From: Spirochaetia bacterium
GTDB taxonomy: Bacteria; Spirochaetota; Spirochaetia; CAKZLE01
Reading direction: 5' to 3'
NCBI GenBank assembly: GCA_021736385.1
Contig: JAIPFY010000002.1
Span: 35,780 to 99,779, forward strand
DNA length: 64,000 nucleotides
Position numbers and translations under genes: made by a program
The notes under the pieces: generated by a model
Databases searched by the model: none
Seen by the model: the letters and a program-made list of their open reading frames with translations, nothing else
What the model was told of the DNA's origin: nothing
Shown: in pieces, positions 1 to 64,000 of the stretch
Position numbering within the stretch: position 1 is the first letter of the stretch
How the letters are laid out: each line of letters begins with the position of its first letter

Positions 1-1
1 A

Positions 2-478
2 CTCGGCAAGCAGATGAAAGAGGTCGCTTCGATGATCGAAGGGTTCTCGATGGAGCAGATAGCTGCGATCCTCGACGGAGGTACGGTCGAACTGACCTAC
101 AGTGCGGGCACGATCGTGATCGATGAGCAGGCGCTGGCCGTCCAGAGGACAGAGAAAGAGAATATGAAGGTCCTCAACGAGGGGAGCCTCACGGTGGGAC
201 TCGACAGCGAGATGACCGAGGAGTTGCTGCTTGAGGGACTTGCACGAGATATCATCAGATCGATCCAGAACCATCGAAAGGAGATCGGTCTGGAGGTCAC
301 AGACAGGATAGTGCTTCAGGTGACCGGAGATGAGACGGTAGCGAAGGTGATGGATGTGTTCAGGGACTATGTCTGCTCTGAGACGCTTGCGACCTGTTCT
401 GAGGATATTGAAGGTGCACAGGCGGCTGAAGTGGAACTCAGCGGTCATGATGTACTGCTGCAGATCAGCAAAGCCTGA
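2..478 (+). CDS. ileS: Isoleucyl-tRNA synthetase, C-terminal part (5' end outside window)
   Basis: Frame open from the window edge (LGKQMKEV...); LLLEGLARDIIRSIQNHRKEIGLEVTDRI is typical of the IleS C-terminal region. Confidence 0.88.
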   Translation, partial: LGKQMKEVASMIEGFSMEQIAAILDGGTVELTYSAGTIVIDEQALAVQRTEKENMKVLNEGSLTVGLDSEMTEELLLEGLARDIIRSIQNHRKEIGLEVTDRIVLQVTGDETVAKVMDVFRDYVCSETLATCSEDIEGAQAAEVELSGHDVLLQISKA

Positions 479-504
479 CCGGGGGTGCTTGAGGAGGGAC
501 AGGT

Positions 505-1380
505 ATGAGGATACGGGAACTGGTGATCATCTGTGCAGGAGCACTCGTGCTGCTCAGCGGGTGTACGCATACCACACCGTTCACCGATGATCACTACTTC
601 AGGGCTCTGGGCCGGAAGAACGAGATGGTCGTCACCGTGAACATGGATCAGTCTGCCGAACTGCTGGAAGGACTCTCTTCAGAGCAGCAGAAGCTCTCGG
701 CCATCGATGGCATCCTCGATCGTACCGACAGGATCTCCCTGTCGATCGACAACTCCTCAGGGACTGCAGCAGCACCTGCCTTCTACGGAGGTCTTGAAGG
801 GAACTTCGGCTATTTCACCGCCAACACGGCGTTGAAGTTCAGCAGGGAGTGGAAGCGGGAGACCGATTCCTCGGTGGTCTACTTCCACAGTGATCAGAAT
901 GCACTTGATGTCATGATCCCTCGCAGCGGTATCGTACTCTTCTCTCAGGGTGATATGGCTGAAGTATACCGCAGGACCTATGCAGAACGGGAGCTGTTCA
1001 TCCCCTATGAGGTGTCACGGAAGATGGGCGACGGGATCGCGGCGATGTACATGGAAAGTCCTGATGACATCATGTATCTGACCGATCAGATCCCCAGGAC
1101 CATGCTGCTGAGTATCGACAGTGTCTGGCTGGTACTGACAGGGACCAGAGACGATTACCGGCTGACCGGTCTGATCTCTGCGAACAACGACAAGGCCTCC
1201 AGGGTACTCGGGACGCTGTTGAGGATGAACTACCTCGTTCGGGTACGTGCGTTGGACGTTCCTCTGAAGGACTGGCAGGATGATATCACCATCGATGGGA
1301 ACCTGATCATGCTCGAAGAGATGTATATGGAAAACAAGACAGTGCAGGATACGTTCGCGAAGATGCTGGAACAGTTATAG
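505..1380 (+). CDS. Hypothetical lipoprotein
   Basis: N-terminal signal with lipobox LVLLSGC; no family recognised. Confidence 0.7.
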   Translation: MRIRELVIICAGALVLLSGCTHTTPFTDDHYFRALGRKNEMVVTVNMDQSAELLEGLSSEQQKLSAIDGILDRTDRISLSIDNSSGTAAAPAFYGGLEGNFGYFTANTALKFSREWKRETDSSVVYFHSDQNALDVMIPRSGIVLFSQGDMAEVYRRTYAERELFIPYEVSRKMGDGIAAMYMESPDDIMYLTDQIPRTMLLSIDSVWLVLTGTRDDYRLTGLISANNDKASRVLGTLLRMNYLVRVRALDVPLKDWQDDITIDGNLIMLEEMYMENKTVQDTFAKMLEQL

Positions 1381-1402
1381 CACTGGAAGACGGGAGAAAG
1401 AG

Positions 1403-1693
1403 ATGCCTACCTATGATTATAGATGTGAGACCTGTGGATATGAGTTCGAGCACTTTCAGATGATGTCAGAAGAACCGCTGAGCGACTGCCCGAAATGCGG
1501 CAGTCCGGTCAGACGGCTCATCGGCGGAGGGATCGGTGTGATCTTCAAAGGAAGCGGGTTCTATGTGAATGACAGCAAAAGTGCGAACAGCGCAGCAGCC
1601 CCCGCGCCGGCGGCCCCCGTCGGGGAGAAGACCGGCACTGACTCGAAACCTGCAGCTCCCAGCAAGAGTGCAGGGGAAAAGACCACCGCCTAG
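1403..1693 (+). CDS. FmdB-family zinc-ribbon protein
   Basis: MPTYDYRCETCGYEFEHFQ...CPKCG, low-complexity Ala/Pro tail. Confidence 0.9.
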   Translation: MPTYDYRCETCGYEFEHFQMMSEEPLSDCPKCGSPVRRLIGGGIGVIFKGSGFYVNDSKSANSAAAPAPAAPVGEKTGTDSKPAAPSKSAGEKTTA

Positions 1694-2871
1694 AATCTCA
1701 GATCGATCACCTCACACCCTTTGGCAGCCTCTTCGAGCAGTCCCTCTATCTTGAGGCTCTCGTAGGAGTCTGTCATGGCCTGCTTGTCAGGTCGTACCTT
1801 CGGGTGTTTCGGGGAGAATACGGTACAGCAATCTTCGAACGGCAGGATCGAGGTCTCGAAGGTCCCGATCTCACGTGCGGTGGTGATGATATCCTCTTTG
1901 TCGAGACCGATGAGCGGTCTGAGTACCGGTATGGCTGAGGCACTGTCGGTGAAGGTGATGCTCTCAAGGGTCTGACTTGCTACCTGACTGAGGGATTCCC
2001 CGGTCACCAGGGTCTTCGCATGAACCGTATCAGCGACCATATTGGCGATCTTGACCATGCAGTACCGCATCAGGAGGGTATGCTCGGAATTATCGGAGTT
2101 CGCGTTGATATGCAGCTGCGCTTTGGTGAACGGCACCACATAGAGCGTGAGCCCCGAGAGATACGGTGCTATGATGCGGGCAAGGTCCTTGACCTTCTGG
2201 AGAGCTTCGTCAGAGGTGTAGGGGTAGGTGTGGAAATAGATGGCATCCTGTCGCAGACCGCGGGTCGCCATGCGGTATCCTGCGACCGGCGAATCGATAC
2301 CGCCTGAGAGCAGCAGCAGACCTTTGCCAGCGATACCCACCGGAAGTCCTCCCGGTCCCTTGATCATGTTCGATGAGGAGTAGATGTATGCCTTGTCACG
2401 GATCTCGATGTAGATGGAGATCTCAGGGGTATGCACATCGACACGGCACTGGGGAAAGGTGTCAAGGATGATACCGCCGGTCTCACAGGAGATCTCATAC
2501 GAGGAGAGCGGGAACGATTTGTCAGAACGTCGGGCATTGACCTTGAAACTCTGCGGGTTCTTGGAGAAGTACGGTCCGGTCAACGCGATGACCGCCTCCT
2601 TGATCGCCTCGATATCCTTCTCAGTCTTGAGTGTCTTCGAGAACGCCACCAGTCCGGAGGTGGTGCTCAGTGCGGCCTCGGTCCTGGCTTCAGAGCCTTC
2701 GATATCATCCACCTCAAGGAAGAACCTGCCTTTCTGGATCCGGAATGCCGGATGCAGCCCCTTGAGTTTGTATGTTATGTTCGTTCTGAGCTTCTTCTCG
2801 AAAAAGGATCTGTTCTCCCCTTTCAGGCAGATCTCGCCTAATCGTATCAGATACAGTTGTCTTGCTGCCAT
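1690..2871 (-). CDS. thiI: tRNA 4-thiouridine synthase ThiI (no C-terminal rhodanese domain apparent)
   Basis: THUMP-like N-terminus and PP-loop LLLLSGGIDSPVAGYRMATRG; ends with the ...EDCCTVFSPKHPK region. Confidence 0.92.
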   Translation of the reverse strand: MAARQLYLIRLGEICLKGENRSFFEKKLRTNITYKLKGLHPAFRIQKGRFFLEVDDIEGSEARTEAALSTTSGLVAFSKTLKTEKDIEAIKEAVIALTGPYFSKNPQSFKVNARRSDKSFPLSSYEISCETGGIILDTFPQCRVDVHTPEISIYIEIRDKAYIYSSSNMIKGPGGLPVGIAGKGLLLLSGGIDSPVAGYRMATRGLRQDAIYFHTYPYTSDEALQKVKDLARIIAPYLSGLTLYVVPFTKAQLHINANSDNSEHTLLMRYCMVKIANMVADTVHAKTLVTGESLSQVASQTLESITFTDSASAIPVLRPLIGLDKEDIITTAREIGTFETSILPFEDCCTVFSPKHPKVRPDKQAMTDSYESLKIEGLLEEAAKGCEVIDLRF

Positions 2872-2875
2872 ATGG

Positions 2876-4030
2876 TCACCCCATCTCCTTCAATAGTCTA
2901 TCAGACTCTTCTATCACAGAACGTGAGAGCATAGCAATATCATCAGCGGTCACCGAAGGACCGAAGGAGATGCGCAGTGCCCCGTCACACAACCTCTGAT
3001 CGAATCCGCTCTGCAGGAATATCCTCTGGGCTTTCTTCCGGTTCTTCGATGAGCAGGCAGACCCGGTCGATATGCTCACTCCCCGGTCATCGAGTACCCG
3101 CATGAACACTTCCGAGGGAATGCGGGGGATACTCAACCCCAGGATATAGGGAGAAGCGTGCTCCTGTGGTGGTGTCAGCACCTTGATCGCAGGGCGTGAG
3201 GCCAGCTCCATGATCAGATGGTCCTTCATGCTCTGCGCATGGGCCAGATCAGCTTCCAGATTCGAGTGACAGCGCAGGCTGCACTGGTAGAAGGCGGCGA
3301 TAGCCGGCAGGTTCTCCGTACCGGGTCTCATGCCCGATTCCTGACCACCTCCCGGTGAGGGTGTCAGGAATGGCTTACGGCTGTAGAGCAGGCCGGTACC
3401 CCTGGGACCCTGCAGCTTGTGTGCACTGACTGAGATCGAATCTGCATGGGGCAGATAGTGTGATCGATCTATCTTGCCGAAAGCCTGTACCGCATCTGCA
3501 TGCAGATGGATCCTGCATCGATGTCGCTGTTCATAGGCTCTGATGACTGCGCTGATCTGCTCAAGAGGCTGTATGGTCCCCAGTACGTTGTTCACTGACA
3601 TGATCAGTACCAGTGCAGTATCCGGTCTCAGTGCAGAGGCGACACTCTCAGGAGTGATACGGCCACCGGGGGCCGGAAGGATGGTCACGCTGTGTCCCAG
3701 CTGTTTGAATCGCTGTATATATGCAAAGATGGATGGATGTTCTATGCCAGAGATGACCAGATGGATCGGTCTCTTCTTCATGAGAAAGGAGTTGCAGATC
3801 AGTGCGTTCGCTTCGGTCCCCCCGGAGGTGAAGAACAGCTGCTGTGCAGGCACTCCCATCAAGGAGGCGAATCGGCTCCTGATCCCGGAGAGGGCAGCCC
3901 CTGCGGCTCTTCCCGGGCTGTGGACCGAAGAGGGGTTGGCTATATGCTGCAGAGCCGTCTCCGTATAGACCTGCAGGGCCTCAGTCGAGATCGGTGATGA
4001 AGCGGCCCAGTCGAAATAGTATCTTTCCAT
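2876..4030 (-). CDS. Cysteine desulfurase (NifS/IscS family)
   Basis: YFDWAASSP, FTSGGTEANAL, HADAVQAFGK, SVSAHKLQGPRGTG, STGSACSS motifs; adjacent to thiI. Confidence 0.93.
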   Translation of the reverse strand: MERYYFDWAASSPISTEALQVYTETALQHIANPSSVHSPGRAAGAALSGIRSRFASLMGVPAQQLFFTSGGTEANALICNSFLMKKRPIHLVISGIEHPSIFAYIQRFKQLGHSVTILPAPGGRITPESVASALRPDTALVLIMSVNNVLGTIQPLEQISAVIRAYEQRHRCRIHLHADAVQAFGKIDRSHYLPHADSISVSAHKLQGPRGTGLLYSRKPFLTPSPGGGQESGMRPGTENLPAIAAFYQCSLRCHSNLEADLAHAQSMKDHLIMELASRPAIKVLTPPQEHASPYILGLSIPRIPSEVFMRVLDDRGVSISTGSACSSKNRKKAQRIFLQSGFDQRLCDGALRISFGPSVTADDIAMLSRSVIEESDRLLKEMG

Positions 4031-4131
4031 ACAACCATAATCGCTGAAAAGGGATGTTTATGCAACACATGAGCCGGGTAAAAGGCTCTTCGAGTTGCAC
4101 AATACGTCTCTATGGGGTATAACCTTGAAGT

Positions 4132-5172
4132 ATGAATATCGTATGTACCATCGGTCAGCAGCAGACGACTGTCATGACCACAGCATTGGAGCACGTCATC
4201 CTCGTAGATGCCCAGCGACTCTATGTCACTGATGAGCATGTCGCACCACTTCTGTCTCGAAAGCCCGAAGGACTGCTGGTCCTGCCAAGCGGGGAGGAGC
4301 ACAAGAGGTGGGAGAGTATCGAACGGATCATCGCGCGTGCACTGGAGCTCGGGCTGGGCAGAGATGCCTGCTTCGTGGGGATCGGCGGCGGTGTCATCTG
4401 TGATATGACAGCCTTCGCAGCTTCGATCTATATGAGGGGGGTCTCCGTCGATCTGGTCCCGACTTCCCTGCTGGCGATGGTCGATGCCTCCCTCGGCGGC
4501 AAGACCGGTGCAGATTTCAACCAGGTGAAGAACATCATCGGGACCTTCTACCCGGCAGACCATGTCTATATCTGCACTGAGACCCTTCAGAGCCTTCCAG
4601 ATCACGAATACCGCAATGGTCTTGCAGAACTGATCAAACATGGGTTCCTTACCGGTGAGGCTATGGTCGAGCGGCTTGAGACCTCCCGAGAAGCACTGCT
4701 GCGCAGGGATGATCCCCGACTGCTCGAACAGCTGATCCTCGAATCACTTCAGGTCAAGAGATCGTTCATCGAACGCGATCCCAGAGAACAGCTGGGTCTT
4801 CGTGCACAGCTGAACCTCGGTCATACCTTCGCCCATGCGCTGGAGACCCTCTCAGGGTTCTCAGGCTGGTCTCACGGAGAGGCTGTTGCCTGGGGGATGG
4901 CTCGTGCGGCAGAAGCGGGAGTGCTCATCGGCAGGACACCACCTGCATATGCCCGTCGGGTGGAGCAGCTGCTGCGTGATTACGGATTCCGGGTCGACTA
5001 CCGCATAGCGGAGGATGACCTGCAGGAGTTCCTGCACATCATCTCGCATGATAAGAAGAAACGAAGTGGATCGGTGATGTTCGTGCTGCAGAGCGGGCCG
5101 GGGGAGACGGTCCTGACGACACTCGATGAGAGCATCGTCAGAACGGTCGTCAGTAGTTCTCGAACAGTGTAG
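4132..5172 (+). CDS. aroB: 3-dehydroquinate synthase
   Basis: GGGVICDMTAFAASIYMRGV, PTSLLAMVDASLGGKTG, NLGHTFAHALE. Confidence 0.95.
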   Translation: MNIVCTIGQQQTTVMTTALEHVILVDAQRLYVTDEHVAPLLSRKPEGLLVLPSGEEHKRWESIERIIARALELGLGRDACFVGIGGGVICDMTAFAASIYMRGVSVDLVPTSLLAMVDASLGGKTGADFNQVKNIIGTFYPADHVYICTETLQSLPDHEYRNGLAELIKHGFLTGEAMVERLETSREALLRRDDPRLLEQLILESLQVKRSFIERDPREQLGLRAQLNLGHTFAHALETLSGFSGWSHGEAVAWGMARAAEAGVLIGRTPPAYARRVEQLLRDYGFRVDYRIAEDDLQEFLHIISHDKKKRSGSVMFVLQSGPGETVLTTLDESIVRTVVSSSRTV

Positions 5173-7756
5173 TCACCTGCCGGTAGAGCCTGTTGACCCG
5201 TTCCACGGCATCTGCAGGGGGATCGGTCATATGTGAGATCTCATCCATCAGGGCTTGAGCACTGTAGAGGGTGGTATCCACTGCGGTGTGGAAGTTCTTC
5301 ACTGCTTTGAACCAGTAGGTTCCCTTGTTGTTCGTATCCAGTGCCAGAAAGCCCAGGATCTTCTGCTTCTTGGCGATCTTGCAGAAGGCGAAGACCTGAT
5401 TGAGGCTGTCGGAAAGCTCGGAGAGCTGTTCGGCAGCGACGAAATTGCCCTTCGGCGGGCTGTTCAAGATGGCTTTTTCCGGTTTCAGGTAGGGTACGAT
5501 CTTCATGATGCTCGCCAGCCTGTCCCCGGTATGCAGATCATAGGAACGATAGGTGATCTTGATGCGGTAGTTCCTCACACTCTTGGGATCTTTCGTATAG
5601 TTCTCATGCAGTGAGGCGAGTTTCTCGAAGGGGATCACGATCAGTTTCTTCGAACCCTTGTAGGGGATGATGCTGAAGATATCATTATAGAGGATGATCC
5701 TCGATTCTCCGGCCTGAGAGACGATCTTCTCATGATCTTTGGAGAGTCCTGCCTGGGCTTCGACCGGTCTTCTGCCCTTGGGAGCAGCTGCTTTCTTTCC
5801 CTTCGCCTGTGGCTCTCTGGTACCTTCAGGACTCATCTGCGGGATGAAGTCAGGATAGATCTCCTGTACCCACTCTCTTCTCAGGACCGAAACCGATCGG
5901 GCGAACATCCTGGTGGTCTTCACGATCTCCCCGGCTACGATATAGTACGGAGCCTCCTTGAACATGAACGACCCGGGATGGATATAGATCTTCTCAGCCG
6001 TCAGACTTCGGTAGACCCCTCTGCCTGCACGTACACAGACGAACTGGATCAGCCCTTTTGAGACGGCGCACAGATAATCATGTACCGAGCCTCCTTCGGT
6101 GACCGGGATCTCCTGAGCTGCCACGATCTCTTCGAGCTGCATGACGATATTCACGATCTCTTCCATCGTCTGGTAATCAAGGAAGAACTCCCTGCAGTAG
6201 CGTTCCCGCTCTCTTCCCGGGATTTTTGCCGTATAGATCTTGAAGAGCTTGAGGTAGGAGACGAAGTCTCCGTAGGGATCGGCGAAGGTCTTCTGTTTGG
6301 AGCGTGATTCGGTCTCCTGTCCGACGGGAAAACTGAACGGTGAGTGGGACGAGAGGAACGCAGCTGCTATGACCGATTCATGGATGACCTGAGGATAGGC
6401 ATAGACTGCCTCCACGATCATGCGTGAGTGCCGCGGCAGCAGCGGGAACTCGGTCATCAGCCTGCCGATCTTCGTAAGCAGGTTCTCATGATCGAGGGCA
6501 TCAAGGAGTTTGAGGGTGTTGACCGCACTTGCGATACCTTGAGCACCGGGGGAGGTGATGAAGTCGAAGGACTGGAAGTTCTGGATCCCCAGTTCTGCCA
6601 TACGCAGGACGACCTCGGAGAGGTCTGTTCTTCGGATCTCCTCAGAGGTGAACATATCGCGGGCATCGAACTCCTCTTTCGAGAAGAGGCGGAAGCAGTA
6701 TCCGGCAGCGGTCCTTCCTGCACGTCCCTTTCTCTGGTTGCTGGAGGCCCGTGAGACCGGGACCTGAATGAGAGAGGAGGTGAAGGTGTTCGGATTATAG
6801 AAGTTCATCTTGGCAAGGCCAGAATCGATGACTGTCGTGATGTTGTCGATCGTGATGCTGGTCTCAGCGATGTTCGTCGATACCACGACCTTGGTCTTTC
6901 CTTCAGGGGTCTCCAGGAAGACCCGCTCCTGATCCTCTTTGGGAAGTCTCCCGTAGAGGGGGATGATGATCAGGTCTTTGGAGAAGGACTCATTGATCAG
7001 GGACATCATGCAGTCCTTGATCATGCGTTCCCCGGGCAGGAAGATCAGGACATCTCCCTCGACCTCGCTGCGCATCCGGTTTCGTACCAGCTCGGTGATC
7101 TTATCGAGCAGCTTCTGGTAGTCATCTGCGATCTCAGGCGGTGCATAGATGGTCTTGATCGGATAGATCTTCGCATCGATATGGATGATCGGGCAGCCGT
7201 CGAAGTATTCAGAGAAGATGGTGGGGTTGATCGTGGCTGATGAGATGATCAGACGGAATTCAGGACGCTGGGCAAGCACTTCCTTGAGCAGTCCGAGGAT
7301 GAAATCGATGTTCAGCGACCGTTCATGGGCCTCGTCGACGATGATCGTACTGTATTTTCTGAGCATGAAATCTGCTTTGAGTTCCTGCAGCAGGATCCCG
7401 TCGGTCATGATCTTCAGTTCGGTCTCGAGTACGGTCTTGTCATTGAATCGCATCTTGTAGCCGACAAGCCCCGGGATGGAGGTGTTGAACTGTTTGGCGA
7501 TGTAGTCACTGACCGAGAGGGTGGCGATACGTCTGGGCTGAGTGACTCCGATCACCCCGTTGCGGGCATAGCCTGCTTCGTGCAGGATGATGGGCAGTTG
7601 GGTGGTCTTGCCGGAGCCGGTAGGGCTCTCGACGATGATCACCTGGTTCTTCTCGAGTTCTCTGAGGATCTTCTCTCGCTCTTTGTATACTGGAAGGTCT
7701 TTAGGATTTATCAATCGTATGCTCCCTGTGTGAGGTGATGATGGTGTATGCATCAT
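5150..7756 (-). CDS. hrpA: DEAH-box ATP-dependent RNA helicase HrpA-like (start uncertain; may begin near 7714)
   Basis: SPTGSGKTTQLPIIL, DEAHERS, SSATINP, QRKGRAGRTAAGYCFRLF. Confidence 0.9.
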   Translation of the reverse strand: MMHTPSSPHTGSIRLINPKDLPVYKEREKILRELEKNQVIIVESPTGSGKTTQLPIILHEAGYARNGVIGVTQPRRIATLSVSDYIAKQFNTSIPGLVGYKMRFNDKTVLETELKIMTDGILLQELKADFMLRKYSTIIVDEAHERSLNIDFILGLLKEVLAQRPEFRLIISSATINPTIFSEYFDGCPIIHIDAKIYPIKTIYAPPEIADDYQKLLDKITELVRNRMRSEVEGDVLIFLPGERMIKDCMMSLINESFSKDLIIIPLYGRLPKEDQERVFLETPEGKTKVVVSTNIAETSITIDNITTVIDSGLAKMNFYNPNTFTSSLIQVPVSRASSNQRKGRAGRTAAGYCFRLFSKEEFDARDMFTSEEIRRTDLSEVVLRMAELGIQNFQSFDFITSPGAQGIASAVNTLKLLDALDHENLLTKIGRLMTEFPLLPRHSRMIVEAVYAYPQVIHESVIAAAFLSSHSPFSFPVGQETESRSKQKTFADPYGDFVSYLKLFKIYTAKIPGRERERYCREFFLDYQTMEEIVNIVMQLEEIVAAQEIPVTEGGSVHDYLCAVSKGLIQFVCVRAGRGVYRSLTAEKIYIHPGSFMFKEAPYYIVAGEIVKTTRMFARSVSVLRREWVQEIYPDFIPQMSPEGTREPQAKGKKAAAPKGRRPVEAQAGLSKDHEKIVSQAGESRIILYNDIFSIIPYKGSKKLIVIPFEKLASLHENYTKDPKSVRNYRIKITYRSYDLHTGDRLASIMKIVPYLKPEKAILNSPPKGNFVAAEQLSELSDSLNQVFAFCKIAKKQKILGFLALDTNNKGTYWFKAVKNFHTAVDTTLYSAQALMDEISHMTDPPADAVERVNRLYRQVTTLFENY

Positions 7757-9020
7757 CGATGGAGATATGCTCGAAAGCTTCCCGTTCGATCAGGTTCTTC
7801 ATGGTGAAGGTCTCTGATGCCGCCTCATCCTCACCGATGAACAACCCGAAGGGGATCTCTTTCTTCTGTGCATACTTGAACTGCTGCTGCAGTTTCTTCT
7901 TTGTGGGAAACACCTCTACATGAAGGCCTCTGGCCCTCAGCTGTTGAGCTGTGTGGTGGTATCGGCTGAAATCGTGTTCGTCGAGTGCGAAGATGATGAG
8001 ATCGACCATGGACCCCTGGTCGGTCGAACTCTCGAGCTCTTCAAGGGCTGCCAGCAGACGGTCGAGTCCGATCGAAGCGCCAACTCCCGGGATGGAGCGT
8101 TTGGTATACAGCGATGCGAGCTCGTTGTATCGTCCTCCTGAGCAGATCGATCCGATCGATGGCAGATCGGTGAGGATCGTCTCATAGACGATCCCGGTAT
8201 AGTAGTCCAGTCCCCTGGTGATCGATGCATCGAGTTCGAAATAGTCATTCAGTCCCAGCTCATCGATCATGCCGAAGATCTGCTCGAGCCGCTCTGAAGC
8301 CTCTGAAGGACCTCCTGAGAGGCTGGTCAGGGAGGCGAAGGCTGTCTTGAAGTCCTTCCCGCAGGAGATGAAGGAGAGGATCCTGTCGGCAGCAGCGACA
8401 TCGGTGAGGGTGCACAGCTGCTCTCTCACAGCTGTCTCACCGATCTTGGAGAGCTTGTCGACGGTACGGAGGATCTCAGCGGATTGCTCCTGTATCCCGT
8501 TATGGGCGAGGAACGTGTTGAAGAGCCCGCGGTGGGAGACCTTGATCGTGAAGGAATCCAGGCCGATGGCTGTGAGTGACTGGTACATCATCAGCAGGAT
8601 CTCGAAGTCTGCAGACATGCTGTCCACCCCGACGATGTCGAAATCACACTGGTAGAACTCTCTGAATCTGCCTTTCTGGGTATTCTCGCCCCTCCAGACC
8701 TTTGCGATATGGTAGCGCTTGAACGGTTCATACAGCTCGTTGATATGTGCAGCCATGAATCGAGCGAACGGGACTGTCAGATCAAAACGCATCGATACAT
8801 CACGTTTCCCATTATCAAGGAACCGGTAGATCTGCTTATCGGTCTCGCCGCTGCCTTTTCCCAGTAACACGTCGGTATATTCAAGCGCAGGGGTGTCGAT
8901 GGGCTCGAAACCGAAGGTCCTGAACTGCATCTCCAGGCTGTGAATCAGGTCCCGTTTGATGCGTTCCTGCTTCGGCAGGGAGTCGCGAAATCCCTTCAAT
9001 ATGCGTGGCTCGATAATCAT
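7701..9020 (-). CDS. hisS: Histidyl-tRNA synthetase
   Basis: Class II aaRS motifs: RFDLTVPFARF, REFYQCDFDIVG, TRGLDYYTGIVYE, SICSGGRYNEL. Confidence 0.95.
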   Translation of the reverse strand: MIIEPRILKGFRDSLPKQERIKRDLIHSLEMQFRTFGFEPIDTPALEYTDVLLGKGSGETDKQIYRFLDNGKRDVSMRFDLTVPFARFMAAHINELYEPFKRYHIAKVWRGENTQKGRFREFYQCDFDIVGVDSMSADFEILLMMYQSLTAIGLDSFTIKVSHRGLFNTFLAHNGIQEQSAEILRTVDKLSKIGETAVREQLCTLTDVAAADRILSFISCGKDFKTAFASLTSLSGGPSEASERLEQIFGMIDELGLNDYFELDASITRGLDYYTGIVYETILTDLPSIGSICSGGRYNELASLYTKRSIPGVGASIGLDRLLAALEELESSTDQGSMVDLIIFALDEHDFSRYHHTAQQLRARGLHVEVFPTKKKLQQQFKYAQKKEIPFGLFIGEDEAASETFTMKNLIEREAFEHISIDDAYTIITSHREHTIDKS

Positions 9021-9145
9021 GAAAGCTCCTTAATGTCATAACCTTGTGGAAACGAAAAACTAACAGGTTGTTTTAATCAAAAAAAATTGATACTCTTATC
9101 ATACTTAAATAGAACGATTTCATCAATCAATATGAGAATATATAC

Positions 9146-10327
9146 ATGTTAATACGATACAAGATAAACGAACAGGGCAAACAGATTGCCATAGCGAAGA
9201 TTTACACACAGGAAGAACATCAGATACACCCGAAGGGGGTGGATCAGGATTCCCGTTTCATCATCGAACGGCTCAAGACCAACGGCTTTGAAGGTTATAT
9301 CGTCGGCGGGGCTGTTCGGGACCTGCTGCTGAACAAGACCCCGAAGGATTTTGACATAGCGACCAACGCGTCGCCGAAGCAGCTGAGAAAGATCTTCTGG
9401 AACTCCCGGGTCATTGGCCGCAGGTTCAAGCTCGTCCACATCTACTTCCAGGAGAAGATCTTCGAAGTCTCGACCTTCAGATCGAGCGAAGCGGATGCCG
9501 TCGAGGGCAACAACGTCTACGGAACGATCGAAGAGGATGCCCAGCGCAGAGATTTCACCATAAACGGTCTCTACTTCGATCCGGTTGCGAAACAGATCCT
9601 CGATTTCAATGATTCCTATAAGGATATTCAGAATCGGCGCATGCGTTCGATCATACCGCTGAACAAGACCTTCGTAGAAGACCCGGTGCGGATGATCAGA
9701 TGTGTGAAGTACGCCATGTCCATCGATTTCACCGTCCCGTTCCTGCTTGACCGCGCGATCAAGAAGCATGCAGACGAACTCAAGCGCTGCTCCTCCTCCA
9801 GGATGACCGAAGAGATCTTCAAGATCCTGCAGAGCGGCTCATCCCGTGATATCGTAGAGCGGCTCATTCACTATAAGATGTTCATCTGGATGCTTCCTGA
9901 GATCTCAGGGTTCATCCAGCATGGCAGGAACAAGATCCTGACACAGCAGATGTATGACTCCCTGGCGATGCTCGATTCGGTGATCGCCAAACATGAACAT
10001 GTGACGCGTGCACGGATGCTCGCGGGCCTGGTGGATCCGTTCATCACCATCCCGGCAGAGTATGAGAACAGTACGCTGCTGTTCAGATCGATCTTCAAGC
10101 AGATCAAGGAAGTCATTGCTCCCATCACCCCTCCGAACTACGAAGTCGAACGTGCTGTAGAGTATTTCTTCAAGCAGGAAGGGCTGAAGGTCCCGAAGAA
10201 TGCCGTGCGCAAGCCATTGACAGCTCAGCAGAGAAAGAAGCCTCAGCAGCATCGGAGGAGACCTGCCGGCAGGACCGGTTCACAGAAACGACGCACTGCC
10301 AAGTCGGATACCAAGACCGAGAAGTAA
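9146..10327 (+). CDS. pcnB: Poly(A) polymerase / tRNA nucleotidyltransferase family (PcnB-like)
   Basis: GYIVGGAVRDLLLNKTPKDFDIATNASP, RRDFTINGLYFDP, EDPVRMIRCVKYA; basic C-terminal tail. Confidence 0.9.
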   Translation: MLIRYKINEQGKQIAIAKIYTQEEHQIHPKGVDQDSRFIIERLKTNGFEGYIVGGAVRDLLLNKTPKDFDIATNASPKQLRKIFWNSRVIGRRFKLVHIYFQEKIFEVSTFRSSEADAVEGNNVYGTIEEDAQRRDFTINGLYFDPVAKQILDFNDSYKDIQNRRMRSIIPLNKTFVEDPVRMIRCVKYAMSIDFTVPFLLDRAIKKHADELKRCSSSRMTEEIFKILQSGSSRDIVERLIHYKMFIWMLPEISGFIQHGRNKILTQQMYDSLAMLDSVIAKHEHVTRARMLAGLVDPFITIPAEYENSTLLFRSIFKQIKEVIAPITPPNYEVERAVEYFFKQEGLKVPKNAVRKPLTAQQRKKPQQHRRRPAGRTGSQKRRTAKSDTKTEK

Positions 10328-10334
10328 CAGCTTC

Positions 10335-11231
10335 TCAGCTCGTCCAGTCATCTATCTCAATATTGATCTCCGATATGATCACACCACCGTACCGTTCAAG
10401 ACTGTCTGCGATGTACTTCTGCAGCTCTTTGAGGGTCCCTGAGACCTGGAACTTGATCGGTACCCGCAGTTTTATCGAGAGCTGATAACCCTCCGGTCCG
10501 TTCTTGACCACGACCTTCTTGACCTTGATCGTATCATCGAACTCATCAAGACAGTGGACGATCATCTGGGTGAGAGCAGCTTCAGACATCGAGATCTTTC
10601 CCCGTTTACCGAATTCCGGCCGTACGATGGTCTTCTCGAAGACCTTCTTCTTCCAGGGGAGCGGGATGTTGGCTTTGAAGAATATCCTCATTGAATCGTA
10701 GACGATCTGGGGGTAGTTGCGGGTGATCTCGATCGTCGGGACAGGAATGACATGCTTACCTTCACTGTTTCGAATCCGTACGGCCATCTCGATCTCTTCT
10801 TTACTTGCGAGATCCTCGATCTTGATGATCTTCTCCGGTTCAGGCAGTTTCAGCCGTACAGCGATCTTGTTCACCATCTTCTCAGAGGTCCCTATGATCA
10901 GGATCTTCTTGAAATTGGTCTTCTGCAGGGCAGCGTGGACCTCATCACGATGTGCATCCTCATCAAAGAGTGCGGTCTTGATGGCTTTGAGGAAGATGTT
11001 CTCTTTCTTTGCAGATTTGCCGGCCAGGATCTTATCACCCTTGATAAGCAGACCGTCATCGATGATGAGTTCTATGCCGTATTTATCTGCTACGAGTTTT
11101 GATCTGAAACTCTTTCCCGTACCGCTTCTGCCAATGAGGGCAAACACCTTTCGGCCTCGCAGTTTCCAGATCGTATAGCGCATGATCCTGTTCATGATGC
11201 CACTATATACATTCTTGATGGAGATGTCCAT
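10335..11231 (-). CDS. P-loop ATPase with Asp23/Gls24-like C-terminal region
   Basis: Walker A ALIGRSGTGKSFRS; C-terminus ISMSEAALTQMIVHCLDEFDDTIKVKKVVVKNGPEGYQLSIKLRVP resembles Asp23. Confidence 0.7.
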   Translation of the reverse strand: MDISIKNVYSGIMNRIMRYTIWKLRGRKVFALIGRSGTGKSFRSKLVADKYGIELIIDDGLLIKGDKILAGKSAKKENIFLKAIKTALFDEDAHRDEVHAALQKTNFKKILIIGTSEKMVNKIAVRLKLPEPEKIIKIEDLASKEEIEMAVRIRNSEGKHVIPVPTIEITRNYPQIVYDSMRIFFKANIPLPWKKKVFEKTIVRPEFGKRGKISMSEAALTQMIVHCLDEFDDTIKVKKVVVKNGPEGYQLSIKLRVPIKFQVSGTLKELQKYIADSLERYGGVIISEINIEIDDWTS

Positions 11232-11574
11232 TATTATTTACAGCAGGCAGATCTCGCACGGGTTCACGCATCTGCGGTGATACGGGTATCCGATCGCTGC
11301 ACGAGGTCGTGTAACCCGGCTCACAGGAGGTTCTGGCGCCAGGAGGGGGACTGTCTTGCATCGGCTGCCGCTCACTGCTTCACGGAGCAAAAGCCGAGCC
11401 GGGGGAGGTGAGATCCCTCGATGCTCAGTACGTTAGAAGATGCCGTATATCAGGGAAATCTCCAGCTGCGACCGGTAGCGGGACTGGCGCGGTACATACT
11501 GTCATGCTATACTTTTATTCTAATGATCATGGTAGTGTGTGACCACCTGGGATCATGTGCAGGGAGGGCTCCTC

Positions 11575-14007
11575 ATGGCTGATTTCAGTTGGGCGAAACT
11601 GCTTGTCATCCCGATATGGCTGCTCTCATGCATGCTGCCTGTCTCCGGTGCGGTGTTCACCAGAGAAGCGCCCGGGGCTGCACAGAGCATATACGCGCTG
11701 CAGGCTGAAGCTGCTGCAGCGCCCTGGATCGAGGCTGATGAAGAAAGCTGGTTCACCATCGATCCGTTGCCTTCCGGTTCATGGGCTGATTCAGTGCTCA
11801 GTATCTATCTGGATGGGAAGCTCCATGAACGCGATGCGAGCCCGGACGGCTTCAGTATCCCGGGGCTCTCTCCCGGTCGCCATGAAATCGAAGCCCGCCT
11901 TCGGGGATCACGGCAGAAGGAGCTCAGGCTAGGTGCTGATCTGTGGGTACTTGGAGAGGTGACGGTCTCCATCCTCTACCCGGCAGATGAAGCAGTGGTT
12001 CGGCTGGGACCCGATGGCCTGCAGTGCTCTGCAGCAGTTACTGTGGAAGCCCCGGGTGTCTCACCCTCTGAGACCGCCACGGTCATACGCCATACCCGAT
12101 GGTTCCTGGACGATGAATCGCTTCCCGGGGATCAGCATCTTCAGCAGCAGCTCCCAGCCATGGATCTCGGTGATCATACGCTGCGTTTTGAGATCGAGAC
12201 GGTGTTCGGTGGGTTCTCATCACACGAAGCAGCGTTTGTCGCAGTCCCGGACATGCTCCTTGAGGTGATCGGGGATACTCCGGAGCCCTATGCGATACGT
12301 TCGTTCGAACGACTGGTCTTTCAGGCCGTGGTCCACCAGCCCCGAAATGCAGGGGCTGCAGGCCCGTCGCCGCGTGAGCAGGTCTTCGCTCATTCGATCC
12401 CCATGGAAGATGATATCTTCTGGTATGTCGATGGCATCCTGCAGGACCGTGGCGGTGAATTCCTCTTTGAGGCTGACCCTGGTACCTATACGATCACATC
12501 TGAGTACATCGTCGACTCCTCGTTGGTCGTCCCTGCCATCCGCTCTGCCCCCATACAGGTCATGGTTCGGGAGCCCATCGGTGCCCGGATCATATCTCCC
12601 TCAGAACCCGGGTATCCCTATCTTGGCCCGTTCGATGGATCATCGCAGGGCCCCGGGCCACGACTGAGCGTCTCTGGGGATGGGGAACCGGATGCCGGCT
12701 TCTTCTGGACGTATGAGACTGCTGAAGGAGAACTTCTGGAAACTGCAGGAAGAGATGCCACGTTCGACCTCAGCAGGGCCGGTGATATCGAGGGTGGTAT
12801 GCTCACACTCACGACAGTGCTCGATCGATGGCAGGACTCACAGACTCTGGCGTTCGTTGCCTGGGGGATCCCCGGCATGGACATAGAGCTGGTCTGTCCT
12901 CAGGGGACCGAAGTGGAGGTGGGGAGGGCGTTCTCTGTTATGACCAGATTATCGAGTATGCATCCGGCCTCAGGTGGGAGAGCCGGTCCGTTTCGGTATA
13001 CCTATTCACTCGACGGGATACACCCTCTTGCTGACAGTCAGGCAGGAGCCAATGCTGCCTGTATGATCGAGAGCCCCGGATGGCACGTCATCCGGGTCGT
13101 GGTGCACGATGCCTCGGGGCATGCGGCGATGGCAGAGGCTGAGCTCTTCGCGTATATCCCGTGGGATCTGAACATCGAACCGGGCGGCCCGTTCGTCGTG
13201 AGCCCGGATGCTGTGCTCAGCCTCACGATGGGGCTGCAGCCGTTTGACAGGATCCCGCAGGGGGACTATTGGTGGGAGATCAGACCGAAGGTCTCAGGCG
13301 CAGCTCCGGTCAGGATCGAGGGGAGGGTACTCTCCTTCTGTTTCGGACAGACTGGCAGCGCCGAAGTCACCGGCTGTTTTGTGAGTGCTGACGGTACGCT
13401 CGAGCTGGAGGGATCGGCAGATGTCACTGTTGTGGATGAACTGCCGCCTCTGGTGGGACTTTACGCGATGGGAAGTCGCACCCATGTGAATCCCGGAGAC
13501 AGGGTCATGGTAACTGCGGCGGTCTCTTCCAGCACCGGAGATCCTGTCGAAGCGAACCTGTCCTGGTCCAGGAACGGGATCGCTCAACCGTCATCCGACG
13601 ATGCCTACGCTCTTCTCTTCACCGCGGGGTCACCCGGTACGATAGAGGAGATCGCGTGTACTGCCTCGCTGCCCTCAGGGTCATCCGGTACCGGAGTACT
13701 GCAGCTTACCGTGAATGTTCCGCCTGAAGGGTTTTCAGTTCAGATGAGTCCTGAGGGTCCTGTCATCCCTGCTCCCGGCAGGGTAGAGCTGTCTGTCGAA
13801 GGGGCTGTCGATCCCGATGATGATCTGCCTCTTACCTATCAGTGGTTCACGCTCAATGCCGGTCAGCTGCAGTCCCTTTCGCCGCAGCTTCTAGATGGGC
13901 GATGGTCTGCTAACCTGCCTGCAGGGGGTAATGCAGTGTTCGTACGAGTCATGGACTCCCGCCAGCTCTCTGCTGAATCCCAGCGGCTTGAGGTGGAGGT
14001 GCGGTGA
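11575..14007 (+). CDS. Large exported protein with repeated Ig/PKD-like beta segments (upstream start at 11539 also possible)
   Basis: Signal-like N-terminus; many PKD-like strand patterns such as DPDDDLPLTYQWF and LSVEGAVDPDDD. Confidence 0.6.
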   Translation: MADFSWAKLLVIPIWLLSCMLPVSGAVFTREAPGAAQSIYALQAEAAAAPWIEADEESWFTIDPLPSGSWADSVLSIYLDGKLHERDASPDGFSIPGLSPGRHEIEARLRGSRQKELRLGADLWVLGEVTVSILYPADEAVVRLGPDGLQCSAAVTVEAPGVSPSETATVIRHTRWFLDDESLPGDQHLQQQLPAMDLGDHTLRFEIETVFGGFSSHEAAFVAVPDMLLEVIGDTPEPYAIRSFERLVFQAVVHQPRNAGAAGPSPREQVFAHSIPMEDDIFWYVDGILQDRGGEFLFEADPGTYTITSEYIVDSSLVVPAIRSAPIQVMVREPIGARIISPSEPGYPYLGPFDGSSQGPGPRLSVSGDGEPDAGFFWTYETAEGELLETAGRDATFDLSRAGDIEGGMLTLTTVLDRWQDSQTLAFVAWGIPGMDIELVCPQGTEVEVGRAFSVMTRLSSMHPASGGRAGPFRYTYSLDGIHPLADSQAGANAACMIESPGWHVIRVVVHDASGHAAMAEAELFAYIPWDLNIEPGGPFVVSPDAVLSLTMGLQPFDRIPQGDYWWEIRPKVSGAAPVRIEGRVLSFCFGQTGSAEVTGCFVSADGTLELEGSADVTVVDELPPLVGLYAMGSRTHVNPGDRVMVTAAVSSSTGDPVEANLSWSRNGIAQPSSDDAYALLFTAGSPGTIEEIACTASLPSGSSGTGVLQLTVNVPPEGFSVQMSPEGPVIPAPGRVELSVEGAVDPDDDLPLTYQWFTLNAGQLQSLSPQLLDGRWSANLPAGGNAVFVRVMDSRQLSAESQRLEVEVR

Positions 14008-14381
14008 ACAGTCAGGAAGTCGTTAGAGCATATCCGTCTTCCCGTCTGAGAGCTCCCATGCTGAGACTTCCGGGACACCTGGTCTGAAAACCTTCAGTAC
14101 CAATACCGCTGCAGCTCAGGAGGCTGCACCGAAAGACAGGCAGCAGCAGGATCATGTTTCCCCTGCTGTACGATGGAAGCAGACATGTGGCAGTGGTGAC
14201 TTCCCTTCTTACCCTTCTCAAGGTGATCCCACGATACCACATCCAGCTCCTGAGCTCTCATGGTATCGTCATATTCCCTTCGTATCCCCTATGACTCGAT
14301 GAGAGGCTCTGCGACGGGGGGATTTCGTACATCAGGGGTGTGAGTCCTTCAGGACAGACTCACAGGAGCGCAAGGTATCTC

Positions 14382-14406
14382 AGCTGGTGTTCAGCTGGTG
14401 TTCAGT
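14382..14406. repeat. Short tandem repeat CAGCTGGTGTT
   Basis: cagctggtgttcagctggtgttcag. Confidence 0.7.
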
Positions 14407-14572
14407 TGGGCCTTCAGGGTGCTTCCTGCGGTGTTCTGCGGTCGCTCAGGGTCTTCTCTGTCCGGGGACCTGCGCAGGATCCAGGTGGATGACTCCCCGG
14501 ATTCGTGTCCCGATTTTCAGCTATATGATCAGTTTTACCTGCAGATACCTGTTATTGATCCCGGTTTTATCA

Positions 14573-14601
14573 TTGCACAAACGACTTAATGCGGTTATAG
14601 T
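14573..14601 (+). promoter_or_regulatory. Sigma70-type promoter for the V-ATPase operon
   Basis: TTGCAC (14573-14578), 17-bp spacer, TATAGT (14596-14601), upstream of the start at 14632. Confidence 0.6.
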
Positions 14602-14631
14602 ATTCGTAAAATATTTTTTTCGAGGAAATGC

Positions 14632-15246
14632 ATGGAAGTACAAGTAAAAGAACTTTTGGAGTCTATTCAAAAAGATGGTATAGAAGCTGCGGAGCAAAAA
14701 TCGAAAGAATTACTCTCACATGCTCAGAGTGAAGCTGAAGGCATCATAGCAAAAGCGAAGAAAGAAGCTGCTTCACTCCTGGAGCAGGCAGAGACCCAGA
14801 TCAGGAGAAAAGAGGCAAGTTCAAAGGCTTCTCTCGAACAGGCTTCACGGGATGTGGTGCTCTCTCTTGAACAGAAGATCAAGTCAGTACTGCATGCAGC
14901 GCTCTTAGGCGAAGTCGGCAAGGCTATGACCGGCAAGGACCTTGCAGCCCTTATCGAGCTCGTCGTCAAGAGTGAGATCGCTCCTTCTTCAGAGCTTCAG
15001 GTGGAATTCTCCAAGAACGAGGCACAGAAGCTGCTTGCTGCGCTCAACAAGAGTCTGGCAGGAGAGCTGGAAGCCGGTCTGGAGATCGCTCCTGTCCCGC
15101 AGATGACCCGAGGGTTCGTCGTACGGCAGAAAGACGGGAAAGCCTATTATGATTTCACCGCAGCAGAGATCACTGAGATCCTGGCACGGTTCGTGAATCC
15201 GTATGTAGCATCACTCATGCAGGAAGCTGAGCAGAAAGGAGAGTAA
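14632..15246 (+). CDS. atpE: V-type ATP synthase subunit E
   Basis: Coiled-coil Ala/Glu/Lys-rich N-terminus, first gene of the V-ATPase operon. Confidence 0.85.
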   Translation: MEVQVKELLESIQKDGIEAAEQKSKELLSHAQSEAEGIIAKAKKEAASLLEQAETQIRRKEASSKASLEQASRDVVLSLEQKIKSVLHAALLGEVGKAMTGKDLAALIELVVKSEIAPSSELQVEFSKNEAQKLLAALNKSLAGELEAGLEIAPVPQMTRGFVVRQKDGKAYYDFTAAEITEILARFVNPYVASLMQEAEQKGE

Positions 15247-15248
15247 TA

Positions 15249-15788
15249 GTGTCAAGTTATTACTACCTGATCTCTACCCTCCCGACACTCGACCCGGAGA
15301 AGGGGCTTGCGCTGACCGAGGCTGAATTCCTGGTCCTGTGCGAGAAGCATCTTACCCGTAGTGACTTTCGGGTCATCTCGAGTGTGACCGATGCTGAGAC
15401 AGACCTCCCGAACAGCACCCTTCGCGCATGGCTTGAGTTCGAACAGAGTCTCAATCATGCCCTTGCAGAAGAGCGGGCACAGCGTCTTGAGCATGTGAAG
15501 AACGAGATGTATGTCAATACCTTCGAGAAGAATCCGCAGATAGCTGAAGCGGTGCGTAAGGCTGTCACCGAAGAGTCTCCTCTGCTGGGGGAGAAGATCC
15601 TGGATGCGGCGAAGTTCGCTTTTCTTGATGATCTTGAAGTCAATCATTTTTTTGATCTTACCAAACTCATTGTGTATTACCTGAAGTTGAGGATACTCGA
15701 ACGCGAGCAGTACTTCGACTTCGTCAGAGGTGATGAAGAGTTTAAGAGATTACTATCGAATATACAGACTAGTATTAAAAGCTATTGA
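15249..15788 (+). CDS. DUF2764 family V-ATPase-associated protein
   Basis: MSSYYYLISTLPTLDPEKG; position between subunits E and A. Confidence 0.8.
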   Translation: MSSYYYLISTLPTLDPEKGLALTEAEFLVLCEKHLTRSDFRVISSVTDAETDLPNSTLRAWLEFEQSLNHALAEERAQRLEHVKNEMYVNTFEKNPQIAEAVRKAVTEESPLLGEKILDAAKFAFLDDLEVNHFFDLTKLIVYYLKLRILEREQYFDFVRGDEEFKRLLSNIQTSIKSY

Positions 15789-15804
15789 ATAGTGGAGTTG
15801 ATGC

Positions 15805-17568
15805 ATGGCAATGAGTAAAGGACGAGTCGTGGGAATCAATGGGAACATGGTTTCCGTTGAAGTGGATGGGGATGTAACCCTGAATGAAGTAGCATATATC
15901 CTCCTGGGAGAGACCCGGGTAAAATCCGAGGTCATCAGGATCCGTGGAGATATCGTATCGATGCAGGCGTTCGAGATGACCGGCGGTATCGGCGTGGGTG
16001 ATGCGGTAGAGTTCACCGGAGAGATGCTCAGTGTTGAGCTCGGGCCGGGACTGCTGGGACAGGTCTATGACGGTCTTCAGAATCCACTGCCGGAACTGGC
16101 AGAGAAATGCGGTTTCTTCCTTGAGAGAGGTGTATACATACAGGCTCTTCCAAGGACGAAATGGGATTTCACCCCCTCTGTGAAAAAAGGTGATGTCGTC
16201 CGTCCTGCCGCTATGATCGGAGAGGTCCCTGAAGGGATCTTCAACCATAAGATCATGGTGCCCTTCTCCCTGAGGTCCGGGTCCTATACGGTCGAGAAGA
16301 TCGTCAAAAAAGGCAAGTACTTCAATGATGATGAGATCGCCGTACTCACAGACAGTGATGGGAATTCCCATTCGCTGACGATGAACTTCACCTGGCCGGT
16401 CAAGAAAGCCATCGATCTCTATGAGGAGCGACTCAAACCCGTCGATCCTATGATCACCAAGGTTCGATTGATCGATACCTTCCTGCCGGTCGCAAAGGGT
16501 GGTACCTACTGTATACCCGGACCGTTCGGTGCGGGCAAGACCGTGCTGCAGCAGATCACCAGCAGACATGCTGAAGTCGATATCGTCATCATCGCAGCCT
16601 GCGGGGAACGTGCAGGAGAGGTCGTAGAGACCCTGAAGGAGTTCCCTGAGCTGATCGACCCGAGAACCGGGAAGACCCTCATGGAACGTACGATCATCAT
16701 CTGTAATACCAGCTCCATGCCGGTCGCAGCACGTGAGGCATCAGTCTATACGGGGGTCACCCTCGCTGAATATTACCGGCAGATGGGGCTTGATGTCCTG
16801 CTGCTGGCAGACTCCACCTCACGTTGGGCTCAGGCCATGCGAGAGATGTCCGGCAGGCTCGAAGAGATCCCCGGTGAGGAGTCATTCCCTGCCTACCTCG
16901 AATCGGTCATCGCCAACTTCTACGAACGTGCCGGACTGGTACGACTGTATGACGGCAGTGTGGGATCGGTAACCATCGGCGGGACGGTAAGTCCTGCAGG
17001 CGGTAACTTCGAGGAACCTGTGACTCAGGCGACACTGAAAGTCGTAGGTGCGTTCCACGGACTTTCGAGGGAACGATCGGATGCACGAAAGTATCCTGCG
17101 ATCGACCCGCTGGACAGCTGGTCGAAATACCAGGGCGTCATCGATCTCAAGATGACCGATTATGCACGGAAGATCCTCTTCCGTGGTGATGAAGTCAGTC
17201 AGATGATGAAGGTAGTGGGTGAAGAGGGGACGAGCCTGGAAGACTATATCATCTACTTGAAGGCAGAGATGCTCGATGCGGTGTATCTGCAGCAGAACTC
17301 CTTTGATCCGGTAGACGGTGCGGTCGGGGTCGACCGACAGAAATACGTCTTTACCAAGATATTCGTCATCCTCGGCTCCGAATACAGTGTCGAGACGAAA
17401 GAGGCTGCACGACATCTGTTCAATCAGATACGACAGAAACTGGTCGACTGGAATGGATGTGAGTGGAAGGGCAAGCAGTTTGCCATGATGGAGAAGGATC
17501 TTGAAGAGCTGCTTCAGAAACGGCTGGTCAGTATCGATAGCGAAGTAGAAAAATATATCGAGAGATAA
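15805..17568 (+). CDS. atpA: V-type ATP synthase subunit A
   Basis: [52 protein letters not shown]. Confidence 0.97.
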
Positions 17569-17578
17569 GGCGGAGAGC

Positions 17579-18886
17579 ATGCACAAAGTTTATACTAAAA
17601 TAGATTCGATAGCAGGGAACGTCATCACCGTTGCCGCTGAAGGGATAAAGAACGAGGACCTGGCCGTCCTGAGTACCAGAGACGGTGAGTCTCTTGCCAG
17701 TGTCATCAAGCTCGACGGCAGTCACGTGTCGCTGCAGGTGTTCGCCGGGGGAAGAGGGGTCTCGACAGGAGACAATGTGAGATTCCTCGGACACCCGATG
17801 GAGGTCTCATTCTCAGATAATCTGCTTGGCAGGATCTTCAACGGGAGCGGGCAGCCACGAGATAACGGACCCGAACTCACTGAGAACATGATCCCCATCG
17901 GCGGTCCTTCGGTCAATCCGGCCAAACGTATCCTTGCGACCAAGATGATCAGAACGGGAATACCGATGATCGATGTGTTCAATACCCTGGTAGAGTCGCA
18001 GAAACTGCCGATCTTCTCAGTCTCCGGTGAACCCTACAATGATCTGCTCGCCCGTATAGCCATGCAGGCAGAGGTCGACCTGATCATCCTCGGAGGGATG
18101 GGACTCAAGTATGATGATTATCTCTCCTTCAAAGAGACCCTCGAAGAGGGCGGGGCCATGAGCAGGACGATCTTCTTCGTCCATACCGCATCTGATCCGA
18201 CGGTCGAATGCATGCTCGTCCCCGATATATCTCTCGCGGTAGCAGAACGGTTCGCCCTTGAGGGGAAACGGGTGCTGGTGCTGCTCACTGATATGACCAA
18301 CTTCGCTGATTCACTCAAAGAGATCGCCATCACCATGGATCAGGTTCCCTCGAACCGTGGATACCCCGGAGACCTCTACAGTTCTCTGGCCTCACGGTAT
18401 GAGAAAGCCGTCGACTTCGAAGGTGCCGGGTCTGTCACGATCCTGGCAGTGACCACCATGCCTGGAGATGATGTCACCCATCCTGTTCCCGATAATACCG
18501 GATACATCACCGAAGGTCAGTACTACCTGAAGAACGGCAGGATCGAACCCTTCGGGTCACTCTCCCGCCTCAAACAGCTGGTGAACAAGGACTCCCGTGA
18601 TGACCACAGGGCCCTCATGGACGGTATGATCAAACTCTATGCGGCGTACAAGGAGTCGCTCGAGAAGAAGTCGATGGGCTTTCAGATGTCAGACTGGGAC
18701 AGGAAACTGATCGACTATGGTACCATGTTCGAACGGGATCTGATGGATCTGAGTGTGAACATCCCTCTGGAGAAGGCCCTCGATAAGGGTTGGGAGATCC
18801 TCTCTGCGTGCTTCACTCCTGAAGAGACCGGACTGAGAACAGAACTGATCATGAGCCACTGGCCTGAAAAACTCGATCGATCATAA
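17579..18886 (+). CDS. atpB: V-type ATP synthase subunit B
   Basis: [63 protein letters not shown]. Confidence 0.97.
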
Positions 18887-18897
18887 AGGGGCGTGAG

Positions 18898-19512
18898 ATG
18901 GCTTCTGTTAAGTTGACGAAGACCGAACTGAAAAAACAAAAAGATCAACTCAAACGCTATCAGCGGTATCTGCCGACACTGCAGCTGAAGAAACAGCAGC
19001 TGCAGCTGGTGATCAGAAAAGTCGAGCACGAGATCAGGGAGTATCGCCTGAAGCAGGAGGAACTCCACAAGGCGCTGCTGCACTGGGTGCATGTGTATGG
19101 AGAGAATCTGAAGTTCTCCCCTAAGATGAGACTGGAACACCTGGTGGTCGTCGATTCGATCAAACGGAAGAAGGGTAACATCGCCGGGGTCACCATCCCG
19201 ATCTTTGAAGCGCTCACCTTCAAGCGGATCCCCTACGACCTGTATGCGTACCCGCTCTGGGTCGACCGCGGGATCGAGGCACTGAAACAGATCGCTGAAT
19301 TCGATGCGGTGATCACCGTACTGGAAAAACAGATAGAGCTGCTCAACAAAGAGCTGCGCACCACTTCTCAGAGGGTGAACCTCTTCGAGAAGATCAAGAT
19401 CCCGGAGGCGAAGAGTAACATCAAGAGTATCTCGATCGCTCTGGGAGACCAGCAGACAGCCTCTGTGGTTCGAGGTAAGATCGCGAAGAACAAGCTGATA
19501 AAGGTATCATGA
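18898..19512 (+). CDS. atpD: V-type ATP synthase subunit D
   Basis: VKLTKTELKKQKDQLKRYQRYLPTLQLKKQQLQ coiled coil; operon position. Confidence 0.93.
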   Translation: MASVKLTKTELKKQKDQLKRYQRYLPTLQLKKQQLQLVIRKVEHEIREYRLKQEELHKALLHWVHVYGENLKFSPKMRLEHLVVVDSIKRKKGNIAGVTIPIFEALTFKRIPYDLYAYPLWVDRGIEALKQIAEFDAVITVLEKQIELLNKELRTTSQRVNLFEKIKIPEAKSNIKSISIALGDQQTASVVRGKIAKNKLIKVS

Positions 19513-19513
19513 T

Positions 19514-21391
19514 ATGATAGTACCAATGAAGAAGATGTCGATCTTCATGCAAGAGATGGATAAGACCACGTTCCTCAAGAGCCTGCGACGCCTTGGTGTG
19601 ATGCACATCCAGGAGAGACAGGTGACATCTGAGCGGATCGATCAGCTGCATGAACAACGAGAGGATATCGAGAAGATCTGTGCACGGATCGAAGATTCGT
19701 ACGGAGAGTCCATCAAGAACTCGAAGCATCGTGTCGAAGAACAGATTCGCATCGAAGAGGTCCTGCGTAAGCGCAAACGGGTTCTGGAGACGATCGAGGA
19801 AGAGAGACGACTCCATCAGCACATCGACGAGGTGAACAGGGAACTCAAACGGGCAGCCCCCTGGGGTGATTTCTCTCCCCAGCAGGTCTATGCGATCCGA
19901 GACAGGGGGATCGCGATCGACCTGTATGACGCAAAGGATTCGTATCTTGCCGAGCATGGGGATTCCTTCACCTATGTGGTGCTCAGGAAAGAGAAGAAGC
20001 GCAGTGCTATCGCCATCATCGGCACAAAGCCTGCGGAACACCCTGATCTGATCAGGTTCTCCCTTCCCGAGAAGGGTATCTCCGAACTCGAGTCATCCCT
20101 GAATCTCTCCTTCAAGCGTCTTGATCATATCGCGGAGATCTTCAAGGATGAAGCACGCTATCTGAAGTCTTATCGTGAGATGCTCGGACTGATCGATGAG
20201 GAGCTTGCCTTCGAGCAGGTGCATTACGGCATGGATGGGAACGGCACGATCGCCTGGATCACCGGCTTCATCCCGGAGGATCAGATCTCTGCAGTACGGA
20301 CCCTCGCAAAGGACAATGCGTGGGGACTGCTCATCGATGAGGTGAACGAGGAAGATCCGGTACCCACCAAACTCAAGAACAATGTGCTTGTCAGGATGAT
20401 CCAGCCTATCTTCGATATCCTGGGGACGGTCCCCGGGTATCGAGAGTATGATGTGAGCATGTTCTTCCTCATCTTCTTTGCCATGTTCTTCGCCATGATC
20501 ATCGGTGATGCCGGATACGGGCTGCTGTTCCTCACAGGGGCGGTCATCCTGCACGCTGTGGGTAGAAAGCTCACGGAGACGGTGAAACTGCTCTATGTGC
20601 TCAGTGCTACCACGATCATCTGGGGGGCTGCGACCGGGACCTGGTTCGGAAGCGCGCAGCTGCTCGAACTGTTCCGGCCGCTCAAGCTGCTGGTCATCCC
20701 GACGATCGCCTCCTTCCCCGAACTCTTTTCCGATATCACGGCGAAGGATACGCAGAACACCGTGATGTTCATCTGCTTCGTATTGGGGATCGTGCAGCTG
20801 AGCATCGCCTGTATCGTCAACTTCTTCCGATCCCTGCCGCAGATCAAAGCAGTGGCACAGCTCGGATGGCTCATGCTGCTGATCGGGCTCTATTTCCTGG
20901 TACTGCAGCTGGTCATCGGGATGGCACTGCCGCAGTGGGCGCTCTATCTGATGGCCGTCGGTTTTACGCTGTTCGTCATCTTCAATGAGCAGCAGCCCGG
21001 CAGAAGCTTCGTGAAGGGACTGCTCTACGGTCTGGGAGGGTTGTTCAACACCTTCCTCGATGCGATCGGCGGCTTCTCAAACATCATCTCCTATATCAGA
21101 CTCTTTGCCGTCGGGATGGCCTCGGTCGCGATCGCCACGAGCTTCAACAGCATGGCAGAACCGCTGCTCTCAGGGTGGACGTTCCCTGCTGCGATCCTGA
21201 TCCTGCTGCTCGGACACGGTTTGAATCTGGTCATGGGGCTGTTATCTGTGGTCGTACACGGTATACGACTGAATATGTTGGAATTCTCCGGTCAGCTGGG
21301 AATGGAATGGACCGGTATTAAATATGAACCTTTTATGGAACACATTGATTCTTCATTAGTAGAGGATTCAAGACTAATAGGTAAGGAGTGA
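19514..21391 (+). CDS. atpI: V-type ATP synthase subunit I
   Basis: MIVPMKKMSIFMQEMDK N-terminus; C-terminal multi-TM region FFAMIIGDAGYGLLF, ISYIRLFAVGMAS, VHGIRLNMLEFSGQ. Confidence 0.95.
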   Translation: MIVPMKKMSIFMQEMDKTTFLKSLRRLGVMHIQERQVTSERIDQLHEQREDIEKICARIEDSYGESIKNSKHRVEEQIRIEEVLRKRKRVLETIEEERRLHQHIDEVNRELKRAAPWGDFSPQQVYAIRDRGIAIDLYDAKDSYLAEHGDSFTYVVLRKEKKRSAIAIIGTKPAEHPDLIRFSLPEKGISELESSLNLSFKRLDHIAEIFKDEARYLKSYREMLGLIDEELAFEQVHYGMDGNGTIAWITGFIPEDQISAVRTLAKDNAWGLLIDEVNEEDPVPTKLKNNVLVRMIQPIFDILGTVPGYREYDVSMFFLIFFAMFFAMIIGDAGYGLLFLTGAVILHAVGRKLTETVKLLYVLSATTIIWGAATGTWFGSAQLLELFRPLKLLVIPTIASFPELFSDITAKDTQNTVMFICFVLGIVQLSIACIVNFFRSLPQIKAVAQLGWLMLLIGLYFLVLQLVIGMALPQWALYLMAVGFTLFVIFNEQQPGRSFVKGLLYGLGGLFNTFLDAIGGFSNIISYIRLFAVGMASVAIATSFNSMAEPLLSGWTFPAAILILLLGHGLNLVMGLLSVVVHGIRLNMLEFSGQLGMEWTGIKYEPFMEHIDSSLVEDSRLIGKE

Positions 21392-21394
21392 TTT

Positions 21395-21826
21395 ATGAGT
21401 ATTGGATTGTTAGGTCCCGCTGCTGCATTAGGATTCGCAGCGATCGGTTCGGCTATGGGGGCTGGGATTGCTGCACAGGCAGCTATTGGGGGTTGGAAGA
21501 AGTGTTTTGCGAATAATAAACCTGCTCCTTTTATGCTGGTCGCGTTTGCCGGTGCTCCATTGACACAGACTATTTACGGATTCTTGCTGATGAACTTCAT
21601 CAGTGCTGCAGCAGGGAACGGCGTGAATGACATGATCCTTCTCGCTGCAGGGGTCTTTGGCGGTATCGCAATGGGCTTCTCTGCACTGATGCAGGGCAAG
21701 GCGGCTGCAAGTGCGGCTGATGCTCTTGCTGAGACGGGAAAGGGTACTGCGAACTATTTCATGGTGATCGGTATCGTTGAGACCGTCGCGTTGTTCGTGA
21801 TGGTGTTCCTCATGCTCACCCTCTGA
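21395..21826 (+). CDS. atpK: V-type ATP synthase subunit K (proteolipid)
   Basis: Two-hairpin proteolipid with PLTQTIYGFLLM, FSALMQGKAAASA and GIVETVALFVMVF. Confidence 0.95.
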   Translation: MSIGLLGPAAALGFAAIGSAMGAGIAAQAAIGGWKKCFANNKPAPFMLVAFAGAPLTQTIYGFLLMNFISAAAGNGVNDMILLAAGVFGGIAMGFSALMQGKAAASAADALAETGKGTANYFMVIGIVETVALFVMVFLMLTL

Positions 21827-21848
21827 TAGAACGTACGTGTGGCACGTC

Positions 21849-21889
21849 AAAAAAAGGTTGTATTCACTTATGGGATACAACCTTTTTTT
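21849..21889 (+). terminator. Rho-independent terminator of the V-ATPase operon
   Basis: AAAAAAAGGTTGTAT - 11 nt loop - ATACAACCTTTTTTT, perfect stem with T-tract. Confidence 0.92.
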
Positions 21890-21912
21890 GTTCTATGATA
21901 TAGTGATCATCT

Positions 21913-22977
21913 ATGAAACGACACATGACACAAGAAGTGAACATCGGCTCGGTCTCTATCGGTGCTGGGCATCCGGTAGCGATACAGACGATGTGGGACA
22001 GACCGATAGAGGATACCTCATCGGTCCTCAGAAGCATCGAGGACCTTGCTGAGATCGGCTGCGATCTGATGCGGTTCTCCATACTCGATACGGCGGCACT
22101 CGCTCCCTTCTCAGAGATCTGCAGACACAGCAGCATGCCGATCATCGCAGATATCCATTTCGATCATACCCTGGCGATCGGCGCCATCGAGCGGGGGGCA
22201 GCGAAGATACGCATCAATCCCGGTAACATCGGGGCCCGGTGGAAGGTCGATGAGATCATCAGGGCCTCAAAAGATCACGGGACCGCGATCAGGATCGGTA
22301 TCAACGGCGGTTCGCTGCCGGTGCAGTATCGAAAGACCCCTGATCATGTGGGAAGCATGCTCACTGTCATCTCCTCCTACATCGACATGTTCGAACGACA
22401 GGACTTCACCTCCATGGTGATCTCCCTGAAGGATTCGGATCCCGGAGTCTGTTACGAGGTCAACAAGGCCTATGCACAGCGCTATGGGTATCCTCTGCAT
22501 CTCGGGGTCACCGAAGCAGGTCCGCTCATACCGTCGGTGACCAAGAGTGCCTTCGCCCTGGGCAGACTGCTCTATGAGGGCATCGGGGATACCATCAGGA
22601 TATCGATCACCGGGAGCATCGAAGATGAAGTGACAGCCGCGAAGGAACTGCTCAAGACCGTCGGCCGGTATGATCACGGGGTCACGATCATCTCCTGCCC
22701 GAAGTGCGGCAGGGCAGGCTTCGATACCCATGCCTTCATGCATGATATCCAGCGGGAACTGTCGGTGATCAAAGAACCGGTGACCGTGGCAGTCATGGGC
22801 TGTGCGGTCAATGGGCCGGGTGAGGCAGCCCGTGCCGATATTGGTATCACCGGGCTTGGACGTGATGTCGTGATCTTCAAAGAAGGCACGATCATCGCTC
22901 ATGTGACACCCGGGGAGGCTAAAGAGGCGTTTCTGGCAGAATTGAAGGTGATCATAGATGAAAAGTATCATAATTAG
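21913..22977 (+). CDS. ispG: 4-hydroxy-3-methylbut-2-en-1-yl diphosphate synthase
   Basis: GHPVAIQTMWDRPIEDT, IRINPGNIG, ISCPKCGRAGFD, VAVMGCAVNGPGEA. Confidence 0.95.
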   Translation: MKRHMTQEVNIGSVSIGAGHPVAIQTMWDRPIEDTSSVLRSIEDLAEIGCDLMRFSILDTAALAPFSEICRHSSMPIIADIHFDHTLAIGAIERGAAKIRINPGNIGARWKVDEIIRASKDHGTAIRIGINGGSLPVQYRKTPDHVGSMLTVISSYIDMFERQDFTSMVISLKDSDPGVCYEVNKAYAQRYGYPLHLGVTEAGPLIPSVTKSAFALGRLLYEGIGDTIRISITGSIEDEVTAAKELLKTVGRYDHGVTIISCPKCGRAGFDTHAFMHDIQRELSVIKEPVTVAVMGCAVNGPGEAARADIGITGLGRDVVIFKEGTIIAHVTPGEAKEAFLAELKVIIDEKYHN

Positions 22978-25783
22978 AGGTGCCAGAGAGCACAATCTCC
23001 AGAATATCGATCTTGAACTCGAGCGTGACAGACTCATCGTCATCTCCGGGATCAGCGGCTCGGGGAAATCCTCACTGGCCTTCGATACCATCTTCGCAGA
23101 AGGTCAGCGAAGATACGTGGAGTCGCTCTCTGCCTACGCACGGCAGTTCCTCGGCAGACTCGAGAAACCGGATGTGGAGTATATCGAAGGGCTCTCACCC
23201 TCTATCGCGATCGAACAGAAGACCACTCATCGTAATCCCCGTTCTACCGTGGGTACGGTGACAGAGATCTATGACTACTATCGTCTGCTGTGGGCCCGCG
23301 TGGGGAAGCCTCACTGTCCGGTCTGCGGAAAGCCGATCCAGGAGCAGTCCATAGACCAGATCGTGGAGAAGGTCTCCGAGTATGAGCAGGGCAGCAGACT
23401 CCTCATACTCGCCCCGGTGATCTCCGGAAAGAAGGGTGAGCATCAGAAGGTACTCGAAGATGCACAGAAGGCGGGATTCCTTCGGGCGAGGATCGATGGA
23501 CAGGTGATGCTGCTCGAAGAGCAGATCGATCTCGATAAGAAGAAGAAGCACACCATCGAGATCGTCGTTGACCGTCTCATCCTGCGCGAAGATACGATGA
23601 AGCGGCTGATCAGTTCGATCGAATCCGCTCTGGAACTCTCCGAGGGGATCGTGACGGTACAGCAGGTGTACGACGATGGCACCGAGTCTCAGGAGACCTT
23701 CTCTGAGAAGAACTCCTGCACCACCTGCGGGATCAGTATTCCCGAACTCGAACCCCGGCTGTTCTCCTTCAATAACCCGTTCGGGGCCTGCCCCGAATGC
23801 AACGGTATCGGGTATGTGACGGCCTTCGATCCTCAGCTGATCGTCCCTGATGCATCCAAATCGTTCAATCAGGGCGGTATCGCCACGATGAACCCGGACG
23901 CGACCTGGAATCGTTCGCTTGTCTCCTCCTTCGCCGGACATTTCGGCTTCTCTCTCGATACACCCCTGAACGAGCTGTCTGAGGATGTCTATCACAAGCT
24001 GCTCTTCGGTACGAGTGAGAAGATCCATATCAAGTATGTCAATGAACGCAACAACGGTGTCTATGAGTATGAGAAGGCCTTCCCCGGTGTGATCAATGAC
24101 CTGAAGCGGCGATACTACGAGACGAACTCGCAGGGGATCCGTAAATGGCTCGACAGCTTCATGACCGGTGACAGCTGCCATGCCTGTCATGGACAGAGGC
24201 TGCGAAAGGAGAGCCTGTCGGTCCTCGTGAACGAGAAGAACATCGCGTATGCGACATCCCTCTCGGTACGTGATGCTCTCGGGTTCTTCTCAGGGCTCGA
24301 GCTCTCTGCGATGGATGAGAAGATCAGCAGACAGATCCTCAAGGAGATCATCTCACGGTTACGGTTTCTCGATCAGGTGGGGCTGGACTATCTTACCCTC
24401 GACAGAACGGCTGCGACCCTTTCGGGAGGAGAGGCGCAGCGTATACGGCTTGCTACCCAGATAGGGTCATCGCTTACCGGTGTTCTCTATGTGCTCGATG
24501 AGCCGTCGATCGGACTGCACCAGAGAGACAACATGCGACTGATCGATACGCTCAAGCAGCTCAGAGATATCGGTAATACGCTCATCGTCGTCGAACATGA
24601 TGAGACGATGCTCAGAGAAGCTGATCATATCGTGGATCTCGGCCCGGGGGCAGGTGTCCACGGCGGGTTCATCACGGCACAGGGGACCCCGGAAGAGGTC
24701 TCCCGTTCTCTTGAAAGTGTGACCGGTCAGTTCCTCAGCGGAAGGATCAGGATCGACATCCCCGAGGTACGCAGAGCCGGGAACGGTAATGACCTGTGGG
24801 TGTATGATGCCTATAAGAACAATCTCAAACATATCGATGTGAGATTCCCCCTCGGGAAGCTCATCGTGATCACCGGTGTGTCCGGATCAGGCAAATCGAC
24901 ACTGCTCAATGAGATCCTCTACCCGGCGCTGCAGGCTTCTCTGCAGAAGAAGCAGCTGCACCATCTCGAGTATGACAGGACAGAGGGGCTGCAGTTCATC
25001 GATAAGGTCATCAACATCGACCAGAATCCGATCGGCAGGACCCCGCGGTCCAATCCGGCCACCTATGTCGGACTGTTCACCCCGATACGGGACCTGTTCG
25101 CTTCACTGCCGGAATCGAAGGCCCGGGGCTACAAGCCCGGAAGGTTCTCCTTCAATGTGAAGGGCGGCAGGTGTGAGAACTGTCAGGGGGACGGTACGCT
25201 GAAGATAGAGATGCAGTTCCTTCCCGATGTCTATGTCACCTGTGATGTCTGCGGCGGCAAGCGCTTCAACAAGGAGACGCTGGAGATACGCTACAAGGGA
25301 AAGAACATCCATGAAGTGCTGGACATGACCGTAGAACAGGCCTATGAGTTCTTTGCCGCCATACCCGCGGTCAGGAACAAACTCGAGACACTCATGTCTG
25401 TGGGTCTTGAGTACATAAAACTCGGTCAATCGGCACTGACACTCTCAGGAGGAGAAGCCCAGCGGGTGAAACTCAGCCTTGAGCTCTCGAAGAGGGGTAC
25501 CGGCAAGACCTTCTATATCCTTGATGAACCGACGACCGGTCTGCACTTCGCCGACATCAAACGGCTCATGGAAGTGATCAATCAGCTTGTCGACAAGGGG
25601 AACACTCTCGTACTGATCGAGCACAACATGGACGTGATCAAAGTTGCCGACCATATCATCGACCTCGGGCCTGAGGGCGGTGACAAGGGGGGGACGATCC
25701 TGTGCGAAGGCACTCCTGAGGCGGTAGCAGCCTGTGAACGATCGTATACCGGCAGATATCTGAGACAGGTGCTTGATGCGTAG
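22958..25783 (+). CDS. uvrA: Excinuclease ABC subunit A
   Basis: [54 protein letters not shown], zinc-finger Cys motifs, [11 protein letters not shown]. Confidence 0.98.
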
Positions 25784-28700
25784 GACACTGCTGTGTGCCG
25801 TGTTGTATCTTACCTGCCTGCTCGTGAGTCCCTTTGCAGCACAGCAGGAACCTCTGAGTGCACTGCAGCGTTCGAGTTACGCCTATGAGATCCTGGTCAT
25901 GTCGCTCCCTCAGCTGCGCAGCTGGGCACGGGAGGCGGGGCTCTCTGAGCTTGGTGACCTGCAGACGCTGCAGGAGAGGCTCTACTCCCATTACGGACTG
26001 ACTCAGAAGACACTCGAGGTGACTAGCGATGCTGAGGGGGCTCGATCTCTGCGTATTGAGATCCTGCAGGCTGACAGGCTGCAGTATGGACAGACCATCA
26101 GGATGTCCGGTTCTGTCGAGGTCGTGCTTACCCGGACCGATGAGACCCGGGTGACACGCCTGCAGGCTGACCGGGTGATCATCGATCAGACGGCCAACCG
26201 GCTGAGCGCCTCGGGGGGCGCCCGGGTCGATATCAGTGAGCAGGAGACTGAGACCTCCTATACTGCCGACAGCTTCATCCTCGATTACGAAGGTCTTGAC
26301 GGGGTGCTGCTGGACGCAGTGACCCGCTCGGATCGGACCAACGGCGATGGGGACCTGGTAGAGTTCTACCTGACCGGGGATCAGGTGGTCCTCGATGATG
26401 ATGTGATGATCCTCAAGGAGAGCTATTTCACCTCTGATGTGGAGAACTCCTATTACGGTCTGCAGGCCTCGACCATGAAGATCCTGCCCGATGGGGACTG
26501 GTTCCTCACCGATGCGGTCCTGAAGATCGGCAGAGTCCCGATCCTCTATGTCCCCGCCTTCTACTACCCGGCGGATACACTCTTCTTTCACCCTGCCTTC
26601 GGTTTCGATACCGGACGCGGGGCCTTCATCAACACCACCACCTATCTGTTCGGGGCGAACCCTGATGCAGAGCCGGTCGATGAGAGTTCCTTCTCCACCT
26701 TCATGAAGATGTCGTCTCAGGAGGTGAGCCCCTATACCGTCAGAGATGGTGCGCTGCTGATGTATGTGCCTCAGGCTCAGACGGATCTGCAGCGATGGGC
26801 ACAGGAGAGCGGATCGTATCTCTCTGTGCAGATGGATGCCTATGAACAGCAGGGAGGGTTCTTCGGGATCGATGCGAGGATCGGCAAGACTGCCGGGATC
26901 CAGGAGCTCAGCATCTTCGCCGGTGTGGGGTTCAGTGCCGATCAGACCGTACAGTTCATGAGTGAATCGTCGCTATCGGTAAAGACCGATCACCTCGATC
27001 TGTCACTGAGTCTCCCGTACTATTCAGACCCCCGAAGCAAAGATGCGTTCACCAACAGAAAAGAGCTCTTCGATATCGATGATCTGCTCTCCGGGCAGAC
27101 CTATACTCCCTCTGCTGACCTGTCCGGCTTCAGCTGGGAGTTCACCAGCAGGGCATCCTGGACCCCGGGCACGGGGGAGGATCCCTTCATCGCGAAGATC
27201 AGTCTCGAACGACTTGATGCCTCCATCGACTGGGGAGACTATGATGATGAGACCTCTGCCTATCTGATCGAAGAGATCGAGCTGCCTGATGCGGCCGTGA
27301 GGATCACAGGTACGATCTTCAGCTTCAGTGGTGCTGAGGATGCTGAGGATGAGCAGCCTGCGGCAGCTCGAGCGCATATCTATGGATTGCCGATCCCGGA
27401 GGTCCTTCCTGCCCACGAAGGTACAGCGGCCGCTGAGCTGGTGTTGGCCGAACCGCTGTTCTCCTCGGGAGTGTCCGGGCTGTACCGTGATGAGGATCTC
27501 CCTGCTGCCGATGAAGAGCCTGCAGGTGCTCCTGTTCCCTGGAGCACCTCGCTGACCTATACTCTCAAGGACGCGCTGCAGCAGACCCACCAGTATGATC
27601 AGGTACAGCTGCAGTATACCGATCTCGATCATGCCCTGACCGGAGACCTCGTCTGGAAGAGCAGCCTGTTTGACAGGCGGCTTCAGATCAGCGAGACGCT
27701 CAGACCGCAGTACCTCTACTCCAGCAGAGACTCCCGGTCTGTGTCCATCGACTCCTATGTGGACCCCTCCTATCAGGTGCTGCAGGACTTCAGTGTATCG
27801 TATGACCCGCTATCGCTCTCGTATCTGTTCCGCTCGTATCTGCTCTCCAGTGAGGATCGGGATGAGGTGATCCGACATCAGCTCACCTATGCACCGGCCT
27901 GGGAAGCAGGTCAGACGTCCTGGAACCTCTCGGTGCTGTTCACGCTCCCTCCGCTTGAGCAGCGTACAGCCCCTTCGCTCTCTGTTCAGTACGGTAGATT
28001 GACCCTGACCGGCTCCACGGAGTATCTGTTCGGTCCTGAGACCGACAGAGGGTTCTCCAAGCCCCTCTCGGTATCGTTGAAGGCCGATCTTGCCGGGGCA
28101 TCGTATGCACAGGCACGGTGGACCTATGAGATCGGAAGCTTTGAGGATTCGACACTGAAGCTGTCGGTCAATATGGCGGTGACCGATGATATGACAGCGT
28201 TCGGGGAGGTGACCTCTCTGGTCTTCGATCGATCGCTCTCTGAGGCGAAGAGTGTGCTGACCTATCACAAGAGCAGCCTTACCTGCTGGTTCGATCAGGT
28301 CATCGACCCTCCGGAACACATCGATCCGGGATTTCAGATCAGTTCCTTCAGAATCAGGACCGGTGCTCTTTCGTATACAGGTTCTGCATGGTATGATCGT
28401 ATCAGGTATTCTGCAGCCGTCGATGCCTCATGGTATCTGAATATGATCGATTATTACGATAATTCGCTCGATGTGTCCCTGAATATCGGGTTCTCGGTGG
28501 CTGAGTTCATCGATATCTCGTTCAAGACTGTTTCCAGGAACACTGCGACGTATGCATACTTCTCCCGATTCTCAGATGATGCACCGCTCGGTCTGCTCGA
28601 GGACCTGCTCATGTCCTTCAACTTCTTCGACCGTTCTGATCGGGTAGCTTCGAATTTTAACCTTGATTCGCTTGAGATAGGTATAGTACATTACATGCAG

Positions 28701-28874
28701 GATTGGGATCTGCATGCAGATATCACCGGGAAGATCGGATACGACAGTGAAGATGATCGATGGGCATGGCAGCCTTCTGTGACCATCTATCTTCAGTGGA
28801 AGGCCCTTCCTGAGATCGATCTTGAGGCCGCACGTACGCTGAACGGCCAGTCATATGAATGGGACGTGAAATAA
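25776..28874 (+). CDS. LPS-assembly protein LptD-like outer membrane protein
   Basis: Signal peptide; OstA-like segment (LQADRVIIDQTANRLSASGGARV), PILYVPAFYYPAD; long beta-rich C-terminus. Confidence 0.75.
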   Translation: MRRTLLCAVLYLTCLLVSPFAAQQEPLSALQRSSYAYEILVMSLPQLRSWAREAGLSELGDLQTLQERLYSHYGLTQKTLEVTSDAEGARSLRIEILQADRLQYGQTIRMSGSVEVVLTRTDETRVTRLQADRVIIDQTANRLSASGGARVDISEQETETSYTADSFILDYEGLDGVLLDAVTRSDRTNGDGDLVEFYLTGDQVVLDDDVMILKESYFTSDVENSYYGLQASTMKILPDGDWFLTDAVLKIGRVPILYVPAFYYPADTLFFHPAFGFDTGRGAFINTTTYLFGANPDAEPVDESSFSTFMKMSSQEVSPYTVRDGALLMYVPQAQTDLQRWAQESGSYLSVQMDAYEQQGGFFGIDARIGKTAGIQELSIFAGVGFSADQTVQFMSESSLSVKTDHLDLSLSLPYYSDPRSKDAFTNRKELFDIDDLLSGQTYTPSADLSGFSWEFTSRASWTPGTGEDPFIAKISLERLDASIDWGDYDDETSAYLIEEIELPDAAVRITGTIFSFSGAEDAEDEQPAAARAHIYGLPIPEVLPAHEGTAAAELVLAEPLFSSGVSGLYRDEDLPAADEEPAGAPVPWSTSLTYTLKDALQQTHQYDQVQLQYTDLDHALTGDLVWKSSLFDRRLQISETLRPQYLYSSRDSRSVSIDSYVDPSYQVLQDFSVSYDPLSLSYLFRSYLLSSEDRDEVIRHQLTYAPAWEAGQTSWNLSVLFTLPPLEQRTAPSLSVQYGRLTLTGSTEYLFGPETDRGFSKPLSVSLKADLAGASYAQARWTYEIGSFEDSTLKLSVNMAVTDDMTAFGEVTSLVFDRSLSEAKSVLTYHKSSLTCWFDQVIDPPEHIDPGFQISSFRIRTGALSYTGSAWYDRIRYSAAVDASWYLNMIDYYDNSLDVSLNIGFSVAEFIDISFKTVSRNTATYAYFSRFSDDAPLGLLEDLLMSFNFFDRSDRVASNFNLDSLEIGIVHYMQDWDLHADITGKIGYDSEDDRWAWQPSVTIYLQWKALPEIDLEAARTLNGQSYEWDVK

Positions 28875-28895
28875 CACAAGGCATTGGAGTGGTAA

Positions 28896-29855
28896 TTGAG
28901 AATAGTCATTGATGATGAGAACGCGCTGCGTCTGATGTGCGGGCTCAATGATGCGAACATAAAATATATCGAGCGCATGTGCGGTATCGATATCTTCTAT
29001 AAGGGTAATACGATAGAGTTCGACGGTGACCTGCCTGAGGGACAGAGCGAGGTCATCACCCAGCTGTTCCAGCAGATGGTCGACCTGGCTCAGAAGGGCT
29101 ATGAGATCGACTATTTTCAGGTGCAGCTCATGTATGATGATATCTGCAAGGGCAAAGGGCTGAGTTTCGAAGCTCCTGTGGAACATATTGCCATACGTGT
29201 GGACGGCAGGATCGTCCAGCCGAAGAGCAGTAATCAGCGGGCGTACCTTACTGCCATGAGGGACCGGCAGGTGGTCTTCGGGATCGGTCCGGCCGGTACG
29301 GGAAAGACCTTCCTGGCCATTGCCAAAGCCCTTGAACAGCTCCAGAGCGGGCAGGTGCATAAGATCGTGCTGACCCGGCCGGTGGTCGAGGCAGGGGAGA
29401 GTCTGGGGTTCCTGCCCGGGGACCTGACTCAGAAGATATCCCCCTATCTCAGGCCGCTGTATGATGCCATGGAGATGCTGATCTCGCTTCATACGTTGAG
29501 AAAGATGGAAGAGCAGGGGGTCATAGAGATCGCACCGCTTGCCTATATGCGCGGCAGGAGTCTGCAGAGTGCCTTCATCATCCTCGATGAGGCACAGAAC
29601 ACGACCAAGTCGCAGATGAAGATGTTCCTGACGCGAATCGGTTTTGGGGCAAAGGCTGTGATCACCGGGGATGTGACACAGATAGACCTCCCTCAAAAAT
29701 CATCCTCCGGGCTGCTTCATGCTTCCCGGCTTCTTGACGGTATCACGGGGATAGAATCGGTCTATCTGAATTCTGAGGACGTGGTGAGAAGCATGCTGGT
29801 TAAGAGAATCGTTGACGCATATGAAAAAGAAACAGAAACAGAAACAAAGACATGA
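28896..29855 (+). CDS. PhoH family ATPase
   Basis: GIGPAGTGKTFLAIAKALE, LTRPVVEAGESLGFLPGDL, FIILDEAQNTTKSQMKMFLTRIGFGAKAVITGDVTQIDLP. Confidence 0.96.
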   Translation: MRIVIDDENALRLMCGLNDANIKYIERMCGIDIFYKGNTIEFDGDLPEGQSEVITQLFQQMVDLAQKGYEIDYFQVQLMYDDICKGKGLSFEAPVEHIAIRVDGRIVQPKSSNQRAYLTAMRDRQVVFGIGPAGTGKTFLAIAKALEQLQSGQVHKIVLTRPVVEAGESLGFLPGDLTQKISPYLRPLYDAMEMLISLHTLRKMEEQGVIEIAPLAYMRGRSLQSAFIILDEAQNTTKSQMKMFLTRIGFGAKAVITGDVTQIDLPQKSSSGLLHASRLLDGITGIESVYLNSEDVVRSMLVKRIVDAYEKETETETKT

Positions 29856-32046
29856 CAGACATGACGTGAGACGGATCGATCAGATCATCCTGATCACACT
29901 TCTCCTGCTGGCCGTACTGGGTATATCTCTTTCTGACGTCTTTCAGCACAGGCTGTTGAGTGAAGTGATCGACAAGAGCGTTCTCGGTCTGCAGTCCGGC
30001 GAGATCGCCTCCAAGGATATCATAGCCGAAGAGGCAGTCTACTATATCGATTCCAAAGAGACTGAGAAGCTGCAGGACGAAGCCATCGGATCGATCTACC
30101 CGGTCTTCAGGGTCTCGCTGGTGAAGTCGATCGCATCGCTTGAGATGCTGCATACGATCAAGGCGATATTCCTCTCACAAACGCTCAGCGACGAGGAGAA
30201 GACTGCCCAGTTGTCACAGAAGGGGATCGATGACAAGTTCGTGGGCAGTGATCTGCAGACGATGTTCACCTTCGATACCGAGCAGCTGAACTTCCTGTTT
30301 CAGTTCGTCGAAGAACTGCTGATCGATCTGTTCGAACAGGGAGTCTATGACAAACGGGAACTGGCCCTGGCAGGTTCTCCTTCGGAGATCAAACTGATCC
30401 GAGTGGACAGCAGCGGCAAGTCTTCTTCCGAGATCGTCTCGGTCGATACGCTGCTGACCCGTGATCGTATCCCGGAGTACCTCACCGAGCGTCTGAAGGA
30501 TTCCAATGATCTGCTCAAGCAGCTGACCGGATCTGCACTCAAGCTCGTTGTAGCGCTGGTGCAGGAGAATGTGATCTATGACAGTATCACCACCCAGATC
30601 GTGCAGACAGAGGCCCGCCAGAGCATACTGCCGGTGATCAAGACCATAGAGAAGGGAGAGCTGATCGTAAAAGAGGGGTTCCTCGTCACTGAGAACGCAT
30701 TGGAGAAGATCCGCGCTCTGGAGCAGGTGGCCGTGAGTCAGACGGGGGTGGAGATAGCTGGAAGAGTCTCCTACTATCTGCTGGTGACCCTCCTGTTCGC
30801 CGTCACGATCTATAAACTGATCGCACCCACGATCAGACGACGGCAGTTCTTCTATATGATCACTTCGATGGTCCTGATCTATATCGTGCTCTACTTCGTC
30901 CTGACCATGCAGCTGTTCGATCGGAACCTGATCAGTGTGGAGATGTTCACTCCGATCGTCGTCTTCACCATGCTCCTGACCATCATCATCGATCGGCGTG
31001 TCTCTCTGGCCGCTGCAGGGTATCTGACGCTGCTGGCAGTGAGCATCCCCGAGGTCAAAGCGATCTCCATGCTCTACATCCTCGCTGTCGGTGTCGCCGG
31101 GGCGATCGTGGTCGATCAGGCGAAGCGAAGGATAGACCTGATCAGGTCTGCTGCCCTTGTCTCTCTGATCAGTGTCCTGCTGGCCCTTGGTGCGGGGATG
31201 ATCAGGCAGGAAGGTACACAGTGGTTCAGCTACTATCTGGCAGCTGCGGGTATCGTCACGATGCTCTCAGGTACCCTGATCGTCATCGTGCTGCCGATCC
31301 TTGAGCATGTGTTCAACCTTCCCACCGTGTTCCGGCTTGCAGAACTCACCACCTCCAATCCGAAAGTCATGAAGCTCATGGCGATGAAGGCACGGGGGAC
31401 CTACAGCCATTCGGTGGCTGTCGCTGATCTTGCTGAGACTGCCTGTGAAGCGATCGGAGCCAACCATCTGCTCGCCCGTGTGGGTGCCTACTATCATGAT
31501 ATCGGGAAACTGGATCAGCCTGAGTATTTCATCGAGAACCAGAGCGGAGATAACAAACATGATGATCTTACCCCGAGTCTCTCTGCGGTCGTGATCAAGG
31601 CGCATGTGAAAGTCGGCGTAGAGCGTGCCAAGTCGATCGGTCTGCCGCAGGAGGTTATCGATATCATAGCCCAGCATCACGGAAGTGATGTGATCTCATA
31701 CTTCTATCGCGAGGCTCTGCTGAAGAACGAGAAGGGCAGCAGGATCAATCCTTCGGACTTCTCCTACAGCGGCCATCCTCCGGTCACCAGAGAGGCTGCG
31801 GTAGTCATGCTCGCGGACATCGTCGATGCCGCTTCCCGTACGATCAAGCAGCCGACGAACGCGAAGCTCGATAAACTGATCTGGAAGATCTTCACTGAGA
31901 AGATCGATCATAAGCAGCTGAACTACTGTGATCTGTCGATCCGCGATCTGGAGACGATCAAGAACAGCTTCATCATGATCCTCTCAGGACGATTTCACGA
32001 TCGGATCGAATACCATGACCAGATGAAGGAAAGGAGATCCCATTGA
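29812..32046 (+). CDS. 7TM-HD family phosphohydrolase (PgpH-like; likely start about 29821)
   Basis: Multi-TM core then HD domain GTYSHSVAVADLAETACEAIGAN...YYHDIGKL. Confidence 0.93.
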   Translation: MTHMKKKQKQKQRHDRHDVRRIDQIILITLLLLAVLGISLSDVFQHRLLSEVIDKSVLGLQSGEIASKDIIAEEAVYYIDSKETEKLQDEAIGSIYPVFRVSLVKSIASLEMLHTIKAIFLSQTLSDEEKTAQLSQKGIDDKFVGSDLQTMFTFDTEQLNFLFQFVEELLIDLFEQGVYDKRELALAGSPSEIKLIRVDSSGKSSSEIVSVDTLLTRDRIPEYLTERLKDSNDLLKQLTGSALKLVVALVQENVIYDSITTQIVQTEARQSILPVIKTIEKGELIVKEGFLVTENALEKIRALEQVAVSQTGVEIAGRVSYYLLVTLLFAVTIYKLIAPTIRRRQFFYMITSMVLIYIVLYFVLTMQLFDRNLISVEMFTPIVVFTMLLTIIIDRRVSLAAAGYLTLLAVSIPEVKAISMLYILAVGVAGAIVVDQAKRRIDLIRSAALVSLISVLLALGAGMIRQEGTQWFSYYLAAAGIVTMLSGTLIVIVLPILEHVFNLPTVFRLAELTTSNPKVMKLMAMKARGTYSHSVAVADLAETACEAIGANHLLARVGAYYHDIGKLDQPEYFIENQSGDNKHDDLTPSLSAVVIKAHVKVGVERAKSIGLPQEVIDIIAQHHGSDVISYFYREALLKNEKGSRINPSDFSYSGHPPVTREAAVVMLADIVDAASRTIKQPTNAKLDKLIWKIFTEKIDHKQLNYCDLSIRDLETIKNSFIMILSGRFHDRIEYHDQMKERRSH

Positions 32047-32498
32047 ACACGATAGATATTGAGACACAGGACCTTGAACTGCCCTGCGGGACCGAAGAGC
32101 TGCAGGAGTTCCTCCAGTCGGTCTGCAGAAGACTGGGACTTGAGGATGTCGAGGTCTCACTGCAGTTCTGCAGTGACCAGCAGATGCGGTCCTACAACAG
32201 GGAGTATCGCGGAAAGGATGAACCTACCGATATCCTCTCGTTCGCTCAGCTCGATGAGATCGATATGGTGTTTCCCGGTGACAGTGCACTCCTGGGTGAC
32301 CTGATAATATCAGTCGATACATTGAAAAGAAATGCTAAATACTTTATGGTAGATGAAGAAGTAGAGTTGAAACGAATATTGATACATGGGATGCTGCATC
32401 TGACCGGTCAGGATCATCAGACCAATGATGATACTGAACCGATGATCATTTACCAGGAGCAGTTGCTGCATGATCTACTGAGGACAGATGACAAATAA
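32043..32498 (+). CDS. ybeY: Endoribonuclease YbeY
   Basis: NREYRGKDEPTDILSFA, GDLIISVDT, LIHGMLHLTGQDHQTND. Confidence 0.95.
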   Translation: MNTIDIETQDLELPCGTEELQEFLQSVCRRLGLEDVEVSLQFCSDQQMRSYNREYRGKDEPTDILSFAQLDEIDMVFPGDSALLGDLIISVDTLKRNAKYFMVDEEVELKRILIHGMLHLTGQDHQTNDDTEPMIIYQEQLLHDLLRTDDK

Positions 32499-33261
32499 GA
32501 GTTTTTTTACACGAATGAGACGATGGTTCACCTTCAACAGCGATGTGCATGCTGCTGAGATCGATTATTCAGAGAAGATGGATATGATCCAGGGTATCGA
32601 AGAGCTCTCGGATACGACGGTCAAAGAGGTGATGGTCCCCCGTATCGATGTGGAGTTCGTCGGACATGAGATGGATATGTCGCAGTGCATATCCAAGATC
32701 ACGACCAAAGGGTATTCACGCTACCCGGTGTATACCGAGACGATCGATAACGTCATCGGTATGATCTATGCAAAGGACATTCTGCGGTTCTTCGATACAC
32801 AGGAAGCATTCTCTGTGGAGAAGACCATGAGGAAGGTCTATTTCGTTCCTGACAGCAAGAAGCTCGATGAACTGCTGCGTGAGTTCAAACGCAGAAGGAT
32901 CCACATCGCGGTAGCCGTCGATGAGTACGGCGGGGTATCGGGGATCATCTGTCTGGAAGACATTCTCGAACTGATCGTCGGTGACATACAGGACGAGTTC
33001 GATGATGAGACCGAGGATATCGTCAAGATCTCCGCGAACACCTTCCTCTGTGATGCCAGGACACCGATCGATGAACTCAATGAACTGCTTGAGATCGATC
33101 TGCCCGATGATGATTTCGAGACGATCGGTGGGTTCGTCTTCGAGCTCTTCGGTAAGATCCCGGAGAATCAGGAAACCGTCTCTTACGGTCCCGTGGATTT
33201 TATCGTCCACAGTATATCTGGACATAAGATAAATACCGTCAAACTAGTTGTTAAGGATTAG
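32488..33261 (+). CDS. CBS-domain CorC/HlyC-type protein
   Basis: VKEVMVPRIDV, SRYPVY...VIGMIYAKDIL, VDEYGGVSGIICLEDILE. Confidence 0.92.
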   Translation: MTNKSFFTRMRRWFTFNSDVHAAEIDYSEKMDMIQGIEELSDTTVKEVMVPRIDVEFVGHEMDMSQCISKITTKGYSRYPVYTETIDNVIGMIYAKDILRFFDTQEAFSVEKTMRKVYFVPDSKKLDELLREFKRRRIHIAVAVDEYGGVSGIICLEDILELIVGDIQDEFDDETEDIVKISANTFLCDARTPIDELNELLEIDLPDDDFETIGGFVFELFGKIPENQETVSYGPVDFIVHSISGHKINTVKLVVKD

Positions 33262-33269
33262 TGTATTGA

Positions 33270-33299
33270 TTGACACGATAGACAGTGTTTCAGTATAGT
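33270..33299 (+). promoter_or_regulatory. Sigma70-type promoter for gap-pgk-tpiA
   Basis: TTGACA (33270-33275), 18-bp spacer, TATAGT (33294-33299), upstream of gap. Confidence 0.6.
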
Positions 33300-33337
33300 T
33301 TAGGCGGTTATATATAAACTATTCGGAGGTTCCCTAC

Positions 33338-34339
33338 ATGAAAATCGCTATCAATGGATTCGGCAGGATTGGAAGAAATGTGTTTAAGATCGCATTCGCA
33401 AAAGACAATATCGAAGTAGTCGCATTGAACGACTTGACTGATCCAAAGACCCTTGCACACCTGCTCAAGTATGATTCAACATACGGAGTATACGACAAAG
33501 AAGTGACAGCAACAGCAGATGCTATCATCGTCGACGGGAAAGAGATCAAGATCTTTGCTGAACGAAACCCTGCAAATCTTCCCTGGGGAAAACTGGGTGT
33601 GGATGTTGTGGTTGAGTCAACCGGAGTCTTCCGAGAGGCTTCAAGCCCCAAAGGCGGATACAAGGATCATATCAAAGCCGGTGCTAAGAAAGTCATCCTG
33701 ACCGTTCCTGCAAAGGACGAGATCGATCAGACTATCGTACTCGGTGTCAACGATGATACCATCGACAAGACGAAAGAGGCGTTCTCGAACGCTTCCTGTA
33801 CCACGAACTGTCTCGCTCCTGTGGCAAAAGTCCTCAATGACAACTTCGGTATCGTCAAGGGCCTCATGAACACCATCCATGCATACACCAATGACCAGGT
33901 CATCCTCGATATGCCCCATGCAGACCTGAGAAGATCACGATCAGCCGCACTGTCAGTGATCCCTACCACGACCGGTGCTGCCAAGGCAGTGGGTCTTGTC
34001 ATCCCTGAACTCAATGGGAAACTCAACGGTATGGCACTGCGAGTACCGACTCCCACCGGATCGATCGTCGACCTTACCGTACAGCTTGAGAAGGACTGCA
34101 CCGTTGCAGAACTCAATGCAGCGATCAAAGCAGCAGCTGAAGGCCCCATGAAGGGAATCCTCGAGTACACCGAAGATCCGATCGTATCGATGGATATCAA
34201 GGGCAACAGCCACTCATCGATCTTCGATGCACTGATCACCATGAAGATGGGCGAAGGTTTCTTCAAGATCTGTTCCTGGTATGACAATGAGATGGGATAC
34301 TCGACTCGAGTAGTCGATCTGGCAGAGAGAATCGTCTAA
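33338..34339 (+). CDS. gap: Glyceraldehyde-3-phosphate dehydrogenase, type I
   Basis: [51 protein letters not shown]. Confidence 0.98.
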
Positions 34340-34356
34340 TACAAAGGATATGTGAT

Positions 34357-35538
34357 ATGGACTTACGCTTAATCAAGGATCTAGATCTAAAGAATAAACG
34401 AGTCCTCATCCGTGTCGATTTTAATGTCCCCCTCAAAGAGGGGGTCGTTACTGACGCGACAAGAATAGAGCGTGCCCTTCCCACGATCAACTATATACTT
34501 GATCAGGAAGGTGCCTCTCTTGTCGTCATGACACATTTGGGGCGACCTAAAGGTGAGAAGAACCCTGAGTTCAGTCTTGCCCCTGTTGCACAGAAGTTCA
34601 GTGAACTGCTCGGTAGAGAAGTCATCATGGCTGAGGATTGCATCGGGGAAGCTGTAGAGGCACAGGCACAGGCCCTGAAAGCCGGTCAGGTATTACTGCT
34701 GGAGAATGTACGGTTCTATAAGGAAGAGACGAAGAACGATCCCGGGTTCGCTGCCAAGCTGGCGAAGATGGGGGACCTCTTCATCAATGATGCATTCGGT
34801 ACAGCACATAGAGCACATGCTTCCACAGAGGGCGTGACGAAGTTCCTTCCCTCGGCTGCAGGGTTCCTGATCGAGAAAGAGGTCGCATTCTTCGCACCTC
34901 TGCTCACCGATCCGGAAAAACCTTTCGTAGCAGTGATCGGCGGAGCCAAGGTATCATCGAAGATCGGTGTCCTGCAGTCGCTGCTCGACACCTGTGACAC
35001 GATCATCATCGGCGGGGGGATGTCCTTCACCTTCCTGAAGGTGCTCGGTAAGAAGATCGGTTCGTCACTCTTCGAAGAGGATTATCTCCCGGTAGCAGAA
35101 TCACTACTGCATGCAGCAGCTGAGAAGAAGGTCCGTATCCTGCTCCCTCTGGACCATGTCTGTGCATCAGAGTTCTCAGAGACCGCTGAAGCGATCGCTG
35201 TTGACGGACAGGATGTTCCCGATGGTCTGCTTGGACTGGATATCGGTCCGAAGACACTCGCTGAGATAGAGACAGAGCTGAAAGCTGCCAGATCGATCGT
35301 CTGGAACGGACCGATGGGTGTGTTCGAATTCGACACGTTCGCTCACGGTACGGTATCTGTGGCACGAATGATCGCACAGAGCACCGGGACTACGGTCGTC
35401 GGTGGTGGTGATTCGGTCGCAGCGGTCAATAAGTTCGGTTTTGCTGATCAGATCGATCATGTATCAACCGGCGGCGGTGCTTCCCTGGAATTCCTCGAAG
35501 GCAAGACCCTTCCGGGAATCGCGGCCCTGATGAAATAG
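34357..35538 (+). CDS. pgk: Phosphoglycerate kinase
   Basis: RVLIRVDFNVPLKEG, TAHRAHAST, VSTGGGASLEFLEGKTLPGIAAL. Confidence 0.98.
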   Translation: MDLRLIKDLDLKNKRVLIRVDFNVPLKEGVVTDATRIERALPTINYILDQEGASLVVMTHLGRPKGEKNPEFSLAPVAQKFSELLGREVIMAEDCIGEAVEAQAQALKAGQVLLLENVRFYKEETKNDPGFAAKLAKMGDLFINDAFGTAHRAHASTEGVTKFLPSAAGFLIEKEVAFFAPLLTDPEKPFVAVIGGAKVSSKIGVLQSLLDTCDTIIIGGGMSFTFLKVLGKKIGSSLFEEDYLPVAESLLHAAAEKKVRILLPLDHVCASEFSETAEAIAVDGQDVPDGLLGLDIGPKTLAEIETELKAARSIVWNGPMGVFEFDTFAHGTVSVARMIAQSTGTTVVGGGDSVAAVNKFGFADQIDHVSTGGGASLEFLEGKTLPGIAALMK

Positions 35539-35544
35539 GAGAAC

Positions 35545-36300
35545 ATGATGAGACGATCATATATTGCCGGAAACTGGAAAATGAACATGACTGCATCAGA
35601 AGGTGTAGTACTTGCAAAAGAACTGGTCGCAGCTGCAGCGGGCTGTACTGCGAAGGTACTCATCGCTCCTCCCTTTACCACCATACCGGCGGTACGAGAG
35701 GTAGTGAAGGGGACCAACATCCGCATCGGTGCTCAGAATATGTCAGACAGTGAATCCGGTGCACATACCGGAGAGATCTCGGTACTGATGCTCAAAGATC
35801 TCGGTCTTGATGCGGTGATCCTCGGACACTCAGAGAGAAGGATGATCTATGGTGAGAAAGATGCGTTCATCAACCGAAAGGTGAAGCTCGCACTTGCTCA
35901 TGATCTTGAAGTCATCCTCTGTGTGGGAGAGACCCTCGAAGAGCGAGAAGCTGGAACAGTCGAGGAGGTCGTGAAGACCCAGCTCGTCGGCGGACTCGAG
36001 GGATTGAGCAAAGAAGATATGAAGCAGGTCGTGATCGCCTATGAACCTGTATGGGCTATCGGGACCGGAAAGACCGCCACTCCTGAGGATGCTGACAATG
36101 TTCACGCCTATATCAGGGCTGAAATCGAGAAACTCTTTGACAAAGAAGCAGCAGATGATGTAATAATACAGTACGGTGGTTCTGTAAAACCCGGTAATGT
36201 CAAAGAACTTATGGCGAAAGAGAACATAGATGGGGCATTAGTGGGCGGAGCATCACTGAAATCTGAATTATTTATACCAATCGTCACGTACGATTTATAA
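35545..36300 (+). CDS. tpiA: Triosephosphate isomerase
   Basis: AGNWKMN, ILGHSERR, VIAYEPVWAIGTGKTATPE, IQYGGSVKPGN. Confidence 0.98.
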   Translation: MMRRSYIAGNWKMNMTASEGVVLAKELVAAAAGCTAKVLIAPPFTTIPAVREVVKGTNIRIGAQNMSDSESGAHTGEISVLMLKDLGLDAVILGHSERRMIYGEKDAFINRKVKLALAHDLEVILCVGETLEEREAGTVEEVVKTQLVGGLEGLSKEDMKQVVIAYEPVWAIGTGKTATPEDADNVHAYIRAEIEKLFDKEAADDVIIQYGGSVKPGNVKELMAKENIDGALVGGASLKSELFIPIVTYDL

Positions 36301-36315
36301 AAACCTGGAGTTTGT

Positions 36316-36642
36316 ATGGGAATTTTTGGCGTAATCTTATTAGTGCTATTTATCATCGTCTGTATCCTGATGCTGTTTCTGGTCATCGTACAGGATGAGA
36401 ACAGTGAAGGTCTTGGAGGAATCTTCGGAGGGTCGAGCGATACTGCCTTCGGGTCAAGCTCGGGTAACATCCTGACGAAGATGACTTATATTGTTGGTGC
36501 ATTGTTCCTGGTGCTTGCTCTCGGGCTTGCTTTCATCAATCGTACGCCGGAAAATACGAGTCTCCTGACGAATGCACAACAGACCAGTCAGGAATCTACG
36601 GAATGGTGGAACCAGCCTGTAGATCCTGCAGAAGCAGAATAG
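36316..36642 (+). CDS. secG: Preprotein translocase subunit SecG
   Basis: Two TM segments, LVIVQDENSEGLGGIFGGSSDTAFGSSSGNILTKMT. Confidence 0.9.
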   Translation: MGIFGVILLVLFIIVCILMLFLVIVQDENSEGLGGIFGGSSDTAFGSSSGNILTKMTYIVGALFLVLALGLAFINRTPENTSLLTNAQQTSQESTEWWNQPVDPAEAE

Positions 36643-36662
36643 AACATCTGTACGGGAAATCA

Positions 36663-36690
36663 TGACCGCTATATCATCGTATAGCGGTCA
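36663..36690 (+). terminator. Terminator-like hairpin after secG
   Basis: TGACCGCTATA-TCATCG-TATAGCGGTCA, 11-bp perfect stem; only a weak T-rich tail. Confidence 0.6.
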
Positions 36691-36711
36691 ATATGTTTTA
36701 GGGATAGGTCA

Positions 36712-37125
36712 ATGAAGGTATGTATAGCGATCTTTTATACGGGCAATGGTCACAAACTCAACCAGCTGGCTAAAGGCCTGGCCAAGGGCATGCAGGGGCA
36801 CGGCCACCAGGTCGATATCATCGATGGTGTCAAAGAACAGGGCAGGAAGATCTCATTCTACGACTATATTGCCATGGGAACAGATGCGGTAACAGTTACC
36901 GGCGGCAAGATCCCCTCATCTGTGAAGGAATTTCTGGGACAGAGCGGGTCCATTCAGGGCAAGCGCTGTTTTGCTTTCATCAACAAGGGCGGTCTGCGAA
37001 AGAACAAGACCCTCAAGGCATTGATGGATGCAATGGAGCATGAAGGCATGTACCTGAAGAACTCACAGGTCATCACCAGCAGTCAGGAAGCTGAAGAGAT
37101 CGGTAAGCGTTTGCATATTGGTTAA
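36712..37125 (+). CDS. Flavodoxin-like family protein
   Basis: KVCIAIFYTGNGHKLNQLAKGLAKGMQ; size and fold pattern. Confidence 0.65.
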   Translation: MKVCIAIFYTGNGHKLNQLAKGLAKGMQGHGHQVDIIDGVKEQGRKISFYDYIAMGTDAVTVTGGKIPSSVKEFLGQSGSIQGKRCFAFINKGGLRKNKTLKALMDAMEHEGMYLKNSQVITSSQEAEEIGKRLHIG

Positions 37126-37143
37126 TACACGGAGCAAAATATC

Positions 37144-38202
37144 ATGAAGAAATATATATGGACAATCATCGCACTGCTGCTCGTAGCAGCAGTCCCTCAG
37201 GTCTTTGCACAGACGGTCCTGCAGAAACCAGTCGCAGTGGTCAATCTGACCAATGCAGAAATGATCACAGCATCTCAGCTCGATCAGAAGGTACGGGAAT
37301 ACAAGACGGCTCAGACCCAGGCCGGCGGGGATGCCTCGAGCATCACCGACGAAGGGATCCTCAAGATCATGATCAATGATATCCTGGTGCTTCAGGGCGC
37401 TAAACGCGATGGGGTCACCCTGAGTCAGAAGGACCTTGATACCCTCGTTCTCAGGCAGAAGGAATCTGTCGCAGCCCAGTTAGGCTCAGCGTCTATCGAT
37501 GATGTACAGTTCGCCAAGATCCTGAACGACTACTATGGATTCACTCTTGATGAGTATCGTGAGAAGATCTACCAGAACTATATCGTGGACACCTATGTAC
37601 GATCAGCCAAGGGAGACATGCTCGCTTCTGTCGCTCAACCTACAGATAAGCAGGTTCAGGACTACTATAAGAAGAACGCAGCGAATTTCATCAATCCCGA
37701 ATATGTGGAGATCAGTCATCTGTTCCTCTCTGTAGCTGATAAGAGTGACAGTGAGGTCCGTTCCCTTGCAGAACGTCTGCGAAGGAACATCCGCTACGGC
37801 GTGAAGAGTTTCGAGTCCCTGGTGGTCGAATACTCCGATGATACTGCCAGCAAGACAAAAGCCGGCAGGATCGGCTGGCTGGCGATCGATGATGCAGAAC
37901 GGAAGCAGATCCTGGGCGCGGACTTCTTCGAGACAGCGTTCAACCTCGATGATGGAGAGATCTCCAGCGTCGTACGCTCTCCTGCCGGCTACCATATTCT
38001 GAAAGTCCTCAGTCACCGTGATCCGAGGCTGCTCAAGCTTGATGATACGGTCACACCGGGTAATCCTCTGACGGTACGGGAGTACATCTCACAGTCGATG
38101 TTCCAGGCCGCCCAGTCGAATGCCTATAATGCTGCGATCTCTTCGCTGATCGCTGATCTGCGTGCTGAGGCAGACATAGAAATCCTTCTGGATAAAGAGT
38201 AG
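37144..38202 (+). CDS. Periplasmic peptidyl-prolyl isomerase (parvulin/SurA-PrsA type)
   Basis: Signal peptide; parvulin core VEISHLFLSVADK...RRNIRYGVKSFESLVVEYSDDTASKTKAGRIGWL. Confidence 0.88.
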   Translation: MKKYIWTIIALLLVAAVPQVFAQTVLQKPVAVVNLTNAEMITASQLDQKVREYKTAQTQAGGDASSITDEGILKIMINDILVLQGAKRDGVTLSQKDLDTLVLRQKESVAAQLGSASIDDVQFAKILNDYYGFTLDEYREKIYQNYIVDTYVRSAKGDMLASVAQPTDKQVQDYYKKNAANFINPEYVEISHLFLSVADKSDSEVRSLAERLRRNIRYGVKSFESLVVEYSDDTASKTKAGRIGWLAIDDAERKQILGADFFETAFNLDDGEISSVVRSPAGYHILKVLSHRDPRLLKLDDTVTPGNPLTVREYISQSMFQAAQSNAYNAAISSLIADLRAEADIEILLDKE

Positions 38203-38209
38203 CCGGCAG

Positions 38210-38629
38210 ATGAACACACGACATGATGCAAGGCGTCTTGCACTCCAGTATCTCTATACCTATCAGTTCAGAAAGGAGAACGGGTATGAAGAAGATACTG
38301 AATTCCCATGCAAAGATGAAGATGAGCTTCAGGAGCTGGGGGAAGAGACGATCCTCTATGCCACCCATCTTGCCAGAGGCGTCATCGAGCATATGGATGA
38401 TCTGGATGCGATCATCGAACGGTACTCATTACACCGTACAGTGAAAAAAATTGGGAATATCAATAAAAATATTCTACGATTGAGTATTTTTTCATTATTA
38501 TATACTAAAGAGATTCATTCGAGCATCATCATCGATGAGGCTGTGAAACTCTCTATCGAATTCAGTGATGATGTGACGTACAAGTTCGTCAACGGTATAC
38601 TGGATGCCATAAAGAAGCAGGAACTATGA
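38210..38629 (+). CDS. nusB: Transcription antitermination protein NusB
   Basis: TRHDARRLALQYLYTYQ, INKNILRLSIFSLLY, IIIDEAVKLSIEFSDDVTYKFVNGILDAI. Confidence 0.92.
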   Translation: MNTRHDARRLALQYLYTYQFRKENGYEEDTEFPCKDEDELQELGEETILYATHLARGVIEHMDDLDAIIERYSLHRTVKKIGNINKNILRLSIFSLLYTKEIHSSIIIDEAVKLSIEFSDDVTYKFVNGILDAIKKQEL

Positions 38630-39372
38630 TCGAATTGAAGAATGAAGAACAGATAGATGGAATACGCAGATCATGCAGACTGCTTGCACAGCTGCATGAG
38701 GAACTGAGATCTTATGTGACAGAGGGGATGAGCACGGCGCAGGTAGACAAGTACTGCTATACCTTCATCAAAGACCATAAGGGGACCCCGGCGTTCCTCG
38801 ACTATATGGGATTCCCTGCCACGGCCTGTATTTCGGTGAACGAGGAGATCATTCACGGTATACCGGGAAAGCGTGTGCTCACAGAGGGTGATATTGCCAG
38901 TATAGATCTGGGTATCAACCTTGGCGGTTACTATAGCGACGCGGCACAGTCGATCATCATCGGGGAGGGTGATGATCGATTGAAGACACTCAACCGGGTG
39001 ACCCATGAGTGTCTTGACCTTGCGATTTCGCAGGTGAAGGCAGGGGGCCGTATCCATGATATCTCTCAGGCGGTGTTCAAGCATGCTACCAGATCCGGCT
39101 TCGGCGTGGTCAGAGAGTACTGCGGACACGGGGTAGGGCTCTCACAGCATGAGGAGCCGCAGATACCGAACTATGTGAGTGTCGGACCCAACCCGAGAAT
39201 GAGAGCCGGGATGATCCTGGCTATCGAACCGATGATCAACATGGGTTCCCGGCATATAAAACATCTTGATGACGGCTGGACGGTCGTGACCCGGGATGGC
39301 AGACCATCAGCACATTGGGAACATACCGTGCTGGTGCTCGAAGATGGAGTGGAAATATTGACTGCATTGTAA
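38626..39372 (+). CDS. map: Methionine aminopeptidase type I
   Basis: GFPATACISVNEEIIHGIPG, SIDLGINLGGYYSDAAQ, YCGHGVGLSQHEEPQIPNY. Confidence 0.96.
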   Translation: MIELKNEEQIDGIRRSCRLLAQLHEELRSYVTEGMSTAQVDKYCYTFIKDHKGTPAFLDYMGFPATACISVNEEIIHGIPGKRVLTEGDIASIDLGINLGGYYSDAAQSIIIGEGDDRLKTLNRVTHECLDLAISQVKAGGRIHDISQAVFKHATRSGFGVVREYCGHGVGLSQHEEPQIPNYVSVGPNPRMRAGMILAIEPMINMGSRHIKHLDDGWTVVTRDGRPSAHWEHTVLVLEDGVEILTAL

Positions 39373-39395
39373 TATCTTTCAAGTGAGGTGATATT

Positions 39396-40994
39396 ATGAG
39401 AAGATTCAGGACCTATATGATCCCGGCAGTGATGCTACTGTCTGCAGCGATGCTCTTCATGTCGTGCAGCGCATCAGAACCTGTTGCGAAGAATGGCGAT
39501 GAGGATGTCAATGGAGTACTTGAACGGGTCGAAGTACCAGAAGCGCAACAGGAAGTCCTGCTGCCTGCACAGAAGACTGGACCTGCGGTTGCCGCTCAAC
39601 CGATTTCCGGGACGATAGAGCCCCCGGTCCTGCGGGAGACGACTCGTTCGACGGATCTCCATGATGATTATGCAAGCATAGAGAGTCTGCAGAACTCCTT
39701 CAACGCTGTCGTCACAAAGGTGCTCCCTACCGTGGTAGAGATCAACGTCACGGCACTGGAGACACGGCAGGCGATGGATCTTCAGGGATGGCCCTGGTTC
39801 TTCGACTCCGATCCCTATGAGCAGGAGTATGAGTCCAATCGTCTCGGCTCCGGTGTCATATTCCGCAAAGACGGGACTACCTTCTATATCCTGACCAATG
39901 ATCATGTGGCAGCAGATGCGAACAGTATCGAGGTCGTCCTCGATGATGGCCGTGTCTATGATGCACAGCTCGTCGGTACCGATTCGCGCAGGGATCTGGC
40001 TATCGTCAGTTTCGAGAGTGACGAGACAGATGTTCCCATAGCGAACCTGGGTGATTCCAATGATCTGAAAGTGGGAGACTGGGTCCTGGCGATGGGAAGT
40101 CCCTTCGGCTATGTATCGAGTGTTACCGCAGGTATCGTCAGTGCGCTCGGCCGTTCAGGACGAGATATCAACAATCTCAATGATTTCATCCAGACCGATG
40201 CAGCGATCAATTCCGGTAATTCCGGAGGACCTCTTGTGAACATCTATGGGGAGGTAGTAGGGATCAATACCTGGATCGCCGCACCCTCGGGCGGGAGCAT
40301 CGGACTCGGGTTCGCCATCCCGATCAGCAATGCCAAGCTGATCATCGATGAGCTGATCGAATTCGGTCAGGCTGTGGATGGCTGGCTGGGGATCTCCATG
40401 CTGGAGATCGAGCAGTATGAGAGTCTGCTCAAACAGGACGAGCCGGTCGACGTCACAGGCGTCTTCGTCGGTAATGTCTATCTGGATTCACCGGCCTACA
40501 AAGGCGGGATCAGAGCAGGGGATATCATCATCGGTTTCAATGACAAGATGAACATCACGATCGATGAGTTGTCCCGGTTCATCAGCAATGCACCTCTGGG
40601 AGTCGAACAGGTGTTCACCCTCAACAGGGCTGGTGAAGAGTATCGGGCACGGGTGATGCTCGAACAGAGAAAGAGCGATGAGGAGATCTCAGGTTCCTCA
40701 TCTCAGTTATGGCCGGGAGTCATTCCCGTGGAACTCGATGAGAACATTCTCAGGTCACTCGGACTGGGAGCAAAGCAGCATGGAGTGATGATCCAGATGA
40801 TCACTTCCAGCACGGAAGTGAACAGGTTCTTCCAGGCTGGCCTTGCCAACTATGATGTGATCACAGAGATCAACGGCAAGGAGATCCATACACTGACAGA
40901 CTTCTATACGGTGATATCACACGATGATACGAAGGTATTCAACGTGAACTATATACGGGAAGGGAAAACTTATACAACAGGAGTAAAGAAGTAA
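39396..40994 (+). CDS. HtrA/DegP-family serine protease with PDZ domains, predicted lipoprotein
   Basis: Lipobox LFMSC; trypsin-like TNDHVAADA, DLAIV, GNSGGPLVNIYGEVVGINT; two PDZ-like regions. Confidence 0.93.
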   Translation: MRRFRTYMIPAVMLLSAAMLFMSCSASEPVAKNGDEDVNGVLERVEVPEAQQEVLLPAQKTGPAVAAQPISGTIEPPVLRETTRSTDLHDDYASIESLQNSFNAVVTKVLPTVVEINVTALETRQAMDLQGWPWFFDSDPYEQEYESNRLGSGVIFRKDGTTFYILTNDHVAADANSIEVVLDDGRVYDAQLVGTDSRRDLAIVSFESDETDVPIANLGDSNDLKVGDWVLAMGSPFGYVSSVTAGIVSALGRSGRDINNLNDFIQTDAAINSGNSGGPLVNIYGEVVGINTWIAAPSGGSIGLGFAIPISNAKLIIDELIEFGQAVDGWLGISMLEIEQYESLLKQDEPVDVTGVFVGNVYLDSPAYKGGIRAGDIIIGFNDKMNITIDELSRFISNAPLGVEQVFTLNRAGEEYRARVMLEQRKSDEEISGSSSQLWPGVIPVELDENILRSLGLGAKQHGVMIQMITSSTEVNRFFQAGLANYDVITEINGKEIHTLTDFYTVISHDDTKVFNVNYIREGKTYTTGVKK

Positions 40995-41600
40995 ATGGAA
41001 AAGGAGTTCGTTTCACCTACAGTCATACGAAACAATTCACTGAAACTGGTACATCGGATCTGCACCGAAGATGGCTTCGTACCGGATATCATCTACACGT
41101 CCCTCAGAGGAGGTGCGTATCTTGCGAATGTCTTCAGTGAATACTACAAGCTGATACGAAAGGACTCCTCAAGACCGGTCTTCTACGCTGCCGTGGTTGC
41201 CAGATCCTATTCTGACATCCGCTGCCAGTCCAAGGTCATGATCGATGGCTGGACCTATTCTCCAGATCATCTGCGTACCGGGGATAAGATCCTCATCGTC
41301 GATGATATCTTCGATACCGGCAAGACGGTGAACAAACTCGCAGAAGTGATCATGGAGCAGGGCATCCCGAGAGAGGATCTCAAGATCGCCGTCCATGACT
41401 ACAAGGTACCGCTGTACAAGAAAGACCCGCTGCCCCTGCAGCCGGATTACTACTGCAGGAAGCATGTCATCGAGACACCGGAAGATGACGTATGGATCCA
41501 CTACATGAACCATGAGTTCATCGGTCTGGAACATAGTGAGATCGATATGAACTATGATGATGAAGAGGTACGTGCGATCCTCAAAGGGCTGATAGGCTGA
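40995..41600 (+). CDS. Purine-type phosphoribosyltransferase
   Basis: PRPP motif ILIVDDIFDTGKTVNKLAEV. Confidence 0.8.
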   Translation: MEKEFVSPTVIRNNSLKLVHRICTEDGFVPDIIYTSLRGGAYLANVFSEYYKLIRKDSSRPVFYAAVVARSYSDIRCQSKVMIDGWTYSPDHLRTGDKILIVDDIFDTGKTVNKLAEVIMEQGIPREDLKIAVHDYKVPLYKKDPLPLQPDYYCRKHVIETPEDDVWIHYMNHEFIGLEHSEIDMNYDDEEVRAILKGLIG

Positions 41601-41657
41601 TACCGCATTCCCGCAGCATGGGACTCTGAAGACAGCATGTGAATGAATACTATAACA

Positions 41658-41703
41658 GAAGCCCCTGATCACCGGGACCGGTCGATCAGGGGCTTCTTCT
41701 CGT
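41658..41703 (+). terminator. Rho-independent terminator
   Basis: GAAGCCCCTGATC ... GATCAGGGGCTTC (13-bp perfect stem) then TTCT. Confidence 0.88.
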
Positions 41704-41854
41704 ATATCCTCATCGGCTGTGCTGCTGCGTTTGAGACGGAAGGCTGCATATCAGGATGGAGGTGAATAGAAGAGGACACTGAGCGTGACAGGGCTGCACA
41801 GGAAGCGAAGAGCCGGACCCTTCTCATATAACCATCAATCGGATAGCAGGATCG

Positions 41855-41897
41855 CTGCAGCACGGCTCCTCGTGATTCTGGAGTCCCTGTGCTGCAG
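41855..41897. terminator. Possible terminator hairpin for the minus-strand gene at 41908
   Basis: CTGCAGCAC ... GTGCTGCAG with inner CTCC/GGAG; no T-tract. Confidence 0.4.
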
Positions 41898-41907
41898 TAT
41901 CTGATGC

Positions 41908-43059
41908 TTACAGCTTCTCCGAGGGTGCATCTTCAAGTGTGACTTCGAGGACAGAACTGCCTGAAGTGGACACAAAGAAGGACCAATCTGCAACTCCTGA
42001 CGTGTCATAAAAATCAAGTACTTGTGAACTGGAGAAGTTGTAGTAATAGTTCCCAGCATCTGCAGTTGGTTCTGTAGGCGTTACCGTACCAGCAGCAGCA
42101 TCGGTGAGATTGATCATATACAGACTGCTGTTCCCGGCGATGAGTGCATAGATATCGGTATCCGATCCAGTCACCTGTACGGTCGGGATCCCTGAACTTC
42201 TCGTATCATCAAGATCGAGAGAGAGATCATCAGCCAGGACGGAGGTGAAGGTCGAAGTCGTAGGTGAGAATCCGGAAACAGCTGTTCTCAGGACATCACC
42301 CTCCTTGGTGTAGAGGAAGAAATCAGTACCGAAGATCGTACCACCGACCAGATAGCTCTCGATTCCAGTTATCGTATCAGGGTCCAGTAGGTTGAATGAA
42401 GAAAGAGTAGTACCATCATAGGTCCCGTAGTAGCTCGATCTATCACCGGAGGCATCACTGACGGTGACGAACAGATGAGAGGTCGTTCCTTCATACAGCG
42501 AGAAGGAGTCAGTTGATGGGGTCATGTCTGCACCGGAGATGATTGTTCCTGTAACAGGTCCATCCAGTGCTGTCAGCTTCACATCTGTCCCGTCCAGGTA
42601 GAGGGCGAAGGCATGGGTACCATCTTCGAAGAGAGAGCCCAGATCTATATCGCTGACTACTGAAGGAGTTACCCCATCGACGATCTCAGTAGTCGTTGAC
42701 AGAGCTGTGGTCAGTTCATAGATGGTGGTATCATTTTCGTTGTAGTCATTCAGGGCGATATAATACGAGGATCCAGCATGGACAGCGCTGTTGACCGTCC
42801 CGTTCAGCGCAGTGACCTCTTCCCAACTGCTCTCATCATCGCTGATATCGCGCAGTTTGATGATAAGTCCCTGCTGGATATACATGATACCTGTATCGAC
42901 ATTGATGATGCGGTCGACGGTATCGATCTCATCATCAGCCGGGACGACCTGTGCCTGGCTCTGGGAGAGAAAGATCCCCGCTCCATCGAGGTTGCAGGAG
43001 AGCATGAACAGGGAGAGGAGAGCTGTCAGGATACTTACGCTATATAGTCGTTTTTTCAT
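41908..43059 (-). CDS. Hypothetical lipoprotein (longer ORF from 43077 possible)
   Basis: MKKRLYSVSILTALLSLFMLSC lipobox; Thr/Ser/Asp-rich body. Confidence 0.7.
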   Translation of the reverse strand: MKKRLYSVSILTALLSLFMLSCNLDGAGIFLSQSQAQVVPADDEIDTVDRIINVDTGIMYIQQGLIIKLRDISDDESSWEEVTALNGTVNSAVHAGSSYYIALNDYNENDTTIYELTTALSTTTEIVDGVTPSVVSDIDLGSLFEDGTHAFALYLDGTDVKLTALDGPVTGTIISGADMTPSTDSFSLYEGTTSHLFVTVSDASGDRSSYYGTYDGTTLSSFNLLDPDTITGIESYLVGGTIFGTDFFLYTKEGDVLRTAVSGFSPTTSTFTSVLADDLSLDLDDTRSSGIPTVQVTGSDTDIYALIAGNSSLYMINLTDAAAGTVTPTEPTADAGNYYYNFSSSQVLDFYDTSGVADWSFFVSTSGSSVLEVTLEDAPSEKL

Positions 43060-43076
43060 ATGTTCCTTCTTGTGCA

Positions 43077-43712
43077 TTATTGGCGATACTGCAGAGTGAG
43101 CTTAGCAGAGACGGCATTGTAGAGTGCTGTCTTGTTGCTGTTGTCACCGGTATAGATCTCGGGTACGAACCAGTAGCTGGTATCGACACCAAGGCCCCAG
43201 TTGTCATTGAAGTTCCAGATGACCCCGATCTCCGGTTTCAGGAAGAACGGACTCAGGAAGGACTGTTCGCCATAGCTGTTGTAGATGACCCCGACACCGA
43301 TGGTGAGCGGTATGTCGATATCTCCCTGCAGGGCATAGTAGGAGAGGTTCCCCAGGAACGGGACAGCCGTGTACAGGGTCGTATCCTTCGCATACGAGAA
43401 GGTGTAGCCGAGTTCGAAGCCGAGAGAGACACGGCGGTTGAGGAATGCCTCGAAGCCCATGGAGGCATTACCGCCGAGATAGGTGTTATCGGTGATGGCG
43501 TTGTAGAACGTATCGCCTTCGGGAAGCAGGACGAACAGAGGCAGGTAGGGGCCTGCATCGAACGTGAACATCGTATCCCCGGTATCGTAGCGATAGATGA
43601 AGCCCTGCGATTCAGTGACTTCTGCATCGCTCTCACTCTGCGCATAGAGACTGCCGGCAGAGAGCATGAGACATACCAGAAGTATGCTTATATGGTATAC
43701 GGATCGTTTCAT
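43077..43712 (-). CDS. Predicted outer-membrane beta-barrel protein
   Basis: Signal peptide; alternating amphipathic strands, terminal KLTLQYRQ. Confidence 0.6.
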   Translation of the reverse strand: MKRSVYHISILLVCLMLSAGSLYAQSESDAEVTESQGFIYRYDTGDTMFTFDAGPYLPLFVLLPEGDTFYNAITDNTYLGGNASMGFEAFLNRRVSLGFELGYTFSYAKDTTLYTAVPFLGNLSYYALQGDIDIPLTIGVGVIYNSYGEQSFLSPFFLKPEIGVIWNFNDNWGLGVDTSYWFVPEIYTGDNSNKTALYNAVSAKLTLQYRQ

Positions 43713-43903
43713 GTATAGTGACCTTCCTTATAACAGTACCGATTCATACTAGCAAAAAACAGCGGTATCATCAATCACAAATGCAAAACGACGATACTTT
43801 CCTGATGATTGTCCAAGGGTACTTTATACATATAACAATTATCGGTATAATTCGTTAAACAATTGCCCGGAAAAAAATTCAAGAACAGGATGGTGAGACA
43901 TAT

Positions 43904-44797
43904 ATGGCAGTGATCATTGACGGTAAACAGGTATCAGCGACTATCAAGGAAGAGCTGCGTGAGGAGACTGCGCGGATCAAGAAGCAGCACGACACGGTCC
44001 CCGGTCTGGCCGTCATCCTGGTGGGGACTGATCCTGCGAGCATGTCCTATGTGAGATCGAAGCATATAGCCTGTACGAAACTGGGCATCTATGCCCGGGA
44101 TTACCAGCTTGGGGAAGATACCACTGAAGCTGCCCTGCTTGAGATCATTCACGAGCTCAATGCAGATGATGCGATCGACGGCATCCTGGTACAGCTGCCG
44201 CTTCCGAAGCATATCAACGAGGACCATGTGCTCATGGCGATCGATCCTGCGAAGGATGTCGACGGGTTCCATCCTGAGAATGTCGGCAGGATGGTGACCG
44301 GTATGGAGACCTACTATCCCTGTACCCCCTATGGGATCATAAAACTGCTCGAGTACTGCAGCATCAGTACAGAGGGTAAACATGTGTGCATCGTCGGCAG
44401 AAGTAATATCGTGGGGAAGCCCATCGCCAACATGCTGCTGCAGAAGAGTCCCTTCGGTAATGCCACGGTGACCGTGTGCCACTCACGGACTCCCGATATC
44501 GCATATTTTACCCGGCAGGCAGATATCGTCATAGCTGCGGTGGGTAGAGCCCAGATGATCACTGCCGATATGATCAAGGATCAGGCTGTGGTCATCGATG
44601 TAGGAGTCAACCGGGTAGAGGATGCGAGCAGAAAACGAGGCTACCGGCTCGTCGGCGACGTCGATTTTGAAAGCGTGAAAGAGAAAGCCTCCTATATCAC
44701 ACCGGTCCCCGGCGGGGTCGGACCCATGACCATCACCATGCTCATGTACAATACCATAGCATCAGCACAACGAAGGATACGTACATCACAGAAATGA
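43904..44797 (+). CDS. folD: Bifunctional methylenetetrahydrofolate dehydrogenase/cyclohydrolase
   Basis: PGLAVILVGTDPASMSYVRSKHIAC, GILVQLPLPKHI, IVGRSNIVGKPIANMLL, PVPGGVGPMTITML. Confidence 0.97.
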   Translation: MAVIIDGKQVSATIKEELREETARIKKQHDTVPGLAVILVGTDPASMSYVRSKHIACTKLGIYARDYQLGEDTTEAALLEIIHELNADDAIDGILVQLPLPKHINEDHVLMAIDPAKDVDGFHPENVGRMVTGMETYYPCTPYGIIKLLEYCSISTEGKHVCIVGRSNIVGKPIANMLLQKSPFGNATVTVCHSRTPDIAYFTRQADIVIAAVGRAQMITADMIKDQAVVIDVGVNRVEDASRKRGYRLVGDVDFESVKEKASYITPVPGGVGPMTITMLMYNTIASAQRRIRTSQK

Positions 44798-46107
44798 AAC
44801 AGACACCATACGAAGAACAGCGATCGTTCTATATAGAGACCTACGGCTGCCAGATGAACATAGCAGAATCCCATGTACTCGATGCCTCCTTTCTCCAGCA
44901 GGGCTTTCGGGCCGCGGTGCATCCGGAAGAGGCGGATATCGTGATCATCAATACCTGTTCGGTGCGTAAGACGGCAGAGAACAGGATCTGGGGACGGATC
45001 GGGTTCTACAAGCACCTCAAGCAGTCAAAAGAGCTGCTTCTGATCATCACCGGCTGCATGGCAGAGCGACTCGGGGATGAGATCATCAGGAAGGAGTCTG
45101 CAGTCGACCTGGTCATAGGCACCAATGATAAGACTGACATCCTGCATATGCTCGGCAAGGACCTCACAAACAGTGATGAGTACCAGTTCGCCTCCTCATA
45201 CTACAAGAACGGCGAGAAGACCGCATTCGTACCCATCATGAACGGATGTAATAACTTCTGCTCCTACTGTATCGTACCCTATGTTCGTGGTCGGGAGGTC
45301 TCCCGTCCGACAGGACAGGTGGTGCAGGAGATCCACAGGTTATCGGATCAGGGGGTCAGGGAAGTCATGTTCCTCGGCCAGAATGTCAATTCCTATACCT
45401 ATCATGATCGAGCACGTGATACGGTGCTCTCCTTTCCCGGGCTGCTGAAAGAGGTGCTCAAAGATCCCGGCTCCATTCAGTGGTTCCGCTTCATGAGTGC
45501 ACATCCCAAGGACTTCTCAAGGGAACTCATAGAACTGATCGCCTCAGAGGACAAGCTCTGTAAGAACATCCATCTTCCGCTGCAGAGCGGATCGAGTACC
45601 ATACTCAAAGCGATGAACCGAAAATACGATGCACAGCAGTACCTGTCGATCATCGAACGGCTGAGACGACTCAGACCCGATATCACCTTCAGTACCGATA
45701 TCATGGTCGGGTTCCCCGGAGAACGGGAGGAAGACCTGCAGCAGACTCTCGATATGATGAGAGAAGCCTCCTATATTGAGGCCTTCATGTACTACTACAA
45801 TCCGAGAGAGGGGACTGCTTCTACGTCCATGCCCGGTCAGATACCTGATGCGGTGAAACTCGAACGGCTGCAGCGAGTGATCGACCTGCAGAAAGAACTG
45901 ACGCTGCAGCATAAGAGCAGCACAATTGGAAAGACAGTGCGGGTAATATGTGATAGCATATCAAAGAAGAACCCTGATGAGTTCTCAGGACACACAGAGC
46001 ATAATGAGCGTATCGTGTTTCCCCGAACGGACTCGGTCACTACCGGTGATATGATCAGACTGAAGATAGAGAAGCTGGTCGGAACCACCTATAAAGGAGT
46101 ATTCTGA
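44794..46107 (+). CDS. miaB: tRNA-2-methylthio-N6-dimethylallyladenosine synthase MiaB
   Basis: YIETYGCQMNIAES, MNGCNNFCSYCIVPYVRGREVSR, STDIMVGFPGE. Confidence 0.96.
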   Translation: MKQTPYEEQRSFYIETYGCQMNIAESHVLDASFLQQGFRAAVHPEEADIVIINTCSVRKTAENRIWGRIGFYKHLKQSKELLLIITGCMAERLGDEIIRKESAVDLVIGTNDKTDILHMLGKDLTNSDEYQFASSYYKNGEKTAFVPIMNGCNNFCSYCIVPYVRGREVSRPTGQVVQEIHRLSDQGVREVMFLGQNVNSYTYHDRARDTVLSFPGLLKEVLKDPGSIQWFRFMSAHPKDFSRELIELIASEDKLCKNIHLPLQSGSSTILKAMNRKYDAQQYLSIIERLRRLRPDITFSTDIMVGFPGEREEDLQQTLDMMREASYIEAFMYYYNPREGTASTSMPGQIPDAVKLERLQRVIDLQKELTLQHKSSTIGKTVRVICDSISKKNPDEFSGHTEHNERIVFPRTDSVTTGDMIRLKIEKLVGTTYKGVF

Positions 46108-46460
46108 TGCCTTGGAAAACCATTGGTTATATCGCTGCAGCATTGCTGATCATCCTGTTCATTGCCTTCAATCTCCATAACACCTCGGATGTATCGTTCG
46201 TCTTCTTCTCCATAAGGGATGTTCCGGTGTTCTTCACCGTATTCATCTCCATGATCATGGGGTGTCTGATCATGCTTCCGTTCACCCTGTCGATGCATAG
46301 ACACAAGAGTAAGCCGAAGAAAGAGGAAGATCTTTCGATCGAACAGCTCTTGCAGAGTGATGATGCAAAAGCGGAGAAGAGTCCGAAAAAGAAGAAGAGA
46401 CGTAAGAAGAAGGATCCCTATGGGGAGTCAGAGAGCATCGATGATCTTGATATTCGGTAG
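46107..46460 (+). CDS. LapA-domain membrane protein
   Basis: Two TM segments with FIAFNLHNTSDVSFVFFSIRDVPVFFTVFISMIMG; Lys-rich tail. Confidence 0.65.
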   Translation: MPWKTIGYIAAALLIILFIAFNLHNTSDVSFVFFSIRDVPVFFTVFISMIMGCLIMLPFTLSMHRHKSKPKKEEDLSIEQLLQSDDAKAEKSPKKKKRRKKKDPYGESESIDDLDIR

Positions 46461-46697
46461 CTGACGGTCTGCTGTCAGCCTGCCTGATGTACTGGATCAG
46501 CAGGTGGTTCGATCTCTGCAGGATAAGAAGTACGTGATGATCTGTATATCGAGGTACATGGGTGCGACGCAGGGGATCAGCCTGCGAACTGCTTACACAT
46601 GCCCCCCCAAAGAATAGCTTTGAGTCGTTTGTATCACAGGATCACCGATGTCCTCAGCTCCCTTGGCGGTGAGCAGCGGTTCAAACCCTGTGTAGCA

Positions 46698-46735
46698 GCA
46701 CCCTTTCAGGTATCTGGATACCGAAAGGGTGCTTT
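46698..46735 (+). terminator. Bipartite hairpin terminator
   Basis: GCACCCTTTC-a-GGTATC-tg-GATACC-GAAAGGGTGC followed by TTT. Confidence 0.8.
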
Positions 46736-46754
46736 GATCTGATTGTAGAGAAGA

Positions 46755-48200
46755 TCAGCACGAGCAGATATCATAGGATTCCCGTAATAAGTCATCCACT
46801 GTACCGGCAATATGGCGGTATACCTTTTCTTCTATCTCTGCATACATGGCTACATGTTCATCGATAGGAACAAAGGTGTCCTGAACATGGACCATCTTCC
46901 GTATCGCCTCTTCACGACTGGGATAGACTTCAAGGGCTAACGCAACACAGATGGCAGCCCCTATGCTGGCAGAGCCTGTAACGACATTCCTTTTTGCCGG
47001 AACGCCCAGCACATCGGCGAATATCTGCATGAACAGATCTCCTTTCGAACCCCCTCCACTGATCACAGCATCTGTCAACGGGACCCCACGCTCTTCACAC
47101 ATGGTAACGATATTCTTCTTCATGGTCATGGCTATGCCCTCGAGAATGGATCTGAACATATGAGGTCCCTTATGGATATCAGAGAATCCGATCATGATGC
47201 CCCGTTCATGCGGTTGTTCTGGACGGGCAAGCCAGTTCAAGATGGTGTACAGACCATTAGAGCCGACAGGTATGTCCTGAGCAAGGGAGTTAAGGTAATC
47301 TTCTGCTGAGATACCCCGTTCTTCTGCCTCACGATCTATATCTGAACCCAGAAGTTCCTTTATCCAGGTGACTGTTGACATCCCTCTTCGAATCCCCTTG
47401 CTCTCGTACAGGAACTCCCCTCGTGTCGCTCCAGGATTACTCCAATAGGAGGATGCACCTTGTGCATCTTTGTGGCCGGCCATCATGCTGGTGATATAGG
47501 TTCCCAGAGACACCAGAACGCCTCCTTCATGGGAAAGCCCCGCACCAAGGCCCTCAACAGCCTTATCATTCGCGGTTGAGACTACCGGCAGTCCTGCGGG
47601 GATCCCGGTTGCCCTGCTTGCCTCCGGAGTGACTGCTCCCATGACCGTTGCAGGATCGACAAGCTCAAACAGCATCTGTCTCGGGGTATGGTAGGTGGAA
47701 AACTCCTGTTCGTCTTCGATCCAGTCAAGGGTCTCAGGATCTATAGGCCATGGGCCCACGTAGTTCGAGCGCGTGTCCTTTTTTTCGCCGGTCAAGCGAT
47801 AGGTAAGATATCCTGTTGAAGCACTTATGAAGCACACTCTGTCATCTTCATGCACATAGGGATAGGAGAGGCGCTTATCCATCCAGTTCTGCACGGGTGC
47901 AGCAAGTTCTCCATTCTCCTGCATCAATACCCTGCAGCATCTGATGGAACCAAGGCCCACCCCTATGAGGGTCTCAGGGGCATGGGGGAACATCTCAAGG
48001 GTTTTCCTGCATGCTGTTTGCAGGGAATCCCATAGATCATCATCCGGGTGTTCTGCCCTGCCGCCGGGTGAGAGGGTAAGCTCTTTCAATGCGACGGTAT
48101 GTGAACACACTTCATTGCCCAGGAGGTCAAAGATTGCGACCTTCGTACTTTGGGTTCCCCCATCTATAGCCAATATATATCGATCGATACTCATGATCAC
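46755..48200 (-). CDS. FGGY-family carbohydrate kinase (xylulokinase-like)
   Basis: YILAIDGGTQSTKVAIFDLLGNEV; EGIAMTMKKNIVTM; AVISGGGSKGDLFMQIFADVLGVPA. Confidence 0.92.
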   Translation of the reverse strand: MIMSIDRYILAIDGGTQSTKVAIFDLLGNEVCSHTVALKELTLSPGGRAEHPDDDLWDSLQTACRKTLEMFPHAPETLIGVGLGSIRCCRVLMQENGELAAPVQNWMDKRLSYPYVHEDDRVCFISASTGYLTYRLTGEKKDTRSNYVGPWPIDPETLDWIEDEQEFSTYHTPRQMLFELVDPATVMGAVTPEASRATGIPAGLPVVSTANDKAVEGLGAGLSHEGGVLVSLGTYITSMMAGHKDAQGASSYWSNPGATRGEFLYESKGIRRGMSTVTWIKELLGSDIDREAEERGISAEDYLNSLAQDIPVGSNGLYTILNWLARPEQPHERGIMIGFSDIHKGPHMFRSILEGIAMTMKKNIVTMCEERGVPLTDAVISGGGSKGDLFMQIFADVLGVPAKRNVVTGSASIGAAICVALALEVYPSREEAIRKMVHVQDTFVPIDEHVAMYAEIEEKVYRHIAGTVDDLLRESYDICSC

Positions 48201-48224
48201 TTCACTCCATTCGGTATAAAAGAT

Positions 48225-49001
48225 TCAGCGCATCAGATAGCCACCGTCAACGGTGAGCACGGTCCCATTCACATATGAGGAGGCCTCACTTGCCAGAAAA
48301 ATGGTCGCTCCCATAAGGTCGACTGTCTCGCCCCAATGGTTCGCGGGTATATGGGCAAGAATCTCATTATTACGTTTCTCGTCGCTGCGTGTCTGTTCTG
48401 TCAGTGCAGTAGCGAAATATCCCGGGGCGATCGCATTCACCTGGATGTTGAATTCCGCGAGTTCATCACACATGGTCTTTGTCAGACCTACAATCCCATG
48501 TTTGGTAGAAGCATATGCCGGGGACCATTTCCCACCCAAAAAGGAGTACAGAGAGGCAATGTTGATGATCTTCCCGCTTTTCTGTCCGATCATATGGGGA
48601 CATGCCTCATGGATCATCTCAAAGGCCGCGGTCAGGTTGACTGCGACCATCTTATCCCACTCTTTACGGCTATATTCTTTCACATCCTGTACATTCAGAC
48701 TGATCCCGGCACAGTTGATAAGGATATCAACACTGCCAAAGGCAGCGATGCATGAATCAACAACCCGTTTGCACTCACCATCTTGCGTGATATCGGATTC
48801 GATATAGAGGTAATCCACACCACAGTCCTCGACCAAGGACTTGGTCGAATCATCATCATAGAGGCTTGGCACCACTACATTCGCACCTGCCTTGGCTAAT
48901 GCTGTGGAGAAAGCCTTTCCGAGCCCTCCGTTACCACCTGTGACGATGGCATTCTTATTCTTCAGTGAAAAAAGATCCATAGTAAAATCCTGTTCTCTCA
49001 T
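48225..49001 (-). CDS. SDR-family oxidoreductase (3-oxoacyl-ACP reductase/gluconate 5-dehydrogenase-like)
   Basis: AIVTGGNGGLGKAFSTAL, INCAGIS, NIASLYSFLGGKWSPAYASTKHGIVGLTK, GSSYVNGTVLTVDGG-like C-terminus; start trimmed to 49001 (ATGA overlap with etfA stop). Confidence 0.9.
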   Translation of the reverse strand: MREQDFTMDLFSLKNKNAIVTGGNGGLGKAFSTALAKAGANVVVPSLYDDDSTKSLVEDCGVDYLYIESDITQDGECKRVVDSCIAAFGSVDILINCAGISLNVQDVKEYSRKEWDKMVAVNLTAAFEMIHEACPHMIGQKSGKIINIASLYSFLGGKWSPAYASTKHGIVGLTKTMCDELAEFNIQVNAIAPGYFATALTEQTRSDEKRNNEILAHIPANHWGETVDLMGATIFLASEASSYVNGTVLTVDGGYLMR

Positions 49002-49957
49002 CGCTGCTGTCCTTCTTTGATTCTTCTTATGAGTTTTGCAACAAAGGGGAGGGCATCCCCTTCGACCACTATATCCGAGATGCTGCAGATAGGGGCGTCT
49101 TTGTTTGTATTCACCGAAATGATATGAGGTATATCCTTGAGCCCTTCCACATGCTGCAGGGCCCCATGGATCCCCAGTGCGATATAGAGAGAGGGGCTGA
49201 CCGTCTTTCCTGATTGGCCAACCTGAATCGCTCGTGGAACGATTCCCTTGTCCACCACTGCCCTTGATGCACTTACATGCCCGCCTAACAGGTCGGCAAG
49301 GTCCTGGAGACTCTCCATATCCGAGCATCCTGCCCCACCTGAGATAAGCACATCGCTTTCTCTGATATCATAGGGGATCTTCTTTTCTTTCGTTCCCATT
49401 ACTTTTATGTTTCCATGTCTGTAATCAAGCCCTTCCAGCCCGATGTTCGTGCTCTGTACCGTATCGGTTCCCTGATAGGTGAATACACCGATACGGATGC
49501 TCATCATGACCGGTCCCTCACCTTTGATACGGATCCCTGCCATGATCTTCCCACTGTAGGCAGGACGTATCAGACTGATCTGTCCATCGTCGTTTGCGAT
49601 AGCGGTCACATCAGCCACGAGCCCGGTCTCGAGGCGCATCGATACCGATGGAGCTATGCAGCGACCCATGGGGGTCGCAAGAAACAGGATCGCATCAAAG
49701 GAGTACCTTGTGTGCACTGAAGTAAACACATCACAGAGCCCCTTCTGGTCGAACGGCTGCAGGGTCCCATCCTCCAGGGTGAGCAGAACATCACATACCC
49801 CGTCAATGGCAGAAGCATCACTGTTTATCAGCAGTGCATAAGTTTCAACATGCTGATCGGGGTAGAGCTGCCTGACCGCCTCCAGGAGACTCAGTGATTC
49901 CTGTGCATATCCATCCTCTACGTATACCAGTACTTTTTTCATATCAGATAAATCCAT
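48998..49957 (-). CDS. etfA: Electron transfer flavoprotein subunit alpha
   Basis: SRAVVDKGIVPRAIQVGQSGKTVSPSLYIALGIHGALQHVEGLKD, NTNKDAPI. Confidence 0.93.
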   Translation of the reverse strand: MDLSDMKKVLVYVEDGYAQESLSLLEAVRQLYPDQHVETYALLINSDASAIDGVCDVLLTLEDGTLQPFDQKGLCDVFTSVHTRYSFDAILFLATPMGRCIAPSVSMRLETGLVADVTAIANDDGQISLIRPAYSGKIMAGIRIKGEGPVMMSIRIGVFTYQGTDTVQSTNIGLEGLDYRHGNIKVMGTKEKKIPYDIRESDVLISGGAGCSDMESLQDLADLLGGHVSASRAVVDKGIVPRAIQVGQSGKTVSPSLYIALGIHGALQHVEGLKDIPHIISVNTNKDAPICSISDIVVEGDALPFVAKLIRRIKEGQQR

Positions 49958-50738
49958 TACTCTTGAGAAAGGTATAGATCACTTCAATCCCTTCATCATC
50001 TGACTTGACTACTTTCTTCCTACGAGTCATATGTTCCTTTGTGTGGGTACTGACTACTTGTGTGCGCGACCCGCTCAGACCAACTTCTGCAGGGTCAAAA
50101 CCCAGCTGCTCGTTTGTCAGGATGTGCAGTCTCTCCGATACATCCAGATTCAGGTTCTTATAGCGCACATAGGGCAGGCGGTATGCGGATTCCCGAGTAA
50201 GACTCAAGAGAGCCGGCAGTGCAATCTCAAAGGTGGTATATGAGCTCTCTCCTTCTACCTCTACAACGGCTGAGGAGCAGGTAAAACGCTCTTCTTCTAT
50301 GTGATGTATGAAGTTGAGATGGTCAAGGTCCAGACTTTGTGCTATTTGCGAAGGGACATGCGAGGTATCACCATCGATAGCGTGTGTCCCGCTCAGGATG
50401 CAGTCGTAGGGGATCTTCCTGATAACACTGCTCAGGAGCTTGCTTGTCACATAGGTATCACTGCCGGCAAACAGCTGGTCACTGATCAGGGTAGCGGAAT
50501 CAAAGCCAAGCCTGAGGATATCCTCCAACTGCGGGATGACCGACCTGGGCGCCATGGTCACAACCTCGATGCATGTCTGTGGCTCTCTCTTTTTCATCGT
50601 GAGAGCAAAGCCCAATGCACGTGCATCATCGGGGTTTATCAGCATGGGGCTGTGTTCCCTCTCGATGGTGTGGGTCTCATAGTTATAGGTGAAATTATCC
50701 ACATCGGGAACAAACTTCACTACACACACAATACGCAT
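49944..50738 (-). CDS. etfB: Electron transfer flavoprotein subunit beta
   Basis: MRIVCVVKFVPDVDN, LINPDDARALGFAL, GTHAIDGDTSHVPSQIAQSL. Confidence 0.93.
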   Translation of the reverse strand: MRIVCVVKFVPDVDNFTYNYETHTIEREHSPMLINPDDARALGFALTMKKREPQTCIEVVTMAPRSVIPQLEDILRLGFDSATLISDQLFAGSDTYVTSKLLSSVIRKIPYDCILSGTHAIDGDTSHVPSQIAQSLDLDHLNFIHHIEEERFTCSSAVVEVEGESSYTTFEIALPALLSLTRESAYRLPYVRYKNLNLDVSERLHILTNEQLGFDPAEVGLSGSRTQVVSTHTKEHMTRRKKVVKSDDEGIEVIYTFLKSNGFI

Positions 50739-50856
50739 GCCGTGGTACTCCTCCTTGGCTGCTGTTCAGATGATCATATGCAGGGTCTCGAGATCATTGA
50801 TCCACGATATACCCGAGCTATGCCCGGCAGGCATTACTCGGGTATCCATCCATGAA

Positions 50857-52329
50857 CTACTCGATGTATTTCAACCCTTCTTCCTGTGGGAAGATCGTTC
50901 CGTAGTTCATGATCCCATTCGGATCAAAAGCCTCTTTGAGTTTCTCAAGCATGTAGTATGCTGATCCATGCTCATCTTTTGTCCACTCACTTCGATATTT
51001 ACCGATACCGTGATGGTGACACATGGAGCCTCCCATCTTCAGGGTCTCCTCGACAATGATCCTCTGCAATGGGTGATGATAGATGATCAGTTCATCCTCA
51101 GGTTCACACAAGATCTTATAGTTGTAGACAAAGTACATATTGGTACCGTTCAAGTATGAATGGGATGAGTGCCCACCAAGCATGGTAAGGTCCTGTACGC
51201 GTGGGAATTCCTTGCGTATACGCTTGATCACATTATGGTAGATCTTGGGAATGGTCTCCCAATCTGCAGAGATCTCAGTGGTGAATCCGCTGTGTGAGTC
51301 ATGATCGATCATACCAAGGAACTCATCGTCAATATCCTGTTGCGACCAGTTTAGCTGATTGAACCAGGTCTCTATCAGAGTGCTGTCGACTTGCTTGATG
51401 ATCCCTTCATGATACTTCTTTACTGCATCCTCTATAGCGGTCACGGTAGCATCGACTATGCCTTTTGGACCTTCTGCCATGAACAGGAGTACACACTTGT
51501 TCTCATGAAAATGGTAGAAATGCTGTGCAGCATCTTCTTCCGAGTAGGTTCGTGCAACAGATGGTCTGAATCCGTTCACCATCACTTCACGAAGGACTTT
51601 GATACCAGAGGCAACATCTTTTACCAGATAGCCGAGGAACCTGTTGTTCTCAGGATAGTGTCTGAAGATCTTCACCGTCACTTCGGTGATGTAACACAGT
51701 GTCCCTTCGTTGCCGATGGCTATATGACGAATATCAGGTCCCCCTGCGCGGCGGGGGACATTCTTGATACGTGACACATGGCCATCGGGGAACACACACT
51801 CCAGTCCCACGACCATGTCTTCAATTCCGCCGTAAAGGGTCGATAACTGACCGATGCTGCGTGTTGCTACCAGACCACCATATTTTGCCACAGGTTTGGA
51901 CTGCGGAGAGTGTCCGGTCGTGTATCCGACTCTTTGCAGTTCGTCTTCCAGTGTCTGCAGAGCGACACCAGCCTGCACCGTAGCCTGTGAGTTGTATGTA
52001 TCGATCTTGATAATCTCATCAAGATGCAAGGCATCAATGACGATGGTGGTATCCTTCCAGTTCTCTAAGCCCCCTTCGGTGGCGGTTTTTCCTCCACGGG
52101 GAATGACGTTCACCCTGTTGGCATTGCAAAACATGAGAAGTTTTCGTACCTCTTCGGTATCTTTCGGATACACGATCGCTATGGGCGTGGGGACATTGAG
52201 CACCTTCCGTGCTTTTGCATACTTTTTATATCTGTCTGCTGCCGCATCGTATAGTGCATCCTTGTCTGTGTTGACCTGCTCTTCTGTAAGTATCGTTGAT
52301 AGTTGTTTGATGAGTTCCTCTTTGACCAA
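50857..52329 (-). CDS. FAD-binding (VAO/PCMH-type) oxidase with an AGPS-like His-His-His-Gly motif
   Basis: VIPRGGKTATEGGLENWKDTTIVID; SMCHHHGIGKYRSEW; C-terminal LKEAFDPNGIMNYGTIF. Confidence 0.9.
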   Translation of the reverse strand: MVKEELIKQLSTILTEEQVNTDKDALYDAAADRYKKYAKARKVLNVPTPIAIVYPKDTEEVRKLLMFCNANRVNVIPRGGKTATEGGLENWKDTTIVIDALHLDEIIKIDTYNSQATVQAGVALQTLEDELQRVGYTTGHSPQSKPVAKYGGLVATRSIGQLSTLYGGIEDMVVGLECVFPDGHVSRIKNVPRRAGGPDIRHIAIGNEGTLCYITEVTVKIFRHYPENNRFLGYLVKDVASGIKVLREVMVNGFRPSVARTYSEEDAAQHFYHFHENKCVLLFMAEGPKGIVDATVTAIEDAVKKYHEGIIKQVDSTLIETWFNQLNWSQQDIDDEFLGMIDHDSHSGFTTEISADWETIPKIYHNVIKRIRKEFPRVQDLTMLGGHSSHSYLNGTNMYFVYNYKILCEPEDELIIYHHPLQRIIVEETLKMGGSMCHHHGIGKYRSEWTKDEHGSAYYMLEKLKEAFDPNGIMNYGTIFPQEEGLKYIE

Positions 52330-52443
52330 GATAAGTACCTCCTAAGGAAGAATCCTTGAAGTTCGGATACCTGTCTGGTATGCGAACTCTCTTCTGTAGA
52401 TTCCTTTACAGCTTAAGGGGTCAGGACGAAGAGGTCAAGGTTT

Positions 52444-52544
52444 TTGGAAAGATTTCTAAAATATGTCGGTATGGTTTGGTATAGATGGAAAGATTTCCAA
52501 TATGCTATACAGAATCCCACTGTATATGGTAGAATAGAAATCTA
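52444..52544. promoter_or_regulatory. Cluster of operator-like palindromes between the oxidase operon and the RpiR regulator
   Basis: TTGGAAAGATTTCTAA (52444-52459), ATGGAAAGATTTCCAA (52485-52500), TAGAAATCTA (52535-52544). Confidence 0.55.
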
Positions 52545-52550
52545 ATAGGG

Positions 52551-53306
52551 ATGAGATTTATGATACGTATCGATTTTACTGTATTGAATACACGTGAGAG
52601 ACAGATCCATCAACGACTGCAGGAGGCTTCTGCCTCCTTGCCGACGTTGCGTATCGCGGATGCAGCTGCGTTGTGTGGCTGCTCTGTTTCCAAGATCTCA
52701 AAATTCACCAAACGATTGGGGTTTGTCAGCTTCAGGCACTATGTGGAGTTTCTCTATGGGAAAGAGCCTGTGAGCGGTAGTCGTTCACAGGAGTTGTCCA
52801 GAGTACAGCAATTCATCAGCCAGTTCGATGAGAGCCTTGTTGAAGAGATGATAGCGCTCATAGACAAGCATACGAGGATCCTGCTCTTTGGCTACGGGCC
52901 ATCGCTCTTGTGTGCCCAGTACATCGAGTATCGCCTGCGCACGTCTTGTCCCAAGGTAGTGATATCGGTCGTTGATGATCTGAGTGTTGCTACCATGACC
53001 GATACATCAACACTGCTGCTCATTTTCACCGTCACAGGTGCCTATAGGGATTTCAAGCCAACATATAACGCTGCTTCACGCAATGGTGCACAGGTGGTCA
53101 TCGTTGCACAGAACTACAACATCTCCCTGATCGATCAGTGTGATAAGATCTTTTTTTTGACCGAGAATCCCAACCCTGAAGATATAGCGCCCTATGAGCA
53201 GTCAAGAACTCTCTTCTTTATCTTCATGGAAGAGGTGATCCAACGCATAGCTCGCAGTAGGGCGGAAACACTGCAAAGCGATACCAAAAAGATTAAGTCT
53301 GACTGA
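52551..53306 (+). CDS. MurR/RpiR-family transcriptional regulator (HTH + SIS)
   Basis: N-terminal HTH LRIADAAALCGCSVSKISKFTKRLGFVSFRHY; SIS-like RILLFGYGPSLLCAQYIEYRL. Confidence 0.88.
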   Translation: MRFMIRIDFTVLNTRERQIHQRLQEASASLPTLRIADAAALCGCSVSKISKFTKRLGFVSFRHYVEFLYGKEPVSGSRSQELSRVQQFISQFDESLVEEMIALIDKHTRILLFGYGPSLLCAQYIEYRLRTSCPKVVISVVDDLSVATMTDTSTLLLIFTVTGAYRDFKPTYNAASRNGAQVVIVAQNYNISLIDQCDKIFFLTENPNPEDIAPYEQSRTLFFIFMEEVIQRIARSRAETLQSDTKKIKSD

Positions 53307-54295
53307 CATGCTACACCTGTGGGGTATGTTGCGAGCAATCTGATAGACTGTTCTTACCCATAGATGGTAGATCCTCTGGGATAGAGATACCACAGGGCAG
53401 GTACCTGAGTAGAGGTGCAGAATCTGAGGTGGAGTATGAGAAGTACGCAGGAAACAGGACCGGTATGAGCCGAGCTGAAGGTGTGTCCCTGAGACGGTAG
53501 GGACCGTGATAGGACGGACTGGCAGCGGATATGGACCTTGCAGTGAAACGGGGTGAGATGCACCCGATCGAATCCTCTATCAGTAGGCTTCAGGAAAGGC
53601 TTGTCCCTCGGCAGAAAAGATGTCGTGCAGAAAACCAGCTTGTGGACCACCAGAGGGTGAGATGCACTGCAGGACATGGACTATCGGTTACCGCCTGATT
53701 ATTTGCGAACTCTAAACGCGAAACGTAAGCATACCGTTGAACCGGGAGCATCAGTGATGGTCTTTCCTCGTTTCTCCTGCCGGAGTTGCAGCCTGCTCTG
53801 GGAGTGTGGGAGCGGGTCTGCCTGTCCTGCGATCTTATCCCGATCATCTGCTGTACGGGTATTCAGGACGGGGAATAGCCCTCTTCATCGCTACGTATGT
53901 TGATATCCCTTCTCCTGTCAGAGATGCTTCACGAAGCGGCGGTCAAAACGCCAGACTGTGATGCTGCATTTTCTTGGGTGATCGGTCTAAGCTCCTCAAG
54001 GGAAGAATGCTCATGTGCGGGGTATTCTCTCTGTCAGAATTTCAGGTTCGAATGGTTATTATGCTAAACGCTACAGAGGATATGGCCCATACAGTATTAC
54101 TTCGCATGCTCAGCTGTTTACGTATCCAGGAATTTTGGATAGGTATATAACATGTTGTAATATATGCTTTTGATTTTCGATATACTATATAGAACCTGTA
54201 TAATACTATTTATCTTTCGGGGCTTGATGTTCTGAAGATTAGGATTTATAATAGTATAGATAATTAGTGTACAAAATATAAAAAGGAGAAAGATT

Positions 54296-55801
54296 ATGAA
54301 AAAGATAATGGTAACTAGCCTTTTGTTGATCGCAGTGGTTTTTGCACTGCCAGCAGGTGGCCAGCAGGAAGCAGATGAGAGCATGATCATACGGGTTGCT
54401 GAACAGGTTCCAAACCTGCTGACCATCGGTTCATGGGACGGTCAGGCGTTTTCGCTCAACGGATCCATCTACGACTATCTGGTAGAGGTTGATGCACATA
54501 CGGGAGAACTCGTCCCTTCAATGGCAACTGGTTGGAATTCTCCAGATGGAATCGTGTGGACGTTTACACTGCGAAAGGGAATCACCTTTCACGACGGAAG
54601 TGATTTTACCGCAGAGGATGTCGTCTTTACGATCAAGAGGACACAGGATAAACAGCTTGGACACTTGAAAGCAGAAGATTTCAAGATCGTTGATCGTATC
54701 ATAGCGGTTGATGACTACACAGTCGAAATCACATTGAATACGCCTAATCCAACCTTCGTATATCTGCTTACAGATTATAATATGGCAATGCTCTCCTCTG
54801 AGTATGACTATGCTTCCAAGGGAGAGACTAATCCCATGGGTTCAGGCCCATTTAAGCTTGAGCGACTCATCCCCAAGGAATCAGCAGTGCTCACAGCTTT
54901 TGATAATTACTGGAACGAAGGATATCCGATAGCAGATGAGCTTCATATCTATTTTGTTCCCGATATCGATGCAAGTGTTTCGCTGCTGGAGTCAGGGGAA
55001 GTGGATATCGTTACACAGATCAATCCAACTCTGAAGAACCGGTTGGAGGCACAGGATGGTTTCACTGTCGTTGCTCCCTACCAGGAATCAAGAATCGTTG
55101 CTATGCGAACCGATCAGGAGCCCTTTGATGATAATCGTGTGAGACTTGCACTGAAATACACTATGGATCCTGAGGTCCTTGCTCTGGCATCACAGGGGAT
55201 CATCGGTGAGTCTGTGTTCTACAATGAAAATCCATTAGTGAACACCCTTGCGCAGCACAAGGAAATCCCTCACAGAGGAAGAGATATCGCTAAGGCCAAA
55301 GAGCTTCTGGCTCAGGCTGGTTATCCGAATGGTCTTACGGTAGATCTGTATTATCCTTCAGATCACCCCTATAGTTCTGAACTTGCTCAAACCATCAAGG
55401 AATTGGCAGCACCTGCGGGATTCGATCTGAAACTCAATGGTTCCCCAAGAGATATTTACCTTTCTCAGTACTGGCTCAATGGAACGATACAGCTTACAGG
55501 TTGGGGAGTTCGTGTGGATCCTACCATGCTGCTTAGACTTGCCTACTACTCAGGTGCTCCCTGGAATGAATCTCATCTGAGCAATCCTGAGGTCGATAGA
55601 CTGATCGATGCGATCAGCTCTGAAGTTGATAACCAGAAACGGATGGAGTTCTATGCTGAACTGCAGGATGTGTTCTTCGAAGAAGGACCGATCATCAACA
55701 TTCAGGTTCCATACCTCGTTGGTCTCAATGCTGCTTTATCAGATTACCGACAGCCCATTACCATGCTTCCACAGCTTGAGTATGCTTCAATTGAACAATA
55801 A
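54296..55801 (+). CDS. ABC transporter solute-binding protein, family 5 (peptide/nickel type)
   Basis: Signal sequence; VWTFTLRKGITFHDGSDFTAEDVVFTIKR; MGSGPFKLERLIPKESAVLTAFDNYW. Confidence 0.93.
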   Translation: MKKIMVTSLLLIAVVFALPAGGQQEADESMIIRVAEQVPNLLTIGSWDGQAFSLNGSIYDYLVEVDAHTGELVPSMATGWNSPDGIVWTFTLRKGITFHDGSDFTAEDVVFTIKRTQDKQLGHLKAEDFKIVDRIIAVDDYTVEITLNTPNPTFVYLLTDYNMAMLSSEYDYASKGETNPMGSGPFKLERLIPKESAVLTAFDNYWNEGYPIADELHIYFVPDIDASVSLLESGEVDIVTQINPTLKNRLEAQDGFTVVAPYQESRIVAMRTDQEPFDDNRVRLALKYTMDPEVLALASQGIIGESVFYNENPLVNTLAQHKEIPHRGRDIAKAKELLAQAGYPNGLTVDLYYPSDHPYSSELAQTIKELAAPAGFDLKLNGSPRDIYLSQYWLNGTIQLTGWGVRVDPTMLLRLAYYSGAPWNESHLSNPEVDRLIDAISSEVDNQKRMEFYAELQDVFFEEGPIINIQVPYLVGLNAALSDYRQPITMLPQLEYASIEQ

Positions 55802-55813
55802 GGGGAGACAAAG

Positions 55814-56779
55814 ATGAGTTTCATGAAACGCTTTCTATCAAGATTGGGTTTCATGGCTCTCACGGTTGTCGCCATGTCCTTCCTGATCTTCTTGTTAGTG
55901 GAGATCATGCCGGGGGACGTGGCGCAGACTGTACTGGGGCAAGCAGCCACTGAAGAATCAGTGGCTGCCCTGAGAGAAACCATGAAACTGAATGACCCCT
56001 TGATGGTGCGCTACGGCAGGTGGGCAAGCGGGTATATCCAGGGAGATCTTGGCGAATCCCTCTACATGCGGGGTGTGCAGATCAATTCCATCTTCTGGAG
56101 AAGAGTCGGACATTCTATGCTGCTGGCTCTCAGTGCTCTGATATTCTACGTTCCTCTTTCGATCTTCCTGGGGGTATTAGCCGGAGTCAGGGCTGGGAAG
56201 TTCTCTGATTCGGTTATCTCGTTCTTGGGGTTGGCCACCATGGCGTTGCCTGAATTTGTTTCAGGGATACTGCTTATAACAGTCTTTTCCGTGAATCTGA
56301 ATCTTTTGCCTCTCACAAGCGTCATACCCATAGGGCAGACTCTGTGGCAGAATCTTGAGATTCTGGTATTGCCTGCATGTTCGATCACCTTTGTGATGTT
56401 CGGGTATGTGTCCCGTATGCAGAGATCTTCCATGATCGGAGTCATGAATTCAGATTATGTGAGAGCGGCGATTCTTAAAGGCATGCCTAAACGGTATGTG
56501 ATCTTCAGACATGCCCTTAAGAATGCGTTATTGCCGACGATAACTATTATTGGTATGAATATGGGTTGGCTGTTCGGAGGACTCATAGTGGTTGAGACTC
56601 TTTTCGGGTTTCCCGGGCTGGGGTCACTTACCATGACCGCGATCAAGACTCGTGATATACCGCTCATTGAGGCCTGTGTACTTTTTATCACGATCATCTT
56701 TGTGTTCTCTACGTTTATTACAGATATGATGTACTCATTTCTCAATCCGAAGATCAGGTTTAAGAGGGAGGACCTATGA
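55814..56779 (+). CDS. ABC transporter permease (DppB/OppB type)
   Basis: FLARL-type start, EIMPGDVAQTVLG, YVRAAILKGMPKRYVIFRHALKNALLPTITIIGM. Confidence 0.94.
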   Translation: MSFMKRFLSRLGFMALTVVAMSFLIFLLVEIMPGDVAQTVLGQAATEESVAALRETMKLNDPLMVRYGRWASGYIQGDLGESLYMRGVQINSIFWRRVGHSMLLALSALIFYVPLSIFLGVLAGVRAGKFSDSVISFLGLATMALPEFVSGILLITVFSVNLNLLPLTSVIPIGQTLWQNLEILVLPACSITFVMFGYVSRMQRSSMIGVMNSDYVRAAILKGMPKRYVIFRHALKNALLPTITIIGMNMGWLFGGLIVVETLFGFPGLGSLTMTAIKTRDIPLIEACVLFITIIFVFSTFITDMMYSFLNPKIRFKREDL

Positions 56780-57606
56780 ACACATTCTATCTGCAGCTTA
56801 AGAAGAGTCCTCTGGCTATCATCGGACTTTCGATCCTCTTGTTATGGATCTTTGCCGCTCTATTCGGACCCTCACTAGTCTCATACACCTACACTGAGAT
56901 GGATATGCATAATCAGTTGGTATCTCCGGGTGAGCAGGGTCACCTGCTCGGGACCGATGCGCTTGGAAGAGATGTGTTTTCCAGGATCATATACGGAAGT
57001 AGAACGATCCTTACCGTCGCTTTGCTCACAAGTCTCCTCTCGTCGTTTGCGGGGATCATTATCGGGTTCATCGCTGGGTATTTCGGGGGGCTCGTCGATA
57101 CGTTCTTTCTTAGGATCATGGATATTCTTATGGCCATACCACCACTTGTCCTATCCATGGTGGTCCTTGGTATTTTGGGGAATTCGACGATTTTGAGCCT
57201 TACCATCATCGTCTCCATAGCCTACACCCCGGCCACAGCACGAGTTGCTCGAGGCGCTTTACTCACGTGCAAGAACACCGAGTATGTGGATGCAGCAAGA
57301 ATACGAGGTGAATCTAACATCTTCATCATGTTCGTTGAGATCCTGCCTAATACGATAGGTCCAGTGATCGTTGAGATAACCGCACGGTTTGCATACTCGA
57401 TCATGATGATAGCATCTCTGGGTTTCCTTGGAGTCGGCTTACAACCTCCGACTCCTGACTGGGGAATGATGGTGATCGAGAATAAGTCGATTATACGAAG
57501 TGCTCCCTGGACGGTTGTGTATCCTTCACTTGCAATTGCCTCTCTGGTCATTGCGATATCTCTGTTTTCTGATTTTCTCAGCAAGGTGATGATCAATGAA
57601 AACTGA
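56776..57606 (+). CDS. ABC transporter permease (DppC/OppC type)
   Basis: HLLGTDALGRDVFSRIIYGSRTILTVALL; EYVDAARIRGESNIFIMFVEILPNTIGPVIVE. Confidence 0.94.
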   Translation: MNTFYLQLKKSPLAIIGLSILLLWIFAALFGPSLVSYTYTEMDMHNQLVSPGEQGHLLGTDALGRDVFSRIIYGSRTILTVALLTSLLSSFAGIIIGFIAGYFGGLVDTFFLRIMDILMAIPPLVLSMVVLGILGNSTILSLTIIVSIAYTPATARVARGALLTCKNTEYVDAARIRGESNIFIMFVEILPNTIGPVIVEITARFAYSIMMIASLGFLGVGLQPPTPDWGMMVIENKSIIRSAPWTVVYPSLAIASLVIAISLFSDFLSKVMINEN

Positions 57607-59617
57607 AAATGTATTAGAAATCAAAGAATTGAATGTTCACTATACCACACTCACGACTACCGTGGTGGCACTCAAAGACGTTTCCCTGCACGTAGGTCCG
57701 AAAGAGGCCCTTGGAATCATAGGGGAGTCTGGTTGTGGGAAAAGTACTCTTTCCTATGCGATCATGGATTATCTTCCGCTCAATGGAGCAAGTACCGGAC
57801 AGATCTTGTTCAAGGGAGAAGACTTGCTTGCTCTCAGTAATAAGGAGATGCAGAAGTTTCGCGGAAACAGGATCGCCATGGTGTATCAGAATCCCTATTC
57901 AAGCTTGAACCCTTCTTTGACCATAGGATTTCAGCTTGAAGAAGTGACGATGTTCCACAGGGGCTTTACTCGTGAGAAGGCAAGAGAGACGGCGATCGAA
58001 ACATTGATCGACCTTCACCTGGGTGATGCTGTGGGGATCGTAAAGCGGTATCCTCATCAGATAAGCGGTGGTATGCAGCAGAGGATATGTATAGCTATGG
58101 CACTGCTGTGCAGGCCTGATCTCATGATCCTTGATGAGCCGACGACGGCCCTTGACGTAACTACTGAAGCTGTGATTCTCGACCTGATTCTGGAACTGAA
58201 AGAGAAGTATGATATGTCTATGATCTATATCTCTCATGATATCGGGGTAGTGAATAAGGTATCCGATAGGATTGCCATCATGTACCGGGGCGAGGTCGTT
58301 GAGACAGGGGATAAAAAAGCTATTTTCGATGATCCACAACACCCCTACACCCGGGCCCTGATCAACTGTATTCCCCGATCGGGAGTAGTCAAAGAGCATG
58401 TGAAACTCAATACCATACCGGGCTATGTGACACGAAGGAGTGCTGAGGAGTCCGGGTGTCCGTTTGTTGCCCGCTGTGAACAAAAGAATTCAACGTGTGA
58501 AGAGCAGTATGGGATGAAAGAATGGGCAGAAAACCATTATACAGCCTGTGACAGAGCGTATGCAACAGATGTACCAGCTAAAAAACTGCAGGTAGATGAG
58601 GGGAGTATCCCTGATACCGGAGATGCGGAGCATAAGAATGTGCTTGAACTTGATAATGTATACCGCTACTTTGGGCACGCAGGTAAGCGAGTTCGAGCAG
58701 TCGATGGTATAAATCTTACGATGGAACGGAACTCTGTCCTTGGGGTAGTTGGGGAATCAGGATGTGGCAAAAGCACTATGGGGCACACCGTGACGGGGCT
58801 CTATCCTCCTACAAAAGGACGAATACTCTTCGACGGAACAGATATCTCTGTTTCATGGAGGAAAAGATCACCGGATGTGCTGAAAAATCTTCAGTTGATA
58901 TTTCAGAATCCCGGACGGTCTCTCAACCCATCCTTTACCCTTGAGCAGATTATCGGAAGACCGATGAAGAAGCTGCTTGGGATCGAATCAAAACAAGAAC
59001 GTCGTAAATTGATCATCGATATTCTGAAGAAAGTCGACCTGGGTGAAGAATATATTTCCAGAAAACCTAAACAGCTTTCTGGAGGAGAGATGCAGCGGGC
59101 TGCAGTAGCTCGAGCATTTTCTATTTCACCGAATCTGCTTGTATGTGATGAGCCGACCTCTGCTTTGGATGCCTCTGTTCAGGCCTCTGTGCTGAATCTA
59201 CTGGTGGACCTGCAAAAAGAAAGCGGTGCATCCTATATGTTCATCTCACATGATCTGAATGTGATTAATTATCTCAGCGATCAGATCATGGTGATGTATT
59301 TGGGACGTATCTGCGAATATGGTACGAAAAACGAGGTGGTGGGTTCTCCGCATCACCCCTATACTGAGGCGCTTCTATCAGCAGTTCCAGATGTTGATCC
59401 GACGAAAACTCGCGGGACCATACGCCTGAAAGGTGCACCACCCAATCCGACTCAAAAGATCGTCGGCTGCCCGTTTTCCGGAAGATGCCACCGCAAGATC
59501 GGAAAGATCTGTGATACGACACCACCTCCAAAAGTGGATATATCAGAGACGCACTATGTGTACTGCCATCTTCCACCGCATGAGATGGATATCATCGCCA
59601 CGAAAAAGGGCATGTAA
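57596..59617 (+). CDS. Fused dual ATP-binding protein of a dipeptide/oligopeptide-type ABC transporter (DppD-DppF fusion)
   Basis: Two Walker A motifs (GESGCGKSTLSYA, GESGCGKSTMGHT), two signature motifs (ISGGMQQR, LSGGEMQR), two C-terminal oligopeptide-transport Cys regions. Confidence 0.94.
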   Translation: MKTENVLEIKELNVHYTTLTTTVVALKDVSLHVGPKEALGIIGESGCGKSTLSYAIMDYLPLNGASTGQILFKGEDLLALSNKEMQKFRGNRIAMVYQNPYSSLNPSLTIGFQLEEVTMFHRGFTREKARETAIETLIDLHLGDAVGIVKRYPHQISGGMQQRICIAMALLCRPDLMILDEPTTALDVTTEAVILDLILELKEKYDMSMIYISHDIGVVNKVSDRIAIMYRGEVVETGDKKAIFDDPQHPYTRALINCIPRSGVVKEHVKLNTIPGYVTRRSAEESGCPFVARCEQKNSTCEEQYGMKEWAENHYTACDRAYATDVPAKKLQVDEGSIPDTGDAEHKNVLELDNVYRYFGHAGKRVRAVDGINLTMERNSVLGVVGESGCGKSTMGHTVTGLYPPTKGRILFDGTDISVSWRKRSPDVLKNLQLIFQNPGRSLNPSFTLEQIIGRPMKKLLGIESKQERRKLIIDILKKVDLGEEYISRKPKQLSGGEMQRAAVARAFSISPNLLVCDEPTSALDASVQASVLNLLVDLQKESGASYMFISHDLNVINYLSDQIMVMYLGRICEYGTKNEVVGSPHHPYTEALLSAVPDVDPTKTRGTIRLKGAPPNPTQKIVGCPFSGRCHRKIGKICDTTPPPKVDISETHYVYCHLPPHEMDIIATKKGM

Positions 59618-59668
59618 GAAATACCAGAGCACCCCCTGCGGTCCTCTGTATGATTGCTTCATCACTGG

Positions 59669-59704
59669 CACACCGCCCAACAGATCTATCTGTCAGGCGG
59701 TGTG
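59669..59704 (+). terminator. Bipartite hairpin after the ABC operon
   Basis: CACACCGCC-caACAGATctATCTGTca-GGCGGTGTG; no clear T-tract. Confidence 0.5.
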
Positions 59705-60044
59705 ATATCATCCTGTTTCTTTGCGATGTTCGTATTCCTGATACGGACAATGTCTTTTCCCGAAACTTCCGGGTGATATGAATCTCTCTCTCCTTGATAG
59801 GATGATCAGCGTTCTTTCTGTATCCAACTCCTGATTTCTGAAGCTGTTCCGTACCCTCTATCATATCTTGTCAGCACATGCTGCATAGTCTCATTGAATA
59901 GTGAAACCATTTTTGTGTAGTAAGGATTCTTTCTTAAACAGAGTTGCAGCCAAATGATCAGTGTCCTTGTTTCACTATCACGTAGTATCTATCTTCTGGT
60001 AGCATCAAGTATACGATACTGAAAGAACATGGCGTATTTGCATA

Positions 60045-60314
60045 TTAGATGGAGCGATACCACTCTGTATCCGCAATATAATCTAGTAGCCACATCTGAT
60101 GAATCACGAACAGATCTGCTGCTTCAAGATGGAACAGCGTATCTGTGTATCGATCTGTCATTCGAAGCAATTCGCCCTCAAGTTCTGTATCAGATACGAG
60201 AAAACGATCCCGTTCCGGTTTTGATATCCACTCAGAACTGTGTGGTATATGCAGAAGTAGGGGACTGCTGATCATAGTGATAAACTCAACTCTTCCCGTG
60301 ATCTCTTTTCTCAC
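60045..60314 (-). pseudogene. N-terminal fragment of an N-formylglutamate amidohydrolase-like gene
   Basis: SPLLLHIPHSSEWISKPERDRFLVSDTELEGELLRMTDRYTDTLF, then family similarity ends. Confidence 0.65.
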
Positions 60315-60487
60315 TTCTGGAACATATGCTTCACTCCTGTTCAGTATCTATAGTGTGAAAAACTACTTGAGTACATCAGATGGTAATGATCTCCTGTCAA
60401 TGAGGATATGGTACCATCCCTGTCGTATCAATGCCATACTGCCAAAACAGAATGCTCTGGCTATCAGTGTGAGAAGGATCTGGTAGG

Positions 60488-60880
60488 ATGAATTGGTCTT
60501 TGATCGAACCTGATACGAAGACTGCTCTGGTGCATTATCGAAAGAGAGACCGGGTGGAGAAGCAGTTCGACATGTTGAAGCATATGATCGATGAGAGAAG
60601 ACTGCGGACCAACGGTCCGACAGCTCATGAATCGATCGTCTTCATACGATTCCTTTCACTCATCATCACAGAATACGTAAGAACAGTCTTGAAGGATACA
60701 CCGATCAAGGAGAAGAAGGAATCTGCAAAGAGATGGATCACCAGGTATACAGTGGCTGAGGTATTTGACAGACTTGAATCCTATACTGAAGTCTCATTCA
60801 AGGGACGATACAAACCCATTCGACCTACGAAGACAAAGGCCCAAAGAGAGATATTCAAGATCTTCGAACTAGACCAATGA
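60488..60880 (+). pseudogene. C-terminal fragment of an IS1634/IS4-type DDE transposase
   Basis: ALVHYRKRDRVEKQFDMLKHMIDERRLRTNGPTAHESIVFIRFLSLIITEYV; no N-terminal catalytic part found in the adjacent sequence I read. Confidence 0.7.
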
Positions 60881-61210
60881 TCGCCTAGCTGTAATTGTTC
60901 GAGATTTCAGGGTGATATCTCATGAGTTATAGGACAAATGAAGAATGTACGATACACATTGTTTCCCTTTGACCAACTGGCTACGTACTTTTGGCATGAA
61001 CACCTCCTGCATCAGATAACTATTAAATGATACAGAATGAGAAATGTAATACCATAGTACATCGATACGTCTGTATGGTTGTGTAGCATATTATTACATT
61101 GAGAATGCAGGTTTCAAAGAGATTAACTTAGCTTTTTACTAGCGTAACAGTGATTTTAGGGTATACTGGTGTTAGACTGTATTCGTTATTAGTGTAATCT
61201 GACAGGTGAG

Positions 61211-61229
61211 ACCGTACATCATGTACGGT
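61211..61229 (+). terminator. Terminator-like hairpin upstream of the disrupted cupin gene
   Basis: ACCGTACAT-C-ATGTACGGT followed by TTCTTCT. Confidence 0.5.
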
Positions 61230-61284
61230 TTCTTCTACCGTAATGTGATTACGTAGTCATTTATTGAAAAGGAGCTTAAACTAT

Positions 61285-61292
61285 GAATTATG
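61285..61292. repeat. Target-site duplication, left copy (GAATTATG)
   Basis: Identical 8-mer at 63033-63040. Confidence 0.93.
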
Positions 61293-61487
61293 GTAACTAC
61301 TCAGGTACCCGCAAAAAGAATGCTTGAAAACTAGTGTAATTTTCAGCCATCTGGCCTCACGATTTCCAATATGAAGTCATGCACAGAAACTCTCAATTTG
61401 ATTAATATTTCTCGTATATATAACGATTTACTGTTGTAATTAGTGGCCTAAAATGCTATAGTAACTCCTATAAGGAAAAGGAATTGT

Positions 61488-63005
61488 ATGGCATCAAAAG
61501 GCTCTAGGAGACAGACAAAAGGACTGCCGAATCACCCTCAGATTGAGGGTGATTCGGTGACTATGGAGCAGTTGATTGCACTTGTTTCCAAGCTGTCAGA
61601 TCAGATCACGGTGTTAACCGATACTATCACTGATCTCAAACAGACCGTTGTTGCAAAAGATAAGCGGATAGCTGAACTGGAAGCCCGGTTGAACAAAAAC
61701 AGCGGAAACAGCAATAAGCCACCAAGTTCTGACTTTTTCAGTAAACCAAAACCCTCATCGATCAACCAAGGTAAAAAACGGAAAAAATCGTCTGGTGGAC
61801 AGAAAGGCCATGCTGGTTCGACTATGAAGCTCAAAGATACTCCTGATGTCATCCGCCCCTGTCTTCCTGCTGACTGCATCGGTTGTGAGTGTGCTGGGCA
61901 CTGTGGAAGTACTGTTCGAGAGTCCCGACAGGTTGTGGATATCTGCATCACGAGTGAACAGAGCCGATATGATCTGATTGAACGTGTCTGTCCCAAAAGC
62001 GGAAAAACACTGGCAGGGGTATTCCCTGAAGGGGTGAATGCCCCTCAGCAATACGGGAACAACCTGAAGGCTATGGTGGTCACCCTCTCCTCATTTGGGA
62101 TGGTCAGTACCTCAAGGATCAGCGAGATGATGGGAGGACTTACCGGATTATCGATCAGTGACGGAACGATATGCAACATCCTTGCAGACTGTGCCAGACG
62201 CTGCACTGAGTTGCTCCCTGAATTGAAGAACAAGGTCAGATCCTCAGCTGTGGCCCATTTTGATGAGACCGGTATCAGGGTGGGGGGCAAGGTCCATTGG
62301 GCGCATACGGCTTCCACTGAACTGATAACTCTCATCAGTGCACATCAGAAACGGGGTGTAGCGGGTATCCTGGCAGGAGGAGTCCTCAAAGGGTATGAGG
62401 GCATTGCTGTTCATGATTGCTGGGGTCCTTACTATCATAAGGAGTTTGCTGGTATCCTGCATGCAGTATGCGGGGCACATATTGATCGGGAGCTGGAAGG
62501 GATCATACAGCATACGACTCAACGATGGCCGAGATCATTTAGGAGACTGCTGAAGAAGCTTTATGGTAGGAAGCGAAAGCTGTTAGCCCAGGGAATCGAT
62601 CATGCGTCGCCAGAAGAGATCGCTGAAATCTTCGAAGAGTATGATCGCATCCTGAAAAAAGGGTTTTCTCGAAACCCCTATCCGAAATCTGAACAGGTGA
62701 AACGGGGACGACCGAAGAGAGGAAAGATTCTTAGTCTGTTAGAACGACTGAGAGATTTGAAAGATTCTGTCTTACGGTTCTTCACAGACTTCAGGGTTCC
62801 CTTCTCGAACAACATCGGAGAGAAGAGCTTCCGCTTGAGCAAACTGAAAATGAAAGTGGCAGGATCCTTTCGATCGGATTCGGGTGGATCAAATTTCTGT
62901 ACGATCTTCTCGGTCATTGATACAGTCAGGAAACATGGTGGTAATCCATTCGAAGCCCTCTCAGCACTATTCACGAACTCATTTTCTCTAGATTTTCTCA
63001 GCTAG
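61488..63005 (+). CDS. IS66-family transposase (TnpC-type)
   Basis: NSGNSNKPPSSDFFSKPKP...GQKGHAGSTMKL, HFDETGIRVGGKVHWAHTAST, GIAVHDCWGPYYHKEFAGILHAVCGAHIDREL, VPFSNNIGEKSFRLSKLKMKVAGSFRS. Confidence 0.95.
   Translation: MASKGSRRQTKGLPNHPQIEGDSVTMEQLIALVSKLSDQITVLTDTITDLKQTVVAKDKRIAELEARLNKNSGNSNKPPSSDFFSKPKPSSINQGKKRKKSSGGQKGHAGSTMKLKDTPDVIRPCLPADCIGCECAGHCGSTVRESRQVVDICITSEQSRYDLIERVCPKSGKTLAGVFPEGVNAPQQYGNNLKAMVVTLSSFGMVSTSRISEMMGGLTGLSISDGTICNILADCARRCTELLPELKNKVRSSAVAHFDETGIRVGGKVHWAHTASTELITLISAHQKRGVAGILAGGVLKGYEGIAVHDCWGPYYHKEFAGILHAVCGAHIDRELEGIIQHTTQRWPRSFRRLLKKLYGRKRKLLAQGIDHASPEEIAEIFEEYDRILKKGFSRNPYPKSEQVKRGRPKRGKILSLLERLRDLKDSVLRFFTDFRVPFSNNIGEKSFRLSKLKMKVAGSFRSDSGGSNFCTIFSVIDTVRKHGGNPFEALSALFTNSFSLDFLS
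61527..61557 (+). repeat. 14-bp perfect inverted repeat inside the 5' end of the transposase CDS
   Basis: CCGAATCACCCTCA-GAT-TGAGGGTGATTCGG. Confidence 0.9.
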
Positions 63006-63032
63006 TCTCAGGGAAGGGACCTGAGTAGTTAC

Positions 63033-63040
63033 GAATTATG
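63033..63040. repeat. Target-site duplication, right copy (GAATTATG)
   Basis: Identical to 61285-61292. Confidence 0.93.
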
Positions 63041-64000
63041 AATCAAACAAACACCTGGTCAGATTCGCTGACCTCAAATATGCTCGAGCCGCATTCATCG
63101 ATGCTCGAATCCCGGGAAGCCATCTGAAAGAGAACTACTGTATCGTAGGGAAGGGTGTCTCTCAGGATTCTAGACAACCGATACATATCCTTGAGACCGA
63201 TGGTTTTCATCTTGGAGCAGCCGGACAACCACCGGGGATCCTTAACTCTCTCCATAGTCATCGTTCTGCCGAGATCTTCATGATCTACAAAGGGACTTTC
63301 AGGATCTACTGGGGAGCTGAGGGAGAGCATGAGGCATTTCTGGGTCCTGGTGATCTCATCACAGTGCCGGTCCATTGTTTCAGAGGTTTTGAGGTGGTTG
63401 GAGTCGAGAGCGGCTTCATGTTCGTCGTTCTTGGAGGAGACGATTGTGGAGGCGGGATCATCGTCCATCCATCAATCCTCTCAGAAGGGCAAAAATATGG
63501 CCTCTATCTGAAGAAAGACAATACTCTCGCAGATACGGTTATCGGTGACCCCATTCCAGAAGAGTCTGAACTCTTCACACCTTTGACTCCTGAAGAGGTC
63601 GCTGAGTATGACAACTTCACTGTAGAAGAGATGATGGAGCATGTATCATTGAAGAAAGACAGGACTGCCAGAGAGAGTCCTTTCACAGAGTCAGGTACAT
63701 TCAACTGTTACCATATTTCTGGTCACCCTGATCATCCTGATGCGTTTGAGGTACAAAGCAGGGACGGTCTCTGTGTCTATGGATATGAGATACCCGAAGG
63801 GGGTTATGTCCCCATGCACAGGAGAGTCGAGAATCAGATTCTGGTAAACTTCTCAGGTGATGTGAAACTTACCTTCGACGATCCAGAGTTGATGCCGATA
63901 ATTCTCGGACCTGGTGATACTTATGACCTTCCGAAAACTCTTGGGGTAGCGATAGAGGGTATACGAGAGACGGGATATATCTACTGTATGGTACATGGTG

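What the first reader, a model, noticed from the sequence alone, without database searches (positions are those of the whole stretch)
61283..63045. Recent IS66 insertion after codon 3 of a bicupin gene, with perfect 8-bp TSD
TIRs match at 16/17 and GAATTATG is duplicated exactly at both edges. Deleting 61293-63032 plus one TSD reconstitutes AAAAGGAG-N9-ATG AAT TAT GAA TCA AAC and an open frame to the window end. After insertion, the cupin frame from the IS end meets TGA at 63022 with no in-frame ATG/GTG/TTG nearby, so the gene is predicted to be inactive or expressed only by reinitiation.
Basis: seen in the sequence. Interest (0 to 1): 0.7.

Follow-up and report, generated by a model that had tools for sequence, protein, structure and literature searches.

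The report
Jumping gene interrupts a bicupin gene

Summary
A 1740-bp element (61293-63032) has 17-bp terminal inverted repeats (16/17), an intact 505-aa IS66-family transposase and an exact 8-bp duplication GAATTATG (61285-61292 / 63033-63040). Two more distant relatives (61-62%) also have the gene without the insert. Five other copies of the element type end at the same terminal base. Single ORF, TIRs and 8-bp TSD match the ISBst12 group (compare ISDge4, PMC12898284). The gene keeps its RBS and start but now makes a predicted 14-residue peptide; the next in-frame ATG/GTG/TTG is at 63280, inside the first cupin domain. Inactivation is predicted, not shown. 'Recent' is plausible but not datable. 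By-product: a palindrome TGANTACGTANTCA upstream of the gene is shared with relatives and recurs before transport and catabolic genes, so the lost gene probably belongs to a catabolic regulon. Ordinary IS insertion; low interest.

The parts
61162..61167 (+). candidate -10 box (TATACT; TATAAT in G001) of the bicupin gene
   Evidence: conserved in the nucleotide alignment with G001; promoter role inferred
61208..61232 (.). imperfect palindrome ACCGTACAT-C-ATGTACGGT upstream of the bicupin gene; also present in G001
   Evidence: (I8)
61246..61259 (.). 14-bp palindrome TGATTACGTAGTCA (TGANTACGTANTCA), probable operator
   Evidence: upstream of the bicupin in own genome, G001 and G068; 10 sites in four genomes, none for the reversed control pattern
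61283..61292 (+). start codon and first codons of the bicupin gene (ATG AAT TAT G), cut off from the rest
61283..61327 (+). predicted 14-codon fusion ORF MNYGNYSGTRKKNA* running from the bicupin start into the IS
   Evidence: read from the sequence
61285..61292 (+). left copy of target-site duplication GAATTATG
61293..63032 (+). complete IS66-family (ISBst12-type) insertion sequence, 1740 bp
61293..61309 (+). left terminal inverted repeat GTAACTACTCAGGTACC
61488..63005 (+). transposase, 505 aa, single ORF; D259, D310, E445 are the likely DDE residues (by motif)
61527..61557 (.). 14-bp perfect hairpin inside the 5' end of the transposase ORF
63016..63032 (-). right terminal inverted repeat
   Evidence: same end base in five other copies of the element type
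63033..63040 (+). right copy of target-site duplication GAATTATG
63034..64000 (+). rest of the bicupin gene, open to the contig end; cupin frame without its own start codon

Best explanation
A single-ORF IS66-family element of the ISBst12 type transposed into codons 1-3 of a bicupin gene, in the same orientation as the gene, and duplicated 8 bp of target (shown by sequence and by the empty site in relatives). The gene's upstream region and start codon are left on the far side of the element, so translation from that start ends after a predicted 14 codons, and the body of the gene has no start until residue ~84, inside the first cupin domain. The gene is most likely inactive (inferred). In three relatives the gene is followed closely by an alpha/beta hydrolase gene, so if that arrangement also existed here the insertion is probably polar (inferred; the contig ends at this point).
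For: TIRs and TSD; IS66 models. Empty site in G001: 76% nucleotide identity across the joined flanks, 835/1099, including upstream non-coding DNA, protein 84% identical. Uninterrupted homologues in G087 and G068, which begin MNYDSN and MDYSTN. Independent copies of the element type end at the same base. No second bicupin copy in the own assembly. dN and dS (NG86) for own against G001 are 0.096 and 3.0, with dS saturated. Polarised amino-acid changes are 22 own: 9 G001 for the bicupin against 38:20 and 23:21 for two housekeeping genes, so no clear relaxed constraint.
Against: Nothing contradicts insertion. Loss of function is not shown: read-through transcription plus initiation at a non-canonical codon, or at 63280, is possible. 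The element is single copy in the assembly, with only two ~82-83% 3' fragments elsewhere, so no near-identical donor copy supports very recent transposition. One assembly only, no reads.
Confidence: 0.95

Rival explanations
1. Assembly artefact: an IS contig joined by mistake to unrelated flanks.
For: Draft assembly of 113 contigs whose contig ends only 968 bases past the element.
Against: Both flanks belong to one gene in G001, collinear and uninterrupted, and an exact TSD sits at both edges. A mis-join would not produce this.
Confidence: 0.02
2. The insertion leaves the gene expressed: outward or read-through transcription from the IS, with translation from an unusual start, gives a functional or N-terminally shortened cupin.
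For: Element and gene lie in the same orientation, and the candidate transposase promoter (61434-61462) could read through. The body of the gene shows no lesion.
Against: No + strand promoter-like site near the right end. TGA at 63022 and no in-frame ATG/GTG/TTG before 63280, which lies inside the first cupin domain. A recent insertion explains the intact frame equally well.
Confidence: 0.12
3. Old, fixed insertion rather than a recent one.
For: Single-copy element; two diverged (82-83%) 3' fragments show that the family has been in this genome for a long time. Bicupin substitutions lean to the own branch, 22:9.
Against: Exact TSD, intact transposase ORF and no disabling change in the broken gene. 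The branch excess also occurs in a housekeeping gene (38:20).
Confidence: 0.15

Closest known systems
ISDge4 of Deinococcus geothermalis (IS66 family, ISBst12 group; PMC12898284)
   Same: Single-ORF transposase, TIRs GTGACTACTCAGCA / GTAACTGCTCAGCA against GTAACTACTCAGGT here, 8-bp direct repeat, insertion inside a metabolic gene.
   Different: ISDge4 was seen to transpose experimentally and has a 449-aa transposase; here 505 aa and no observed transposition. Sequences not aligned directly; related at group level by anatomy.
ISBst12 of Bacillus stearothermophilus (founder of the group; cited in PMC12898284, original not read)
   Same: Single-ORF IS66-family element that abolishes expression of a host gene (from the title of the cited paper).
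   Different: Sequence not compared directly here.
IS66-like copy in a Clostridia MAG (L042)
   Same: 66% identical over the best transposase segment; same right end CTGAGTAGTTAC; left end GTAAGTACTTAG.
   Different: Transposase frame broken, different insertion place, no 8-bp TSD (a 6-bp AAATTA abuts both ends).
Two-domain cupin proteins (PF07883)
   Same: The first cupin domain is recognised in the interrupted gene and in the G001 orthologue.
   Different: No NCBIfam family matches and only a weak match to quercetinase QueD among solved structures (E = 6e-4), so the substrate is unknown.

Membership tests
IS66 family | IS66-type DDE transposase | tested here: met
   NF033517 238.7 bits (cut-off 180), PF03050 128.2 bits
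IS66 family | 8-bp target-site duplication | tested here: met
   GAATTATG on both sides; the site occurs once in the G001 empty site, as GAACTATG
IS66 family | TIRs beginning GTAA | tested here: met
   GTAACTACTCAGGTACC / GTAACTACTCAGGTCCC
ISBst12 group | single ORF, no tnpA/tnpB accessory genes | tested here: met
   one transposase ORF in the 1740 bp, leaving 195 bp before it and 27 bp after it; group definition from PMC12898284
ISBst12 group | phylogenetic placement of the transposase with ISBst12 relatives | not tested
   no tree was built; no IS database on hand
IS66 family | active transposition | not testable with these tools
   no reads, no strain
bicupin | two cupin domains | tested here: inconclusive

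The most novel reading that the evidence does not exclude
The insertion may place the transposase under the bicupin's regulated promoter and conserved operator (TGATTACGTAGTCA, ending 25 bp before the left TSD copy), so that the catabolic inducer would also induce transposition, and precise loss could restore the gene: a substrate-linked switch.
Probability: 0.04. Interest if true: 0.4.

Novelty: new member of a known kind. Interest (0 to 1): 0.15.

Why it matters
It is a clean, checkable gene disruption with the empty site in hand, so this strain should be treated as a probable bicupin mutant in any metabolic reconstruction. The shared palindrome gives a lead to an uncharacterised catabolic regulon. 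The insertion itself is a routine event.

Tried and rejected
Close copies of the IS: none above ~83% in the own genome or in 398 genomes of the class, one 66% relative in genome contigs, none in viral contigs, plasmid matches all below 60% identity. Continuation of the operon on another contig: the G001 hydrolase and aldolase have only distant matches (25-33%) in the own assembly, so the downstream genes are missing or absent. Relaxed constraint after insertion: the branch test does not separate the bicupin from controls. The transposase hairpin as a conserved control element: the corresponding stretch of the best relative L042 reads differently, so no claim is made. 8-bp TSDs around relatives of the element: none found in L042, L064 or L066, so the TSD length rests on this copy and on the literature.

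Full report
Observation. The element at 61293-63032 is bounded by inverted repeats of 17 nt with one mismatch and by the exact 8-bp repeat GAATTATG at 61285-61292 and 63033-63040. It encodes one intact 505-aa protein that passes the IS66 transposase cut-off of NCBIfam and matches DDE_Tnp_IS66 and DUF6444 in Pfam. Likely catalytic residues by motif are D259, D310 and E445 (positions; assignment inferred).

Empty site. Joining the flanks with one copy of the repeat gives a continuous frame that begins MNYESNKHLVRFADLKYARAAFIDARIPG. The orthologue in G001, a genome of another genus in the same family, begins MNYESNKHLVRFADLEYARAAFIDARIPG. Its DNA aligns with the joined flanks at 76% over 1099 columns, from about 130 bp upstream of the start codon to the window end, with no insertion at the junction. 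The proteins are 84% identical. G087 and G068 have uninterrupted homologues at 62% and 61%. Only 4 of 398 genomes sampled from the class carry the gene, the own genome included.

Boundaries of the element. Five elements of the same type in other genomes align to the last base of this one, and their flanks then differ: L042, L064, L066, L067 and L068 end GTAGTTAC or GCAGTTAC. This fixes the right end independently of the TSD.

Effect on the gene. The candidate promoter, ribosome-binding site and ATG stay upstream, in the same orientation as the transposase. Translation from that ATG would give MNYGNYSGTRKKNA and stop. The rest of the gene has TGA at 63022 and no ATG/GTG/TTG before 63280, which is residue ~84, inside the first cupin domain. 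No + strand promoter-like site was found near the right end. Loss of function is the likeliest outcome, but it is a prediction.

Age. The exact TSD, the intact transposase and the undamaged frame of the broken gene fit a recent event. dS to G001 is saturated (about 3; dN 0.096), and the polarised amino-acid changes (22:9) do not stand apart from two housekeeping genes (38:20 and 23:21). There is no near-identical second copy, only two 3' fragments at 82-83%. 'Recent' is reasonable but undated.

Classification. A single ORF, GTAACTACTCAGGT ends and an 8-bp duplication agree with the ISBst12 group as described for ISDge4, whose ends are GTGACTACTCAGCA / GTAACTGCTCAGCA with an 8-bp repeat and one 449-aa ORF (PMC12898284). 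No tree was made, so group membership rests on anatomy.

What the gene is for. In G001, G068 and G087 the bicupin is followed by an alpha/beta hydrolase gene, and in G001 then by an HpcH/HpaI aldolase. In G087 it follows an SDR gene whose counterpart in the own genome (207 of 277 positions identical) lies in a TRAP transporter / Ldh_2 / creatininase-like / SDR / HpcH-like cluster on contig C78 (DctP by Pfam, the other names by sequence resemblance). That cluster and the bicupin share the palindrome TGATTACGTAGTCA upstream. The pattern TGANTACGTANTCA occurs at 10 sites in the four genomes, against none for the reversed control pattern, mostly before transport or catabolic genes: TRAP DctP, malic enzyme, Ldh_2, a solute-binding protein, a SnoaL-like protein; one site in G001 lies inside a coding frame. 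I infer a catabolic regulon for an unknown substrate. The regulator was not identified.

Verdict. The finding is correct and well described. It is an ordinary IS insertion with good comparative support.

Noticed in passing
window 61246-61259; L054 1501, L056 1501, L053, L058, L055, L057, L052, L049: Palindrome TGANTACGTANTCA upstream of the bicupin (three genomes) and of TRAP transporter, Ldh_2, malic enzyme and solute-binding protein genes; a probable operator of an uncharacterised catabolic regulon across families of the class.
   Followed up: partly
window 61208-61232: Second palindrome (ACCGTACATCATGTACGGT) upstream of the bicupin, kept in G001 as AACCGTACAATACGTACGGTT; role unknown.
   Followed up: partly
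window 61527-61557: 14-bp perfect hairpin inside the first codons of the transposase (fold z-score -4.85); not evident in relative L042.
   Followed up: partly
window 60488-60880: C-terminal fragment of an IS1634-family transposase (profile positions 371-482 of 483) between a dipeptide-type ABC transporter gene and the bicupin.
   Followed up: partly
L042, L064 and window right flanks: Right flanks of three copies of the element type read AAATTATT, AAATTATG and GAATTATG, which hints at an AT-rich target preference; L042 shows a 6-bp AAATTA at both edges, not 8 bp.
   Followed up: no
window 64000 (G000:C40 end): The contig ends about 10 codons before the expected end of the bicupin, and the genes that follow it in relatives were not found in the assembly.
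   Followed up: partly
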